NCBI RefSeq assembly: GCF_022865125.1
Contig: NZ_CP094828.1
Location: 3,837,219-3,901,218 of the forward strand
DNA from: Acuticoccus sp. I52.16.1
GTDB lineage: Bacteria; Pseudomonadota; Alphaproteobacteria; Rhizobiales; Amorphaceae
Length of the DNA stretch: 64,000 nt
Direction: 5' to 3'
The stretch's first letter is position 1, and the number at the start of each line of letters is the position of its first letter. Below, in pieces: positions 1-64,000 of the stretch. The translations under genes were made by a program, and so were the position numbers. The notes beneath the pieces are model-generated. The model saw only the letters and a list, made by a program, of their open reading frames with translations. It had not been told where the DNA came from and did no database searches.

Positions 1-156
1 TCGATCATGGTGCTGGTGCTCGCCGCCGCCCAGGGCTCGGAAGGGCCGGGGCCGCTCGTCAGCGCCATCGCCGGCGGCCAGGCCGGCGGCTATCCCGTCC
101 CCATCACCATCGTTCCGGGCGGCCTCAAGGAAGACGAGATCGACGCGATCGTCTGA
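1..156 (+). CDS. Universal stress protein (UspA family), C-terminal end only
   Basis: Only the last 51 codons are in the window; the gene starts to the left. The frame is open from base 1 and stops with TGA at 154-156. The visible residues include a GSEGPGPLV segment and a Val-Pro-Ile-Thr-Ile-Val-Pro-Gly stretch just before the end. These resemble the C-terminus of universal stress proteins in Rhizobiales, where a small-residue ATP-binding-type segment precedes the last strand. The family call rests on this short piece and family memory, so it is tentative. Several hairpins follow the stop codon. Confidence 0.45.
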   Translation, partial: SIMVLVLAAAQGSEGPGPLVSAIAGGQAGGYPVPITIVPGGLKEDEIDAIV

Positions 157-161
157 CCCGA

Positions 162-402
162 TCGCACCCGCGGTGCGACGCGGAACCGCCGCTGCGAGGG
201 GGTTCCCCCCTCGCGCTCCCTCCGTCTCGGCGACGGCCAGCCGTTCAGCTCAGTCGTCCGCCGAAGCGGCGGACAGCTGAGCTGAGCGGCCGATCGAGCG
301 TGGGTGGAGGTCCGCGGCGGCGTCAAGTCCCCGTCCTCCCCATGCTCGCGCGGTGCGCTGCGCGTGGGTCCGGGCGGGGACCTGACCCCGCCGCAGACCT
401 CC
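162..402. terminator. Row of four hairpins in the convergent spacer
   Basis: The 277-bp spacer between two converging genes holds four inverted repeats. They are 162-178 (7-bp perfect stem, 3-nt loop), 194-214 (9-bp perfect stem, 3-nt loop), 246-284 (two 8-bp stems around a 2-nt mismatch, 3-nt loop) and 306-402 (28-nt arms 306-333 and 375-402 with three mismatches, 41-nt loop). No T-run follows any of them. A bidirectional termination region is the simplest reading; the long fourth element could also be a palindromic repeat or a structured RNA. No gene is seen here. Confidence 0.5.
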
Positions 403-433
403 GAGCCGGGCGAATGGCCGGGTGTTTGCCGTG

Positions 434-1639
434 TCAGCGCGCGGTGACGGCGCGTTTCGGGGCCGCTTGGGGGGCGAGGAGGGCGGCGACGCGCGTCAGC
501 CCCTCGCGGGTCTCCTCGTAGGGGGCGACGAGGGCGAGGCGGATGTGGCCGGCGCCCGGATTGTCCGCCCCCTCGCCGCTGGCGAGCAGGCTGCCGGGGA
601 TGACCTTCACGCCCTTCTCGCGCCACAGCGCCTCGGTGACGGCGACGTCGTCGCCTACCGCAAGCCACAGGCAGAAGCCGCCGGCCGGCGTCACCGCGCC
701 GTCGAAGAGTGGGCCGAGGATCTCCTCCGCGGCGGCGAACTTCTCGTCGTAGAGGCGGCGGTTTTCGATGACGTGCGCCTCGTCGTCGTAGGCGGCGGCC
801 GCGGCGTCCTGGAGCGGGAGCGGGACCTGTGGCGCGATCTGGTTGCGCAGGCTTTTCATCGCCTCGATCACGTCCGGTGCGCCGGCGACGAAGCCCACCC
901 GCATCCCCGGCACGTTGGAGCGCTTGGAGAGCGAGTTGAGGACGATCAGCCGCTTCAGGATCTCGGGTCGCTCCCTGGCCACCTCGAGGGCACCCACCGG
1001 GGCGCCGTGTGCCTCGCGGTAGATCTCCGAGTAGCACTCGTCGGCGAAGAGGAAGAAGTCGTGCCGCTCGGCCCGGTCGAACAGGGTGTGCCAGTCGGCC
1101 GCGCTCGCCACCGAGCCGACAGGGTTGGACGGCGAGCCGAAATAATAGGCGATCGCGCGGTCCAGCACCGCCTCCGGGACGGCGGCGAAGTCGGGCAGCG
1201 GGGAGGGGCCGGCGGGCGTGCGCATCGCCGTCGCCTCGGCGCCGATCACGTGCGCGGCGCTCAAGTAGGCCTGATAGTAGGGGTTGGCGTAGAGCACCGT
1301 GGGGCGTGGCTTGGCGAGCCAGTCGCGCGCCGTCACCAGCGACAGGACGAGCCCCTCGCGGCTGCCGGCCAGCGGCAGCAGTGCGCCCGCCGTGTCGAAC
1401 CAGCCGTCCAGCTCGTAGCGCCGGTCGATCCAGCCGTGCACCGCGCGCTGGAAGTTGGCGTTGCCGGCGATCGGCGGGTAGGGACGGAAGGCCGCGGTCT
1501 CTGCCGCGATGATCTCGCCGATGAAGTCCGGCGGGGCGTGCTTGGGGCCACCGACGGAGAAGTCGACCGGGTCGGCACCGGGCGGGGTCTCGCCGAGGAT
1601 GCGGCGCAGGCGGTCGAACGGGGATTGGGGGACGGTCAT
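434..1639 (-). CDS. PLP-dependent class I/II aminotransferase, DapC-like
   Basis: A 401-residue fold-type I aminotransferase. The N-terminus (SPFDRLRRIL, then a VGGPKH segment) resembles the alphaproteobacterial succinyldiaminopimelate aminotransferases that make the LL-2,6-diaminopimelate precursor for lysine and cell wall. The PLP-binding lysine is probably K239 in NSLSKRSNVPGMR. The SNPVG turn (about residue 171) and the FADECYSEIY strand bearing the PLP-pyridine Asp (about 200) are present. The ATG at 1639 was chosen because homologues begin here; the open frame extends to 2047 only as antisense of the next gene's 3' end. Substrate is inferred from resemblance; a general aminotransferase is possible. 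Confidence 0.75.
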   Translation of the reverse strand: MTVPQSPFDRLRRILGETPPGADPVDFSVGGPKHAPPDFIGEIIAAETAAFRPYPPIAGNANFQRAVHGWIDRRYELDGWFDTAGALLPLAGSREGLVLSLVTARDWLAKPRPTVLYANPYYQAYLSAAHVIGAEATAMRTPAGPSPLPDFAAVPEAVLDRAIAYYFGSPSNPVGSVASAADWHTLFDRAERHDFFLFADECYSEIYREAHGAPVGALEVARERPEILKRLIVLNSLSKRSNVPGMRVGFVAGAPDVIEAMKSLRNQIAPQVPLPLQDAAAAAYDDEAHVIENRRLYDEKFAAAEEILGPLFDGAVTPAGGFCLWLAVGDDVAVTEALWREKGVKVIPGSLLASGEGADNPGAGHIRLALVAPYEETREGLTRVAALLAPQAAPKRAVTAR

Positions 1640-1677
1640 CGGGGCCAGATGCTCTGTTTCTTGCGCGGCGGCAAGCA

Positions 1678-2280
1678 TCAGCGGTCGAATACCATCCATA
1701 GGGCCGAGACCGCCAGCAGGATGCCCATCGTCACGTTGAAAATCCGCAGCCGCCGGCCGCGGCCCAGGAGCCGCTGCAGCGCGGCGCCCGCCGCCGCCCA
1801 CGCGTTGGCCGACGTGAGGCCCACCAGAATGAAGACGCCCGCGATCAGCGCCGCCCCCAGCGTGGGCGACGTGCCGGACGCGAACGTCGCGGCGACGCCG
1901 ATCGACATCACCCACGCCTTGGGATTCACCCACTGGAAGGCCGAGGCGCCGAGGAAGCTCAGCGGCCGGGAGGCGTCGTCGCCGTCCTTCGGGGTTTGCA
2001 GCGCGATGCGCACCGCGAGGTAGAGCATCACGCACAGTCCGCCCCACGAGACAACCTCGCGCACCGTCGGCTGCGTGCGGAAGATCTCGCCCAGACCGAG
2101 GGTGACGATGAAGAGCATGAACGGGAAGCCGATGGCGACCCCGAGGATGTGCGGCAGGGTGCGCCAGTAGCCGAAGGTGGCGCCCGAGGCGGCCAGCATG
2201 AAGTTGTTGGGCCCCGGCGACCAGGTGGTCGCCATCGCGAAGGCCGCCAGGGCGAGGAAGGTGTCGACGGAAAACGGCAT
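1678..2280 (-). CDS. LysE/RhtB family amino-acid exporter
   Basis: A 200-residue integral membrane protein with about six hydrophobic segments. The family signature is near the N-terminus: a WSPGPNN motif at about residues 20-26, followed by a glycine-rich stretch. FQWVNPKAW in the middle is the second conserved block of the LysE/RhtB/CmaU superfamily. Members export amino acids or derivatives through the inner membrane. It sits 38 bases upstream of the aminotransferase on the same strand, so the two may be cotranscribed. The substrate cannot be read from sequence. Confidence 0.88.
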   Translation of the reverse strand: MPFSVDTFLALAAFAMATTWSPGPNNFMLAASGATFGYWRTLPHILGVAIGFPFMLFIVTLGLGEIFRTQPTVREVVSWGGLCVMLYLAVRIALQTPKDGDDASRPLSFLGASAFQWVNPKAWVMSIGVAATFASGTSPTLGAALIAGVFILVGLTSANAWAAAGAALQRLLGRGRRLRIFNVTMGILLAVSALWMVFDR

Positions 2281-2361
2281 GGCGTCCTGGCGGAGTGGCG
2301 GCGCGCGCGCCGCGGGCTGGCTTCTTCGGGGCGCGGCGCCGCTCGCGGGTGCCGCGCGGTG

Positions 2362-2380
2362 CGCCGCCGTGACGGCGGCG
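2362..2380 (-). terminator. GC hairpin downstream of htpG
   Basis: An 8-bp perfect stem (CGCCGCCG/CGGCGGCG) with a TGA loop lies in the 133-bp spacer after htpG and before the lysE-like gene. There is no T-run, so factor-independent termination is uncertain. The rest of the spacer is GC-rich with no further gene. Confidence 0.35.
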
Positions 2381-2413
2381 GGGTGGGGCGGCCCGGGCGG
2401 CCGGCGCCGGATG

Positions 2414-4387
2414 TCAGCCCGCGTCGCTCTCGCCGCCTTCGCTGCCTTCGGTCGAGATACTGTCGGCGTGGTCCGTCGGGGCGGGGCTGCGCACCAAGGC
2501 GGCCATCGCCGTGACCAGCTTGTCGGTGAACTCCGCCGAATCGGTCGGGCTCTCGCCGTCCATGATCTGCGCCGCGCCGAACAGGAGCCACGCCGTGTCG
2601 CCGACGACGTCGGCCGCGCCGCCGGTCGCCGCCCGCGCCGACAGCGTCTTGATCAGCGGGTGCGAGGGGTTCAGCTCCAGGATCGGCTTGGCGCCGAGGC
2701 CCTGACCCTGGCGGCCGACGATCTTTTCCAGCTGCCGGTCGTAGCCCATGTCGCTCGCCACAAGGCAGGCGGGGCTGGTGGCGAGGCGGGTCGAGGTCTT
2801 CACCTCGCTCACCCGCTCGCCCAGCGTCTGCTTGATGAGCGCCGAGAGCGTGGCGATGTCGCTTGCCTTGGCCTCGTCGGGAACATGGCGCTGGTCGGTC
2901 AGCGGGATCTGGTCGAGGTCGGCCGAGCCTTGCGTGACCGACTTGAACGGCTTGCCGTCGAACCCGAGCGCGGTGCGCACCCAGAAGGCGTCCACCGGGT
3001 CGGCGAGGAGCAGAACCTCGATCCCGCGGGCCTTGAAGCCCTCGAGGTGCGGCGAGGCGGTCAGCCGATCGAAGCTGTCGCCGACGGCATAGTAGATCGC
3101 CGTCTGGTTCTCCTTCATGTCCGCCACGTAGTCGGCGAGCTTGCGCCCGCCGTCCGGCTGCGTGGTGGTGCGGAAGCGGGCGAGCGCGAAGAGCTCGTCG
3201 CGCCGCTCGGCGTCCTCGTAGAGGCCTTCCTTCATCACCGCGCCGAACGCGTCCCAGACCTTGGCGTAGGTCTCTGGCTCGGTGTCGGCGAGTTTCTTCA
3301 TCTCGGTCAGAAGGCGGCGGGTCAGCGCGCTCTTCATCTGCGTCAGCATCGGGTTGGTCTGCAGCATCTCACGGCTGAGATTGAGCGGCAGATCCTCCGA
3401 GTCGACGAGGCCGCGCACGAAGCGCAGGTACGGCGGCACGAGGTCGGCGTCGTCGGTGATGAAGACGCGGCGCACGTAGAGCTTCAGCCGGCCCTTGCGG
3501 TCCGGGTCGAAGAGGTCGAACGGCTGCATCGACGGGACGAACAGGAGGCAGGTGTATTCCTGCCGGCCTTCGACGCGGGCGTGCACGGTGAGCGCCGGCT
3601 CGTCGAACGCGCCGGCGGTGAAGCGGTAGAAGTCGGTATATTCCTCGGCCGTGATCTCGGACTTGGGCTTGGCCCACAGCGCCGTCCCGTCGACCAGCTC
3701 GCGCGTCTCGGCGCCGTCCTCGCCCGTGGTGCGGATCTTGATCGGCACCGGGACGTGGGCGGAGTGGTGGCGCACCAGGCGCTCGATCGTCGCCTCGTCG
3801 GCGTAGTCCTTGTGGTCTTCGCGCAGGGTCAGCTCGACGCTGGTGCCGCGCGCCGGCGCGTCCTCGGCGGGCGCGACCGTGAATTCGCCCGACCCGTCCG
3901 ACGTCCAGCGCCAGGCCTCGCCGCCGCCGGCCGCGCGGGAGGTGACCGTCACCTCGCTCGCCACCATGAAGGCCGAGTAGAAGCCGACGCCGAACTGGCC
4001 GATCAGCGCCTTGCCGCTCTCGGCCTCGGCGCTGTCCTTCTCCTCGAGGGCCTTGCGGAACTTCTCCGTGCCGGAGCGGGCCATGGTGCCGAGGTTCTCG
4101 ATCAGCTCCTCGCGCGTCATGCCGACGCCGTTGTCGGCGATGATCAGGCGGGCGGCGTCCTTGTCCGGCGTGATCTCGATGGCGAGCGTGTCGCCGCCGG
4201 TGAGGCTGGCGTCGGTCAAGGCCATCTGCCGCAGCTTTTCGCAGGCGTCGGCGGCGTTGGAGATCAGCTCGCGCAAGAAGACGTCGGGGCTGGAATAGAC
4301 CGAATGCACCATGAGATGGAGCAGGCGGGCGACATCAGCTTCGAAGGCGCGGGTTTCGGTTGGGCTCGTCTCGGTTTGGCTCGTCAT
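2414..4387 (-). CDS. htpG: Molecular chaperone HtpG (Hsp90)
   Basis: A full-length 657-residue bacterial Hsp90. The N-terminal GHKL ATPase domain shows E40 and N44 in RELISNAADAC, DNGVGM for nucleotide binding, and a GQFGVGFYSAF lid motif. The middle domain contains NLSREML. The C-terminal dimerisation domain is complete, and bacterial proteins lack the eukaryotic MEEVD tail. It remodels client proteins in the cytosol, with DnaK as partner. It is transcribed away from the DUF2794 gene; a sigma-32-like promoter is proposed in the shared upstream region. Confidence 0.97.
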   Translation of the reverse strand: MTSQTETSPTETRAFEADVARLLHLMVHSVYSSPDVFLRELISNAADACEKLRQMALTDASLTGGDTLAIEITPDKDAARLIIADNGVGMTREELIENLGTMARSGTEKFRKALEEKDSAEAESGKALIGQFGVGFYSAFMVASEVTVTSRAAGGGEAWRWTSDGSGEFTVAPAEDAPARGTSVELTLREDHKDYADEATIERLVRHHSAHVPVPIKIRTTGEDGAETRELVDGTALWAKPKSEITAEEYTDFYRFTAGAFDEPALTVHARVEGRQEYTCLLFVPSMQPFDLFDPDRKGRLKLYVRRVFITDDADLVPPYLRFVRGLVDSEDLPLNLSREMLQTNPMLTQMKSALTRRLLTEMKKLADTEPETYAKVWDAFGAVMKEGLYEDAERRDELFALARFRTTTQPDGGRKLADYVADMKENQTAIYYAVGDSFDRLTASPHLEGFKARGIEVLLLADPVDAFWVRTALGFDGKPFKSVTQGSADLDQIPLTDQRHVPDEAKASDIATLSALIKQTLGERVSEVKTSTRLATSPACLVASDMGYDRQLEKIVGRQGQGLGAKPILELNPSHPLIKTLSARAATGGAADVVGDTAWLLFGAAQIMDGESPTDSAEFTDKLVTAMAALVRSPAPTDHADSISTEGSEGGESDAG

Positions 4388-4420
4388 GGATCAACGTTGA
4401 AAGGTTCGCACAGGTGGGAC

Positions 4421-4449
4421 ACATGCGCCCACCGAGGAGCCCAATCAAG
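4421..4449 (-). promoter_or_regulatory. Candidate RpoH (heat-shock) promoter of htpG
   Basis: On the minus strand a CTTGAT (4449-4444) is separated by 16 bases from CGCATGT (4427-4421). This is close to the alphaproteobacterial RpoH pattern of CTTGA, about 16 bases, then C-C-C-A-T-N-T. The implied transcript start would leave a leader of about 30 bases before the htpG ATG at 4387. The call is by eye. Confidence 0.4.
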
Positions 4450-4511
4450 AGGATTGCGCCAAGCCGATGAACGCGCGAGGGTTTGTCGGCTAACCGTTCT
4501 GGAGGTCGCCG

Positions 4512-4934
4512 ATGGCGGAGGGAGAGGATAGTCGGATCGTGGAGCTGCGGCCCGCGCGTCAGGCACAAGCCCAGTCTCGGGCGCAGGCTCAAGGCCCGGC
4601 ACAATCGCCCGCACGAAGCCCGGTTCCACCGATGGTGGCCTTCCACCGGACCGAGTTGTCGCAGATCCTGAGGGTCTACGGCCGCATGGTCGCCGCCGGC
4701 GAGTGGCGCGACTATGCCATGGACTTCGGCAAGGAGCAGGCCGTCTTCTCCATCTTCCGGCGCATGGGCGAGGTGCCGATGTACCGCGTCACCAAGACCC
4801 CCAAGCTCTCCAAGCGCCAAGGCATGTGGGCGGTGGTCTCCGGTCAGGGGATCATCCTCAAGCGTGGCCACGACCTCGACGCCGTCCTCAAGGTGTTCGA
4901 CCGCAAGCGTCATCTCTCCGTCGTCGGCGAGTGA
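4512..4934 (+). CDS. DUF2794 family protein
   Basis: A 140-residue protein. The first 40 residues are low-complexity (Ala, Gln, Arg, Pro). The rest matches the DUF2794 family typical of alphaproteobacteria: FHRTELSQILRVYGRMVAAG, then GEWRDYAMDF, then IFRRMGEVPMYR and a terminal LKRGHDLDAVLKV. The function is unknown. ATG 4512 follows a GGAGG at 4501-4505. It is divergent from htpG and lies 25 bases before the next gene, which may share its transcript. Confidence 0.85.
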   Translation: MAEGEDSRIVELRPARQAQAQSRAQAQGPAQSPARSPVPPMVAFHRTELSQILRVYGRMVAAGEWRDYAMDFGKEQAVFSIFRRMGEVPMYRVTKTPKLSKRQGMWAVVSGQGIILKRGHDLDAVLKVFDRKRHLSVVGE

Positions 4935-4959
4935 GAGCGTTCGCCGGAAGGGATCGGCG

Positions 4960-6042
4960 ATGCGGTGGCTTCTGCCGGCACTGGTGATGAACGTGGCGAC
5001 CGCGGCGGCGCAGGACGGCGCGCCCCCCAAGGCCGCCGGTGCCATCCGCTTCGCGACCTTCAATGCGGCGCTGAACGACGATGCGCCCGGCGGCGTCGTC
5101 GCGCGGCTGGAGGCGGGAGAGGCGCGGGCGCGCCTGGTCGCCGAAGTGATTCAGCGCGTGCGGCCGGACGTCCTCCTCCTCCAGGAGCTGGACCGCGACC
5201 CGCAGGAGCGTTCCCTGGCCCTGTTCGCGGCGTTGCTGGCCGAAGGGCAGGGCGGCGCCGCTCCCATCCGGTACGAGCATACCGTTTTCCCGCCCAGCAA
5301 CACCGGGGTCCCCTCCGGAGTGGATATCGACGGCGACGGCCGCGTGGGCGGGCCGAACGACGCGCTGGGCTACGGCCATCATCCGGGGCAGTATGCGTTC
5401 GCGCTCCTGTCGCGGCTGCCGCTGGGCGCGACGCGCACCTTCGCGCGGTTCCTGTGGCGCGACATGCCGGACGCGGCGCTGCCGCCGGGCCACTACTCGG
5501 CCGAGGCGCTCGCGGTGCTGCCGCTGTCGTCCAAGACGCACTTGATGGTCGAGGTGATGACGTCCGGAGGGACCGTCGTCGTCCTCGCCGCGCATCCGAC
5601 GCCGCCGGTGTTCGACGATCCCGCGGTCGACTGGAACGGCCGCCGCAACGCCGACGAGATCCGCCTCCTCGTCGACCTCCTGTCGGTCGAAACGAGCGGC
5701 TACGCCGTCGACGACGAAGGCCGCGCCGGAGGACTGGCGCCCGGAACGCCCGCGGTCGTGATGGGCGACCTCAACGCCGATCCGGTCCGCGGCGAGGCAC
5801 GTCCGGGGGCGATCGCACGCCTCCTCGGCCACCCCGACGCCGTCGCCGTCCTGCCGCTTGGGAGCGCCGGGCCCGACACGGCCGCCTTCAACGGCGGCAT
5901 GCGGGTCGACTACGTGCAGCCGATGGCGCCGCTGCGGGTGACCGGCGCCGGCGTCTTCCGGCCGGGCGCGGGCGACCCGCTGGCGCGCCTCGCCGCGGCG
6001 TCCGACCACCACCTCGTGTGGGTCGACGTGGTGCTTCCCTGA
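4960..6042 (+). CDS. Secreted endonuclease/exonuclease/phosphatase-family protein
   Basis: A 360-residue protein with a short hydrophobic N-terminus ending near ATAAAQ, a likely signal peptide. The DNase I-like fold motifs are present: a FATFNAAL strand, LLLQELD with the metal-binding Glu, a long variable insert, VMGDLNADP (catalytic Asp and Asn), and a C-terminal SDHHLVWVDV with the catalytic Asp-His. Similar secreted proteins of this superfamily act on nucleic acids or phosphoesters; the substrate is not predictable here. ATG 4960 follows GGAAGGGA. Its stop abuts the stop of the convergent DUF427 gene. Confidence 0.85.
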   Translation: MRWLLPALVMNVATAAAQDGAPPKAAGAIRFATFNAALNDDAPGGVVARLEAGEARARLVAEVIQRVRPDVLLLQELDRDPQERSLALFAALLAEGQGGAAPIRYEHTVFPPSNTGVPSGVDIDGDGRVGGPNDALGYGHHPGQYAFALLSRLPLGATRTFARFLWRDMPDAALPPGHYSAEALAVLPLSSKTHLMVEVMTSGGTVVVLAAHPTPPVFDDPAVDWNGRRNADEIRLLVDLLSVETSGYAVDDEGRAGGLAPGTPAVVMGDLNADPVRGEARPGAIARLLGHPDAVAVLPLGSAGPDTAAFNGGMRVDYVQPMAPLRVTGAGVFRPGAGDPLARLAAASDHHLVWVDVVLP

Positions 6043-6411
6043 TCAGCCGATGGTGACGGTGAAGCGATCGTCGAAGGCGACGTGGCCGGCGAGGGCCGTC
6101 ATCTCGTCGTACGGGTGGTCGTAGGCCCAGGCGGCGTTCTCCAGCCGCTCGCCCCCGGCCTCGACGTCGAAATAGACGGTGTCGCCCTTGAACGGGCAGT
6201 GCGTGGTCTTCGCGGTCGGCACCAGGGTCGCCATGATGTCGCCCTTGGGGACGTAGGCGCGAACCGGGTAGCCGTCCTCGCGCAGGACGACGGCGGTGCT
6301 CGTCATGGCGACGGGTGTGCCGTTCAGCGTGACGGAGACCGTGTCCGGCCCGGTGTCGAGGAGGATCTCGTGGTCGGGGCGGGACTGGAAGCCCGGCGCG
6401 GGATTGCTCAT
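6043..6411 (-). CDS. DUF427 domain protein
   Basis: A 122-residue protein. The pattern of YFDVEAGGERLENAAWAY preceded by THCPFKGDTVYF is diagnostic of DUF427, a small beta-barrel family common in bacteria and of unknown biochemical role. ATG 6411 was chosen because the family domain starts a few residues later; the open frame runs further upstream without homology. It is convergent with the preceding gene with no spacer between the stop codons. Confidence 0.88.
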   Translation of the reverse strand: MSNPAPGFQSRPDHEILLDTGPDTVSVTLNGTPVAMTSTAVVLREDGYPVRAYVPKGDIMATLVPTAKTTHCPFKGDTVYFDVEAGGERLENAAWAYDHPYDEMTALAGHVAFDDRFTVTIG

Positions 6412-6568
6412 CGCGGCTCTCCTTGGCGGCACGTGGGACGATCGGGGCCGCATCTTACACGTGGTGTGGCACGTGTTCCGAGCCAAGTGGCGTTGTGGCC
6501 GGGCGGCGGCTCGCCTATGTCTCATTGGAACACTTCGCGGCGGCTTTGAACCGCCTGGGGAGAATGCG

Positions 6569-7135
6569 ATGTTTATACAGACCGAAGCGACGCCCAACCC
6601 GGAGACGCTCAAGTTCCTGCCGGGCAAGCCGGTGATGGACGAAGGCGTCGTCGACTATACCGACGCCGACGGGGCCGCGGGCTCCCCGCTCGCCCGCCGC
6701 CTCTTCGCGGTCGACGGGGTGACGGGGGTCTTCCTGGGCTCCGACTTCATCTCCGTCTCCAAGGACGCCACGCCCTGGCCGCACCTGAAGCCGGCCGTGC
6801 TGGGCGCCATCATGGAGCACTATCTCTCCGGCGATCCGGTGCTGGAGGACGGCGCGAGCGCCGAGGCGACGGCCGACGGCGAGGAAGACTACCTCGAAGA
6901 GGACGCCGGCACCGTCGCGATGATCAAGGAGATCCTCGACGAGCGTGTGCGCCCCGCCGTCGCCGGCGACGGTGGCGACATCATCTTCCGCTCCTACCGC
7001 GACGGGATCGTCTCGCTGGCGATGCGCGGCGCATGCGCGGGTTGCCCCTCGTCGACGATGACGCTGCAGATGGGCATCCAGAACCTCCTGAAGCACTTCG
7101 TTCCGGAAGTGCGCGAGGTCCGTCCCGTCGCGTGA
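6569..7135 (+). CDS. nfuA: NifU/Nfu-family Fe-S scaffold or carrier
   Basis: A 188-residue protein with an N-terminal Nfu_N (Scaffold-Nfu) domain starting FIQTEATPNPETLKFLPG. It is followed by an acidic linker (about 95-110) and a C-terminal NifU domain with the CAGCPSS motif whose two cysteines bind a 4Fe-4S cluster. It delivers Fe-S clusters to apoproteins in the cytosol. It heads a plus-strand cluster that includes MiaB, a radical-SAM Fe-S enzyme and a plausible client. The ATG at 6569 follows a GGGGAGAA stretch. Confidence 0.92.
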   Translation: MFIQTEATPNPETLKFLPGKPVMDEGVVDYTDADGAAGSPLARRLFAVDGVTGVFLGSDFISVSKDATPWPHLKPAVLGAIMEHYLSGDPVLEDGASAEATADGEEDYLEEDAGTVAMIKEILDERVRPAVAGDGGDIIFRSYRDGIVSLAMRGACAGCPSSTMTLQMGIQNLLKHFVPEVREVRPVA

Positions 7136-7758
7136 CCTTCACGCTCGCCATCGACACCGCGCTGGCGCACTGCCAGGCCGCCCTGGTCGATGCTGACGGC
7201 AGAATCGCCGCAGCGGCCGGCGGTCCCTCCCAAGGCGACGCGGAGGCGATCGTCGACCATGTCGCCACCGTGCTCGCCGCCACCGACGCCGGTTTCGAGG
7301 ATGTCGTGCGCGTCGCCGTCACCGTCGGGCCGGGGTCGTTCACGGGGGTCCGGGTCGGGGTCGCCTACGCCAAGGGGGTCGCGTTCGCGCGCGGCATCCC
7401 GGCCGTCGGCGTGACGACGCTGGAGGCGCTCGCGCACCGGGCCGGCGGCTCGGTCCTGGCGGCGATCGACGCGCGTCACGGCGCGGTCTTCGGTCTCCTC
7501 TCGGTCGAGGGGCCGATCACCATGAAGCGCATGGCGGTGGACGAAGCGCTGGATCTCGCCAAGGACGTGGGCGCGCGCATCGTCGGCCCGGCGGAGGCGG
7601 TCGCCGCCCTCGGCGAAGGCGAAGTGATCGAGCGGATCGACCTCGCCGCGGTCGCCGCGCTCGCCGCCGGCGACAGCGCGGGCCGCGAGCCGACGCCGCT
7701 CTACCTGGCGCCGGTCGATGCCCGGCCACAGATGCACAAAATCCTGGCGCGGGCGTGA
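7132..7758 (+). CDS. tsaB: tRNA threonylcarbamoyladenosine biosynthesis protein TsaB
   Basis: A 208-residue protein of the ASKHA fold. LAIDTALAHCQAAL at the N-terminus and VGPGSFTGVRVGVAYAKG are the TsaB/YeaZ signatures. TsaB partners with TsaD and TsaE to add the threonylcarbamoyl group to A37 of ANN-decoding tRNAs. It starts with GTG at 7132, overlapping the nfuA stop in a GTGA tetranucleotide, so translational coupling is likely. The C-terminus overlaps the next gene in the same way. Confidence 0.95.
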   Translation: MTFTLAIDTALAHCQAALVDADGRIAAAAGGPSQGDAEAIVDHVATVLAATDAGFEDVVRVAVTVGPGSFTGVRVGVAYAKGVAFARGIPAVGVTTLEALAHRAGGSVLAAIDARHGAVFGLLSVEGPITMKRMAVDEALDLAKDVGARIVGPAEAVAALGEGEVIERIDLAAVAALAAGDSAGREPTPLYLAPVDARPQMHKILARA

Positions 7759-8339
7759 ACATTGTGGCCAACTGCGCCGATGAGGGTGAGGGTTCGCAGT
7801 CAGTGATCATGGGGTTGTTCTCGGTCCCGCGTGCGGTCGATACCGTGCGCCCGTCCGACTACGACACGCTGGAAGAGATACATGCCGCCTCGTTCATCGC
7901 CCCCTGGTCGGCGGACGAGCAGGCCTCGCTGAACGAAGGACCGGGCGTCACGACCTTCGTCGCCCGCCGCGTCGGCGCGACCTCCAGCCGCCGGCCGATC
8001 GGTTTCATCACCGTGCGCCAGGCGGCCGACGAGGGGGAGATCCTCACCATGGCGGTGGCGCGCCGGCAGCGCCGTTCCGGCGTGGGACGGCTGCTGTTGA
8101 ACGCGGCGCTGCGTCACCTCTATGCCGAGCGGGTGACCGCCGTCTTCCTCGAGGTCGACCCCAGCAACGCCGCGGCGGTCAATCTCTATGCCGGCGCCGG
8201 ATTTTCGGTGGTCGGCGAGCGGCCGGACTATTATGGGTCGGCCGGCGGCGCCCGGCAGAAGGCGCTGACCATGCGTCTCACCTTCAAGCAGCCCGAGTTC
8301 GCGGGACTACCCTTAGGAGCGTCCGCCTCGTGTCGCTGA
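7755..8339 (+). CDS. rimI: Ribosomal protein S18 alanine N-acetyltransferase (RimI-like)
   Basis: A 194-residue GNAT protein. The acetyl-CoA pyrophosphate loop reads RRQRRSGVGRLLL (about residues 96-108), and the C-terminal EVDPSNAAAVNLYAGAGF and the following YY are typical of RimI. It is predicted to acetylate the N-terminus of S18 or other proteins. The GTG at 7755 overlaps the tsaB stop (GTGA). An in-frame ATG at 7809 is an alternative that would remove 18 poorly conserved residues. The tsaB-rimI pair is a common arrangement. Confidence 0.88.
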   Translation: MNIVANCADEGEGSQSVIMGLFSVPRAVDTVRPSDYDTLEEIHAASFIAPWSADEQASLNEGPGVTTFVARRVGATSSRRPIGFITVRQAADEGEILTMAVARRQRRSGVGRLLLNAALRHLYAERVTAVFLEVDPSNAAAVNLYAGAGFSVVGERPDYYGSAGGARQKALTMRLTFKQPEFAGLPLGASASCR

Positions 8340-9148
8340 TCCGTGCGATTTTCGTGATCCTCGGCCTCGTCCTCACCTCGCTCGTGCTGATCCCTTGCCA
8401 GCTCGTGGCGAAGGCGTTCGGGTGGAAGAAGGCGATGCGGACGCTGCCGTGGTGGTGGCATCGCGCCGCGATCCGGCTGATGGGCATCCGCGTCCACGTC
8501 CACGGCGCGCCCTCGCCGGCGCGGCCGCTGCTGATCACCGCGAACCACGTCTCCTGGCTCGACATCACCGTCATCGGCTCGCTGATGCCGCTGAGCTACA
8601 TCGCCAAGTCCGAGGTGGCGGGGTGGCCCATATTCGGCACCCTGGCCAAGCTGCAGCGCACGGTCTTCGTCGAACGCGAGCGTCGGGCCAAGACCGGCGC
8701 CGTCGCCGGCGAGATCGCTGAGCGGATGACGGGCGGCGACGTGATGGTTCTCTTCGCCGAGGGGACGAGCTCCAACGGCACGCACGTCCTGCCGTTCAAG
8801 TCCTCCCTGGTGGGCGGCGCGGCGAAGGCGATCGAGGCCGCGAAGGGGAGCGCCACGGTCCAGCCGCTGGCGATCAACTACACCCATCTCGACGGGCTGC
8901 CGATCGGGCGGTTTTATAAGACCCAGGTCGCGTGGTACGGCGACATGGAAATGGCCTCGCACCTGTGGTGGGTGCTGCGCCACGGCGTGATCGACGTGCA
9001 CGTCGCCTTCGGCGAGGCGGTTCCCTTCAACGGGGGGGCCGAGCGCAAGGCGATGACGAAGCGCGTCGAGGAGACCGTGCGGCGTATGGTCGGCGAAGCG
9101 ACGGCGGGACGGCTCGGCGAGAGCGAAGCCGTCGAGGAACCACATTAA
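8330..9148 (+). CDS. plsC: 1-acyl-sn-glycerol-3-phosphate acyltransferase (PlsC-like)
   Basis: A 272-residue membrane-associated acyltransferase with one N-terminal transmembrane segment (about residues 5-27). The catalytic NHVSWLD (HX4D), the FVER block and the substrate-binding FAEGTSSNG (EGT) motif are all present. It acylates lysophosphatidic acid or a related lysolipid at the inner membrane. It starts with GTG at 8330, after AGGAG, and overlaps the end of rimI by 10 bases. The exact acceptor lipid is inferred from family only. Confidence 0.88.
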   Translation: MSLIRAIFVILGLVLTSLVLIPCQLVAKAFGWKKAMRTLPWWWHRAAIRLMGIRVHVHGAPSPARPLLITANHVSWLDITVIGSLMPLSYIAKSEVAGWPIFGTLAKLQRTVFVERERRAKTGAVAGEIAERMTGGDVMVLFAEGTSSNGTHVLPFKSSLVGGAAKAIEAAKGSATVQPLAINYTHLDGLPIGRFYKTQVAWYGDMEMASHLWWVLRHGVIDVHVAFGEAVPFNGGAERKAMTKRVEETVRRMVGEATAGRLGESEAVEEPH

Positions 9149-9175
9149 GGGATGACAGGTCCCGCTAGGACAACG

Positions 9176-10525
9176 ATGGAAAAGCGCGCTTTCATCAAGA
9201 GCTACGGCTGCCAGATGAACGTCTACGATGCGACGCGCATGGCCGACCAGTTGCGTGCGGCGGGCTATGCCGTCGTGGAGGAGGCGGAAGGCGCCGACCT
9301 CGTCCTCCTCAACACCTGCCACATCCGCGAGAAGGCGGCCGAGAAGGTCTACTCCGAGCTGGGGCGCCTCAAGGGTGCGGTCGGTGCCTCGGGCGCGCCG
9401 ACGATGATCGGCGTCGCCGGCTGTGTCGCCCAGGCCGAGGGCGAGGAGATCATCCGCCGCCAGCCGCGGGTCGACTTCGTCGTCGGCCCGCAGGCCTATC
9501 ACCACCTGCCGGACCTCATCGCCAAGGCGGGGGCGGGCGCCAAACCGGTCGCCACCGAACTCGACGAGGACAAGTTCGAGCACCTCGCCAAGCCGCAGCG
9601 CCGCGCCGTCACCGCGCGCGGTGTGACTGCCTTCCTCACCGTGCAGGAAGGGTGCGACAAGTTCTGCGCCTTCTGCGTGGTGCCCTACACGCGCGGCGCG
9701 GAAGTCTCGCGCCCGGTCGCCGACGTGATGGACGAGGCGGCCCAGCTCGTCGACGCCGGCGTGCGCGAGATCACGCTGCTGGGGCAGAACGTCAACGCCT
9801 ACCACGGCGCCGACGGGCGGGGCGGGACGGCCTCGCTGGCGGACCTCGTCGGCCGTCTGTCGCAGCTGGGCGGGTTGGCGCGGATCCGCTTCACCACCAG
9901 CCACCCGAACGATATGGGTGAAGATCTCATCGCCGCGCATCGCGATGAGCCGAAGCTGATGCCATACTTGCACTTGCCGGTGCAGGCGGGATCGGATCGG
10001 ATCTTGAAGGCGATGAATCGCAAGCATACCGCAGAGGCATACGTCGAGCTGATCGGCCGCATCCGCGCCGCCCGGCCCGACCTCGCCCTCTCGGGCGACT
10101 TCATCGTCGGCTTCCCCGGTGAACGCGACGAGGATTTCGAGGCGACCATGACCCTGGTGCGCGACGTGACCTATGCCTCCGCCTATTCCTTCAAATATTC
10201 GCCGCGGCCGGGGACGCCGGCGGCCGGCCGCGAGGACCAGGTCCCCGCGGATGTCGCCAGCGAGCGGCTGCAACGCCTACAGGCGCTGCTGACGGCGCAG
10301 CAGAAGGCGTTCAACCAGTCGATCGTCGGTCGTACGGTGCCGGTCCTCATCGAGAAGCCCGGCCGGCGGAGCGATCAGCTGGTGGGCCGCTCACCCTATC
10401 TCCAGCCGGTCCACGTGGCGGCCTCCGCCGGCGGCATCGGCGAGATCGTCGACGTGTCCATCACCAGCGCGGAGGGCAACTCGCTGTTCGGCGAGGTGCC
10501 GGCAGGCAGGAGTGCGGCGGCTTGA
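9176..10525 (+). CDS. miaB: tRNA-2-methylthio-N6-dimethylallyladenosine synthase MiaB
   Basis: A 449-residue radical-SAM methylthiotransferase. The UPF0004 domain has C12, C48 and C83 for one Fe-S cluster. The radical-SAM CxxxCxxC is C160, C164 and C167, followed by VPYTRG. A C-terminal TRAM domain is present. It methylthiolates i6A37 in tRNA. ATG 9176 was chosen because TAGGA lies just upstream and homologues begin at this Met; an in-frame ATG at 9152 would add eight residues. Confidence 0.96.
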
Positions 10526-11514
10526 CGATGCCAGCGGAGGTGGAAACCGTCACACTCGCCTTCGACGACAACCGGCTCGCCTCCGACCTCTTCGGCCAGT
10601 TCGACCAGCACCTCGCGGTGCTGGAGAACAAGCTCGACGTGACCACCGCCGCCCGCGGCAACGAGGTCTCGATCCAGGGTACCGAAGAGGCGTGCGCGCA
10701 AGCCCGGATCGCGTTGCAGCACCTCTATTCGCGATTGAAGAAGGGGCACGACATCCGGATCGCGGACGTCGACGGTGCCGTGCGGATGGCCCGCGCCAAG
10801 GACCGGCAGCTCTCCTTCCCGTCGATCGACCATCCGAAGTCGGTCGGCTCGATCTCGACCCGCAAGAAGACCGTCGAGGCCCGCTCGCCGACGCAGAACG
10901 CCTATATTCGCGCGATGGAGGCTAACGAGCTGGTCTTCGGCGTCGGCCCGGCCGGCACGGGCAAGACCTTCCTCGCCGTCGCCTACGCGGCGCAGCTCCT
11001 GGAGCGGGGGCTGGTGGAGCGGATCATCCTGTCGCGCCCCGCGGTGGAGGCGGGCGAACGGCTCGGCTTCCTGCCGGGCGACATGAAGGAGAAGGTCGAC
11101 CCCTACCTGCGCCCGCTCTACGACGCCCTCTACGAGATGATGCCGGCCGACAAGGTCGAGCGCGGCCTTCAACAGGGCATCATCGAGGTGGCGCCGCTCG
11201 CCTTCATGCGCGGCCGCACCTTGGCCCACGCCGCCGCGATCCTCGACGAGGCGCAGAACACCACGACCATGCAGATGAAGATGTTCCTCACGCGACTGGG
11301 CGAGGGCTCGCGCATGATCGTCACCGGCGATCCGTCGCAGGTGGACCTGCCGCGCGGGGTGGCGTCCGGACTGCACGAGGCGACGCGGGTGCTGCACGGG
11401 GTGGAGGGCATCGGCCACGTGCGCTTCCGGGCGGAAGACGTGGTTCGTCATGAGCTTGTCGCCCGTATCGTCGCGGCGTATGATCAGGAAACCGCGCAAC
11501 AGGATGACACGTGA
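10522..11514 (+). CDS. phoH: PhoH-like ATPase
   Basis: A 330-residue cytosolic P-loop protein. The Walker A motif GPAGTGKT is at about residues 142-149 and ILDEAQN is the Walker B region. An N-terminal KH-like segment precedes it. Homologues next to ybeY are thought to act in RNA metabolism. TTG at 10522 overlaps the miaB stop (TTGA) and lies 9 bases after AGGAG; the in-frame ATG at 10528 is the alternative but sits 15 bases away. Gene order miaB-phoH-ybeY-corC is widely conserved. Confidence 0.93.
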
Positions 11515-12020
11515 GCGCTGCGCTCGAAGAGGATGCGACCGCCGGTCCAGCCTCGTTCCAAGCCAACATCCGGGTGGAGGATCTGCGTTGGTCCGCCCAG
11601 GACCCTGTCGCGATCACCGACATGGTGCTCACCGCCATCGCAGCCTCGGGCAGCGCGCCGGGTCATAATGTCAATTGCGACGTCCTTTTCGCCGACGATG
11701 CGGCCTTGCGCGATCTCAACAGCCGCTTTCGCGACAAGGACGCGCCGACCAACGTGCTGGCCTTCCCCTCGGGGGAGGAGCCGGCGGCGGGGCAGACGTG
11801 GTTTTTGGGCGGCATCGCCCTCTCTTTCGACCGCTGCGAGCAGGAATCGAAGGAGCGGGGGATTTCGGTGACCGACCACACTACCCATCTGACGCTGCAC
11901 GGCATGCTGCACCTCCTCGGGTTCGACCACATGACCGAGGACGAGCGGGAGGAGATGGAGCGCGTGGAAGTGAATATTTTGGCAGGGCTCGGCATCGCCG
12001 ATCCCTATGAGGGGAGTTGA
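11511..12020 (+). CDS. ybeY: Endoribonuclease / rRNA maturation factor YbeY
   Basis: A 169-residue metalloprotein. The zinc motif HGMLHLLGFDH gives H130, H134 and H140. The upstream block DKDAPTNVLAFP is also diagnostic. YbeY acts in 16S rRNA 3'-end maturation and ribosome quality control. GTG 11511 overlaps the phoH stop (GTGA). The N-terminal 15 residues look non-conserved. Confidence 0.95.
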   Translation: MSAALEEDATAGPASFQANIRVEDLRWSAQDPVAITDMVLTAIAASGSAPGHNVNCDVLFADDAALRDLNSRFRDKDAPTNVLAFPSGEEPAAGQTWFLGGIALSFDRCEQESKERGISVTDHTTHLTLHGMLHLLGFDHMTEDEREEMERVEVNILAGLGIADPYEGS

Positions 12021-12048
12021 AGGGGCGCCTTTTTGCGCCGAGAGGACC

Positions 12049-13035
12049 ATGGCCGACGCTGATAGTCCCCGCGCGGCCGGACCCAACGGTCCGGTCGCCG
12101 CAAACCACCGTGAGCCCGAGGAGCGCTGGTTCGACCGCCTCCTGACGGCCTTCGGCCTTCGCGCGAGCGAGGGCCTTCGCGAGAATCTCGCCCAGGCGCT
12201 GATCGAGGACGCCGCCGGCGAAGACGCGATCTTCAGCGCCGAGGAACGGCGCCTCTTGCAAAACATCCTGTCCTTGCGCGACGTGCGGATCCTCGACGTG
12301 ATGATCCCGCGCGCCGACATCGACTCCGTGCCCGAGACGATCAGCCTCGGCGACCTCATGAAGACCTTCCGTGAGGCGGGCCACTCGCGCCTGCCGGTCT
12401 ATCGCGAGACGCTCGACGATCCGGTCGGCTTCGTCCATGCCAAGGACGTGATGATCCGCGTCGCCGAGGAGGCGATGGACGAGGATGCCATCCGCCTCGG
12501 CAGCGTGGACCTGTCCCGCCCGCTGAGCGAGATGGACATCCTGCGGCCGATCCTGTTCGTCCCGCCGTCGATGCCGGCGATGGACCTGATGGTGCGCATG
12601 CAGGCCAACCGGACCCAGCTCGCCCTCGTCGTCGACGAGTACGGCGGGACGGACGGCCTGGTGTCGCTGGAGGACCTCATCGAGACGGTCGTCGGCGACA
12701 TCGAGGACGAGTACGACTGGCCCGACGAGCCGACCGTGATCCAGGCCGAGGACGGCGCATGGATCGCCGACGCGCGCCTCGACATCGACGATTTCCAGGA
12801 GGAGGCCGGAATCACCTTCCCCGAGGCTGAAGACCTCTTCGAGGACGTCGACACGCTGGGCGGCATCGTCTTCGCGCTGCTCGGCCGGGTGCCGGTACGG
12901 GGCGAGATCGTCACCTCGGAGCAGCTGCCGGGCGTGGAGTTCGAGGTGCTGGAGGCGGACCTCAGGCGCATCAAGCGCGTGAAGGTGACCGTCCACCAGG
13001 AGGTGCTGGAGGAGCGCTCCCACGACGCGGCCTGA
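12049..13035 (+). CDS. corC: CorC/HlyC-family CBS-domain protein
   Basis: A 328-residue soluble protein. A pair of CBS domains spans about residues 85-205, beginning with VMIPRADIDSVP and ending with VDEYGGTDGLVSLEDLIE. A C-terminal CorC_HlyC transporter-associated domain follows (about 225-305). It lacks the DUF21 membrane domain, as the CorC subgroup does. Proposed roles are Mg/Co efflux or a link to the lnt step. The ATG at 12049 follows AGAGGA; an upstream in-frame ATG at 12007 has no matching family sequence. It lies between ybeY and lnt as in many alphaproteobacteria. Confidence 0.9.
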   Translation: MADADSPRAAGPNGPVAANHREPEERWFDRLLTAFGLRASEGLRENLAQALIEDAAGEDAIFSAEERRLLQNILSLRDVRILDVMIPRADIDSVPETISLGDLMKTFREAGHSRLPVYRETLDDPVGFVHAKDVMIRVAEEAMDEDAIRLGSVDLSRPLSEMDILRPILFVPPSMPAMDLMVRMQANRTQLALVVDEYGGTDGLVSLEDLIETVVGDIEDEYDWPDEPTVIQAEDGAWIADARLDIDDFQEEAGITFPEAEDLFEDVDTLGGIVFALLGRVPVRGEIVTSEQLPGVEFEVLEADLRRIKRVKVTVHQEVLEERSHDAA

Positions 13036-13039
13036 GGGG

Positions 13040-14626
13040 GTGGTCGGCCCGGCCGCGGCGGAACCGTCTCGGCGCCGCGGGGGCAACTGGACCGCGGACG
13101 GTCCGTTGGCGCGGCCGTTCCGCTGGGCGGTCGTGCGCGCCGTGGCCGCGCTGGTGTGCGGCGCCGTGCTCTCGCTCACCCTGCCACCGTTCGACCTGCT
13201 GCCGGCGCTGGCGGCCTACTCGGGTCTCGCCGCGCTCGCCGCGGCCGGGGACAGGTGGGCACGGCGGCGCATCGCCCATCGTGCGCTGTTGGGGGCGGCC
13301 TTCGGGTTCGGGTACCATGTTGCCGGTTTGTGGTGGATCGGCGAGGCCTTCCTCGTCGACGCGGCGCAGTTCGGCGCGCTGATCCCGCTCGCCGTCGTCG
13401 GCCTGCCGCTGGCGCTGGCGCCGTTCCATGCGGTGGCCGTGGCGTTGGCGGGGCTGGCGCCGCCGGGGTTCGCGCGACGTACGGTTGCGCTCGCCGTCGC
13501 CCTGGCGCTGACCGAGTGGGTGCGCGGCTTCGCCTTCACGGGCTTCCCGTGGAACGTCCCGGCAGTGCAGATCTCGTCGATCCCGGCACTGGTGCAGCCG
13601 GTGGCGCTGGTCGGCGTCGCTGGAATGGCCCCGCTGGCGATCCTCCTGGGCGCGGTGCCTGCCTTGGTTGTGGCGCGATCCTGGCGATTGTCGGGCGCCG
13701 TGCTGATGGCCGCGATAGCGGCGATCGTCTACGGCGAGATGCGCCTCACGCAGGACGCGATCCCGCTCGCCAACGCGCGAATCCGGATCGTGCAACCGTC
13801 CATACCGCAGCGCGAGAAATGGGATCCCGACGAACGAAATAGCATTTGGGCAACGTTGTTGCGGCTGACCGCGGAGGTGTCCGAGGCGGGGGCGCGGCCG
13901 TCCGTCGTGGTGTGGCCGGAGACGGCGCTGCCGTTCCTGTGGAGCACGCCCAGCCTGGAGCAGATGCAGCTCTCCCGTGCGCTCGGCCCCGGCGCCGTGC
14001 TGGTGACCGGGGCGGTCGAGATCGAGGCCACGAACGCCGGACGACGTGCGACGAACAGCATCCTCGTGATCGACGATCGGGGCGAGGTGACCGACCGCTA
14101 CGACAAGGCCCACCTGGTCCCCTTCGGCGAGTATGTGCCCTTCGCCGGAGTGTTGACGCGGATCGGCCTCGGGGCGCTCGCCGCCGGCACCGACACCTTC
14201 GTCCCGGGGGACCCGCGGGACGTGCTCGAGGTGCCCGGCCTGCCACCCGCCCGGCCGCGAATTTGCTACGAGGCAATCTTTCCCCACCAACCCGGACACG
14301 CTCCCGCCGGGTGGATTCTCAACCTGACGAACGACGCCTGGTTCGGCGATACGCCGGGCCCCTATCAGCACTTTCGGCACGTGGTGTTGCGTAGCATTGA
14401 GGCAGGCTTGCCGACGGTTCGTGTCGCAAATACCGGGTTATCGGGCACAATTGATGCCTACGGCCGGGTAAAAGATGAAATTTTGCTAAGCCGGTTGGCT
14501 TTTCGCGACATATCGTTAAGTGAAAGCGTCTCGACGCTCTACGCCCGCTTCGGTTACGCCCCGTTCCTTCTGGTCGTCACCTTGTTGCTCGCATGGGTTG
14601 CGTTGGGGCGGAGGTCTGGCGTCTGA
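13040..14626 (+). CDS. lnt: Apolipoprotein N-acyltransferase
   Basis: A 528-residue inner-membrane enzyme that adds the third acyl chain to lipoproteins. Several hydrophobic helices fill the first 230 residues, followed by a nitrilase-like periplasmic domain. The catalytic triad is visible: E294 in WPETALPF, K356 in DKAHLVPFGEYVPF and C409 in RICYEAIFP. It starts with GTG at 13040, four bases after the corC stop. The last 80 codons have clearly lower GC and different codon choice (for example 28 G+C in 60 at 14461-14520) from the rest of the gene. Confidence 0.96.
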   Translation: MVGPAAAEPSRRRGGNWTADGPLARPFRWAVVRAVAALVCGAVLSLTLPPFDLLPALAAYSGLAALAAAGDRWARRRIAHRALLGAAFGFGYHVAGLWWIGEAFLVDAAQFGALIPLAVVGLPLALAPFHAVAVALAGLAPPGFARRTVALAVALALTEWVRGFAFTGFPWNVPAVQISSIPALVQPVALVGVAGMAPLAILLGAVPALVVARSWRLSGAVLMAAIAAIVYGEMRLTQDAIPLANARIRIVQPSIPQREKWDPDERNSIWATLLRLTAEVSEAGARPSVVVWPETALPFLWSTPSLEQMQLSRALGPGAVLVTGAVEIEATNAGRRATNSILVIDDRGEVTDRYDKAHLVPFGEYVPFAGVLTRIGLGALAAGTDTFVPGDPRDVLEVPGLPPARPRICYEAIFPHQPGHAPAGWILNLTNDAWFGDTPGPYQHFRHVVLRSIEAGLPTVRVANTGLSGTIDAYGRVKDEILLSRLAFRDISLSESVSTLYARFGYAPFLLVVTLLLAWVALGRRSGV

Positions 14627-14809
14627 AGGGTGGGCGGCGTGGATGAAAAGGGTGGAGTATCTGACGCCCCAACTGTTTACGGATAACACTTTTAACTTGA
14701 GACGACGCAACCAGGTAGGGTAAAGGTTGTTGATCTCCCGCAACCCGAGGCGACCATCGGGTCCGCGCCGTGCCGACGTCGAGTTGGGGGCATCGAGTTT
14801 GAGGGAAAT

Positions 14810-15253
14810 ATGAAACGGGTTGACGTCATGGCGCCGCGAAAACAGCCGAATCCGATCGACATTCATGTCGGCAGTCGACTGAAGTTGCGCCGAACGATGG
14901 TGGGGATGACGCAGGAGAAGCTGGGCGACCAGCTCGGCGTGACGTTCCAGCAGGTGCAGAAGTACGAGAAGGGTGCGAACCGCATCGGCGCGAGCCGCTT
15001 GCAAGAAATCGCCCGTATTCTGACCGTCCCCGTTGCATATTTCTTCGAAGACGCGAAAGAAAATAACCCCGACGCCGACCGCAACATGGAGTACGGCTTC
15101 GCCGAGGACCTGGGCACGGCGTTCGACCTGCCGCACGTTCCGAGCGGTGAAGCCCATGCGCTGGCAAGGGCCTTCAGCCGCATATCAGATGCCCGAATTC
15201 GCCGCAGAATCATCGATCTGGTGGAAACCCTCGCGGACGGCCAGCGCCCCTGA
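14810..15253 (+). CDS. XRE-family helix-turn-helix regulator
   Basis: A 147-residue DNA-binding protein. The HTH_3 domain covers about residues 18-75, with the recognition helix in TFQQVQKYEKGANRIGASRL. The C-terminal half is short and alpha-helical. It belongs to the small alphaproteobacterial family often encoded directly before metK. ATG 14810 follows GAGGGAA; an in-frame ATG at 14828 is possible. Its targets are unknown; control of the downstream metK is plausible from position only. The 183-bp spacer before it probably holds its promoter. Confidence 0.88.
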   Translation: MKRVDVMAPRKQPNPIDIHVGSRLKLRRTMVGMTQEKLGDQLGVTFQQVQKYEKGANRIGASRLQEIARILTVPVAYFFEDAKENNPDADRNMEYGFAEDLGTAFDLPHVPSGEAHALARAFSRISDARIRRRIIDLVETLADGQRP

Positions 15254-15383
15254 GCGACCACCCCGCCGGACATCTCGGCTTTCGGCTAACTGACCGGTTT
15301 GCAAACTCATCGTCGTGTTGACGGCGTCAGGCCGATCTGATTGATGAATGCGCCGCCCGCGAGGACCCCTTTCGCGGCGCGGT

Positions 15384-15410
15384 GCGTTTGGCGTGCTCCT
15401 GCGCAAACGC
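15384..15410 (+). promoter_or_regulatory. Leader hairpin before metK
   Basis: In the 205-bp spacer before metK, 7-bp arms GCGTTTG (15384-15390) and CAAACGC (15404-15410) flank a 13-nt loop, followed by a TTGTTTCT run. It could terminate the upstream regulator gene or attenuate metK. I looked for the conserved core of SAM-II and SAM/SAH riboswitches here and did not recognise one. Confidence 0.3.
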
Positions 15411-15458
15411 TTGTTTCTCCCAGGGCGGCGGAGCCCCAAACCCCGGAAAGTCATAGCA

Positions 15459-16634
<1,176 letters not shown>

Positions 16635-16635
16635 C

Positions 16636-17814
16636 GTGCCGGCCGGCCTCGCTGATCCTCAGCGGGGCCACTGCGAGGGGGCGCCGTCGCCAGGCGCGCG
16701 CCCCGTTGCGGCCGAGGTCGCCATTCGTGTCGCCCGGTCGGACGACCGCGGCGCGATCGGCGGTATCATCGCCGACGCGTTCGAAGGGCGCGAGGCCGTC
16801 ATCGGCCGCCCGCCTGCACCGCTTTCGCTGGACATTGCCGAGGCCATCGCCACCTGCACCGTGCTCATCGCCAGTGTGGGCGCAAGCCCGTGCGGCGTGC
16901 TGGTCGCGCAGACGGACGCCGAGGGCGACGTCTACGTCGAGGCGGTCGCGGTGACGAAGGACTTCGCCGGGCTCGGCGTCGGCCGGGCTTTGATGCGGCG
17001 GATCGAGCGACAGGCCCGCCGCTCCGGCGCCCGCACGATCACGCTCTATACGACCGCGCGCGTGGCGCGGAACCTGGAATTCTACCGCCGGCTCGGCTAT
17101 CGCGAGGCCCGCCGCAGCGGCATGTCCGCGTTCGAGCGGGTACATTTCGAGAAGCCGCTGCTGGGCCGGGCGCAGAAGGCACCGGTCGACGGCCTCTACG
17201 GCCGCCGCCGCACCCACGGCCACAAGGTCGACCCGGCCTACGACCGCCTCGCGTTGGATCTCGCACAGCCGGCCGACCTCGCGGCGCTGTTCGCCGGCCG
17301 CCCGGTGCGGCTGGAGGTCGGCTTCGGCGGGGGCGAGCATCTGTTGCACCACGCCCGCACGGCGCCGGACGTCGGCCTCGTCGGCGTCGAGCCGTTCGAG
17401 ACCGGGATGATGCGCACCGCCGCGGCCGTCGAGGCCGAGGGCCTTTCCAATGTGCGCCTCTATATGGGTGACGCGCGGCGGGTGCTGGACTGGCTGCCGG
17501 AGGGCGCGCTGGAGCGGGCGGACGTGCTCTACCCCGATCCCTGGCACAAGCAGCGCCACTGGAAGCGCCGCTTCATCTCCGAGGACGGGCTCGACCGGCT
17601 CGCCCGCGCGGTGCGGGCCGGCGGGGTCGTGCGCTTCGCTTCGGACATCCCGACCTATGTGGACTGGACCCGCGCCCATGTCGCGGCGCACGACGCCTTC
17701 GACCTGACCGAGGACACCGCCACGCCCTATGCCGGCTGGCCCGGCACGCGCTACGAGGCGAAGGCCCTGCGCGAAGGCCGCACGCCGCGCTACCTGACGC
17801 TCACGCGGCGCTGA
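16636..17814 (+). CDS. trmB: GNAT acetyltransferase fused to tRNA (guanine-N7-)-methyltransferase TrmB
   Basis: A single 392-codon frame holds two domains. Residues about 30-170 are a GNAT acetyltransferase with the acetyl-CoA loop FAGLGVGRALMRRI and the NLEFYRRLGY block. Residues about 185-392 are TrmB, with LEVGFGGGEHLL (SAM motif I), GVEPFETGM, and the catalytic YPDPWHKQRHWKRRF. TrmB makes m7G46 in tRNA; the GNAT substrate is unknown. GTG 16636 lies one base after the metK stop; TTG 16606 inside metK is an alternative. An in-frame ATG at 17122 could give a TrmB-only product. The fusion is not the usual state of TrmB. Confidence 0.88.
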   Translation: MPAGLADPQRGHCEGAPSPGARPVAAEVAIRVARSDDRGAIGGIIADAFEGREAVIGRPPAPLSLDIAEAIATCTVLIASVGASPCGVLVAQTDAEGDVYVEAVAVTKDFAGLGVGRALMRRIERQARRSGARTITLYTTARVARNLEFYRRLGYREARRSGMSAFERVHFEKPLLGRAQKAPVDGLYGRRRTHGHKVDPAYDRLALDLAQPADLAALFAGRPVRLEVGFGGGEHLLHHARTAPDVGLVGVEPFETGMMRTAAAVEAEGLSNVRLYMGDARRVLDWLPEGALERADVLYPDPWHKQRHWKRRFISEDGLDRLARAVRAGGVVRFASDIPTYVDWTRAHVAAHDAFDLTEDTATPYAGWPGTRYEAKALREGRTPRYLTLTRR

Positions 17815-18367
17815 GCGTCAGCGCCGCCGTCTCGATCTTGCGGGCGGTGTCGAAGTTGCGGCCGGTGCCGCGGGTACCGAGCGTCTTTTCGATCAGCGCC
17901 GTCGTCAGCTTCGAGCGGCCGACCCCGTCCGGATAGACCGCGAAGAGCGTGGTGCCGACCGCCGCGACTTCCTCCCGCCCCGCAATGGCGGCGGCGAGTG
18001 CGGCGACCCGCGCCGCGTCCGGCGTGTTCCTGAGCGGCATGACGACGAGCTTGCGCGGCGTCTCGGCGGCGACGGCGGGGAAGGGGTTGGCGGCGAGCGT
18101 CGCCGACCAGTCCTTCCCCAGGCGGACGATCACCTCGGTGGCGACGCCCGGGTCGGCGGCGAGCCGGTCGGCGAGGGCGGCCGCGAAGGCATCCGGGGCC
18201 GTGCCGGCGGGGAGGCGGAAGACCGCGTTCCCCGTCTGCAGGACCGTCACGGCGTCGGTGCCGCCGAGGCTGGTGACGGCGCGGGCGAGGTCGGTCATGG
18301 CGAGGCGGCCATGCCCCGCCACGTTGACGGCGCGCAGGAAGGCGATCGCGACCGGCGCGCCGGCCAC
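17801..18367 (-). CDS. DUF1697 family protein
   Basis: A 188-residue protein. The N-terminal IAFLRAVNVAGHGRLAMTDL and the following TVLQTGNAVF match DUF1697, a family of unknown function. It starts with GTG at 18367, one base after the maeB stop, so it is probably translated from the maeB transcript. Its last 14 bases overlap the end of the convergent trmB gene. Confidence 0.85.
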   Translation of the reverse strand: MAGAPVAIAFLRAVNVAGHGRLAMTDLARAVTSLGGTDAVTVLQTGNAVFRLPAGTAPDAFAAALADRLAADPGVATEVIVRLGKDWSATLAANPFPAVAAETPRKLVVMPLRNTPDAARVAALAAAIAGREEVAAVGTTLFAVYPDGVGRSKLTTALIEKTLGTRGTGRNFDTARKIETAALTLSAA

Positions 18368-18368
18368 G

Positions 18369-20648
<2,280 letters not shown>

Positions 20649-20842
20649 TTGCGCGCTCCCCCAAAAGCCACTTTTGCTCAAACACGTACGCTGATCGATG
20701 CACCTTCGTCCATCTTGCGGCGCACAATCTTCGGAGGGACGGTAGCCGGTTAGTTCGCATCCCATCCGTCGCCCGGAGCCGCAAGCTGCGGACAACGCCC
20801 GTGCGGTATCGCTCGCAGTCGACCTCACTGTGGGAGACGGGC

Positions 20843-22579
20843 ATGCTTGGCCTCTATCGCAAACTGTCCATCGCGGGAAAATTGTGGCTTCTCGGCGCGA
20901 TCAACGTGATCACGCTCGTGGCGCTCATGTTGATGGTGTTGCCGCAGGCCAAGCAGCAGGCGATCGAGCGGGAACTCGCCAAGGCGCAGAGTATCGCCGA
21001 GACTGCGGCCACCGCCGCCAAGCCGTTCCAGGCCGCCGTCGCCCGCGGCGAGATGACCGAGGACGAGGCGAAGGCCGCCTGGGGCCGGCTGGTCAGCAGC
21101 ATGCTCTACTCGGGCGGCAAGGAATATCTTTTCGCCTACGACCACGTCGGCACCCGCCTCGCCCACGGCAGCGCACCCGACACGCTGGGCCAGAACAAGT
21201 GGGATTCGACCGACATCAACGGCGTCAAGATCATCCAGGAGATGACGCGGACCATCAAATCGGGCACCGGCGGCACGCTGGAATACTATTTCGCCGCCAA
21301 GGGTGGGACCGAGCCGCAGCGAAAGGTCTCGGCCTTCGTGCCCGTGCCGGGGTGGGACGCGTTCGTCGGCACCGGCGTCTATCTCGACACGGTGGACGCC
21401 GCCTTCGCCGGCATGCGCTGGCTGTGCATCGGCTTCACCTTGTGTGCGACGGCGGTCGTCCTCTTCGTCAACTGGCTCACCGCGCGTGACCTGTCGGGCC
21501 CCGCCCAGGACCTCGCGGCGCGTGTCGACAGTCTGGCCAACGGCGAGATGGTGGAGGAGAGCCGCTATGCGGCGCGCGCGGATGCGATCGGCTCCATCGC
21601 CCGCTCGGTCGGCCGGCTGCGCGGGATGGTGATGGAACGCGAGCAGTTGCAGGCGGCGCAGAAGGAGGCCGAGGCGCGCAGCCAGGCCGCACGCGCCGCC
21701 GACGTGCGCCGCACCGCCGACGACCTCGACGCCAAGATCTCCAACGTCGTGGAGGCGATGCGCGGCGACGTCGGCAAAATGACGCAGCAGGCTCAGAGCC
21801 TGCGCGGCCTCGCCCGCGAGATGACCGACGACGCGGCCGACATCCTGCAGTCCTGCGAGCAGGGCAACACCAGCGTGCAGACCGTCGCCGCCGCGGCCGA
21901 GGAACTGAGCGCCAGCTCCGAGGAGATCAGCCATCAGGTGGACGCCGCCGCCGACCGCGCCCGCTCGGCCGTGACCGAGGCGGACAAGGCGGCGGAAACC
22001 CTGCGCGCCCTCGCCAAGACCAGCTCCGACATTTCCGACGCGACCAAGCTCATCAACGACATCGCCGAGAAGACCAACCTCCTCGCCCTCAACGCCACGA
22101 TCGAGGCGGCGCGGGCGGGCGAGAGCGGCAAGGGCTTCACCGTCGTCGCCCAGGAGGTGAAGGCCCTCGCCGAGCAGACCGCCAAGGCGACCTCGGAGAT
22201 CGAGAAGCATATCGGCGCGATGCATGGTGCCGCCAACGCCAGCGTCGCCACGATCGACCGCATCGTCTCGGTGATCGGCGAGGTGTCGTCCAACACCACC
22301 GCGATGGCGGCGGCGCTGGAAGAGCAGGGCGCGGCGATCCGCGAGGTGACCGAGAGCATCGCCCAGGCGGCCCGCTCCACCGACGCGGTGAGCCAGAACA
22401 TGGGCCGCGTCCGGAGCCGCGCGGAGACGACGAACTCCGCCGCCGAGGTTGTGCTCAACACGTCGACCGGGCTCGACAGCGGCAGCAACGGCCTCAAGGC
22501 GACGATTTCGGACTTCATCACCAACCTGCGTGCCTCCAGCGACGCGGAGATGCGGGGCCGCAGCCGCGAACCCGCCTGA
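20843..22579 (+). CDS. Methyl-accepting chemotaxis protein with a Cache sensor domain
   Basis: A 578-residue chemoreceptor. TM1 is at about residues 14-34, a periplasmic single Cache (sCache_2-like) domain at about 45-185 ([26 protein letters not shown]), and TM2 at about 193-212. A HAMP-like linker and a long coiled-coil signalling domain follow, with the hairpin tip [18 protein letters not shown]. No C-terminal CheR-binding pentapeptide is seen. sCache domains often bind small organic acids; the ligand is not predictable here. ATG 20843 follows GGGAG. The 194 bases shared with maeB carry both promoters. Confidence 0.95.
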
Positions 22580-22637
22580 GCCGGCGCGCCGATCCGGCGA
22601 TCTGGCACCGCCGGCCATCGGTTGTCCCCCGCCGCGC

Positions 22638-22659
22638 GGCCGCCTGTGGAGAGGCGGCC
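22638..22659 (+). terminator. Hairpin downstream of the chemoreceptor gene
   Basis: An 8-bp perfect stem (GGCCGCCT/AGGCGGCC) with a 6-nt loop sits 58 bases after the chemoreceptor stop and before mutS. It has no T-run. Confidence 0.35.
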
Positions 22660-22733
22660 TCGCCCCTTGTTCATGGCCCGCCCGCCGGGGCACCATCGCC
22701 GTTCCTGCCGACCGCTGAGCGCAAGGGACACCG

Positions 22734-25517
22734 ATGGAGGCGATGGGCCGCGACGCCGACGAGACCGCCGAGCGGCTCGCCTCGACCTCTGCCGTCGAGG
22801 GGCTGACCGCAGGGCGCGGCACTCCGGCCGATCCGCGAAGCGCCGCCACGGAGGCGGAGATCGCCAACGCCACACCGATGATGGCGCAGTACCTCACCAT
22901 CAAGGCGCAGAACCCCGAGGGGCTCCTGTTCTACCGGATGGGGGACTTCTACGAGCTGTTCTTCGAGGACGCCGAGATCGCCGCCAAGGCGCTGTCCATC
23001 CACTGCACCACCCGCGGGACGCACCAGGGCGAGCCGATCAAGATGGCCGGCGTGCCGGTGCATGCCGCCGAGGAATATCTGGCGCGCCTCATCGCGCAGA
23101 ACTTCCGCGTCGTCATCGCCGAGCAGACCGAGGATCCGGCCGAAGCCAAGAAGCGCGGCGCCAAGTCGGTCGTGGCGCGGGCGGTGGTGCGGATCGTCAC
23201 CCCCGGCACCATCACCGAGGAGCGCCTGCTGGCGCCCGACCGCGCCTCGCTGCTGGTCGCGATCGCGCCCGGCAAGGGGGAGGGCGGCAAGGCCGAGGTC
23301 GGGATCGCCGCGGCCGACGTCGCCGCCGGTCGCTTCGTCCTGACCGCCGCGACGCCGGAGACGCTGGCCGCTGCGATCGCCCGCCTCGATCCGGTGGAGC
23401 TGATCGCGCCGGAAGGGGCCGAGCTGCCACCGCTGCCGCTGCGCGTCACCGTCGCCCGGCGCGTGCCGTCCGAGTTCCGCGCGTCCGGCGCGGCGGCCCG
23501 GCTCGCCGGCAATTTCGGCGTGGCGGACCTCGCCGCCTTCGGCACCTTCACCGACCAGGAGGCCGCCGCCGGCCTCGCCCTCGTCAACTACCTCGCCGAG
23601 ACGCAGCTCGACAACGCCCCGCCCCTCGATGCGCCGCGCAAGGACGCGCCCGACCGCGTGATGGCGATCGACGCCGCGACCCGTGCCAGCCTCGAGATCA
23701 CCCGCCCCGCACGCCCCGAGGGGCCGACCCTCCTGTCGGCGATCGACTGCACGGTTTCGGGCATCGGCGCGCAGCTCCTCGCCGATCGCCTCTCCAGCCC
23801 GTCCCTGGTGCGCGAGGAGATCGCCGACCGGCACGACGCCGTCGCCGCCTTCGAGGCCGACCCCGTCGCCCGCGACACGGTGCGCCGCGCCTTGAAGGCG
23901 GTGCCGGACATGATGCGCGCCGCCGGCCGCCTCGCCGCCGGTCGCGGACAGCCGCGCGACGCGCTCGCCGTGTGCCGCGCGCTCCACGCCGCGGGGGAGG
24001 CCGCCGCCGCACTGCCCCCGACCCGGCCCCGGCCCCGGCCCCGGCTCCTCGCCGCCGCGGCCGAAGTGCTGGCGGCGGCACCCGGCGCGCTGGGCGAGCG
24101 CCTCGCCGCGACGCTCGACGAGCGCGCCGCCGCGGCCAACCAGCCGGACGGGTTCGTGGCGGCCGGCATCGACCCGGCGCTCGACGAGGCGCGCACGCTG
24201 CGCGACGAGAGCCGCCGCTTCGTCGCCGGGCTGCAAGCGGACTACCAGCGCGATACCGGCGTCAAGTCGCTGAAGATCAAGCACAACGCGGTGCTCGGCT
24301 GGTTCATCGAGGTGCCGGCCGGCCACGCCGACACGCTGCGCGCGCACGACGCCTTCGCCCACCGCCAGACGCTCGCCTCCGCCGCGCGCTTCACCACCGA
24401 CACGCTGCGCGACCTCGAATCGCGCATCCTGGCCGCGTCCGAGGACGCCCGCGCCGCCGAGCAGGCGATCTTCGCCGGTCTCGTCGCCGCCATCGTCGAG
24501 GCGCGGTCGTGGCTGTCGGACGTGGCGCGGCAGATGGCGGAGATGGACGTCGCCGCCGCGCTCGCCGAGCGGGCCGCCGTCTCGCGCTGGGTGCGCCCTC
24601 TGATCGAGGACGGGCTCGCCTTCGACATCGAGGGCGGGCGGCACCCGGTGGTCGAGGCTGCGCTCGGCGACCGCTCGCGCTTCGTGCCGAACGACTGCGA
24701 CCTCTCCCCGCCGACGGTCGACGAGCTGGCCCGCGCCGTCATCCTCACCGGCCCCAACATGGGCGGCAAGTCCACCTATCTGCGGCAGAACGCACTGATC
24801 GCGGTGCTGGCGCAGGCGGGCTCGTTCGTCCCCGCCAAGCGCGCGCGCATCGGCATCGTCGACCGGCTGTTCTCGCGCATCGGCGCCTCGGACGACCTCG
24901 CCGCCGGCCGTTCCACCTTCATGGTCGAGATGGTCGAGCTGGCGGCGATCCTGAACCAGGCCGGCCCCGGCGCGCTCGTCATCCTCGACGAGATCGGCCG
25001 CGGCACGGCGACGTTCGACGGCCTGTCCATCGCCTGGGCCGCGCTGGAGCGGCTCAACGAGGTGGGCTGCCGCACCCTCTTCGCGACGCACTATCACGAG
25101 ATCACCACCCTCGCGGAGCGCCGCGCGCGCATCGGCAATGCGACGATGCGGGTCAAGGAATTCCGCGGCGACATCGTCTTCCTGCATCAGGTGGAGGCGG
25201 GGGCGGCGGACCGGTCCTACGGTGTGCAAGTGGCGCGGCTCGCAGGGCTGCCGGCGACGGTGGTGCGCCGCGCGCGGGACGTCCTGTCCCGGCTGGAAGA
25301 GTCCGACCGCGGGGCCGCGCGGGCCGCGCTCGCCGCCGATCTGCCGCTCTTCGCCGCCGGCGCCGAGCCCGCGGCCGTCGATCCGGCGCCCGCCGCCCGG
25401 CTCGTTTCACTGGAAACGCTGGACGACATCGACCCCGACGCCCTATCCCCACGCGAGGCGCTCGATGCGCTTTATGCCTTGAAGGCCGCGCGGCGCGCCG
25501 AAACGGGAGGGGACTGA
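22734..25517 (+). CDS. mutS: DNA mismatch repair protein MutS
   Basis: A 927-residue mismatch-recognition ATPase. The mismatch-binding [15 protein letters not shown] lies near residue 65, the ATPase Walker [10 protein letters not shown] at about 673-681, Walker [16 protein letters not shown] near 750, and FATHYHEIT after it. It recruits MutL to mispairs. The length is typical of alphaproteobacterial MutS. ATG 22734 or the in-frame ATG 22743 can be the start. Codons about 430-437 contain three CCCCGG units preceded by a variant ACCCGG, giving a Pro-Arg run in the core domain. Confidence 0.97.
24021..24044 (+). repeat. Hexanucleotide tandem repeat inside mutS
   Basis: Three exact CCCCGG units (24027-24044) follow one ACCCGG unit (24021-24026), all in frame, encoding Thr-Arg and then three Pro-Arg pairs. 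Gain or loss of a unit keeps the reading frame but changes the core domain of MutS. Confidence 0.8.
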
Positions 25518-25825
25518 TGGCAAAAGGGTACTGGATGGCACGCGTCGACGTGCACGACCCGGAAGGGTACAAGGAATATGTCGCGTTGAACGGCGCGCCG
25601 ATCGCCGAGTTCGGCGGCAAGTTCCTGGTCCGGGGCGGCCCGTTCGAGGCGGTCGTCGGCGAGGCGCGGCAGCGCAACGTGGTGATCGAGTTTCCGACCT
25701 ATCAGGCCGCGCTCGACTGCTTCTATTCCGAGGGCTACCAGAAGGCGCTGGCGGTGCGCGAGCGCTGTTCGGTCAGCGAGCAGGTCATCATCGAGGGGTA
25801 CGACGGACCCCAGCCCGGCCAATGA
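25517..25825 (+). CDS. DUF1330 domain protein
   Basis: A 102-residue dimeric alpha-beta barrel-type protein. KGYWMARVDVHDPEGYKEY and the FPTYQAALDCFYSEGYQKA block are the DUF1330 signature. The function is unknown. ATG 25517 shares a base with the mutS stop (TGATG), and the 3' end overlaps dapB by ATGA, so the three genes are probably coupled. Confidence 0.9.
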   Translation: MAKGYWMARVDVHDPEGYKEYVALNGAPIAEFGGKFLVRGGPFEAVVGEARQRNVVIEFPTYQAALDCFYSEGYQKALAVRERCSVSEQVIIEGYDGPQPGQ

Positions 25826-26625
25826 TCAAGATCGGCGTTGCAGGGGTCGCGGGCCGGATGGGCCGCGCCCTGGTGCGGGCGGTCGACGAGACCGAGGGCG
25901 TCACCCTCGCCGCCGCGACCGAGCGGGCCGGCGCGGGCGAGACGGGCGCGGACGCCGGCGTCCTTGCCGGGGTCGGCGAGCGCGGGGTGGCCATCGGCGC
26001 CGACCCGGCCGCGTTCGGCGCGTGCGACGCGGTGCTCGACTTCACCGCCCCCGGCGCCTCCGCCGAGCTGGCCGAGGCGCTGGCCGGCATGGGCACCGCC
26101 CACGTCATCGGCACCACCGGCTTCGGCGACACGGACGAGGCGCGGATCGCCAAGGCGGCGGAACGCGTCGCCATCGTGAAGTCCGGCAACATGTCGCTCG
26201 GCGTCAATCTGTTGTCGGTGCTGGTGGAGCAGGCCGCGGCGGCACTGCCGCAGGCGGACATCGAGGTGTTGGAGATGCACCACCGCCGCAAGGTCGACGC
26301 GCCGTCCGGCACCGCGCTCCTCCTGGGCGAGGCGGCGGCAGCGGGCCGCGGCGTGTCGCTGAAGGAGGAGGGGGTGTTCGCCCGCGAGGGGCACACCGGC
26401 CCGCGCAAGGCCGGCACCATCGGCTTCGCCACGCTGCGCGGCGGCTCCGTCGTCGGCGAGCATGACGTGATCCTGGCACTCGACGCCGAGCGCGTGGTGC
26501 TGCGCCACGTCGCCGAGGACCGCGGCGTGTTCGCCCGTGGTGCGGTGGCGGCGGCGATCTGGGCGGTGAAACAGCCCGCCGGCCTCTACTCGATGCGCGA
26601 CGTCCTGGGCCTCGCCCGCCCCTGA
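25822..26625 (+). CDS. dapB: 4-hydroxy-tetrahydrodipicolinate reductase
   Basis: A 267-residue NAD(P)H-dependent enzyme of the diaminopimelate/lysine pathway. GVAGVAGRMGRALVRAV is the dinucleotide-binding loop, GTTGF and KSGNMSLGVNLL follow, and EMHHRRKVDAPSGTAL holds the catalytic His-His and Lys with the substrate-binding segment. Its product feeds peptidoglycan, matching the mur genes later in the window. ATG 25822 overlaps the DUF1330 stop. Confidence 0.96.
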   Translation: MIKIGVAGVAGRMGRALVRAVDETEGVTLAAATERAGAGETGADAGVLAGVGERGVAIGADPAAFGACDAVLDFTAPGASAELAEALAGMGTAHVIGTTGFGDTDEARIAKAAERVAIVKSGNMSLGVNLLSVLVEQAAAALPQADIEVLEMHHRRKVDAPSGTALLLGEAAAAGRGVSLKEEGVFAREGHTGPRKAGTIGFATLRGGSVVGEHDVILALDAERVVLRHVAEDRGVFARGAVAAAIWAVKQPAGLYSMRDVLGLARP

Positions 26626-26652
26626 ACCCACCACGATCTGAGCCGCCCCGAT

Positions 26653-26690
26653 CTGCGCCGCGAGGACGCCCGTCCGCCCTCGCGGCGCAG
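26653..26690 (+). terminator. 13-bp hairpin after dapB
   Basis: Arms 26653-26665 and 26678-26690 form a perfect 13-bp inverted repeat (CTGCGCCGCGAGG and its complement) around a 12-nt loop, 27 bases after the dapB stop. No T-run follows, so it may act with Rho or protect the 3' end. Confidence 0.55.
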
Positions 26691-26750
26691 ACCGTGGCGG
26701 CGGGCGCCGAGCGCCGGCCGATGCCGCCGGCCCGCCCCGGCGGCATAGTT

Positions 26751-27393
26751 CTCATCCCCCTTAAGTTGATCTCATTCTAAATTGCCGGATCGCGGATGCG
26801 ACCGGCCGCGCAAGCGCTTGCGCGACGTCAACCGGTTGCCTCCGAGCTTCTGCGGTGAAAAAGCGGCGGCGTGGCCCTAAACACAATCTAAGGGTGAAAT
26901 AAGCTATCTATGAATGACACACGTGTGAATTGAGTGCTTTTTCGATCCCTTGTTTACGAATTATCCACAATCTTTATTTTCGGACGCTGAATTGACTCTC
27001 GGGTGGAAGCGATGGTCCCGTCCGGGATGCCTCGTTCGGCGGCAAAGTGCCCGGCACTTTGTGTCACAGGTGAAGGAAAATTCCGGCTGTCGCGAATCAA
27101 TTCGCGCCGAGGGCTTCCAAAGCCGGCTTTGGCATGCATCCGGCGGCGAGGGTGGAAATCGGCATCCGAATCAGCGGCCTGACGGCGAGCCGCAATGGGT
27201 CGTGAGGCGCGTGATAGCTGTGGAAAGTTCGCCTTCGCGTCGTGACGTTGAGGGTTTGGCAAGAAACGCAGGAAGTTTTCCACAGTCTGTGTATAGTGGG
27301 GGGTAAGCCGTTCCACGTTCGTTCGGTCTTTCACGATGCGGTAAGGTCAGCGGTGTCAAGTTCGCGCAACGCGAGAGTTGGCAAGGAGGCCCC
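26751..27393. other. Candidate replication origin (oriC) or complex regulatory region
   Basis: This non-coding stretch contains a perfect DnaA box TTATCCACA (26961-26969). Two 8/9 matches lie 3 bases apart (TTTTCCACA 27276-27284; TGTGTATAG 27288-27296, minus strand), plus one 7/9 match (27219-27227). Around 26876-26982 the DNA is strikingly AT-rich for this genome, like an unwinding element. Three GANTC sites (26994, 27094, 27168), the CcrM target, and palindromes at 26918-26927, 27043-27061, 27091-27106 and 27117-27132 are present. The usual oriC neighbours such as hemE are absent, so the call is tentative. Confidence 0.42.
26807..26838. promoter_or_regulatory. Two LacI-type operator-like palindromes
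   Basis: A perfect 18-bp palindrome (CGCGCAAGCGCTTGCGCG, 26807-26824) and a 10-bp palindrome (CAACCGGTTG, 26829-26838) lie four bases apart. Both have the AANCGNTT-like core bound by LacI-family repressors. No LacI-family gene is in the window. Confidence 0.4.
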
Positions 27394-27777
27394 ATGCTCA
27401 TCAATGGTTTCACTTCGGAAACGGCAGGACGATCGCCCGACGCGGTGCCGCTCTTCTGGTGGCAAGGTTGGTCGAGCGCCTGGTACGTCACGTCCGTGTT
27501 CGACATCAAAGGCTTCTCGTGTGATGAGCCCGGCACTTTCGTTCTGGTCAGGCGCGAGCCGAATGGGAGCTGCACCCCGCTGATGGTCGGCGCGTGCGAG
27601 AACGTCAGCGACGATCTCTTCGCCCACTATGGCCCGGCGCTGATGCGCGCCATCAAGTCCGGCGCGACCGAGGTTCACGTCCACCTGCTCGCCGAGAGCC
27701 CTCAGCACCGCGCCCGGATCATGGACGATATCGCACAGGGCTGGCAGATGCCCGTCCACCCCGCCCCCGTCGGCTGA
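27394..27777 (+). CDS. Hypothetical protein
   Basis: A 127-residue soluble protein I do not recognise. It has no signal peptide or membrane segment. It is moderately rich in Trp (PLFWWQGWSSAWYV near residue 24) and has a GSC, one further Cys and several His towards the C-terminus. Coding is supported by a strong AAGGAGG 5 bases before the ATG at 27394, by codon use like its neighbours and by a clean stop 27 bases before the next gene. It lies directly beside the oriC-like region. Confidence 0.6.
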   Translation: MLINGFTSETAGRSPDAVPLFWWQGWSSAWYVTSVFDIKGFSCDEPGTFVLVRREPNGSCTPLMVGACENVSDDLFAHYGPALMRAIKSGATEVHVHLLAESPQHRARIMDDIAQGWQMPVHPAPVG

Positions 27778-27804
27778 CACACAGGCGGACGACGTCGACC
27801 TTCC

Positions 27805-28953
27805 GTGGATATTCTCGTCTCATGCGATAAGTTTCGCGGCAGCCTGACGGCGCGCGAAGCCAACGCCATCATCCTCGAGGCGCTCGCCTCGAGCGATCTC
27901 ACCGCCGCTGGCAACGCCATCGCCATCGCCATCGCCGACGGCGGGGAAGGGACGCTCGACGCCTTGGCGAGCCCCACTCTCGCGTTCCGCACCACTGCGG
28001 TCACCGCCCCGTTCGACGGCACCATCGACGCCCCCTGGGGCTACGACGGGGCCGCCGGTCGGGCCGTCATCGAGATGGCCGGCGCCGCGGGCCACGCCCA
28101 TGTGACCGCCGGCTACGACCCCGACCGTGCCACCAGTGCCGGTATCGGCGACCTCATCCGCGCCGCGCTCGACGCGGGGGCGCGCGAAATCGTGGTGGCG
28201 GTCGGCGGCTCCATCACGGTGGACGGCGGGGCCGGCGCCCTCGAAGCGCTCGGCGCGCGGTATTTCGCGGCGGACGAGGAGCCCGTGGTGCGCCCCGCCG
28301 GCCGGGCGCTGCGCACCGTCGAATCGGTCGATCTCTCCGGCCTCGATCCGCGCCTTTCGGGCGTGCGCATCATCCTCGCCGCCGACGTCGACAATCCGCT
28401 CGTCGGCGAGCGGGGCGCGGCACGGGTGTTCGGCCCGCAAAAGGGCGTCGCCGCGGACGATATCGACGCGTTCGACGCCGCTCTCGCCCATTTCGACGGC
28501 CGCCTCGCCACGGCCAAGGGGGCCGCCCCGCTCGCCGACACGCCCTTTGCCGGGGCGGCGGGGGGCATCATGGTCGGCCTCGCCGCCGCGGCGCCGACCG
28601 AGGCGGTCGACGGCTTCTCGCTGGTGTTTCGCCAACAGCGCCTCGAGGAGCGGATCGCCGCGGCCGACCTCGTCATCACCGGCGAGGGTTCGCTCGACGC
28701 GCAGTCGCTCTCGGGCAAGGGGCCGGTGGCGGTCGCGCGTGCGGCGATGGCGGCGGGCAAGCCGGTGATCGCCTTCGCCGGCCGCATCGCCGTCACCCCG
28801 GCCGAACTCGCCGCCGAGGGGGTCTGTGCCGCGTTCGCGATCGGCCGCGGTCCGGCGAGCCTTCAGGAGGCGCTCGAAACCGGCGGCGCCTCGCTGGCGG
28901 CCACCGCCCGCGCCGTGTTCGACGCCATCGCCATCGGCCGCCCCAAAGGCTGA
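27805..28953 (+). CDS. Glycerate kinase (GlxK/GarK family)
   Basis: A 382-residue class I glycerate kinase. The N-terminal VSCDKFRGSLTAREAN, ADGGEGTLDAL, and GGSITVDGGAGALEALGARYF, then VITGEGSLDAQSLSGKGP are family hallmarks. It phosphorylates D-glycerate at O2 (or O3), linking glyoxylate or glycerate use to glycolysis. It starts with GTG at 27805. The regiospecificity is not decided by sequence alone. Confidence 0.92.
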   Translation: MDILVSCDKFRGSLTAREANAIILEALASSDLTAAGNAIAIAIADGGEGTLDALASPTLAFRTTAVTAPFDGTIDAPWGYDGAAGRAVIEMAGAAGHAHVTAGYDPDRATSAGIGDLIRAALDAGAREIVVAVGGSITVDGGAGALEALGARYFAADEEPVVRPAGRALRTVESVDLSGLDPRLSGVRIILAADVDNPLVGERGAARVFGPQKGVAADDIDAFDAALAHFDGRLATAKGAAPLADTPFAGAAGGIMVGLAAAAPTEAVDGFSLVFRQQRLEERIAAADLVITGEGSLDAQSLSGKGPVAVARAAMAAGKPVIAFAGRIAVTPAELAAEGVCAAFAIGRGPASLQEALETGGASLAATARAVFDAIAIGRPKG

Positions 28954-28964
28954 CGGGCCCGCCC

Positions 28965-29717
28965 TCAGCCGCGACGGAAGACGACCCCGCCGATGTAGCC
29001 CGTGACCAGCGCCAGCGCGACCGCGCCGAGCCCGTAGAACAACGGCTCGGTGCGGCTCCACTCGAAGATGCGCTGCTCAAAACCGGTTTTTTGCACGTCG
29101 AAGCCCAGCTCATCCGTGGCGATCGACGTGTCGCCGGCATAGAGGAAGACGAAGACCCGGTAGCGCCCGTCGTCCAGCAGCGGCGGCAGTGGCACCTCGG
29201 TGCGGAAGAAGGTCTTGCTCAGCTTCTCGATCCCGTCGAGCTGCTCGACGTAGAGCCCGTCCTCGCGGTTCGCCTCGGCGAGGGCGGCGCGGTGGGCGGC
29301 CCGCTGCGCCTCGCGCGTGGACCCTTCCGTGCCCAGCATGGTCAGCGACAGCCGCCGCGCCACACCGTCCTCGTCCTCGATCAGCTCGCGCGCGCCGGGG
29401 GTGGCGAAGAGGCCGTAGTAGGATGGCATCTTGTCGAACCGCTCGCCGGCATCGTTCACCCAGATGCCGAAGCGCCGCATGCGCTGCTGCACCAGCACGG
29501 TCTGGTCCGGCCCGCGCACGACGACGATCACCTCGTAGGCGCCCGGCCGGGCCACCGTGTTCTCGTCCCGCTCGACCACCCCGAACAGCGACAGGCGGGT
29601 GCCGGAGAAGTTGGAGCCGATGGCGATCTCGTCGCTGGAGAGGGCGACGGTCAGCGTCTCGGCGCGCGCCTGCGTCGCGAGGAGACCGAGCATGACGGCG
29701 AGGACCAACCCCCTCAT
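28965..29717 (-). CDS. TIGR02186 family membrane-anchored protein
   Basis: A 250-residue protein with a signal peptide (cleavage near ARA-ET, residue 19) and one C-terminal transmembrane segment (about 226-245). The periplasmic domain begins with ALSSDEIAIGSNFSG. It matches TIGR02186, which is almost always found next to a TauE/SafE transporter, as here. A role in the transport or handling of sulfur oxoanions is inferred from this pairing. Its ATG at 29717 overlaps the tauE-like stop (ATGA). Confidence 0.85.
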   Translation of the reverse strand: MRGLVLAVMLGLLATQARAETLTVALSSDEIAIGSNFSGTRLSLFGVVERDENTVARPGAYEVIVVVRGPDQTVLVQQRMRRFGIWVNDAGERFDKMPSYYGLFATPGARELIEDEDGVARRLSLTMLGTEGSTREAQRAAHRAALAEANREDGLYVEQLDGIEKLSKTFFRTEVPLPPLLDDGRYRVFVFLYAGDTSIATDELGFDVQKTGFEQRIFEWSRTEPLFYGLGAVALALVTGYIGGVVFRRG

Positions 29718-30649
29718 GGCGCCAGCGTCGTGATGGCGAAGAGATCCTCGGGCGGGAGGACCAGGTTGAGCGCGAACCGCACGCCGACGATGAGGACCAG
29801 GAGCCCCAGCAGCGCGCGCAGGTGCTCGCCCCGCAGCGCCTGCCCCATCGAGGCGCCGATCTGCGCCCCCATCACGCCCCCCAGCATGAGGATGAAGGCG
29901 AGCATGATGTCGACCGTCTGCGAGGCGATGGCGTGGCTGACGGTGGCGATCGCCATGACGCCGACGATCTGCACCAGCGACGTGCCGACGACGACCGAGG
30001 TCGGCACCTTGAGGAGGTAGATGAGTGCCGGCACCATGATGAACCCGCCGCCGATGCCCAGCAGCGTGCCGAGGAAGGAGATCGACGCGCCGAGCGCGAT
30101 CACCGGCAGCACGGAGATGTAGAGCTTGGAGCGGCGGAAGCGGATCTTCAGCGGCAGGCGGTGGATCCAGCCGCGCGAGGCGGAGCGGCGCATGGGGGCC
30201 AGCGTCTCGCCCCGCTTGCGGGCGGCGCGGGCGCGCAGCATCGCCCGCACGCTCTCGTTCACCATCAGCCCGCCGATGGCGCCGAGGAAGATCGTGTAGC
30301 AGATGGCGATCACGAGGGTGAGCTGGCCGAGGCTGCCGAGCGCGGCGAACAGTTCGGCGCCCGCGTAGGCACCGAACGCACCCGCGAGGATCAGGAGAAA
30401 GGCCAGCTTGAAGTCGACCTGCCCGCGTCGCCAGTAGGTGAGGGCGCCGGAGGTGGAGCTGGCGACGATCTGCGGCGTCACCGAGGCGACGGCGACGGCG
30501 GGAGGGATGCCGGAGAAGATGAGCAGCGGCGTCATCAGGAAGCCGCCGCCGACGCCGAAGAGGCCGGAGATGAGCCCCACCGCCGCCCCCATGGCGAGAA
30601 CGAGCAGGACGCTGACGGGCATCTCCGCGATCGGCAGGTAGAGTGTCAC
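29714..30649 (-). CDS. TauE/SafE-family sulfite exporter-like permease
   Basis: A 311-residue membrane protein with two repeats of the TauE/SafE fold. Each repeat has a glycine-rich GLFGVGGGFLMTPLL or LLGIGGGFIMVPALI segment. Eight or so transmembrane helices are visible, and a basic cytoplasmic loop sits at about residues 135-165. Members export sulfite, sulfoacetate or related organosulfur anions; the substrate here is unknown. It starts with GTG at 30649. It is the upstream gene of the pair with TIGR02186. Confidence 0.9.
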   Translation of the reverse strand: MTLYLPIAEMPVSVLLVLAMGAAVGLISGLFGVGGGFLMTPLLIFSGIPPAVAVASVTPQIVASSTSGALTYWRRGQVDFKLAFLLILAGAFGAYAGAELFAALGSLGQLTLVIAICYTIFLGAIGGLMVNESVRAMLRARAARKRGETLAPMRRSASRGWIHRLPLKIRFRRSKLYISVLPVIALGASISFLGTLLGIGGGFIMVPALIYLLKVPTSVVVGTSLVQIVGVMAIATVSHAIASQTVDIMLAFILMLGGVMGAQIGASMGQALRGEHLRALLGLLVLIVGVRFALNLVLPPEDLFAITTLAP

Positions 30650-30689
30650 GCGCGATTACCCTCGCTCGAACGGCGCAGAGCCCCGGGGA

Positions 30690-31748
30690 TCAGGGCAGGG
30701 CGACGGCAACGAAGGCGCCGCGGAACAACGAGAGGACCGCGCGCAGGACGCCCTTCACGACGCGGAAGGCGACCAGCCCGACGACCCAGGCGACGAAACT
30801 GTAGAGAAAGCCGACGAGGAGGCGAAGGCCCCGCATGGTGACGCGGAAGGCGCGCAGGGTGAATTTGCCCGTCAGCTCCGCGACGGCGCGGCTGCGGCGG
30901 CCGAAGCGGCTGGTGAAGGTCGCGAGTTCGGTCGCGTCGTCGGTCGTCTTCACGTAGCGCATCAGGCGGACGGCCTCGGCCGGACCGGCATTGCCGGCCA
31001 TGGTCGAGACGGCGCCCAGCGTCGTCTTCAGCTCGGCGCGGGCGAGGCCTCGGGGGACGTCGTCCATCGCCCGGCGCGTGCGCACGACCACCGGGCCGGC
31101 GCTGGCGACGGCGGTGTCGGCCGGGCGGCCGGCGGCGCGGGCGAGCTTGACGAGGCGTGCCGCGAACGCGGTGGTGAGGTTGCCGGTGCGCTTGGCGACC
31201 TTCAGCACCGAGATCCCGGCCTTGAGGACGAGCGAGCCGCCGCCGGTCGCGAGGGTCACCCCCTCGGCCGCGAGGCCGACGGCGGCGAGTGTCAGCAGAA
31301 ACTGTGAGTAGTCCTCGCCCACGGCCGCCTTGCCGCCTTCGCGGATGATGTCGCGCACGTCGCCGACGACGGTGAGGTCGGAGACCACGGCGCCGGCGAG
31401 GCCCGCGGCGGAATCGGCATGGCCGGTGATGTAGGCGCCGGCGAAGTCGCCGGCGTTGCGCAGGACGGTCTGCACCGGGCTCTGCGCGTCGACGAGGGCG
31501 GCCGCGGTCTGAGGCGCGACGGGTTTGCCCAGCTCGTCCGCAAGCTCGGCGTACTGGACGGCGCCGGCGATGTCGTCCTCGGCGAGGGCGGCGCGCACCT
31601 TCTCGTCCAGCGTGTCGCCGGGGGTGGCGGCTTGCAGCTCGCGGCGGATCTCGCGTTCCTCGAAGCCGGTGTAGAGTCGAGGAGCGGCGAGCGCCAGGAA
31701 GGCGACAGTGCCGATCGACAAGACCGTGGCGGCGGGGATGATGCGCAT
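30690..31748 (-). CDS. Membrane protein of unknown function
   Basis: A 352-residue protein that I do not recognise. The N-terminus is a hydrophobic anchor (about residues 5-22). An acidic Ala-rich region follows (35-90), then a hydrophobic stretch (150-185), a basic segment (185-235), and two C-terminal hydrophobic helices (about 305-350) flanked by Arg and Lys. Coding is supported by unbroken alphaproteobacterial codon use. It lies 40 bases upstream of the tauE-like gene on the same strand and may be cotranscribed. The 359-bp spacer to the next gene shows no other feature I can support. Confidence 0.65.
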   Translation of the reverse strand: MRIIPAATVLSIGTVAFLALAAPRLYTGFEEREIRRELQAATPGDTLDEKVRAALAEDDIAGAVQYAELADELGKPVAPQTAAALVDAQSPVQTVLRNAGDFAGAYITGHADSAAGLAGAVVSDLTVVGDVRDIIREGGKAAVGEDYSQFLLTLAAVGLAAEGVTLATGGGSLVLKAGISVLKVAKRTGNLTTAFAARLVKLARAAGRPADTAVASAGPVVVRTRRAMDDVPRGLARAELKTTLGAVSTMAGNAGPAEAVRLMRYVKTTDDATELATFTSRFGRRSRAVAELTGKFTLRAFRVTMRGLRLLVGFLYSFVAWVVGLVAFRVVKGVLRAVLSLFRGAFVAVALP

Positions 31749-32107
31749 CGCTCGTCTGTTGTTGGTCGCAACTGGGTCAATGGTGGGGTCGGCGGTCCCG
31801 CTCGGGCACCGTCCGTTCAGCCTATCACACTCTCACCGCGGGGCGAGGGGGCTCGCCGCATTCAAGGCACCGCTGCGGGGCCTTGCCGCGGAGCCGCCCG
31901 CATCGCGCCGCGCCTCGCCGAAGCCTCCGGCGGGGCCGCCCGGCCCCTCGCGCATGCGGGCCGGGCGGTCCAATCCGTGCTCCCTACGCGAGACAGTTCG
32001 AGAGCTCGTGAAGCATTGCGGGTCCGATCTGAAAATATGCTGAACGAACTCGTTTGACGCTCCCCGGCGCGCGTGGCACTCGACGGCGTCATCAGGAGGG
32101 AGCGCAG

Positions 32108-33286
32108 ATGGGCGATCTATTGGCGGCTGTTCGGCCGGCAGCACAGCGGACGCCGATTTCGGGGATCATCCGCACGGCCAACTACGGACGCGCCAAGGGG
32201 CCGGACGTCATTCCGCTGTGGGCCGGCGAGGGCGACCTGCCGACCCCGCGGTTCATCGCCGAGGCCGCCGCCAAGGCCCTGTACGACGGCGAGACCTTCT
32301 ACACCCACTCGCGCGGCATCCCCGAGTTGCGCGAGGCGATCGCCGGCTATTACGAGGATCAGTTCGGCCGCCCGTTCGATCCGGATACCTTCTTCGTCAC
32401 CGGCTCGGGCATGCAGGCGATCCAGCTCTGCGTCGCGCTGACGGTGGGGCACGACGAGGAGATCCTCATCCCGACCCCGTCGTGGCCCAACGCGGCCGGC
32501 GCGTCGACGGTGATCGGCGCCAACCCGGTCGTCGTGCCGATGGACGAGGACGGGGGGCGCTGGGTGCTGACGGTTGAGGCGCTGGAGCGGGCGCTGACGC
32601 CGCGCACGCGGGCGATCTTCATCAACTCCCCCGCCAACCCCACCGGCTGGACGGCGACGCGCGAGGAGATGGAGGCGTTGCTCGCCTTCGCCCGCGCCAA
32701 CGAGCTCTGGATCATCGCCGACGAGATCTACTCCCGCTACATCTGGACCGGCGCCACCCGCGCGCCCTCCTTCCTCGACATCGCCGAGGCGGACGACCGC
32801 ATCCTGTGGGTCGGCACCTTCTCCAAGAACTGGGCGATGACGGGCTGGCGCATGGGGTGGATCCACGCCCCGCTGGCGCTGAAGCAGACGCTTGAGAACC
32901 TCATCCAGTATTCCACCTCGGGCGTCGCTCCGTTCATGCAGCGCGCGGGCATCGCCGCGATCAACGACGGCGAGTGGTTCGTCAAGTCGATGATCGAGCG
33001 GGCGCGGGAGGGGCGTGACATCGTCTCGGAGGCGCTCGGCGGGCGCAACCGTGTGGTGTATGCGCCGCCGGACGGGGCGCTCTATGCCTTCTTCAAGGTT
33101 GCAGGAATCGAATCGTCTCAGGAAGCGGCCTTCAAGTTGATCGACGAAGCAATGGTCGGGACGGCTCCGGGGACCGCTTTTGGGGAAAACGGGGAAGGAT
33201 ATGTTCGAGTGTGCTTTTTGCGCAGCAAGGACAGTCTGAGCACCGCGATGACCAGAATCGTCAATTATCTCGATAGCTTAGGGTGA
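32108..33286 (+). CDS. PLP-dependent aminotransferase, class I (aspartate-aminotransferase-like)
   Basis: A 392-residue fold-type I aminotransferase. The PLP lysine is in GTFSKNWAMTGWRMGW (about residue 242), with NSPANPTGW near 178 and ADEIYSRYIW near 208. It transfers amino groups between amino and keto acids; the preferred substrate is uncertain. ATG 32108 was chosen because AGGAGGG lies 7 bases upstream. The last 60 codons (33100-33286) are AT-richer with different codon choice. Confidence 0.9.
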   Translation: MGDLLAAVRPAAQRTPISGIIRTANYGRAKGPDVIPLWAGEGDLPTPRFIAEAAAKALYDGETFYTHSRGIPELREAIAGYYEDQFGRPFDPDTFFVTGSGMQAIQLCVALTVGHDEEILIPTPSWPNAAGASTVIGANPVVVPMDEDGGRWVLTVEALERALTPRTRAIFINSPANPTGWTATREEMEALLAFARANELWIIADEIYSRYIWTGATRAPSFLDIAEADDRILWVGTFSKNWAMTGWRMGWIHAPLALKQTLENLIQYSTSGVAPFMQRAGIAAINDGEWFVKSMIERAREGRDIVSEALGGRNRVVYAPPDGALYAFFKVAGIESSQEAAFKLIDEAMVGTAPGTAFGENGEGYVRVCFLRSKDSLSTAMTRIVNYLDSLG

Positions 33287-33429
33287 CCAAAGAGGGCACA
33301 TTTCGGCCATAATTCGAGAAATCTTGCTGCAAGGCTTGCGCGAGGCTTGCCGCAACCGTCGAGTGTGTATTCTCGGTTATCCCCGTACGGCAGGAATTGT
33401 GCGACAGTGGTGTCGCTCCTCCCTCAACT

Positions 33430-33459
33430 GGGGTTCGGCCACTGGTCGGACCCCTTTTT
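33430..33459 (+). terminator. Intrinsic terminator before rnpB
   Basis: An 11-bp stem with two G-T wobbles (33430-33440 with 33444-33454), a 3-nt loop and a run of five T (33455-33459) make a classical Rho-independent terminator. It isolates the aminotransferase transcript from rnpB. Confidence 0.8.
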
Positions 33460-33507
33460 CCTTTCCGTTTTTCCGTTCCGTGGTGGCGATTGATCGCCCG
33501 CGGCGCA

Positions 33508-33536
33508 TTGCGTTCGCGCGGCGGGCGGGTCATATC
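33508..33536 (+). promoter_or_regulatory. Candidate promoter of rnpB
   Basis: TTGCGT (33508-33513), a 17-base spacer and CATATC (33531-33536) precede the predicted 5' end of the RNA at about 33543 by 7 bases, the right distance for a housekeeping sigma factor. Confidence 0.45.
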
Positions 33537-33542
33537 CCCCCG

Positions 33543-33918
33543 GCCAGCCGGTCGGACGGCCGCTCCGACAAGGTCGAAAGGCCGTCGGGGAGGAAAGTCC
33601 GGGCTCCACGGAAACACGGCGCCGGGTAACGCCCGGCGGGGGTGACCCCAGGGAAAGTGCCACAGAAATCAGACCGCCGGCGGGTTCGCCCGCCGGTAAG
33701 GGTGAAACGGTGGGGTAAGAGCCCACCGCGGAGGCGGCAACGTCTCCGGCACGGCAAACCCCGCCGGGAGCAAGACCGCATAGGGGTGGTGGCGCGTTTC
33801 CGGCCATAACCACCCGGGTGGGTCGCAGGAGGCGTCCGGCAACGGGCGTCCCAGATGAATGGTCGTCACGTGAGGGTTCGCCCTCGCCATACAGAACCCG
33901 GCTTACAGACCGGCTGGC
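33543..33918 (+). ncRNA. rnpB: RNase P RNA, bacterial class A
   Basis: About 376 nt. The conserved core is complete: GAGGAAAGTCCGGGCTCC (P4 5' region and neighbours) at 33590, ACAGAAATCAGACCG, GGTAAGAGCCCACCGC, CAGATGAATGG and ACAGAACCCGGCTTACAGACC. The P1 helix pairs CCAGCCGGTC (33544-33553) with GACCGGCTGG (33908-33917). This is the catalytic RNA that matures tRNA 5' ends. Location directly before mraZ is typical of alphaproteobacteria. Several open frames cross this region and are not genes. Confidence 0.96.
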
Positions 33919-33951
33919 AAACCTCTCCTCGTTAACTCTGATCGGGCCGCC

Positions 33952-33985
33952 GCGCCCGGCGCGCGGTCGCGTCGCCGCGCCGGGC
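33952..33985 (+). terminator. Hairpin downstream of rnpB
   Basis: A perfect 11-bp inverted repeat (CGCCCGGCGCG and its complement) with a 12-nt loop begins about 34 bases after the RNase P RNA. There is no T-run. It may terminate rnpB or hold its 3' end. Confidence 0.45.
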
Positions 33986-34036
33986 GAGGGCGGACGCGCG
34001 GCCGCGTCGCCGCGCGCCGGTGGCCGGTGCCGCGCA

Positions 34037-34095
34037 TGGGAGGGCATGGGGCCGCGGCTGGGATCGCGTGGGCCTGCGGCATGGGATGGTTTGGG
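34037..34095 (+). repeat. Three TGGGA-N5-TGGG pairs between rnpB and mraZ
   Basis: TGGG occurs at 34037, 34047, 34059, 34069, 34082 and 34092. That is three pairs, each with 10-bp spacing, and each pair has the form TGGGA-N5-TGGG followed by G or C and C. The pair starts are 22 and 23 bp apart. The unit is the same as in the mraZ promoter boxes but on the opposite strand. The rest of 33986-34345 shows no gene I can support. Confidence 0.6.
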
Positions 34096-34345
34096 CCGGT
34101 CCCCCCTTTTCGACCCCGCCCACGCGCCCTGCACCTGCGATTATCTGACACGCGACCGCGCACAAGCAGTCGGCGTCGCACCCGCCAGGACGCACGTGGG
34201 GTCGTTCGGGATGGCGAATCGGATGGCTCCGAAGGGGCGTTGGGGCTTGAAAATGCCGCAGAATGTGCGGATATTTCTCACCGTTGCAGGATCGTCACAC
34301 CTGGCCCAGGTCGTTCGAATGCGACCGGTTTGGTAAATCGTTTCG

Positions 34346-34385
34346 TTGACGCCCATGGGAGCCCATGGTATCCCAAATCATCCCG
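34346..34385 (+). promoter_or_regulatory. mraZ (dcw) promoter overlapped by MraZ boxes
   Basis: A sigma-70-type promoter TTGACG (34346-34351), 17-base spacer, TATCCC (34369-34374) fits. Overlapping it, CCCA at 34352, 34362 and 34372 and CCCG at 34382 are spaced exactly 10 bp. On the minus strand this reads as TGGGN repeats with 5-base gaps, the binding layout described for E. coli MraZ. Autorepression of the dcw operon by MraZ is therefore likely. Confidence 0.75.
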
Positions 34386-34445
34386 TCACGGAGCGGTGCG
34401 GGAAACCTGACGGGCGGTGACAAGGCCGCCAGCGTAGGAGCTGGG

Positions 34446-34979
34446 GTGGCCGGGTTCGTCTCGAACTTCACGAACAAGCTCGACGCAAAAGGGCGCGTAT
34501 CCATACCCGCGCCCTTTCGATCGGCCTTGGCGAAGGACGGGTACGACGGCCTCTACTGCTACCGTTCCTTCACCGCTCCCACAGTCGATGCGGGAGGGTT
34601 TCAATTGCTGAACGTTCTCGAGTCTCGACTGGCAGACTTCGATCCCATGACCGAAGAGCACGAAGCCTTGGCGATGACCTTCTACGGGGCCTCCGAGCAG
34701 CTCCGGATCGACAGTGAAGGCCGCGTCGTCTTCACCGATACGATCCGCAAGCACGCCGGCATCGACAAGGAAGTCGTGTTCGTCGGCATGAACTACAAGT
34801 TCCAGATCTGGACGCCCGAGAAGTACGAAGAGCACCGCCAGGCCTCGCAGGCCCGTGCCCTCGAAGTGATGCGTCAGGCGGGCAGCCGTGGCCGCGCCCG
34901 CGCCGCCGGCGGCGGCGGGCTCAGCCTCGCGGAGATGATGGGGCAGCGCCCCCCCGGCCCGGAGAGCCCGGACCGATGA
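34446..34979 (+). CDS. mraZ: Transcriptional regulator MraZ
   Basis: A 177-residue protein with two SpoVT/AbrB-like domains. The first starts FVSNFTNKLDAKGRVSIPAPFR; the second includes LRIDSEGRVVF. A basic Gly/Arg-rich tail follows. It forms ring-shaped oligomers, binds DNA near its own promoter and also affects the neighbouring RsmH. GTG 34446 was chosen for AGGAG 5 bases upstream and because the family starts here; the upstream ATG at 34365 lies inside the promoter repeats. Confidence 0.94.
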   Translation: MAGFVSNFTNKLDAKGRVSIPAPFRSALAKDGYDGLYCYRSFTAPTVDAGGFQLLNVLESRLADFDPMTEEHEALAMTFYGASEQLRIDSEGRVVFTDTIRKHAGIDKEVVFVGMNYKFQIWTPEKYEEHRQASQARALEVMRQAGSRGRARAAGGGGLSLAEMMGQRPPGPESPDR

Positions 34980-35953
34980 CGGCGGATCGGGAGAGCGCCC
35001 CATCCGCGCACATCCCCGTCATGCTCGCCGAAGTGATGGCCGAACTCGCCCCCAAGCCGGGCGAGCGCATCGTCGACGCAACGTTCGGCGGCGGCGGCTA
35101 CACGCGTGCCATCCTGGGGGCCGGCGCCCAGGTGATCGGCATCGACCGCGATCCGGACGCCGTCGCCAGAGGCCGGGCCATCACCGAGCCGGGCTTCACC
35201 ATGGTCGAAGGCACCTTCGGCGCGATGGACACGCACCTCGCCGCCCTCGGTCTCGAGACGGTGGACGGCGTGGTGCTCGACGTCGGCGTCTCGTCGTTCC
35301 AGCTCGACCAGGCCGAACGCGGCTTCTCCTTCCGCTTCGACGGCCCGCTCGACATGCGTATGGGCGCAGACGGGCCGACGGCGGCGGACATCTGCAACCG
35401 GGCCGACGTGTCGGACCTCGCCCACCTCCTGCGCACCTTCGGCGAGGAGCGGCACGCCGGCCGCGTCGCCCGCGCGATCGTCGCCGCCCGCCCGCTGGCG
35501 AGCACGGCCGAACTCGCCGCGGTGTGCGAGCGGGCGCTCAAGCCCGGCCCCGGCATCCACCCCGCCACGCGCACCTTCCAGGCGCTGCGGATCGCGGTGA
35601 ACGACGAGCTGAACGAACTCGCCCGCGGCCTCGCCGCCGCCGAACGCATCCTGTCCAACGGCGGCCGCCTCGTCGTCGTCGCCTTCCACTCGCTGGAGGA
35701 CCGCATCGTGAAGCGCTTCCTCGCCGAACGCGCCGGCGCCGGCGGCGGCTCGCGCCACATGCCGGTCGTCTCCGGTCCCGCGGCGAGCTTCGCGCCGTCG
35801 GCCAAGCGGGCGTTGTCGGCCGGCGAGGCGGAGGCCGCCCGCAATCCGCGCGCCCGCTCGGCCAAGCTGCGTGCCGCCACGCGCACCGACGCGCCGGCCC
35901 TCCCACTCGACCTCACCGCCCTCGTTCCGAACGTTCGGCTGAAAGGGATCTGA
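34976..35953 (+). CDS. rsmH: 16S rRNA (cytosine1402-N4)-methyltransferase
   Basis: A 325-residue SAM-dependent enzyme. IPVMLAEVMAEL, the SAM loop VDATFGGGGYTRAIL, GVVLDVGVSSFQLDQAERGFSF split across two motifs, and the C-terminal VVVAFHSLEDRIVKRF are characteristic. It methylates C1402 of 16S rRNA with RsmI. It overlaps mraZ by ATGA. Confidence 0.96.
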   Translation: MTADRESAPSAHIPVMLAEVMAELAPKPGERIVDATFGGGGYTRAILGAGAQVIGIDRDPDAVARGRAITEPGFTMVEGTFGAMDTHLAALGLETVDGVVLDVGVSSFQLDQAERGFSFRFDGPLDMRMGADGPTAADICNRADVSDLAHLLRTFGEERHAGRVARAIVAARPLASTAELAAVCERALKPGPGIHPATRTFQALRIAVNDELNELARGLAAAERILSNGGRLVVVAFHSLEDRIVKRFLAERAGAGGGSRHMPVVSGPAASFAPSAKRALSAGEAEAARNPRARSAKLRAATRTDAPALPLDLTALVPNVRLKGI

Positions 35954-36282
35954 TGATGAAGCGCCCGGTCCGCTTCGCGGCCCTCGTCCTCGCCATCTCG
36001 ACCGCGACCGTCAGCGCGGCCGCCGTCTTCGTGATGAAGAAGGAGGCAGAGCGCGATGCGTTCGCAATCCGTGAACTGAATCGAAAGATTGCCGCCGAGC
36101 AGCAGAGAATCAGCGAACTTAGGGCCGAGTGGGGCGCACTCGACAATCCGCAGCGCCTGCAGGCCCTGGTCGACCGGCACGCAGACGTCCTGCGGCTGAA
36201 GCCGATCGAGGGCAAGCAGATCGCCACGGTGCGCGACGTCGCCGCGGCCATTCGCGAGAACAGGAAGGGGGGCGAGGAATGA
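35953..36282 (+). CDS. ftsL: Cell division protein FtsL
   Basis: A 109-residue bitopic membrane protein. A short basic N-terminus, one transmembrane helix (about residues 8-27) and a periplasmic coiled coil (about 28-65) with ELRAEWGALDNPQRLQALV are typical of alphaproteobacterial FtsL. It forms the FtsQLB complex that activates FtsWI. ATG 35953 shares a base with the rsmH stop; ATG 35956 is the alternative. Position between rsmH and ftsI supports the call. Confidence 0.88.
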   Translation: MMKRPVRFAALVLAISTATVSAAAVFVMKKEAERDAFAIRELNRKIAAEQQRISELRAEWGALDNPQRLQALVDRHADVLRLKPIEGKQIATVRDVAAAIRENRKGGEE

Positions 36283-37955
36283 GGCGCAGTTCAGTTCGCA
36301 ACGACGGGTCCCGCGGGCGCATCGCGCTCCTCCTCCTGGGTTGCGTCGCGATCCTCGGCGTCATCTCGGCGCGCCTCGTCACGCTGGCGTCGGCCCCCGC
36401 CGTCGCCGCCTCGCTCTACGCCGCCTCGCCGCAGGACGATGTCCAGGCCGCCCGGCCCGACATCGTCGACCGCAACGGCGAAGTGCTGGCGACCGACCTC
36501 GCCACCGCGTCGCTCTACGCCGAGCCGCGCAACATCACCGACGTCGACGAGGCGGTGGACCTGCTGACGCGCGAGATCCCGGAGCTGAACGCCGACAAGC
36601 TGCGCGAAGAGCTGTCGACCGATCGCGGCTTCATCTGGTTGCAGCGCGAGGTTTCCGGCCGCAAGCGCGAGGCGGTGCACAACCTGGGCATCCCCGGCAT
36701 CGGTTTCCTGACCGAGACGAAACGCTTTTATCCCGGCGGCTCGACGGTGGGCCACATCGTCGGCCACACCAACATCGACAATGCCGGCATCGCGGGTATG
36801 GAGAAGACGATCGACGGCGGCGGCCTTTCGGCGTTGCAGCTGACGGGTCTCGCGCGCAAGGGGCGGGACCTGGCGCCGGTGCGGCTCTCGGTGGACCTTC
36901 GCGTGCAGCATGCGGTGCGGGACGAGCTGTCGCGCGCCATCGAGCGCTACCAGGCGCTGGCGGCCATCGGGATCATCCTCGACGCCAAGACGATGGAAGT
37001 CGTCGCGATGACCTCGCTGCCGGACTACGACCCCAACGACCCCGCCCAGGCGCTGGAGGAGGTGCGGATGAACCGCGCCATGGCCGGCGTCTACGAGATG
37101 GGCTCGGTGTTCAAGACCTTCACCCTGGCGATGGGCCTCGATTCGGGCATCATCACCCCGTCGAGCCGGATCGACGCGCGCGGCAAGCTCCAGATCGGCA
37201 AGTACGCCATCGGCGACTTCCACGGCAAGAACCGCGTGCTGACGGCGGCGGAGGTGTTCCAATACTCCTCCAACATCGGCTCCTCGCGCATCGCGCTGAT
37301 GCTCGGGCCGGAGCGGCAGAAGGCCTACTTCAAGTCCTTCGGCTTCCTCGACCGGCTGGAGTCGGAGCTACCGGAGGCGGCGATGCCGCTGGTGCCCTCG
37401 TCCTGGCCCAAGATCACCCAGGCGACGACCTCGTTCGGTCACGGCATCTCGGTGACGCCGATGCACACCGCGGTCGCCGCCGCGGCGATGATCAACGGCG
37501 GCATCTACGCGCCGCCGACCTTCTACCCGCGCTCCGAGGCGGAAACGATGCGCATCGGCCGCCGGGTGATCTCGCCGCAGGCCTCGCAGCAGATGCGCGC
37601 GCTCTTCAAGCTGAACGGCGAGGAAGGGTCGGGCCGCAGCGCGCTGGTGCCCGGCTACAGCGTCGGCGGCAAGACCGGCACGGCCGAGAAGGCCTCCAAG
37701 GGCGGCTACAACAAGAACAAGCGCTTCAACTCCTACCTCGCCGCCTTCCCGATCGACGACCCGCAGTACGTGGTCCTGGTCGTGCTCGACGAGCCGAAGC
37801 CGGAAGAGGGCAAGCACTACGCGACCGCCGGCTGGAACGCCGCGCCGACGGTGGCCAACGTCATCTCGCGCGTCGGCCCGATGCTGCACGTCGAGCCGCG
37901 CTTCCCCGAGAACGAGGCGGTCGAGCGCGCCATCACCGTCGCCTACCAGGAGTAG
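36279..37955 (+). CDS. ftsI: Septal peptidoglycan transpeptidase FtsI (PBP3)
   Basis: A 558-residue class B penicillin-binding protein. It has one N-terminal transmembrane helix (about 14-33), a pedestal domain and a transpeptidase domain. The active-site motifs are S276-V-F-K279, S330-S-N332 and K465-T-G-T468. It cross-links septal peptidoglycan with FtsW. ATG 36279 overlaps the ftsL stop by ATGA. Confidence 0.97.
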   Translation: MRRSSVRNDGSRGRIALLLLGCVAILGVISARLVTLASAPAVAASLYAASPQDDVQAARPDIVDRNGEVLATDLATASLYAEPRNITDVDEAVDLLTREIPELNADKLREELSTDRGFIWLQREVSGRKREAVHNLGIPGIGFLTETKRFYPGGSTVGHIVGHTNIDNAGIAGMEKTIDGGGLSALQLTGLARKGRDLAPVRLSVDLRVQHAVRDELSRAIERYQALAAIGIILDAKTMEVVAMTSLPDYDPNDPAQALEEVRMNRAMAGVYEMGSVFKTFTLAMGLDSGIITPSSRIDARGKLQIGKYAIGDFHGKNRVLTAAEVFQYSSNIGSSRIALMLGPERQKAYFKSFGFLDRLESELPEAAMPLVPSSWPKITQATTSFGHGISVTPMHTAVAAAAMINGGIYAPPTFYPRSEAETMRIGRRVISPQASQQMRALFKLNGEEGSGRSALVPGYSVGGKTGTAEKASKGGYNKNKRFNSYLAAFPIDDPQYVVLVVLDEPKPEEGKHYATAGWNAAPTVANVISRVGPMLHVEPRFPENEAVERAITVAYQE

Positions 37956-37960
37956 ATGCC

Positions 37961-39388
37961 ATGCGGCTCGGCGACCTCGCGCCGGACCTGATCGGAGCCG
38001 ACCCCGCGCTCGACATCGTCGGCGTGACGGCGGATTCGCGCCGCGTCGGCCCCGGCGTGCTGTTCGCGGCGCTCAAGGGCGCACGGCTCGACGGGACGGC
38101 CTTCATCGCCGATGCGGTCGCGGCGGGGGCGGTCGCCGTTCTGGTCGCGGCGGAGGCCGAGGTGCCGGCCGGGGCGGCCGGCGACGTGCCGGTGCTGCGC
38201 GATGCCGATCCGCGCCGCCGTTTGGCGGTGATGGCCGCGACCCTGGCGGGGCCGCAGCCGGACGTCGTCGTCGCCGTCACGGGTACGGCGGGCAAGACCT
38301 CGGTCGCCGAGTTCACACGGCAGATCTTCGCTCGCGCGGGCCACAAGGCGGTCTCCATCGGCACGATCGGAATTCGCGGCGCGGTGGACGTGCCGGGAGG
38401 GTTGACCACGCCCGATCCGGTCGCGCTCGCCGGCCGCCTCGCCGCGCTGGCGCACGACGGGGTGACGCACGTCGCGCTGGAGGCCTCGAGCCACGGCATC
38501 GACCAGCGCCGGCTCGACGGGGCGCGGCTGACCGCGTCCGCCTTCACCAACATCGGCCGCGACCATCTCGACTATCACGCCACGCCCGAGGCCTACCTCG
38601 CGGCCAAGCTGCGCCTGTTCGAGACGCTGCAGCCCGACGCCACCATGACCGTCGTCAACCCGGACGCGCCGGGGGCGGACGCGGTGCTCGCCGTCGCGGC
38701 CGAAGCGTACACGGTGGGTCGACACGGGTCCGGCCTCACACTGGTGACGGCGACGCGCACCGGGACGGGGGCGCACCTCGTCCTCCAGGGCATGGCGCGG
38801 CACGAGGTCGACCTGCCGCTGATCGGCGAGTTCCAGATCGACAACGCGCTGGTCGCGGCGGGCCTCGCCATCGTCTCCGGCGTGCCGGAGGCCGAGGCGG
38901 TGGCGGCGCTGGCGCACCTGAAGGGCGCGCCGGGGCGGCTGGAACTCGTCGGCCGTGCCAACGGGGCGCCGGTCTTCGTCGACTACGCCCACAAGCCTGA
39001 CGCAATCACCGCCGCGCTCACCGCGCTACGTTCGGATGTGTCGGGCAGACTTGTCATTGTCGTCGGAGCGGGCGGGGACCGTGACCCCGGAAAGCGACCC
39101 CTGATGGGGAAGGCGGCGGCGGCGATCGCCGACGTCGTGATCGTGACCGACGACAATCCCCGGAGCGAGGATCCCGCCGCCATTCGTGCGGCGGTCCGCT
39201 CCGGGGTGCCCGATGCGATCGAGATCGCGGACCGGGGCGAGGCGATCGCCGCGGCAGTGGCGATGCTCGGCGAAGGCGACGCCCTCGTGGTGGCCGGCAA
39301 GGGCCACGAGCAGGGACAATATGTCGGCGATCGGGTGATCCCGTTCAGCGACCATTCCGCCGTCAGGGCGGCTATAGCGGCGCTATGA
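37961..39388 (+). CDS. murE: UDP-MurNAc-tripeptide synthetase (meso-DAP adding)
   Basis: A 475-residue Mur ligase that adds meso-diaminopimelate. The P-loop is VTGTAGKTSVAEF (about residue 107), EASSHGIDQRRL follows, and the DDNPRSED motif specifies meso-DAP over lysine. VDYAHKPDA is in the C-terminal domain. It fits the upstream dapB and DapC-like genes, which supply DAP. It starts 5 bases after the ftsI stop. Confidence 0.96.
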   Translation: MRLGDLAPDLIGADPALDIVGVTADSRRVGPGVLFAALKGARLDGTAFIADAVAAGAVAVLVAAEAEVPAGAAGDVPVLRDADPRRRLAVMAATLAGPQPDVVVAVTGTAGKTSVAEFTRQIFARAGHKAVSIGTIGIRGAVDVPGGLTTPDPVALAGRLAALAHDGVTHVALEASSHGIDQRRLDGARLTASAFTNIGRDHLDYHATPEAYLAAKLRLFETLQPDATMTVVNPDAPGADAVLAVAAEAYTVGRHGSGLTLVTATRTGTGAHLVLQGMARHEVDLPLIGEFQIDNALVAAGLAIVSGVPEAEAVAALAHLKGAPGRLELVGRANGAPVFVDYAHKPDAITAALTALRSDVSGRLVIVVGAGGDRDPGKRPLMGKAAAAIADVVIVTDDNPRSEDPAAIRAAVRSGVPDAIEIADRGEAIAAAVAMLGEGDALVVAGKGHEQGQYVGDRVIPFSDHSAVRAAIAAL

Positions 39389-40761
39389 CAGCCATCTGGA
39401 CCCTCGGCGAACTGGCCGACGCCGCGCAGGGCAGCCTCTCCGGCGCACCGCGCGACACCGACGTGACGGGCATCTCCATCGATACCCGTACCCTGCAACC
39501 GGGCGAAGCCTTCTTCGCCATCGTCGGCGTGACGATGGACGCCCACCAATTCGTGCCCGCGGCGCTCGGCGCCGGTGCCGCCGCGGCGGTGATCTCGCAC
39601 GGCGAGGCCGCCCCGTGCGTGCGGGTCGACGACGTGCTGGCCGCGCTCGGGCGGGTCGGCGTCGCGGCGCGCGGGCGGCTCGCAGGGGGGACGCCGGTGG
39701 TGGCCGTCACCGGATCGGTCGGCAAGACGGGCACCAAGGAGATGCTGCGGCTCGCCTTCGCCAGCGGCGGCCCCGTGCACGCCTCCGCCGCCTCTTACAA
39801 CAATCACTGGGGCGTGCCGCTGAGCCTGGCGCGGATGCCCGGCGACGTCGACGCCGCGATCTTCGAGATCGGCATGAACCACGCCGGCGAGATCACGCCG
39901 TTGACCCGGATGGTGCGCCCGACGATCGCGATCATCACCCAGGTCGCCGCGGTCCATCTGGAATTCTTCGACAGCGTCGCCGCGATCGCCGATGCCAAGG
40001 CCGAGATCTTCAGCGGCCTCGAAGACGGCGGCGTCGCCATCATCCCGGCGGACAACGCGCACACCGAGCGAATGGCCGAGGCCGCGAGCGCGGCGGGCGC
40101 CGAGGTGGTGCGCTTCGGCGCCGGCGGCGACGTGACGCTGACCTCGCTGGACGCCGAGGGCAATGCCGTCGCCGACGTCTTCGGCGAGACGATTTACTTC
40201 GTGCTGTCGGATCCCGCGCCGCATGTCGCCAACAACGCGCTGGCGGTGCTGGCGGCGCTGTCCGTGGCGGGCTGGGACGTCGCCGCAGGCGCGGAGGCGC
40301 TCGAGGCATGGTCGGCGCCGAAGGGCAGGGGACGGCGCGTGCGCCTGCGGCCGGCCGGCGGCGAGGCGGTGCTGCTCGACGACTGGTTCAACGCCAACCC
40401 CTCGTCCGTCGGCGCGGCGATCGCGACGCTCGGCCGGGTGCCGGCGAAACGCCGCATCGCCATCCTGGGCGACATGCGCGAGCTGGGGCCGACGGCCGAG
40501 GACCTTCACCGTGGACTGGCGCCACTACTGGTCGATGCCGACGTGAGAATCATCCACACAGTTGGAGAGATGACAAAACATTTGCGCGACGCACTGCCCT
40601 ACGACCTGCGCGGCATCCACGCCGCCACCGCGCGCGAGCTGGTGGACCAGCTGCCGGAGGTCGAACCGGGCGATGCGCTGCTGGTGAAAGGCTCGAAGGC
40701 CATCGGTCTGGGGGCTGTCGTCGAAGCGATCGAAGAACGCTACGGGCTGACCGATGTTTGA
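39385..40761 (+). CDS. murF: UDP-MurNAc-tripeptide D-alanyl-D-alanine ligase
   Basis: A 458-residue Mur ligase. The P-loop is [11 protein letters not shown] (about residue 109), [12 protein letters not shown] and [10 protein letters not shown] follow, and the ILGDMRELG motif is in the C-terminal domain. The usual DDSYNANP motif is DDWFNANP here (residues 332-339), a local substitution of two residues. It adds the D-Ala-D-Ala made by Ddl. It overlaps murE by ATGA and mraY by 8 bases. Confidence 0.96.
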
Positions 40762-41839
40762 GCTTCTTTCCAATCTCTCCGACCAGATCCCGCCGCTGAA
40801 CGTGTTTCGCTACATCACGTTCCGCACCGGCGGGGCGCTGGTGACGAGCCTCGTCGTCACGTTCATCTTCGGGCCGCGGATGATCCGCGCGCTCAGGCTC
40901 CGCCAGGGCAAGGGCCAGCCCATCCGCGAGGACGGGCCGGCGAGCCATCTCCTGACGAAGCGCGGCACGCCGACGATGGGCGGGCTGATGATCCTGTGCG
41001 GCCTCGTCATCTCGACGCTGCTGTGGGCGGATCTGGCGAACAAATATGTCTGGGTGATCCTCTACGTCACGCTCGGCTTCGGCGCGATCGGCTTCTACGA
41101 CGACTACCTCAAGGTCTCGAAGGCGTCGCACAAAGGCTTCTCCGGCAAGGTGCGCCTCGCCATCGAGTTCCTGATCGCCGGCAGCGCCGCGACGATCATG
41201 ATGTACCTCGAGACGCCGGCGCTGGAATCGGCGCTCACCTTCCCCTTCTTCAAGGGCCTGATCCTCAACCTAGGCGTGTTCTTCCCGGTGTTCGCGGCGT
41301 TCGTCATCGTCGGCTCCGGCAACGCGGTGAACCTGACCGACGGGCTCGACGGGCTCGCCATCGTCCCGGTGATGATCGCGGCCGGCTCGTTCGGCGTCAT
41401 CGCCTACCTCTCCGGTAACGCGGTGTTCGCCGACTACCTTCAGATCCACAACGTGGTCGGCGTCGGCGAGATCGCGGTGGTCGCGGGGGCGGTGATCGGC
41501 GCCGGGCTCGGCTTCCTGTGGTTCAACGCGCCGCCGGCGGCGATCTTCATGGGCGACACCGGCTCGCTGGCGCTGGGCGGCATGATCGGCGCCATCGCGG
41601 TCGCCACCAAGCACGAGATCGTGCTCGCCATCATCGGCGGCCTCTTCGTGCTGGAGGCGGTGTCGGTCATCATCCAGGTCGCCTCGTTCAAGCTGACGGG
41701 CAAGCGCGTCTTCAAGATGGCGCCGATCCACCACCACTTCGAGCAGCTCGGCTGGACGGAGCCGCAGGTCGTGATCCGCTTCTGGATCATCGCCTTCGTC
41801 CTGGCGCTGATCGGCCTGTCGACGTTGAAGCTGAGATGA
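40754..41839 (+). CDS. mraY: Phospho-MurNAc-pentapeptide translocase MraY
   Basis: A 361-residue integral membrane enzyme with about ten transmembrane helices. [28 protein letters not shown], the [14 protein letters not shown] loop with catalytic Asp residues, and [14 protein letters not shown] are conserved. It makes lipid I by transferring phospho-MurNAc-pentapeptide to undecaprenyl phosphate. The ATG lies inside the end of murF. Confidence 0.97.
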
Positions 41840-43230
41840 TCCCCGTCACCACATACGAGGGCAAGCGGGTCGCCGTGTTCGGCCTCGGCGGGTCGGGGCT
41901 GGCGACGGCGCAGGCGCTGGCCGCCGGCGGCGCGGCCGTGATCGCCTGCGACGACAAGCGCGAGAAGATGGCCGCCGCCGAAGCCGTGGGCCTGCCGACC
42001 GGCGATCTGCGCGTCGCCGATTTCTCCGGCTTCGATGCGCTGGTGCTGTCCCCCGGCGTGCCGTTGACGCACCCGGCGCCGCACTGGACGGTGGAGCGGG
42101 CGCACGCGGCGCAGATCCCCGTGGTGGGCGACATCGAGCTGTTCGACGGCGAGCGGCGGGCGCGCCACCCGGACCTGCGCCTCGCGGCGATCACCGGCAC
42201 CAACGGCAAGTCGACGACGACGGCGCTCCTCGGCCACCTGCTGACGGCGATGGGCGAGGCGGCGCAGGTCGGCGGCAACATCGGCCGCCCGGTGCTCGAC
42301 CTCGACGCGGTCCCCGGCATCGCCGTCGTCGAGTGCTCGTCCTACCAGATCGACCTGGCGCCGAGCCTGACGCCGGACGTCGGCGCGCTCCTCAACCTGT
42401 CGCCCGACCACATCGACCGGCACGGAACGTTCGAGAACTACGCCGCCATCAAGGGGCGCCTGATCGCGGCCAGCCGGCAGGCCGTCGTCGGCACGGACGA
42501 TCGCACCACCGCCCGCATCGCCGAGGAATTCGCCGCCGGCGGCAAGCCGGTGCGCCGCGTCGGCCTCCTCTCCCACGAGGGCGAGCTGCGCCGCCTCGCC
42601 CCGTCGGGCGTGGGCGCGGTGGGCGAGCGGCTCTTCGCGGTCGAGGCCGGGGCGCGGCGGGAGGTCGGCTCGCTCGCCGGCATCGCCTCTCTGCGCGGCC
42701 GGCACAATGCGCAGAACGCCGCCGCGGCGCTGGCAATGGCCGCCGCACTCGGCTTCGATCCGGCGGAGGCGGCGCGGCACCTCGCGACCTTCCCCGGCCT
42801 GCCGCACCGCATGGAAGAGGTCGGCCGCGCGGGCGAGGTGATCTTCGTCAACGATTCGAAGGCGACCAACGCGATGTCGTCGGCGCAGGCGCTCGCCGCG
42901 TTCGAGAACATCCACTGGATCGTCGGCGGCGTCGCCAAGGAGGGGGGCGTCGAGAGCCTTGTTTCGTTCGCGCCGCGGATCGCCAATGCCTACCTCATCG
43001 GCGAATCCACCGAGCTCTTCGAGCGGCAGCTGCGCCACCACGTTCCGACGGTGCGCTGCCACACGCTGGCGACCGCGCTCGACGTCGCCGCGCGCGCCGC
43101 GGCCGGCAAAGGCGGCGTCGTCTTGTTGTCGCCGGCCTGCGCCTCGTTCGACCAGTTCCGCTCGTTCGAGCACCGCGGCGACGTGTTCCGGGACCTCGTG
43201 GCGGCCCGACTGTCGAAGGAGACGGCCTGA
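41836..43230 (+). CDS. murD: UDP-MurNAc-L-alanine D-glutamate ligase
   Basis: A 464-residue Mur ligase. [15 protein letters not shown] is the UDP-binding N-terminal domain, the P-loop is [18 protein letters not shown] (about residue 117), and [16 protein letters not shown] and [17 protein letters not shown] are diagnostic. It adds D-glutamate to UDP-MurNAc-L-Ala. It overlaps mraY by ATGA and touches ftsW at TGATG. Confidence 0.97.
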
Positions 43231-44378
43231 TGGTGAGCAGAGCCGAAACCACCGCGTTCGCCCGTTGGTGGTGGACGATCGACAAGACGCTCCTGTTCTC
43301 GCTGCTGGCGCTGATCTCGGTCGGCCTGGTGCTGTCCTTCGCCGCGTCGCCGCCGGTGGCCGAGCGCAACGGCTACGGCACCTATCACTTCGTCATCCGC
43401 CACTTCGTGTTCGCGGTGCCGGCGGTCATCACGCTGATCGCCGTGTCGTTCTTCACGCCGCGTCAGGTGCGCCGCGCCTCGCTGATCCTGTTCGCCGGCG
43501 CGCTGGTGATGATCATCCTCACCCTCTTCATCGGCGTCGAGGTGAAGGGGGCGCGGCGGTGGATCGGCTTCGGCGGCCTCACGATGCAGCCGGCCGAGTT
43601 CATCAAGCCGGCCTTCGTGGTGATCACCGCGTTCCTCCTGTCGGAGGGCGCGCGGCGGCCGGACCTGCCGGGGCGGCTCCTGGCGGTCTTCCTGCTGGCC
43701 GTCGTCATCGCGCCGCTGGTGGCGCAGCCGGACTTCGGCCAGGCTATGCTGATCTCGATCACCTGGAGTGCGATGATCTTCCTCGCCGGCCTCCAGTGGC
43801 GCTGGGTGTTCGCGCTCGGCCTGTCGGGCGTCGGCGGCATCGTGTCGGCCTATCTCTACCTGCCGCACGTCACCAACCGCGTGAACTCGTTCCTCAACCC
43901 GGACACCGCCGACAACTACCAGGTCGACCGATCGATCGAGAGCTTCCTGCGCGGCGGTTGGTTCGGCGCCGGGCCGGGTGAAGGCATCGTCAAGCGCTCG
44001 CTGCCGGACAGCCACACCGACTTCGTCTTCGCCGTCACGGCGGAGGAGTTCGGCATCGCGATGTGCCTCGTCATCGTCGCGCTGTTCGCCGCCATCGTGC
44101 TCAAGGGCCTGTCCCGCGCCTTCCGCGAGGAGGACGAGTTCGTGCGCCTCGCGCTGTCGGGGCTCATCCTGCTGTTCGGCGGTCAGGCGTTCATCAACAT
44201 GGCGGTGAACCTGCAACTGATGCCGGCCAAGGGCATGACCTTGCCGTTCGTGTCCTACGGCGGCTCGTCGCTGACGGCGGTCGCCATCGGCATGGGGTTT
44301 GCGCTGGCGCTCTCCCGTCGCCGTCCGGGCCGCGTGCGCTTCACCGAATCGCGCCGGATCACCGAGGCGTTCGCGTGA
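43230..44378 (+). CDS. ftsW: Septal glycosyltransferase FtsW
   Basis: A 382-residue SEDS-family polytopic membrane protein with about ten helices. GARRWIGFGGLTMQPAEFIK carries the catalytic region, LPDSHTDFVFAVTAEEFG and GMTLPFVSYGGSS the conserved C-terminal loops. It polymerises lipid II at the septum as a complex with FtsI. Its ATG shares a base with the murD stop. Confidence 0.97.
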   Translation: MVSRAETTAFARWWWTIDKTLLFSLLALISVGLVLSFAASPPVAERNGYGTYHFVIRHFVFAVPAVITLIAVSFFTPRQVRRASLILFAGALVMIILTLFIGVEVKGARRWIGFGGLTMQPAEFIKPAFVVITAFLLSEGARRPDLPGRLLAVFLLAVVIAPLVAQPDFGQAMLISITWSAMIFLAGLQWRWVFALGLSGVGGIVSAYLYLPHVTNRVNSFLNPDTADNYQVDRSIESFLRGGWFGAGPGEGIVKRSLPDSHTDFVFAVTAEEFGIAMCLVIVALFAAIVLKGLSRAFREEDEFVRLALSGLILLFGGQAFINMAVNLQLMPAKGMTLPFVSYGGSSLTAVAIGMGFALALSRRRPGRVRFTESRRITEAFA

Positions 44379-45454
44379 GGATGATGCTCGCGGCCGGCGG
44401 GACCGGTGGACACCTCTTCCCGGCCGAGGCGTTGGCGCTCGTCCTGACGCGCCGCGGCCACAAGGTCGTGCTCGTCACCGACGCCCGCGCCGAGGCGCTG
44501 GTCGACACCTTCCCCGCCGAGCGCGTGCATTTCGTCCCCTCCGCGACGCTGACGGGCAAGAACCCGGTCGCGCTCGCCCGGATGGCGGTCGCCAACGGTG
44601 CCGGGTTCATGCGCTCCATGCGGATCGTGCGCGGCTTCCGGCCGGACGTGGCGGTCGGCTTCGGCGGCTATCCGACGCTGCCGCCGCTGTCGGCGGCGCG
44701 GGCGCTGAAGGTGCCGCTGGTGGTGCACGAGGCGAACGCGGTGATCGGCCGCGCCAACAAGAGTCTCGCCCGCCACGCCCACGTCGCGACCAGCTTTCCC
44801 GAGGTGCGCGGCATCCAGGGCGCGCTGTCGGAAACGCATGTCGGCATCCCGGTGCGTGAAGCGGTGGTTGCCGCCGCCGCGCCCTACGAAGCGCCGGCCG
44901 ACTCGTTCCGCCTGCTCGTCTTCGGCGGCAGCCAGGGCGCGCGGGTCTTCGCCGATCTCGTGCCCCCCGCGATCGCGCTCCTTTCGCAGGAGCAGCGGGC
45001 GCGCCTTCGCATCGTGCAGCAGTGCCGGCCGGAGGACATGGACCGCGTGCGCGCCGCCTATGCGCCGCTGCTGGAGGGCTTCGAGCTGGCGCCTTTCTTC
45101 AAGGATCTGCCGGCGCGCATCGCCGCGGCGCACCTCGTCGTGTCGCGCTCCGGCGCGTCGACGGTGGCGGAGCTTTCGATCATCGGCCGCCCCGGCCTGC
45201 TGGTGCCGCTTCCGGGCGCGCTCGACCAGGACCAGGCCCACAACGCCGACGCGTTGGCCGCGCTCGGTGGGGCCCGGCGGCTGGACCAGAAGGCGATGAC
45301 GCCGGAAGTGCTCGCCGCCGAACTGACCTCGCTCATGACCGACCCGGCGCGTCTCGCCGGCATGGCCGCCGGCGCGACCGGGCTCGCCAGGCCCGACGCC
45401 GCCGAGCGCCTCGCCGACCTCGCCGAGCGCATCGCCGCAGGAGACACGCCATGA
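44375..45454 (+). CDS. murG: UDP-GlcNAc:lipid I GlcNAc transferase MurG
   Basis: A 359-residue peripheral GT28 glycosyltransferase that turns lipid I into lipid [17 protein letters not shown] is near the N-terminus, [11 protein letters not shown] at about 90, [18 protein letters not shown] near 185 and [11 protein letters not shown] near 255. GTG 44375 overlaps the ftsW stop (GTGA); the ATGs at 44381 and 44384 are alternatives. Confidence 0.97.
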
Positions 45455-46857
45455 TCGCCCCGCTGAAGATGACCACCGCCATCGGGCCGGTCCATTTCGT
45501 GGGCATCGGCGGCATCGGCATGTCGGGCATCGCCGAGGTGCTGCTGAACCTCGGCTACCGCGTCCAGGGCTCGGACATCGCCGAGAGCGCCAACGTGCTG
45601 CGCCTGCGCGAGAAGGGGATCCCGGTCTCCATCGGCCATGCGGCGGAGAACCTCGGCGAGGCGACGGTCGTCGTCGTCTCCTCGGCGGTGAAGCGCGACA
45701 ATCCGGAGCTGATGGCCGCCCGCGCGCGGCTCCTGCCGGTGGTGCGCCGGGCGGAGATGCTGGCCGAGCTGATGCGCCTGAAGCAGGCGATCGCCGTCGG
45801 CGGCACCCACGGCAAGACGACGACGACCTCGCTGGTGGCGACCCTCCTGGAAGCGGGCGGGCTCGACCCGACGGTCATCAACGGCGGCATCATCAACGCC
45901 TACGGCACCAACGCGCGGCTCGGCGCGGGGGACTGGCTGGTCGCCGAGGCGGACGAGAGCGACGGCACTTTCGTCAAGCTCCCGGCCGACATCGCCATCG
46001 TCACCAACATCGACCCCGAGCACCTCGACCACTACGGCGACTTCGACGGCGTGCGCGCCGCCTTCCGCCAGTTCGTCGAGAACGTGCCGTTCTACGGTTT
46101 CGCGGTGATGTGCATCGACCATCCGGAAGTGCAGGCGATGGTCGGCCGCATCGAGGACCGGCGCATCATCACCTACGGGCAGAACCCGCAGGCGGACGTG
46201 CGCTTCATGAACGTGCGGCCCGGCCCGCGCACCGTGTTCGACGTCAGGATCACCGACCGTGTGACCGGCGGGGTGGGGCTGATCGAGGGCCTGTCGCTGC
46301 CGATGCCGGGGATCCACAACGTCGCCAACGCGGCCGCGGCCGTCGCGGTCGCCGACCGGCTCGGGATCGACGCGGAGGACATTCGCCGCGGGCTCGACGG
46401 GTTCCGCGGCGTCAAGCGGCGCTTCACCCACGTCGGCGACTGGAACGGCGTCGCGATCTACGACGACTACGGCCACCACCCGGTCGAGATCCGCGCGGTG
46501 CTGGCGGCGGCGCGGCAGGCGGCGTCGGGCAAGGTCATCGCCGTGGTGCAGCCGCACCGCTATTCGCGCCTCCACTCGCTGTTCGACGACTTCTGCGTCG
46601 CCTTCAACGACGCCGACGTCGTCATCGTCGCGGACGTCTACGCCGCCGGCGAAGCGCCCATCGAGGGGGCCGACCGGGACGGGTTGATCGCCGGCCTCGC
46701 CGCGCGCGGGCACCGCGACGCACTGGCGCTGCCGGATCAGGCGGCGCTCGCCGGGCTCATTCGCCAGCGGGCCGAACCGGGCGACATGGTCGTCTGTCTC
46801 GGCGCCGGTTCGATCACGCAGTGGGCGGCGGCGCTTCCCAAGGAGCTCGCCGCGTGA
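45451..46857 (+). CDS. murC: UDP-MurNAc L-alanine ligase
   Basis: A 468-residue Mur ligase adding the first amino acid. [29 protein letters not shown] (P-loop, about residue 115), [21 protein letters not shown] and [10 protein letters not shown] are all present. ATG 45451 overlaps the murG stop by ATGA. Confidence 0.97.
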
Positions 46858-47810
46858 GCCTGCCCGATCTGACCCCGCTGTTCGCCGACGCCGGAATTCG
46901 CGGCCGCATGGAGCCGAACCGCGATCTGGCGGACGTGACGTGGTTCCGCGTCGGCGGTCCGGCGCAGCTTCTCTTCAGCCCCGCCGACGAGGCCGACCTC
47001 GCCGCCTTCCTCGAGGTGCTGCCGCGGGACGTGCCGGTCCACGTGCTGGGCCTCGCCTCCAATACGCTGGTCCGCGACGGCGGCGTGCCGGGGGTGGTGA
47101 TTCGCCTCTCGGCGCGCGGCTTCGGCCGGGTGGACGTCGCCGGTACGCGGATCACCGCCGGCACCGCGCTGCCGGACGTGAGGCTGGCGCGCGCGGCGGC
47201 GGACGCGGCGATCGCGGGTCTCGCCTTCTACCGCGGCATCCCCGGTGCGCTGGGGGGCGCGCTGCGGATGAACGCCGGCGCCTACGGGACCGAGACCAAG
47301 GACGTGCTCGTCGCCGCACGCGCGGTCGACCGGGCGGGCGTCGTCCACGTGCTGACCAACGCCGATTTCGGCTTCGCCTACCGCCATTCGTCGCTGCCGG
47401 CGGACTTCGTCTTCACCGAGGCGACGTTCCAAGGCACGCCCGGCGACCGCGAGGCGATCCTCGCCGAGATGGAGGGAATCACCGCTCGCCGCGAAGAGAC
47501 GCAGCCGGTGAAGTCCCGCACCGGCGGCTCGACCTTCAAGAACCCGCCCGGCGAGAAGGCCTGGCAGCTTGTCGACAAGGCCGGCTGCCGCGGGCTCACC
47601 GTCGGCGGGGCGCAGATGTCGGAGCTCCATGCCAACTTCATGCTCAACCTCGGCGAGGCGACAGCGGACGACCTGGAGCGGCTCGGCGAGACCGTGCGCG
47701 GCCGTGTGCGGGAGACGGCGGGTATCACCCTCGAATGGGAGATCAAGCGAATCGGCGTGCCCGCCGGTGACGCGGTCCCCGCCTTCATGGGCAAGGGAGA
47801 GGCGGCATGA
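46854..47810 (+). CDS. murB: UDP-N-acetylenolpyruvoylglucosamine reductase
   Basis: A 318-residue FAD-dependent reductase. [50 protein letters not shown] (FAD site) and the active-site [13 protein letters not shown] are present. The S-x-x-T-F-K-N-P variant matches type I/IIa MurB of alphaproteobacteria. It starts with GTG in a GTGA overlap with murC. Confidence 0.96.
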
Positions 47811-48718
47811 CGCACGTCGCGGTCCTCATGGGCGGCCTGTCGGCCGAGCGGCCGGTGAGTCTCAAGTCCGGCAATGCCTGCGCGGCGGGGCTGGAGCGCG
47901 CCGGCTACCGGGTGACGCGGCTCGACGTCGGCCTCGACCTCGTCGAGCGGCTGCTGGCGCTTCAGCCGGACGTCGCCTTCAATGCGCTGCACGGGCCGAT
48001 GGGCGAGGACGGCGTGGTCCAGGGGATCCTGGAATTCCACAAGATTCCCTACACCCACTCCGGTGTGCTCGCCTCGGCCCTGGCGCTCAACAAAGACCGC
48101 GCCAAGGCGGTGATGGCGCGCGCCGGCATCCCCGTCGCCGTGCATGTCGTCACCAACCGATTCGAGGCGGCGCAGCGCCACGTCCTCAAGCCGCCATACG
48201 TGGTGAAGCCGGTCAACGAAGGGTCCTCGTTCGGCATCGTCATCGTGCCGGAAGGGGCCAATCGGCCGCCGGCGGAATTAACCGCGTCCACCTGGGCCTA
48301 CGGCGACGAGGTGATGGCCGAGCAGTACGTCGCCGGGCGCGAGCTGACGTGCGCCGTCATCGGCGATAAGGCCTCGGATATCATCGACGTGGTGCCTGTG
48401 AGCGAAAGCTTCTACGGCTACGACGCCAAGTACAGTCCAGGCGGGTCAGAGCACATTTTGCCGGCCCGAATTAAACCAAATATTTACCAGGATATACAAA
48501 AGTTCACTCTGTTGGCTCATCGGGCCTTGGGGTGCCGCGGAGTCTCTCGTGCAGACTTTCGGTACGATCCGGACAGAGACGAACTCGTGTGCCTCGAAGT
48601 CAATACTCAGCCTGGAATGACGGAAACTAGCTTGGTTCCTGAAATGGCCGCCCATGCGGGGATGAGCTTCGAGGCGCTGGTCGCTTCGATGGTGGAGGAT
48701 GCGTCATGCCTGCGGTGA
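47807..48718 (+). CDS. ddl: D-alanine--D-alanine ligase
   Basis: A 303-residue ATP-grasp enzyme. [19 protein letters not shown] is the N-terminal signature, [16 protein letters not shown] follows, and the C-terminal [20 protein letters not shown] binds Mg-ATP. About 48430-48660 has much lower GC (15 of 40 at 48461-48500) and unusual codons, though the protein stays conserved. It overlaps murB by ATGA and ftsQ by 13 bases. Confidence 0.97.
48458..48486 (+). promoter_or_regulatory. Possible internal promoter in ddl for ftsQAZ
   Basis: TTGCCG (48458-48463), a 17-base spacer and TATTTA (48481-48486) sit in the AT-rich patch of ddl about 220 bases before ftsQ. The -10 match is weak. In E. coli, promoters for ftsQAZ also lie inside the upstream ddl gene. 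Confidence 0.25.
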
Positions 48719-49593
48719 CACCGCGCGCGATCAATCCCCGTCTGGCGGGGCCCTGGCCGACGCGGCTTCTCACCGCGGCCGTGCTGGTCGGCTCCTGCGG
48801 TGCGGGCCTCGCCTATTCGCAGGACCCCAGCCACGCGATCGACGCGGTCGGCCGTGCCAGCGGGTTCGAGGTGCGGGGGCTGGAGCTGAACGGGCAGAAC
48901 AAGACCTCGATCAGCTCCATCGTCGCCACCGCGAGCCTGGCGCCGGGTGCCAGCATCTTCACCGTCGACGCCGAGGGTCTGCGCGAGCGGGTCGAGCGGC
49001 TGCCGTGGGTGGAGCGGGCCTCGGTGCGCAAGGTGCTTCCGGGGACCGTGCAGCTCGAGATCGAAGAAGCCGAGCCGTACGCCCGCTGGCGCACCGAGAC
49101 GGGTGTGAAGCTGATCGCCCGCGACGGCACGGTCCTGTCCGACACGGTGGCCCGCGAGTTCCTCGACCTGCCGCTGATCGCCGGGCAGGGCGCCAACGCG
49201 CTCGCCGAGGACGCGGTCGCGCTGCTCGACGCCAACCCGCTCTATCAGATCCGCACGCAGGCCGCGGTGCTCGTCGGCGAGCGCCGCTGGGACCTCGTGC
49301 TCGACACCGGCGCCACCGTGATGCTTCCGGAAATCGACCCGTCCGCCGCGCTCGACCGGCTGGCCGACCTCGAGATGAAGGGCGCCATCACCATGGAGCC
49401 CGTCATCGTCGACATGCGCCTCGCCGATCGCACGGTGATCGAACTCGACCCGAAGGACGCCAACGAACTCTACATCGCGCCCGAGGAGGAGCACCGCTTC
49501 GAGGAGCCGGCCGACCTCCTCGCCGCCGCGATCGCCGAGGCCAGGCGCGAGGACGATCCGCTCGCCGCGGCGATCCGGGAGGCGATGCAATGA
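48706..49593 (+). CDS. ftsQ: Cell division protein FtsQ
   Basis: A 295-residue bitopic membrane protein. One N-terminal hydrophobic segment (about 20-37) is followed by a POTRA domain (FEVRGLELNGQNKTS to LPWVERASVRKVLPGTVQLEI) and the beta domain. It scaffolds the FtsQLB complex in the periplasm. The start overlaps ddl; the stop overlaps ftsA by ATGA. Confidence 0.94.
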   Translation: MPAVTPRAINPRLAGPWPTRLLTAAVLVGSCGAGLAYSQDPSHAIDAVGRASGFEVRGLELNGQNKTSISSIVATASLAPGASIFTVDAEGLRERVERLPWVERASVRKVLPGTVQLEIEEAEPYARWRTETGVKLIARDGTVLSDTVAREFLDLPLIAGQGANALAEDAVALLDANPLYQIRTQAAVLVGERRWDLVLDTGATVMLPEIDPSAALDRLADLEMKGAITMEPVIVDMRLADRTVIELDPKDANELYIAPEEEHRFEEPADLLAAAIAEARREDDPLAAAIREAMQ

Positions 49594-50900
49594 ACGTGAT
49601 CGACATGCCCCGCCGCGTCGACCAGAGCCGCTGCCACGTGCCCGCCGGGCGCGGGTCGACGGTGTGCGTCCTCGACGTCGGTTCGACCAAGGTCGCCTGC
49701 CTCATCGCCAAGTTGAAGCCGGCGCCGGAGGAAGATCTCTTGACCGGTCGCACGCACGCGATCGAGGTGATCGGCTATGGGTACCAGCAATCGCGCGGTG
49801 TGAAGTCCGGCGCGATCGTAAATCTGGACAAAGCGGAGCACGCTATTCGCAGAGCGGTGGATGCCGCAGAGCAAATGGCTGGTCTGACAGTCGAATCGCT
49901 TATCGTGGCTCAGACCTCGGGGCGACTCTCTTCTGAGAGCTTCGGCGCCAAGGTGGACCTCGATACAGGCGCGGTTCGAGAGGCGGACATCCGACGGGTG
50001 CTCGCCGCCTCGGGGCGCCACCAGATTCCAGACGGACGCATCGCCTTGCACGCCCTCCCCATCGGCTATTCCCTGGACGGACAGGACGGGATCCGTGATC
50101 CCCGCGGGATGGTCGGCGACACGCTGGGCGTGGATGTGAACCTCGTCACGTCCGACCGTTCGGCGCAGGACAACCTCGCGCTCCTCATCAACCGCTGCCA
50201 CCTCGACGTCGACGCGATGGTCGCGACGCCGTACGCCTCGGCGCTCGCCTCGCTGGTCGACGACGAGGGCGAACTCGGCGCCGTGTGCGTCGACATCGGC
50301 GGCGGTACCTCCTCCATCGCGATCTTCGCGGACGGCAACCTCGTCCATGTCGATGCGATCGCGATCGGCGGGCACCACGTCACCATGGACATCGCGCAGG
50401 GCCTGTCGATCCGCCTGGAAGAGGCGGAGCGGCTCAAGACCCTGCACGGCTCGGCCGTCGCCTCCGGGATCGACGAGCGAGCCATGCTCACCATCCACCC
50501 GGTCGGCGAGGAGGACGGCCTGTCGCCGATCCAAATCCCCCGGCTGACCCTCAACACCATCATCCGTCCCCGTGTGGACGAGATCTTGGAAATGATCCGC
50601 GACCGGTTGGTGGCGTCCGGCTTCTCCGGGCGAATTGGGCGGCGGATCGTCATGACCGGCGGCGGAAGCCAGCTCACCGGGCTGACCGACGTCGCACGGC
50701 ACGTGTTTGGCCGACCGGTGCGGATGGGGCGCCCGCTCGGTGTGAAGGGCCTGCCCATCGCAGCGCGGGGGGCGGCGTTCAGCGCCGTCATCGGCCTGCT
50801 GATCTACCCGCAGCTCGCCCCCGCGGCCCTCTTCGAGGCCTCGGGACGGTCGACCGGCACCTTTGCCCGGCTCGGCCGCTGGCTGCGCGAAAGCTTCTGA
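49590..50900 (+). CDS. ftsA: Cell division protein FtsA
   Basis: A 436-residue actin-like protein. The phosphate loops are CVLDVGSTKVACLI and VCVDIGGGTSSIAIF, with the adenosine motif VMTGGGSQLTGL. The C-terminal LGRWLRESF is an amphipathic membrane-targeting helix. It tethers FtsZ to the inner membrane. Codons at about 49800-50040 are less GC-biased than elsewhere in the gene. Confidence 0.97.
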   Translation: MNVIDMPRRVDQSRCHVPAGRGSTVCVLDVGSTKVACLIAKLKPAPEEDLLTGRTHAIEVIGYGYQQSRGVKSGAIVNLDKAEHAIRRAVDAAEQMAGLTVESLIVAQTSGRLSSESFGAKVDLDTGAVREADIRRVLAASGRHQIPDGRIALHALPIGYSLDGQDGIRDPRGMVGDTLGVDVNLVTSDRSAQDNLALLINRCHLDVDAMVATPYASALASLVDDEGELGAVCVDIGGGTSSIAIFADGNLVHVDAIAIGGHHVTMDIAQGLSIRLEEAERLKTLHGSAVASGIDERAMLTIHPVGEEDGLSPIQIPRLTLNTIIRPRVDEILEMIRDRLVASGFSGRIGRRIVMTGGGSQLTGLTDVARHVFGRPVRMGRPLGVKGLPIAARGAAFSAVIGLLIYPQLAPAALFEASGRSTGTFARLGRWLRESF

Positions 50901-51000
50901 CGCGCCCCCCAGGCGCGCCCGACCAGAATACCCGCCTCGAGGCGGGAGAGGGACGCCTCCAGAGGCGTCCGACGAAGAGATCGACCCCGGCCACGGCCGG
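50901..51000 (+). terminator. Four hairpins between ftsA and ftsZ
   Basis: The 149-bp spacer contains four inverted repeats. They are 50901-50917 (6-bp stem), 50931-50946 (perfect 16-bp palindrome CCCGCCTCGAGGCGGG), 50951-50970 (9-bp stem, 2-nt loop) and 50987-51000 (6-bp stem). None has a T-run. They may attenuate read-through or stabilise the ftsZ mRNA 5' end. Confidence 0.5.
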
Positions 51001-51049
51001 CACAATGAAGCGCCCGGTGCGGGCATGGGACGAACTACGGGAGACATGA

Positions 51050-52678
51050 ATGTCGTCCATTAATCTGAAAACGCCCGACCTGACTGAGCTGAAGCCGCGG
51101 ATCATGGTCTTCGGCGTCGGTGGGGCAGGGTGCAACGCCGTCAACAACATGATCGAGGCGGGCCTCGACGGCTGCGACTTCGTCGTCGCCAACACCGACG
51201 CGCAGTCGCTGAACCTGTCAAAGTCCGAGCGCGTCATCCAAATGGGTATCGCCGTGACCGAAGGTCTCGGCGCCGGCTCGCAGCCCGACGTCGGCCGTGC
51301 CGCCGCCGAGGAGGTCATCGACGAGATCGCCGACCACCTCTCCGGCTCGCACATGGTGTTCATCACCGCCGGCATGGGCGGCGGCACCGGCACGGGCTCG
51401 GCCCCGGTGGTCGCCCGCGTCGCTCGCGATCAGGGCATCCTGACGGTGGGTGTCGTCACCCGGCCGTTCCAGTTCGAGGGCATGCGCCGCGCCCGCCTCG
51501 CCGAGGCCGGCATCGAGGAACTGGCGCAGCACGTCGACACGCTGATCGTGATCCCGAACCAGAACCTGTTCCGGATCGCCAACGCGCAGACCACCTTCGC
51601 CGACGCCTTCGCGATGGCCGATCAGGTGCTCTACTCGGGCGTCGCCTGCATCACCGACCTCATGGTCAAAGAGGGCCTCATCAACCTCGACTTCGCCGAC
51701 GTGCGCTCCGTGATGCGCAACATGGGCAAGGCGATGATGGGCACCGGCGAGGCGTCCGGCGAGAACCGCGCGATGCTGGCCGCCGAGGCCGCCATCTCCA
51801 ACCCGCTCCTCGACGAGACCTCCATGAAGGGCGCGCGCGGCCTTCTGGTGTCCGTCGTCGGCGGCAAGGACCTGACCCTCTTCGAGGTCGACGAGGCCAC
51901 CACCCGCATCCGCGAGGAAGTGGACGACGACGCCAACATCATCTTCGGCGCCACGTTCGACGACTCGCTCGACGGCATCATCCGCGTCTCCGTCGTCGCC
52001 ACCGGCATCGACCAGGAGCCGATCGAGGATGAAGAGGACGAGCGCCTCGACACCCGCGTCCTGTCCTTCGCCGGTCGCGCCGCGCAGCCGCGCAAGGAGA
52101 AGGCCGAGGCCGGCGCTCCCGCCGCGTCCGACGCCAACCAGGTCGCCATCGCCGCGGCGGTCGCCGCCGAGCTCGACGAGTTCGAGGCGGGCCTGGAGCC
52201 GATCGAGCAGGCCGACATCATCGAGGACGACGAGGATCTCGACACCGCGATGGACGACGCCGACGACTTCGTCGAGACCGCGCCCCGCGCTCCGCGGGCC
52301 CGCGAGGAGGCCGAGCCAGAATACCACGAGGCCGACACCCGTCGTCCGATGGGGATCTTGCGCGGCCTGATCGGGCGCTCGCGCCGCGACGAGGACGACG
52401 AGGAGGAGTTCGCTCCGGTCGAGCCTCGCGCCCAGCGTCGCCGCCAGATGCGCGCTCAGCGTCCCGAGGTCGCCCGTCTGCCGGCTCCCGAAGCGTTCGA
52501 GGAGGAGGCCGAGGAGCCCCAGCGGCAGCGTCGTCCGCGGTCGCGCGCCGAGGCTCAGGCCCAGACGCGCCGCCAGCGCCGCGACGAGGAGCCGGTGTCC
52601 CGCCAGCGCCCCGCGCAGCGCACGACGGACGACGATCAGCTCGAGATCCCGGCCTTCCTGCGTCGTCAGGCGAACTGA
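51050..52678 (+). CDS. ftsZ: Cell division GTPase FtsZ
   Basis: A 542-residue tubulin homologue. The GTP-binding signature GGGTGTG is at residues 110-116, and [11 protein letters not shown] is the T7 region. From about 320 a long, low-complexity linker runs to the end, first acidic and then Arg/Gln-rich. The C-terminal peptide [12 protein letters not shown] binds FtsA and other partners. The length is typical of Rhizobiales FtsZ. It forms the Z-ring at mid-cell. Confidence 0.98.
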
Positions 52679-52690
52679 CACGGCGATGAT

Positions 52691-52718
52691 CGCCATCCGG
52701 GTTCCGGCCCGGATGGCG
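52691..52718 (+). terminator. 11-bp hairpin between ftsZ and lpxC
   Basis: CGCCATCCGGG (52691-52701) and its complement (52708-52718) form a perfect stem with a 6-nt loop. No T-run follows. It separates the division genes from lpxC. Confidence 0.6.
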
Positions 52719-52736
52719 AAACGATAGAGGGAGAGG

Positions 52737-53621
52737 ATGTTCGACGAACCTTCGCTCCCCGCCCGGCGGCTCTCCCGGCCGGTCACCTTTCGCGGCGTCG
52801 GCGTCCATACGGGCGCCGACGTCGTTTGCGTCGTGCATCCGGCATCCGGCGCCCATGACGCCGACGGGACGGACGGGGAGGGCGGCATCGTCTTCCACCG
52901 CACCGACACCGGCGGCACCGTCGCCGCAGACTGGCGCCACGTCGCCGCGACGCGCCTGCAGACGGTGATCGAGAGTGCCGAGACCTCGGTCGCCACCGTC
53001 GAGCACCTGATGAGCGCGATGTCGGCCCTCGGCATCTGGTCGGCGCGGGTCGAGATCGACGGGCCCGAGGTGCCGATCCTCGATGGCAGCGCCGCGCCGT
53101 TCCTCGCCGGCCTCGCGGAGGCGAGCGATGTCGCCCCGCCGGGCGGCGCGATCCGCGTCCTGCGGCCGGTCTCGGTGCGGTCCGGCAACGCCTTCGCGGC
53201 GCTGCTTCCGTTCCCCACCCGCCGCTTCGACGTCGGCATCGACTTCGCGGACGCCGCGATCGGTATGCAGCGCGCCCTGTTCGACTTCGCGGCCGGGGAC
53301 TACGGCGCCGAGGTCGCCCCGGCGCGCACCTTCGGCCGGCTGAGGGACATCAAGCGCCTGCGCCGGCGGGGATACGGCCGCGGCGCCTCGCTCGAGAACG
53401 CCGTCGCGGTCGACGGGGCGGAGGTGGTCAACCCGGAGGGATTGCGCTTCCCCGACGAGTTCGCGCGCCACAAGCTGCTCGACGCGGTGGGCGACCTGGC
53501 GCTGGCCAGAGCGCCGATCATCGGCCTCTATCGCAGCCACCGGGGCGGACACCGGCTGAACTACACGCTGCTGGCGAAGCTCTTCGCCCGCACCGAAAAC
53601 TTTCAATTGTTGCTAAATTGA
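52737..53621 (+). CDS. lpxC: UDP-3-O-acyl-N-acetylglucosamine deacetylase
   Basis: A 294-residue zinc deacetylase, the committed step of lipid A synthesis. Zinc ligands are H90 in VEHLMSAMSALG and H245 and D249 in FARHKLLDAVGDL; the catalytic His is H272 in GGHRLNYTLL. GVGVHTG is near the N-terminus. A roughly ten-residue Gly/Asp-rich insertion occurs at about 38-50. An 8-bp hairpin (53601-53623) spans the stop codon. Confidence 0.97.
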   Translation: MFDEPSLPARRLSRPVTFRGVGVHTGADVVCVVHPASGAHDADGTDGEGGIVFHRTDTGGTVAADWRHVAATRLQTVIESAETSVATVEHLMSAMSALGIWSARVEIDGPEVPILDGSAAPFLAGLAEASDVAPPGGAIRVLRPVSVRSGNAFAALLPFPTRRFDVGIDFADAAIGMQRALFDFAAGDYGAEVAPARTFGRLRDIKRLRRRGYGRGASLENAVAVDGAEVVNPEGLRFPDEFARHKLLDAVGDLALARAPIIGLYRSHRGGHRLNYTLLAKLFARTENFQLLLN

Positions 53622-53730
53622 AACAGTCGCGGCAGGACGACGGTGAGGGTCGCCCCCCTGACCGGCCCCCCATTGCCCCGTGCCACCGGTGATTGGTATC
53701 AGGTCCCCTGTAGAGGTGTGGAGTTCTACG

Positions 53731-54552
53731 ATGGTGATGCGTCTGACTCGGCCGCTTGCGGCCCTGATCCTTGTCGTCGGCCTCGGTGCATGCGGCAGTC
53801 GTGTCACCGAGCTGGACTTTGACGAGCGCCCCGCCGACCAACTCTACAACGAGGCCCTCGTCTTGATGAACGAGGGCGACTATCGCACCGCCCAGCTCAA
53901 GTTCGAGGAGGTCGACCGCCTTCACCCGCACAGCGATCTCGGTCGCAAGAGCCAGGTGATGCAGGCCTTTGCCAACTATTCGCGCGGGCGCTATACCGAC
54001 GCGTCGGTCGCCGCCAAGCGCTTCATCGCGCTCAACCCCGGCAGCCCGGACGCGGCCTACGCGCAGTACATCATCGCGATGTCCTACTATCGTCAGATCC
54101 CGGACGTGACGCGCGATCAGGACGGCACCCGCCGTGCGCTGGAGGCGTTCGAGGTCCTGATCGAGAAGTATCCCGACTCCGAGTATGTCGACGAAGCGCG
54201 CCGCAAATACCAGCAGGTGCAGGACCAGATCGCCGGTCACGAGATGGAGATCGGCCGCTACTACCTGGAGCGGAAGGAAAACCTCGCCGCGATCAATCGC
54301 TTCCGCGTCGTGGTCGAGAAGTACCAGCGCACCAACCAGATCGAAGAGGCGCTGTTCCGCCTCACCGAATCCTACTATGCTCTGGGCCTGACCCAGGAGG
54401 CGCAGACCGCGGCCGCCGTGCTGGGCCACAACTTCCCCGACAGCCGCTGGTACAAGGACGCCTACACGCTCCTCGAGACGGGCGGGTTCTCGCCCGAGGA
54501 GAACAAGTCGAGCTGGATCAGCCGCGCATTCAAGGGCTTCAACGTCCTCTGA
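53731..54552 (+). CDS. bamD: Outer membrane protein assembly lipoprotein BamD
   Basis: A 273-residue lipoprotein. The signal peptide ends in the lipobox LGAC (Cys about residue 22), consistent with maturation by Lnt. Five TPR-like repeats follow, with YNEALVLMNEGDYRTA and FEEVDRLHPHS first. It works with BamA at the outer membrane. ATG 53731 was chosen as the signal peptide start; the open frame to 53680 is not conserved. Confidence 0.95.
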   Translation: MVMRLTRPLAALILVVGLGACGSRVTELDFDERPADQLYNEALVLMNEGDYRTAQLKFEEVDRLHPHSDLGRKSQVMQAFANYSRGRYTDASVAAKRFIALNPGSPDAAYAQYIIAMSYYRQIPDVTRDQDGTRRALEAFEVLIEKYPDSEYVDEARRKYQQVQDQIAGHEMEIGRYYLERKENLAAINRFRVVVEKYQRTNQIEEALFRLTESYYALGLTQEAQTAAAVLGHNFPDSRWYKDAYTLLETGGFSPEENKSSWISRAFKGFNVL

Positions 54553-54625
54553 TCGTGCCCGTCGGCCCGCTCGCCCGCGGCGAGCGGTTTCCTTGCCAGA
54601 AGGACCCCAGTGCTCTGAGGACCAC

Positions 54626-58631
<4,006 letters not shown>

Positions 58632-58683
58632 TCGCCGCGTGGTCCGCAGCGCCGCAAAGTCCGCGACGCCGCGCTGCGCCGTG

Positions 58684-59892
58684 TCAGGATCCCTGCGCGG
58701 CACCCGAGATGACGTCGCCGAAGGCCACCCACGAGTTGCCGTCGAACCGGGTCAGCCACATGCTCTGGATCGGGTAGAAGTCGGTCGGGCTGGTCTTGAT
58801 CGTCACCCCGGGGCGCAGCGTTCCCAGCGGGAAGTCGAGGTTCGCCGCCGCCTGCATGATCGCCTCGCGCGACAGGTCGTCCCCCAGTTGCTTGAAGAGG
58901 TGCTCCAGGGTCAGCCCGTGTCCGTAGCCGAAGACGGTGAACGACGAGGCCCGGTCCGCGTCCGGATAATATTGGTCGAGGAAGGCGTGCATCGCCTGCA
59001 TCGTCTCGTCGTCCTGCATCGCCGGGTCCGTCGGGTCCTTGGCGTAGGATGCCGAAACGATGTCCCTGGAGTTTTCCAGGCCCGCCGGTTGCAGCACCGC
59101 GCCGACCGACTGCGAGACGTTGTTGAGGAGGTGCAGCGGCGTCCACCCCAGTTCCGCGACCTTGCGGATTGCCTGTGCGGCGAACTTCGGTGTGGTGATG
59201 TTGAGGAAGACGTCCGCGCCGGCCGACTTCAGCTTGATGATCTGGCTGTCGATCGTCGGCTCGCTCACCTCGTAGGGTTCCTCGGCGACGATCATCGACG
59301 CCTTCTCGCCCAACGCGTCCTTGAAGCCGTTGACGTAGTCTTTCCCGTAATCGTCGTTCTGGTAGAGGATGCCGACCTTGCCCTCCGGCCGCTCCTCGAG
59401 CACGTACCGGCCATAGATGCGCCCCTCGGACACGTAGTCCGGCTGCCAGCCCATGGTCCACGGGTGCGTCTGCGGCTGGCCCCACTTGGAGGCGCCGGAG
59501 GAGACGAAGAGCAGCGGGATCTCCATCGCGTTGGTATAGTCGTTGACGGCCGAGACCGTGGGGGTGCCGAGGCTGGAGGAGAGGATGTGCACCTCGTCCG
59601 ATTCCACCAAACGCTGGGTCTGCTCGAAGGTCTTGGGCGGGCTGTAGCCGTCGTCGTACGAGATCCACTCGAACTTGACGCCGTTGACGCCCCCGTCCGC
59701 ATTCAGCTTTTCGAGGTAGTGGCCGATCGTCATGCCGATCTGGCCGTAGGCCGAGGCCGGGCCGGAATAGGGCATGGTGTTGCCGATCTTGATCGTGCGC
59801 GCCTGGGCGATCGCCGGCAGGGGCAGGACGCTGGAGGCGGCGAGCGCGGCACCGCCCTTCAGAACGCCGCGACGGGTCGGTCTCAGGATCAT
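58684..59892 (-). CDS. ABC transporter substrate-binding protein (branched-chain amino acid / carboxylate type)
   Basis: A 402-residue periplasmic-binding protein of the Peripla_BP_6 (LivJ-like) class. RPTRRGVLKGG and the following hydrophobic stretch look like a Tat signal peptide. IKIGNTMPYSGPASAYG, KVGILYQNDDYGKD and GADVFLNITT follow the family pattern. It captures the ligand for the permease genes upstream. The length and the acyl-CoA synthetase neighbour favour a carboxylic acid over leucine or valine, an inference. Confidence 0.88.
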   Translation of the reverse strand: MILRPTRRGVLKGGAALAASSVLPLPAIAQARTIKIGNTMPYSGPASAYGQIGMTIGHYLEKLNADGGVNGVKFEWISYDDGYSPPKTFEQTQRLVESDEVHILSSSLGTPTVSAVNDYTNAMEIPLLFVSSGASKWGQPQTHPWTMGWQPDYVSEGRIYGRYVLEERPEGKVGILYQNDDYGKDYVNGFKDALGEKASMIVAEEPYEVSEPTIDSQIIKLKSAGADVFLNITTPKFAAQAIRKVAELGWTPLHLLNNVSQSVGAVLQPAGLENSRDIVSASYAKDPTDPAMQDDETMQAMHAFLDQYYPDADRASSFTVFGYGHGLTLEHLFKQLGDDLSREAIMQAAANLDFPLGTLRPGVTIKTSPTDFYPIQSMWLTRFDGNSWVAFGDVISGAAQGS

Positions 59893-59906
59893 GACAGTCT
59901 CCCTCT

Positions 59907-60950
59907 TCACTGCCCTCTGGCGGGGCCTTTGCGGATGACGCGCCGCGCCGCGATGGGGATCGAGCGGACCAGCCCGCCGATGCCCTGCGGCGCGAGATAG
60001 ATGATGAGAATGAGGATCACCCCGTAGACCGCGCCGGCGAGCCCCTTGGTGGCGACCTCCTCGGCGAGGTTGGGCGCGTAGACCACGAACAGTCCGCCGA
60101 AGATCGCCCCCGGCAGCCAGCCGACGCCGCCCACCACCATGCCGACGAAGAGGCCCACGGAGAGCGTGAAGGTGAAGCTGTCCGGCGCCACGAAGGGGAG
60201 GTAGATGGCGGTGAGGCCGCCCGCGAGGCCGGCGATCATCGCCGAGATGCCGAAGCACGTCGCCTTGTACTTGGAGACGTCGATCCCCATCGAGCGGGCG
60301 GCGATCGGGTTGTCGCGGATCGCCATGAAGGCGCGGCCGGTGCGGCTGGCGACGAGGTTGTGCGTCCCCCAATAGACCAACGCGCACACCGCGAGTACGA
60401 AGAAGTACATGTACTGGTTGGCGCTCAGCGGGAGGCCGAAGGGGACCTTCGGTTTCTGCGCGTAATATTGCAGGCCCTGGACGCCGCCGGTCCACGCCTC
60501 CAGGGGAGAGAGCTTGAGGATCTGCGGCGTCGCCACCGCCAGCGCGAAGGTCGCCAGGGCGAGGTAGACGTTCTCCAGCCGCAGGGCCGGCAGGCCGAAG
60601 GCGACGCCGATCGTGAAGGTCACCAGCGCGGCGACCGGCAGCGTCAGTGGGTAGGGCACGCCGCCGTGCACCATCAGGATCGCGGTGGTGTAGGCGCCGA
60701 TGGCGAAGAAGGCGCCGTGGCCGAGCGAGAACTGCCCGTTGATGCCGGTGAGGAGGTTCAGCCCCAGGATCGCCAGCGCGTAGATCAACACCTTCGTCAG
60801 CGTCGATACGCCGAAGTTGGAGATCAGGAACGGCAGCGCGACGAGGACGGCGAGGACGACCAGCGTTCCGGCGAGGGCGGCGCGGTCGCGCCGCGGCGTG
60901 CGGCGCGCCGCGGCGTCCGACGGGGCGAGGCGGTGGGTGGACTGGTCCAT
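59907..60950 (-). CDS. livM: Branched-chain amino acid ABC transporter permease (LivM type)
   Basis: A 347-residue permease with about nine transmembrane helices. The early LNLLTGINGQFSLGHGAFF motif and SRTGRAFMAIRDNPIAARSMGI (read in two blocks) are diagnostic of LivM. It lies between the binding protein and LivH on the minus strand, 4 bases after livH. Confidence 0.93.
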   Translation of the reverse strand: MDQSTHRLAPSDAAARRTPRRDRAALAGTLVVLAVLVALPFLISNFGVSTLTKVLIYALAILGLNLLTGINGQFSLGHGAFFAIGAYTTAILMVHGGVPYPLTLPVAALVTFTIGVAFGLPALRLENVYLALATFALAVATPQILKLSPLEAWTGGVQGLQYYAQKPKVPFGLPLSANQYMYFFVLAVCALVYWGTHNLVASRTGRAFMAIRDNPIAARSMGIDVSKYKATCFGISAMIAGLAGGLTAIYLPFVAPDSFTFTLSVGLFVGMVVGGVGWLPGAIFGGLFVVYAPNLAEEVATKGLAGAVYGVILILIIYLAPQGIGGLVRSIPIAARRVIRKGPARGQ

Positions 60951-60954
60951 CGCG

Positions 60955-61866
60955 CTACACCCGCTGCACGATGCGCTGGCCGAAGAGGCCCGTCGGCCGC
61001 ACCACCAGCACCACCACGATGAGCGCCAGCGCGATCGGCAGCTTCAGCTCCGAGCCGACGACCGGGATGTAGGTGCCGGCGAGATTCTCCACGATGCCCA
61101 CCAGAAAGCCGCCCAGCACCGCTCCGCCCGGGCTCGTCATGCCGCCCAGCACCGCCCCGGCGAAGCCGTAGAGCAGGATCGAGAGCATCATGTTGGGCTC
61201 GAGGAAGACCTTGTGCGCGATCAGCATCCCCGCGATCGCGCCGACGCCCGAGGCCATGCCCCAGCCCAACGCCGTCATCAGTCCGACGCGGATCCCCACC
61301 AGCCGTGCCGACACCGGGTTGGCCGCCGAGGCGCGCATCGCCAGTCCCGCCCGCGTGAACTGGAAGAAGAGCGCCAGCGCCAGGAGGACGAGCAAGGTCA
61401 CCGCCACCATCCCCGCGTCGTGCTTGGAGATGAGGCCGCCCTGCGTCAGCGGGCCGGAGCCGAACGGGGTCGGGAAGGGCTTGATGGTGTGTTGCCAGAT
61501 CTCGCCCGCCAGCGAATTGAAGATGAGGAAGAGCGCCACGAACACCGCCACGTGGGAGAGCACCGGCGCGTTGCGGATCGGCGCGAACACGGTGCGCTCC
61601 AGCACGAACCCGCCGGCGATGGAGATCGCCACGGTGAGCACGAAGGCGAGGACGTAGAGCGGGAGACTGACGAGCGTGCCCCCCGATTCGGCGCCGAACC
61701 ACTGCATGAGCTGCCAGGCGATGTAGGTGGAGAACATCGCCATCTCCCCCTGGCCGAAGTTCAGGTGGTGGATCGCCTGGTAGATCATCACCACCGCCAG
61801 CGCGACACAGGCGTAGATCGCACCCGTCGCGATGCCGGCGAGGACTTGGGCGACGAAGAGGTCCAT
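60955..61866 (-). CDS. livH: Branched-chain amino acid ABC transporter permease (LivH type)
   Basis: A 303-residue permease with about eight transmembrane helices. LNFGQGEMAMFSTYIAW and RASAANPVSARLVGIRV are the LivH loops, and GGMTSPGGAVLGGFLVG is the C-terminal glycine-rich segment. ATG 61866 was chosen as the start of the first helix. A 117-bp spacer to livF has no clear signal. Confidence 0.93.
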   Translation of the reverse strand: MDLFVAQVLAGIATGAIYACVALAVVMIYQAIHHLNFGQGEMAMFSTYIAWQLMQWFGAESGGTLVSLPLYVLAFVLTVAISIAGGFVLERTVFAPIRNAPVLSHVAVFVALFLIFNSLAGEIWQHTIKPFPTPFGSGPLTQGGLISKHDAGMVAVTLLVLLALALFFQFTRAGLAMRASAANPVSARLVGIRVGLMTALGWGMASGVGAIAGMLIAHKVFLEPNMMLSILLYGFAGAVLGGMTSPGGAVLGGFLVGIVENLAGTYIPVVGSELKLPIALALIVVVLVVRPTGLFGQRIVQRV

Positions 61867-61983
61867 CAAGGCTCCCGGTCTTTGTGGGGGCGGGGGGCGC
61901 GGCGCGGCTGGCACACCCGCGTGTGGCGGGGACGGCGCGCCGGCCGGCGCCTGCGGCGGCGCGGCGGGATCGCGCGCGGCGGG

Positions 61984-62690
<707 letters not shown>

Positions 62691-62694
<4 letters not shown>

Positions 62695-63482
62695 GCGGCG
62701 TGCCCCAGGTAGGCCTCGATGACGGCCGGGTCCTGCTGCACCCGCTCGGGCGTCCCCTCGGCGATCTTGCGGCCGAAGTTGAGCACCACCACCGTGTCGG
62801 AGACCGACATGACGAGCGCCATGTGGTGCTCCACGAGGAGGACGGTGACCGCGAGGTCGTCGCGAATTTGGCGGATCAGGCCGGCGAGTTCCTCCACCTC
62901 GTCGTGGTTGAGGCCGGCGGCCGGCTCGTCCAGCAGCAGCAGCGTCGGCCGTGCCGCGAGAGCCCGCGCCAGCTCCACCCGCTTCTGCACGCCGAAGGGA
63001 AGGCCGGAGATGGGAAGGTCCGCCACCGCGCCCAGCGAGAGATAGTCGACGATGTCGTGCGCGGCGCGAAAGGTGGCGGCCTCGTTGCTCCGGCAGCGCG
63101 GCAGGCGCAGCGCATCGCTCCACGGGTCCGACACGCTGCGCGCGTGGGCGCCGATGCGGATATTGTCGAACACCGAGAGCTTGGAGAAGGCGGCGACGTT
63201 CTGAAACGTGCGCCCCATGCCGAGGCGTGCGATGCGGTGCGCCGGCTGGGCGAGGATGTCGACCCCCTCGAAGGTGATGGCCCCGGCGCGGGGCGTGTAG
63301 AGACGGCTGAGGCAGTTGAAGAGGGTGGTCTTGCCCGCACCGTTGGGGCCGATGAGGCCGAGCACCTCGCCACGCCCGAGATCGAAGCCGATGCCGTCCA
63401 GCGCGACCACGCCGCCGAAGCGCACCGTCACGCCCTCGACGCGCAGGATCGGGTCGCCACGTGCGGGCGCTCGGTCCCCCAT
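62691..63482 (-). CDS. livG: ABC transporter ATP-binding protein LivG
   Basis: A 263-residue ATPase. Walker A GPNGAGKTT, LGMGRTFQNVAAF, and the LivG-type signature LPFGVQKRVELARAL followed by LLLLDEPAAGLNHDE are present. It is the first gene of the minus-strand liv operon, divergent from the acyl-CoA synthetase. ATG 63482 was chosen at the start of conserved sequence. Confidence 0.95.
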
Positions 63483-63617
63483 AACCCCAGTTCCTCCCGA
63501 GGAACGCTGCCGGCTGTTGTCAGCCGTTGTCCGTTGCCGCCCCGGCGGATTTGGCGGCTGCTTATGGATGCATAACCACACGCTGCGGGTGCGCTGTCAA
63601 TATGCGAAACGGCGGTT

Positions 63618-63637
63618 CGCATTGAAATTTCAATGCG
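63618..63637. promoter_or_regulatory. Perfect 20-bp palindrome between liv operon and acyl-CoA synthetase
   Basis: CGCATTGAAATTTCAATGCG reads the same on both strands. It lies in the 244-bp divergent spacer, 136 bases from livG and 90 from the synthetase start. It is a strong candidate operator for a dimeric regulator of both transcripts. Confidence 0.6.
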
Positions 63638-63726
63638 CAGTTAATTCGCCGTCGCGCGGATTGGCGCGGGGCGCAGCGTGAGTTAATTTCGCGATTAAAT
63701 CGCTACGCCCTCGGGGAGGAGGCGCC

Positions 63727-64000
63727 GTGAAGCATCCCTCGTTTCATGCGCAGGTGACGCCGGACAAGGTCGCCTACCAGATGGCGACCTCGGGAGAGGC
63801 GCTGACCTACGCGGCACTGGACCGCCGTTCCAATCAGGGCGCCCGGCTGCTGCGCCGGCTCGGCGTCGCGCCCGGCGAGAACATCGCCATCTTGATGGAG
63901 AACCGCCTCGAGTTCTTCGAGGTGCTGTGGGCGGCGCATCGCGCGGGCATCGTCTACACCGCGGTCAGCCGTCACCTCGGCGTGGAGGAGGCGGCCTACA
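63727..64000 (+). CDS. AMP-binding acyl-CoA synthetase, N-terminal part
   Basis: The frame is open from GTG 63727 to the window end (91 codons). HPSFHAQVTPDKVAYQ, LTYAALDRRSNQGARLL and FFEVLWAAHRAGIVYTAVSR are the N-terminal pattern of AMP-dependent synthetases/ligases such as fatty-acid or aromatic-acid CoA ligases. The catalytic motifs lie beyond the window. A GGGGAGGAGG stretch precedes the start. Next to a Liv-type importer it probably activates the imported acid. Confidence 0.85.
   Translation, partial: MKHPSFHAQVTPDKVAYQMATSGEALTYAALDRRSNQGARLLRRLGVAPGENIAILMENRLEFFEVLWAAHRAGIVYTAVSRHLGVEEAAY

Follow-up and report, generated by a model that had tools for sequence, protein, structure and literature searches.

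The closest described systems to the protein reported here are bacterial TrmB, the tRNA m7G46 methyltransferase (PF02390, TIGR00091), and proteins in which TrmB is part of a longer chain. In Escherichia coli TrmB, alanine at R26, D144, H151, R154, R155, D180, T217 or E220 lowers activity to less than 10%, and the N-terminal tail that carries R26, which is unresolved in the structure, is needed for tRNA binding, as stated in the sections of PMC10130221 drawn on here. In the bifunctional PrmC-TrmB protein (NCBIfam NF002421), TrmB is the C-terminal half, and there is a long TrmB model of 396 positions (NCBIfam NF010719). Eukaryotic tRNA methyltransferase fusions are named in excerpts of PMC4033218, none of which pairs TrmB with a GNAT domain, and excerpts of an m7G review (PMC6320965) hold no mention of the word “fused.” We found no description of a GNAT–TrmB fusion in the excerpted open-licence literature.

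The window, by which we mean the whole 64,000-nucleotide stretch of the Acuticoccus sp. I52.16.1 genome that was analysed, carries such a fusion. One frame is open without interruption on the + strand from GTG 16636 to the stop codon at 17812–17814 (393 codons including the stop, as read from the ORF). The preliminary description read this frame as a GNAT domain followed by TrmB, and that reading was borne out by the open frame itself, by Pfam matches to both domains and by the same architecture in all eight genus genomes examined. We concluded that the GNAT–TrmB fusion is real and is conserved genus-wide among the members examined. Both halves are of known kinds. The features of the locus are given below, with the domain edges of the fusion protein placed by eye; L001 is the window's fusion, L001–L008 are the eight fusions of the genus, and A3 is a profile made from six stand-alone GNATs of the order.

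15459..16634, + strand: metK (S-adenosylmethionine synthetase), the upstream neighbour; NCBIfam metK model, 482.5 bits; likely TTG start, stop codon TGA at 16632-16634
16606..16634, + strand: stretch shared by the fusion frame and the 3' end of metK; TTG 16606 is one possible start, and L002, L003 and L007 also have TTG at this position
16636..17814, + strand: GNAT-TrmB fusion gene; 392 aa if read from GTG 16636
16636..16713, + strand: N-terminal leader, residues ~1–26; species-variable, and none after the metK stop in L004, L005, L006 and L008
16714..17160, + strand: GNAT domain, residues ~27–175; Pfam PF00583; matched by the stand-alone family profile A3 at 112 bits
16951..16989, + strand: acetyl-CoA loop region VTKDFAGLGVGRA; glycines retained, with A where five other fusions have Q
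17122..17124, + strand: internal ATG, common to three of the eight species
17161..17196, + strand: interdomain linker of 12 residues; 12 or 13 across the eight fusions, counted by eye
17197..17811, + strand: TrmB domain, residues 188–392; Pfam PF02390 and matches to TrmB chains in the PDB
17314..17340, + strand: SAM-binding motif EVGFGGGEH, invariant across the eight fusions except at V228
17533..17571, + strand: PDPWHKQRHWKRR; D301, H308, R311 and R312 correspond to E. coli D144, H151, R154 and R155 in the alignment to 3dxx
17746..17757, + strand: TRYE; T371 and E374 are the counterparts of E. coli T217 and E220

Both domains score above their Pfam cut-offs. Acetyltransf_1 (PF00583) matches residues 74–155 of the fusion protein at 48.3 bits (cut-off, 20.7), a second GNAT model (PF13508) also exceeds its cut-off (44.4 versus 27), and Methyltransf_4 (PF02390) matches residues 222–382 at 119.2 bits (cut-off, 24). 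The NCBIfam TrmB model TIGR00091 gives the window's fusion 107.5, slightly below the cut-off of 112.65. On the same model the seven other fusions range from 101.1 to 115.7, and the stand-alone TrmBs of relatives score 116.2 (L010), 110.8 (L015) and 110.4 (L048), the latter two also below the cut-off; the passes among the 10 relatives scanned are L006, at 115.7, and L010. Since stand-alone TrmBs and other fusions score alike, a value under the TIGR00091 cut-off is not by itself a sign of decay. The window's protein does not reach the RimI model TIGR01575 (28.1 bits versus a cut-off of 86.4), and none of the five A3 members scanned (of six) reached an NCBIfam cut-off.

Set against the described systems, the fusion keeps eight residues reported to matter in E. 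coli TrmB and is the sole full TrmB of its genome but differs from bacterial TrmB in the added N-terminal GNAT domain of ~150 residues. It resembles PrmC-TrmB in having TrmB as its C-terminal half; there, however, the partner is a methyltransferase and not a GNAT, and NF002421 matches the fusion over the TrmB part only. The long TrmB model NF010719 has a similar total length but matches the fusion at positions 124-251 only and not in the GNAT half. With the stand-alone GNAT family represented by A3, the fusion shares the IGR.P motif, GxGxG, LYT, Y..LG(Y/F).E and the final R..F.K, whereas it differs in being joined to TrmB and in the change of A3-invariant residues in all eight fusions, with more such changes in the window's subclade. 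A TrmB name alone conceals the second domain, which is a warning for annotation.

By HMM alignment to 3dxx, E. coli D144, H151, R154, R155, D180, T217 and E220 correspond to D301, H308, R311, R312, D337, T371 and E374 of the fusion (the 3dxx chain numbering offset of 29 was counted by hand), and R26 corresponds to R191, placed by eye. None of these eight residues varies among the fusions, and because of this conservation we infer that the C-terminal half likely makes m7G46 in tRNA from SAM. The status of sole full TrmB comes from a PF02390 search of the window's genome, in which the second match (L032, G000 contig C1:1044522-1044662) covers 47 of 173 positions at 25.3 bits, against a cut-off of 24, and is likely another SAM methyltransferase.

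A search of relatives for the two-domain architecture, suggested in the preliminary description, found it in all eight genus genomes examined, with protein identities of 50–75% to the window's fusion, and in neither of the two sister-genus genomes (these 10 genomes being the family sample). In the samples of the order, class and phylum, which overlap and in which fusions with a very different GNAT could escape the search, matches were found at 1e-12 in 388 of 397 genomes, at 1e-40 in 219 of 289 and at 1e-50 in 67 of 299, respectively; among the matches listed, only the eight genus members span both domains in the order sample and only the window's genome does so in the class sample, and in the phylum sample the window's genome alone spans both. 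One phylum-sample match, in G876, starts within the GNAT end of the profile, and its frame of 267 residues is too short for two domains. Apparent GNAT-side extensions of TrmB matches (G147, G266, G364, G083, L047, L058 and L110) were also followed up and rejected; tblastn at 1e-3 found the TrmB half only in all seven, and the extensions look like chance.

The trees of the two halves point to a common history. The eight fused GNATs form one group with support 99/99 in a GNAT tree of 35 rows (the 8 fused sequences and 27 stand-alone ones taken from the better matches), and the eight fused TrmBs form one group with support 100/100 in a TrmB tree of 41 rows (8 fused, 19 of the 22 loci L009–L030, the other three having given no motif match, and 14 picked from 80 named loci), in which the placement of the sister genus is not resolved. 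Midpoint roots were used for drawing only, and the reading of one origin relies on a single branch setting each fused group apart from the rest. By this measure, the fusion probably arose once.

The stand-alone GNAT family is scattered: of 150 genomes of the order, 46 gave a match at 1e-25, three fused genomes included. Searched against the genus genomes, A3 matched the fusion of every one of the eight with values of 1e-29 to 1e-45, the next best match being partial, at 7e-12, and the fusion was the sole close copy of that GNAT family found by this search. The sister genome G009 has a stand-alone copy that matches A3 at 7e-69; the other sister genome, G008, gave no A3 match at 1e-8. In three long open frames with a stand-alone GNAT (L170, L138 and L169), Pfam finds the GNAT alone and no other enzyme fused to it. 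At L132:1789-2391 (+), we observed a weak TrmB-like match (27%, E 7e-4) on the strand opposite to an adjoining stand-alone GNAT of the same family, and this is probably a general methyltransferase.

The preliminary description took the position of the fusion beside metK as a clue to SAM supply, an idea that the gene order of relatives does not support: metK lies directly 5' of a stand-alone trmB in 80 of the 102 relatives' loci examined (in the remainder, the metK motif had no match in 16 and trmB had none in 6; L011 and L053 carry identical TrmB, so that the 102 loci are not all independent). In those 80 loci, 187–444 bases separate the TrmB GFG motif from the stop of metK, which leaves no room for a GNAT. 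The neighbours lnt, an HTH gene, metK and trmB are the same in the window, in G009 and in G004 and G007 (judged by eye from composition-based gene calls), and these four also have in common an opposite-strand neighbour, which we take to be malic enzyme. Thus, the metK–trmB adjacency looks ancestral, and since metK directly precedes trmB in relatives without a GNAT-sized gap, the GNAT was most likely inserted into an old neighbour pair. A capture in the ancestor of the genus, by which a GNAT of the scattered stand-alone family would have landed between metK and trmB and been fused in frame to trmB, is well supported.

On balance, we lean towards a two-domain protein, derived from that one ancestral capture and fusion, as the best explanation. 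Its C-terminal half would methylate tRNA as set out above, and its GNAT half would be a working acetyl-CoA-dependent acetyltransferase with a substrate of its own. The fusion would couple expression of the GNAT to that of trmB and would hold it by TrmB's tRNA-binding N-terminal tail, so that the GNAT may have been retained for this tie of expression and position rather than for two reactions on one substrate. Such a fusion is a natural tether, and it suggests what a GNAT sits near in the cell. A neutral operon fusion, in which two independent enzymes came to share a chain without any benefit from the join, draws on the same old gene order, with metK before trmB, and on the fact that PrmC-TrmB is a curated bifunctional family. 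Retention of the fusion in all eight species, which have diverged to 50% identity, together with a linker of near-constant length, speaks against it, and we find it doubtful.

The acetyl-CoA loop motif of GNATs is (Q/R)xxGx(G/A). The loop had been described as intact, and this holds for G-x-G-x-G, which is kept in all eight fusions, but not for the residue before the glycines, which is A in the window's fusion (S in L002 and A in L003) and Q in the five others. Stand-alone members have Q or H at that position (H in two of the six A3 members), and since they vary, the family does not hold the first position of the loop constant either. All eight fusions likewise retain L-x-T in LYT, along with much of the GNAT core. 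Three A3 residues that do not vary among its six members, Tyr34, Asn87 and Phe106, are replaced in every fusion; outside A3, however, L138 differs at all three of these positions and L170 at one, as judged by eye, and because the wider stand-alone family varies there too, the changes do not prove that the function is new. Additional GNAT substitutions, for example, Tyr to Arg, occur in the window's subclade, and on this comparison of residues it is possible that GNAT activity has been changed or weakened.

Between species, identity is 37–72% in the GNAT half versus 55–83% in TrmB. For the three closest pairs, L001-L002, L001-L003 and L002-L003, dN/dS values were 0.18/0.69, 0.26/0.84 and 0.22/0.61 in the GNAT half and 0.12/0.51, 0.13/0.70 and 0.12/1.06 in TrmB, which give ratios of 0.26–0.36 versus 0.11–0.24. 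More distant pairs gave GNAT values of 0.68/0.65 (L002-L004) and 0.75/0.75 (L002-L006), a ratio of ~1 obtained by a simple method and with unreliable dS, and for this reason selection on the GNAT half is claimed for the close pairs only, all of them inside the window's subclade, in which the GNAT looks to be under selection. The faster evolution of the GNAT and the dN/dS near 1 in some distant pairs, along with the long branch (1.07) leading to the window's subclade in the GNAT tree and the loss there of the loop Q and of several residues common in the family, would suit a degenerate or non-catalytic acetyl-CoA-binding module that tunes the activity, stability or solubility of TrmB. We nevertheless consider such a module unlikely, given the loop glycines, L-x-T and core kept in all eight fusions and the low ratios of the three closest pairs. 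The best-scoring solved chains for the GNAT family profile (1y9k, 9cr5 and 6wqb) offer no transferable substrate.

Coupling of acetylation to tRNA methylation, as raised in the preliminary description, is only possible. The GNAT might acetylate the tRNA held by TrmB, or a group on it, so that one molecule would receive two modifications from two cofactors. A structural connection to tRNA is hinted at only by the attachment of the GNAT at TrmB's N-terminal tail, whose R26 is needed for tRNA binding in E. coli (PMC10130221, sections drawn on here). A linker held at 12 or 13 residues also fits this reading; against it, no target is indicated, the three stand-alone relatives in long open frames lack a second Pfam domain, and no other tie to a tRNA enzyme was seen, and we judge it quite unlikely. 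TapT/DTW makes acp3U47, which adjoins G46; the acp3U47 group was entertained as the GNAT target and rejected, as PF03942 has no match in the window's genome. A dual enzyme, in which TrmB methylates G46 and the tethered GNAT acetylates the same tRNA or an attached group, seems to us improbable; if true, the product would be an acetylated tRNA of a kind not yet known, and tRNA modification would be tied to the supply of both SAM and acetyl-CoA.

GTG 16636, one base past the metK TGA, is one of several candidate starts for the fusion, and the mechanical ORF list places the start of the frame at TTG 16606, within metK. In L001–L008, the first GNAT strand, the beginning of which was set by eye, lies 79, 79, 166, 1, 1, −2, 31 and 1 bases from the metK stop, respectively, and every one of these distances is 1 modulo 3. 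In four of the eight species (L004, L005, L006 and L008) no ATG, GTG or TTG separates the GNAT domain from the metK stop, and the last 75 bases of metK contain one or more such codons in every species: a TTG at −29 in L001, L002, L003 and L007, a TTG at −17 in L008 and an ATG or GTG at −74 to −56 in L004, L005 and L006. The rarer codons CTG and ATC also lie close to the metK stop in the last three. The Leu codon that creates the −29 TTG is CTT in four of the seven fused species with Leu there, three of the four being close relatives, versus 5 of 74 controls. Among 78 controls, 9 stand-alone trmB genes were flagged because no canonical start followed metK (L074 and L123 among these reflecting mis-set motif positions), so that a missing start at this place is not unique to the fusion. 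Judging from the placement of these codons, translation of the fusion probably starts inside the 3' end of metK.

In all eight species the fusion frame is +1 relative to metK, as would be expected if a +1 frameshift from metK produced a three-enzyme chain. We considered this reading; no common slippery site is visible by eye, however, and start codons within the 3' end of metK are a simpler entry. A short TrmB made from ATG 17122, another proposal of the preliminary description, gains no support. This ATG, in the last part of the GNAT and 75 bases 5' of the YGRR motif, occurs only in L002, L003 and the window and, by eye, lacks a well-placed Shine–Dalgarno sequence; the other species carry other internal start codons in that stretch, which may serve as starts, but none is at one position in all eight. 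That two adjacent genes were joined through a sequencing or assembly error, the circumstance named at the outset as fatal to the fusion, is refuted by its presence in eight separate genomes and can be given practically no weight.

Some further observations concern the surroundings of the gene. The apparent start of metK is TTG 15459, and an ORF read from ATG 15348 would be 37 residues longer. Rfam found no SAM riboswitch upstream of metK; its one gathering-score match in the whole window is RNase P RNA class A at 33544-33921 (+), with 307.5 bits, and between 14600 and 18000 it gave a single subthreshold match, to the ALIL pseudoknot at 15253-15355 (+) (15 bits versus 50; E 0.99), which is probably chance. 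A defence role was rejected, the one PADLOC match, to the methyltransferase half, being weak (E 0.0012). Downstream, a DUF1697 gene at 17801-18367 (−) converges on the fusion gene and shares its final 14 bases, tail to tail.
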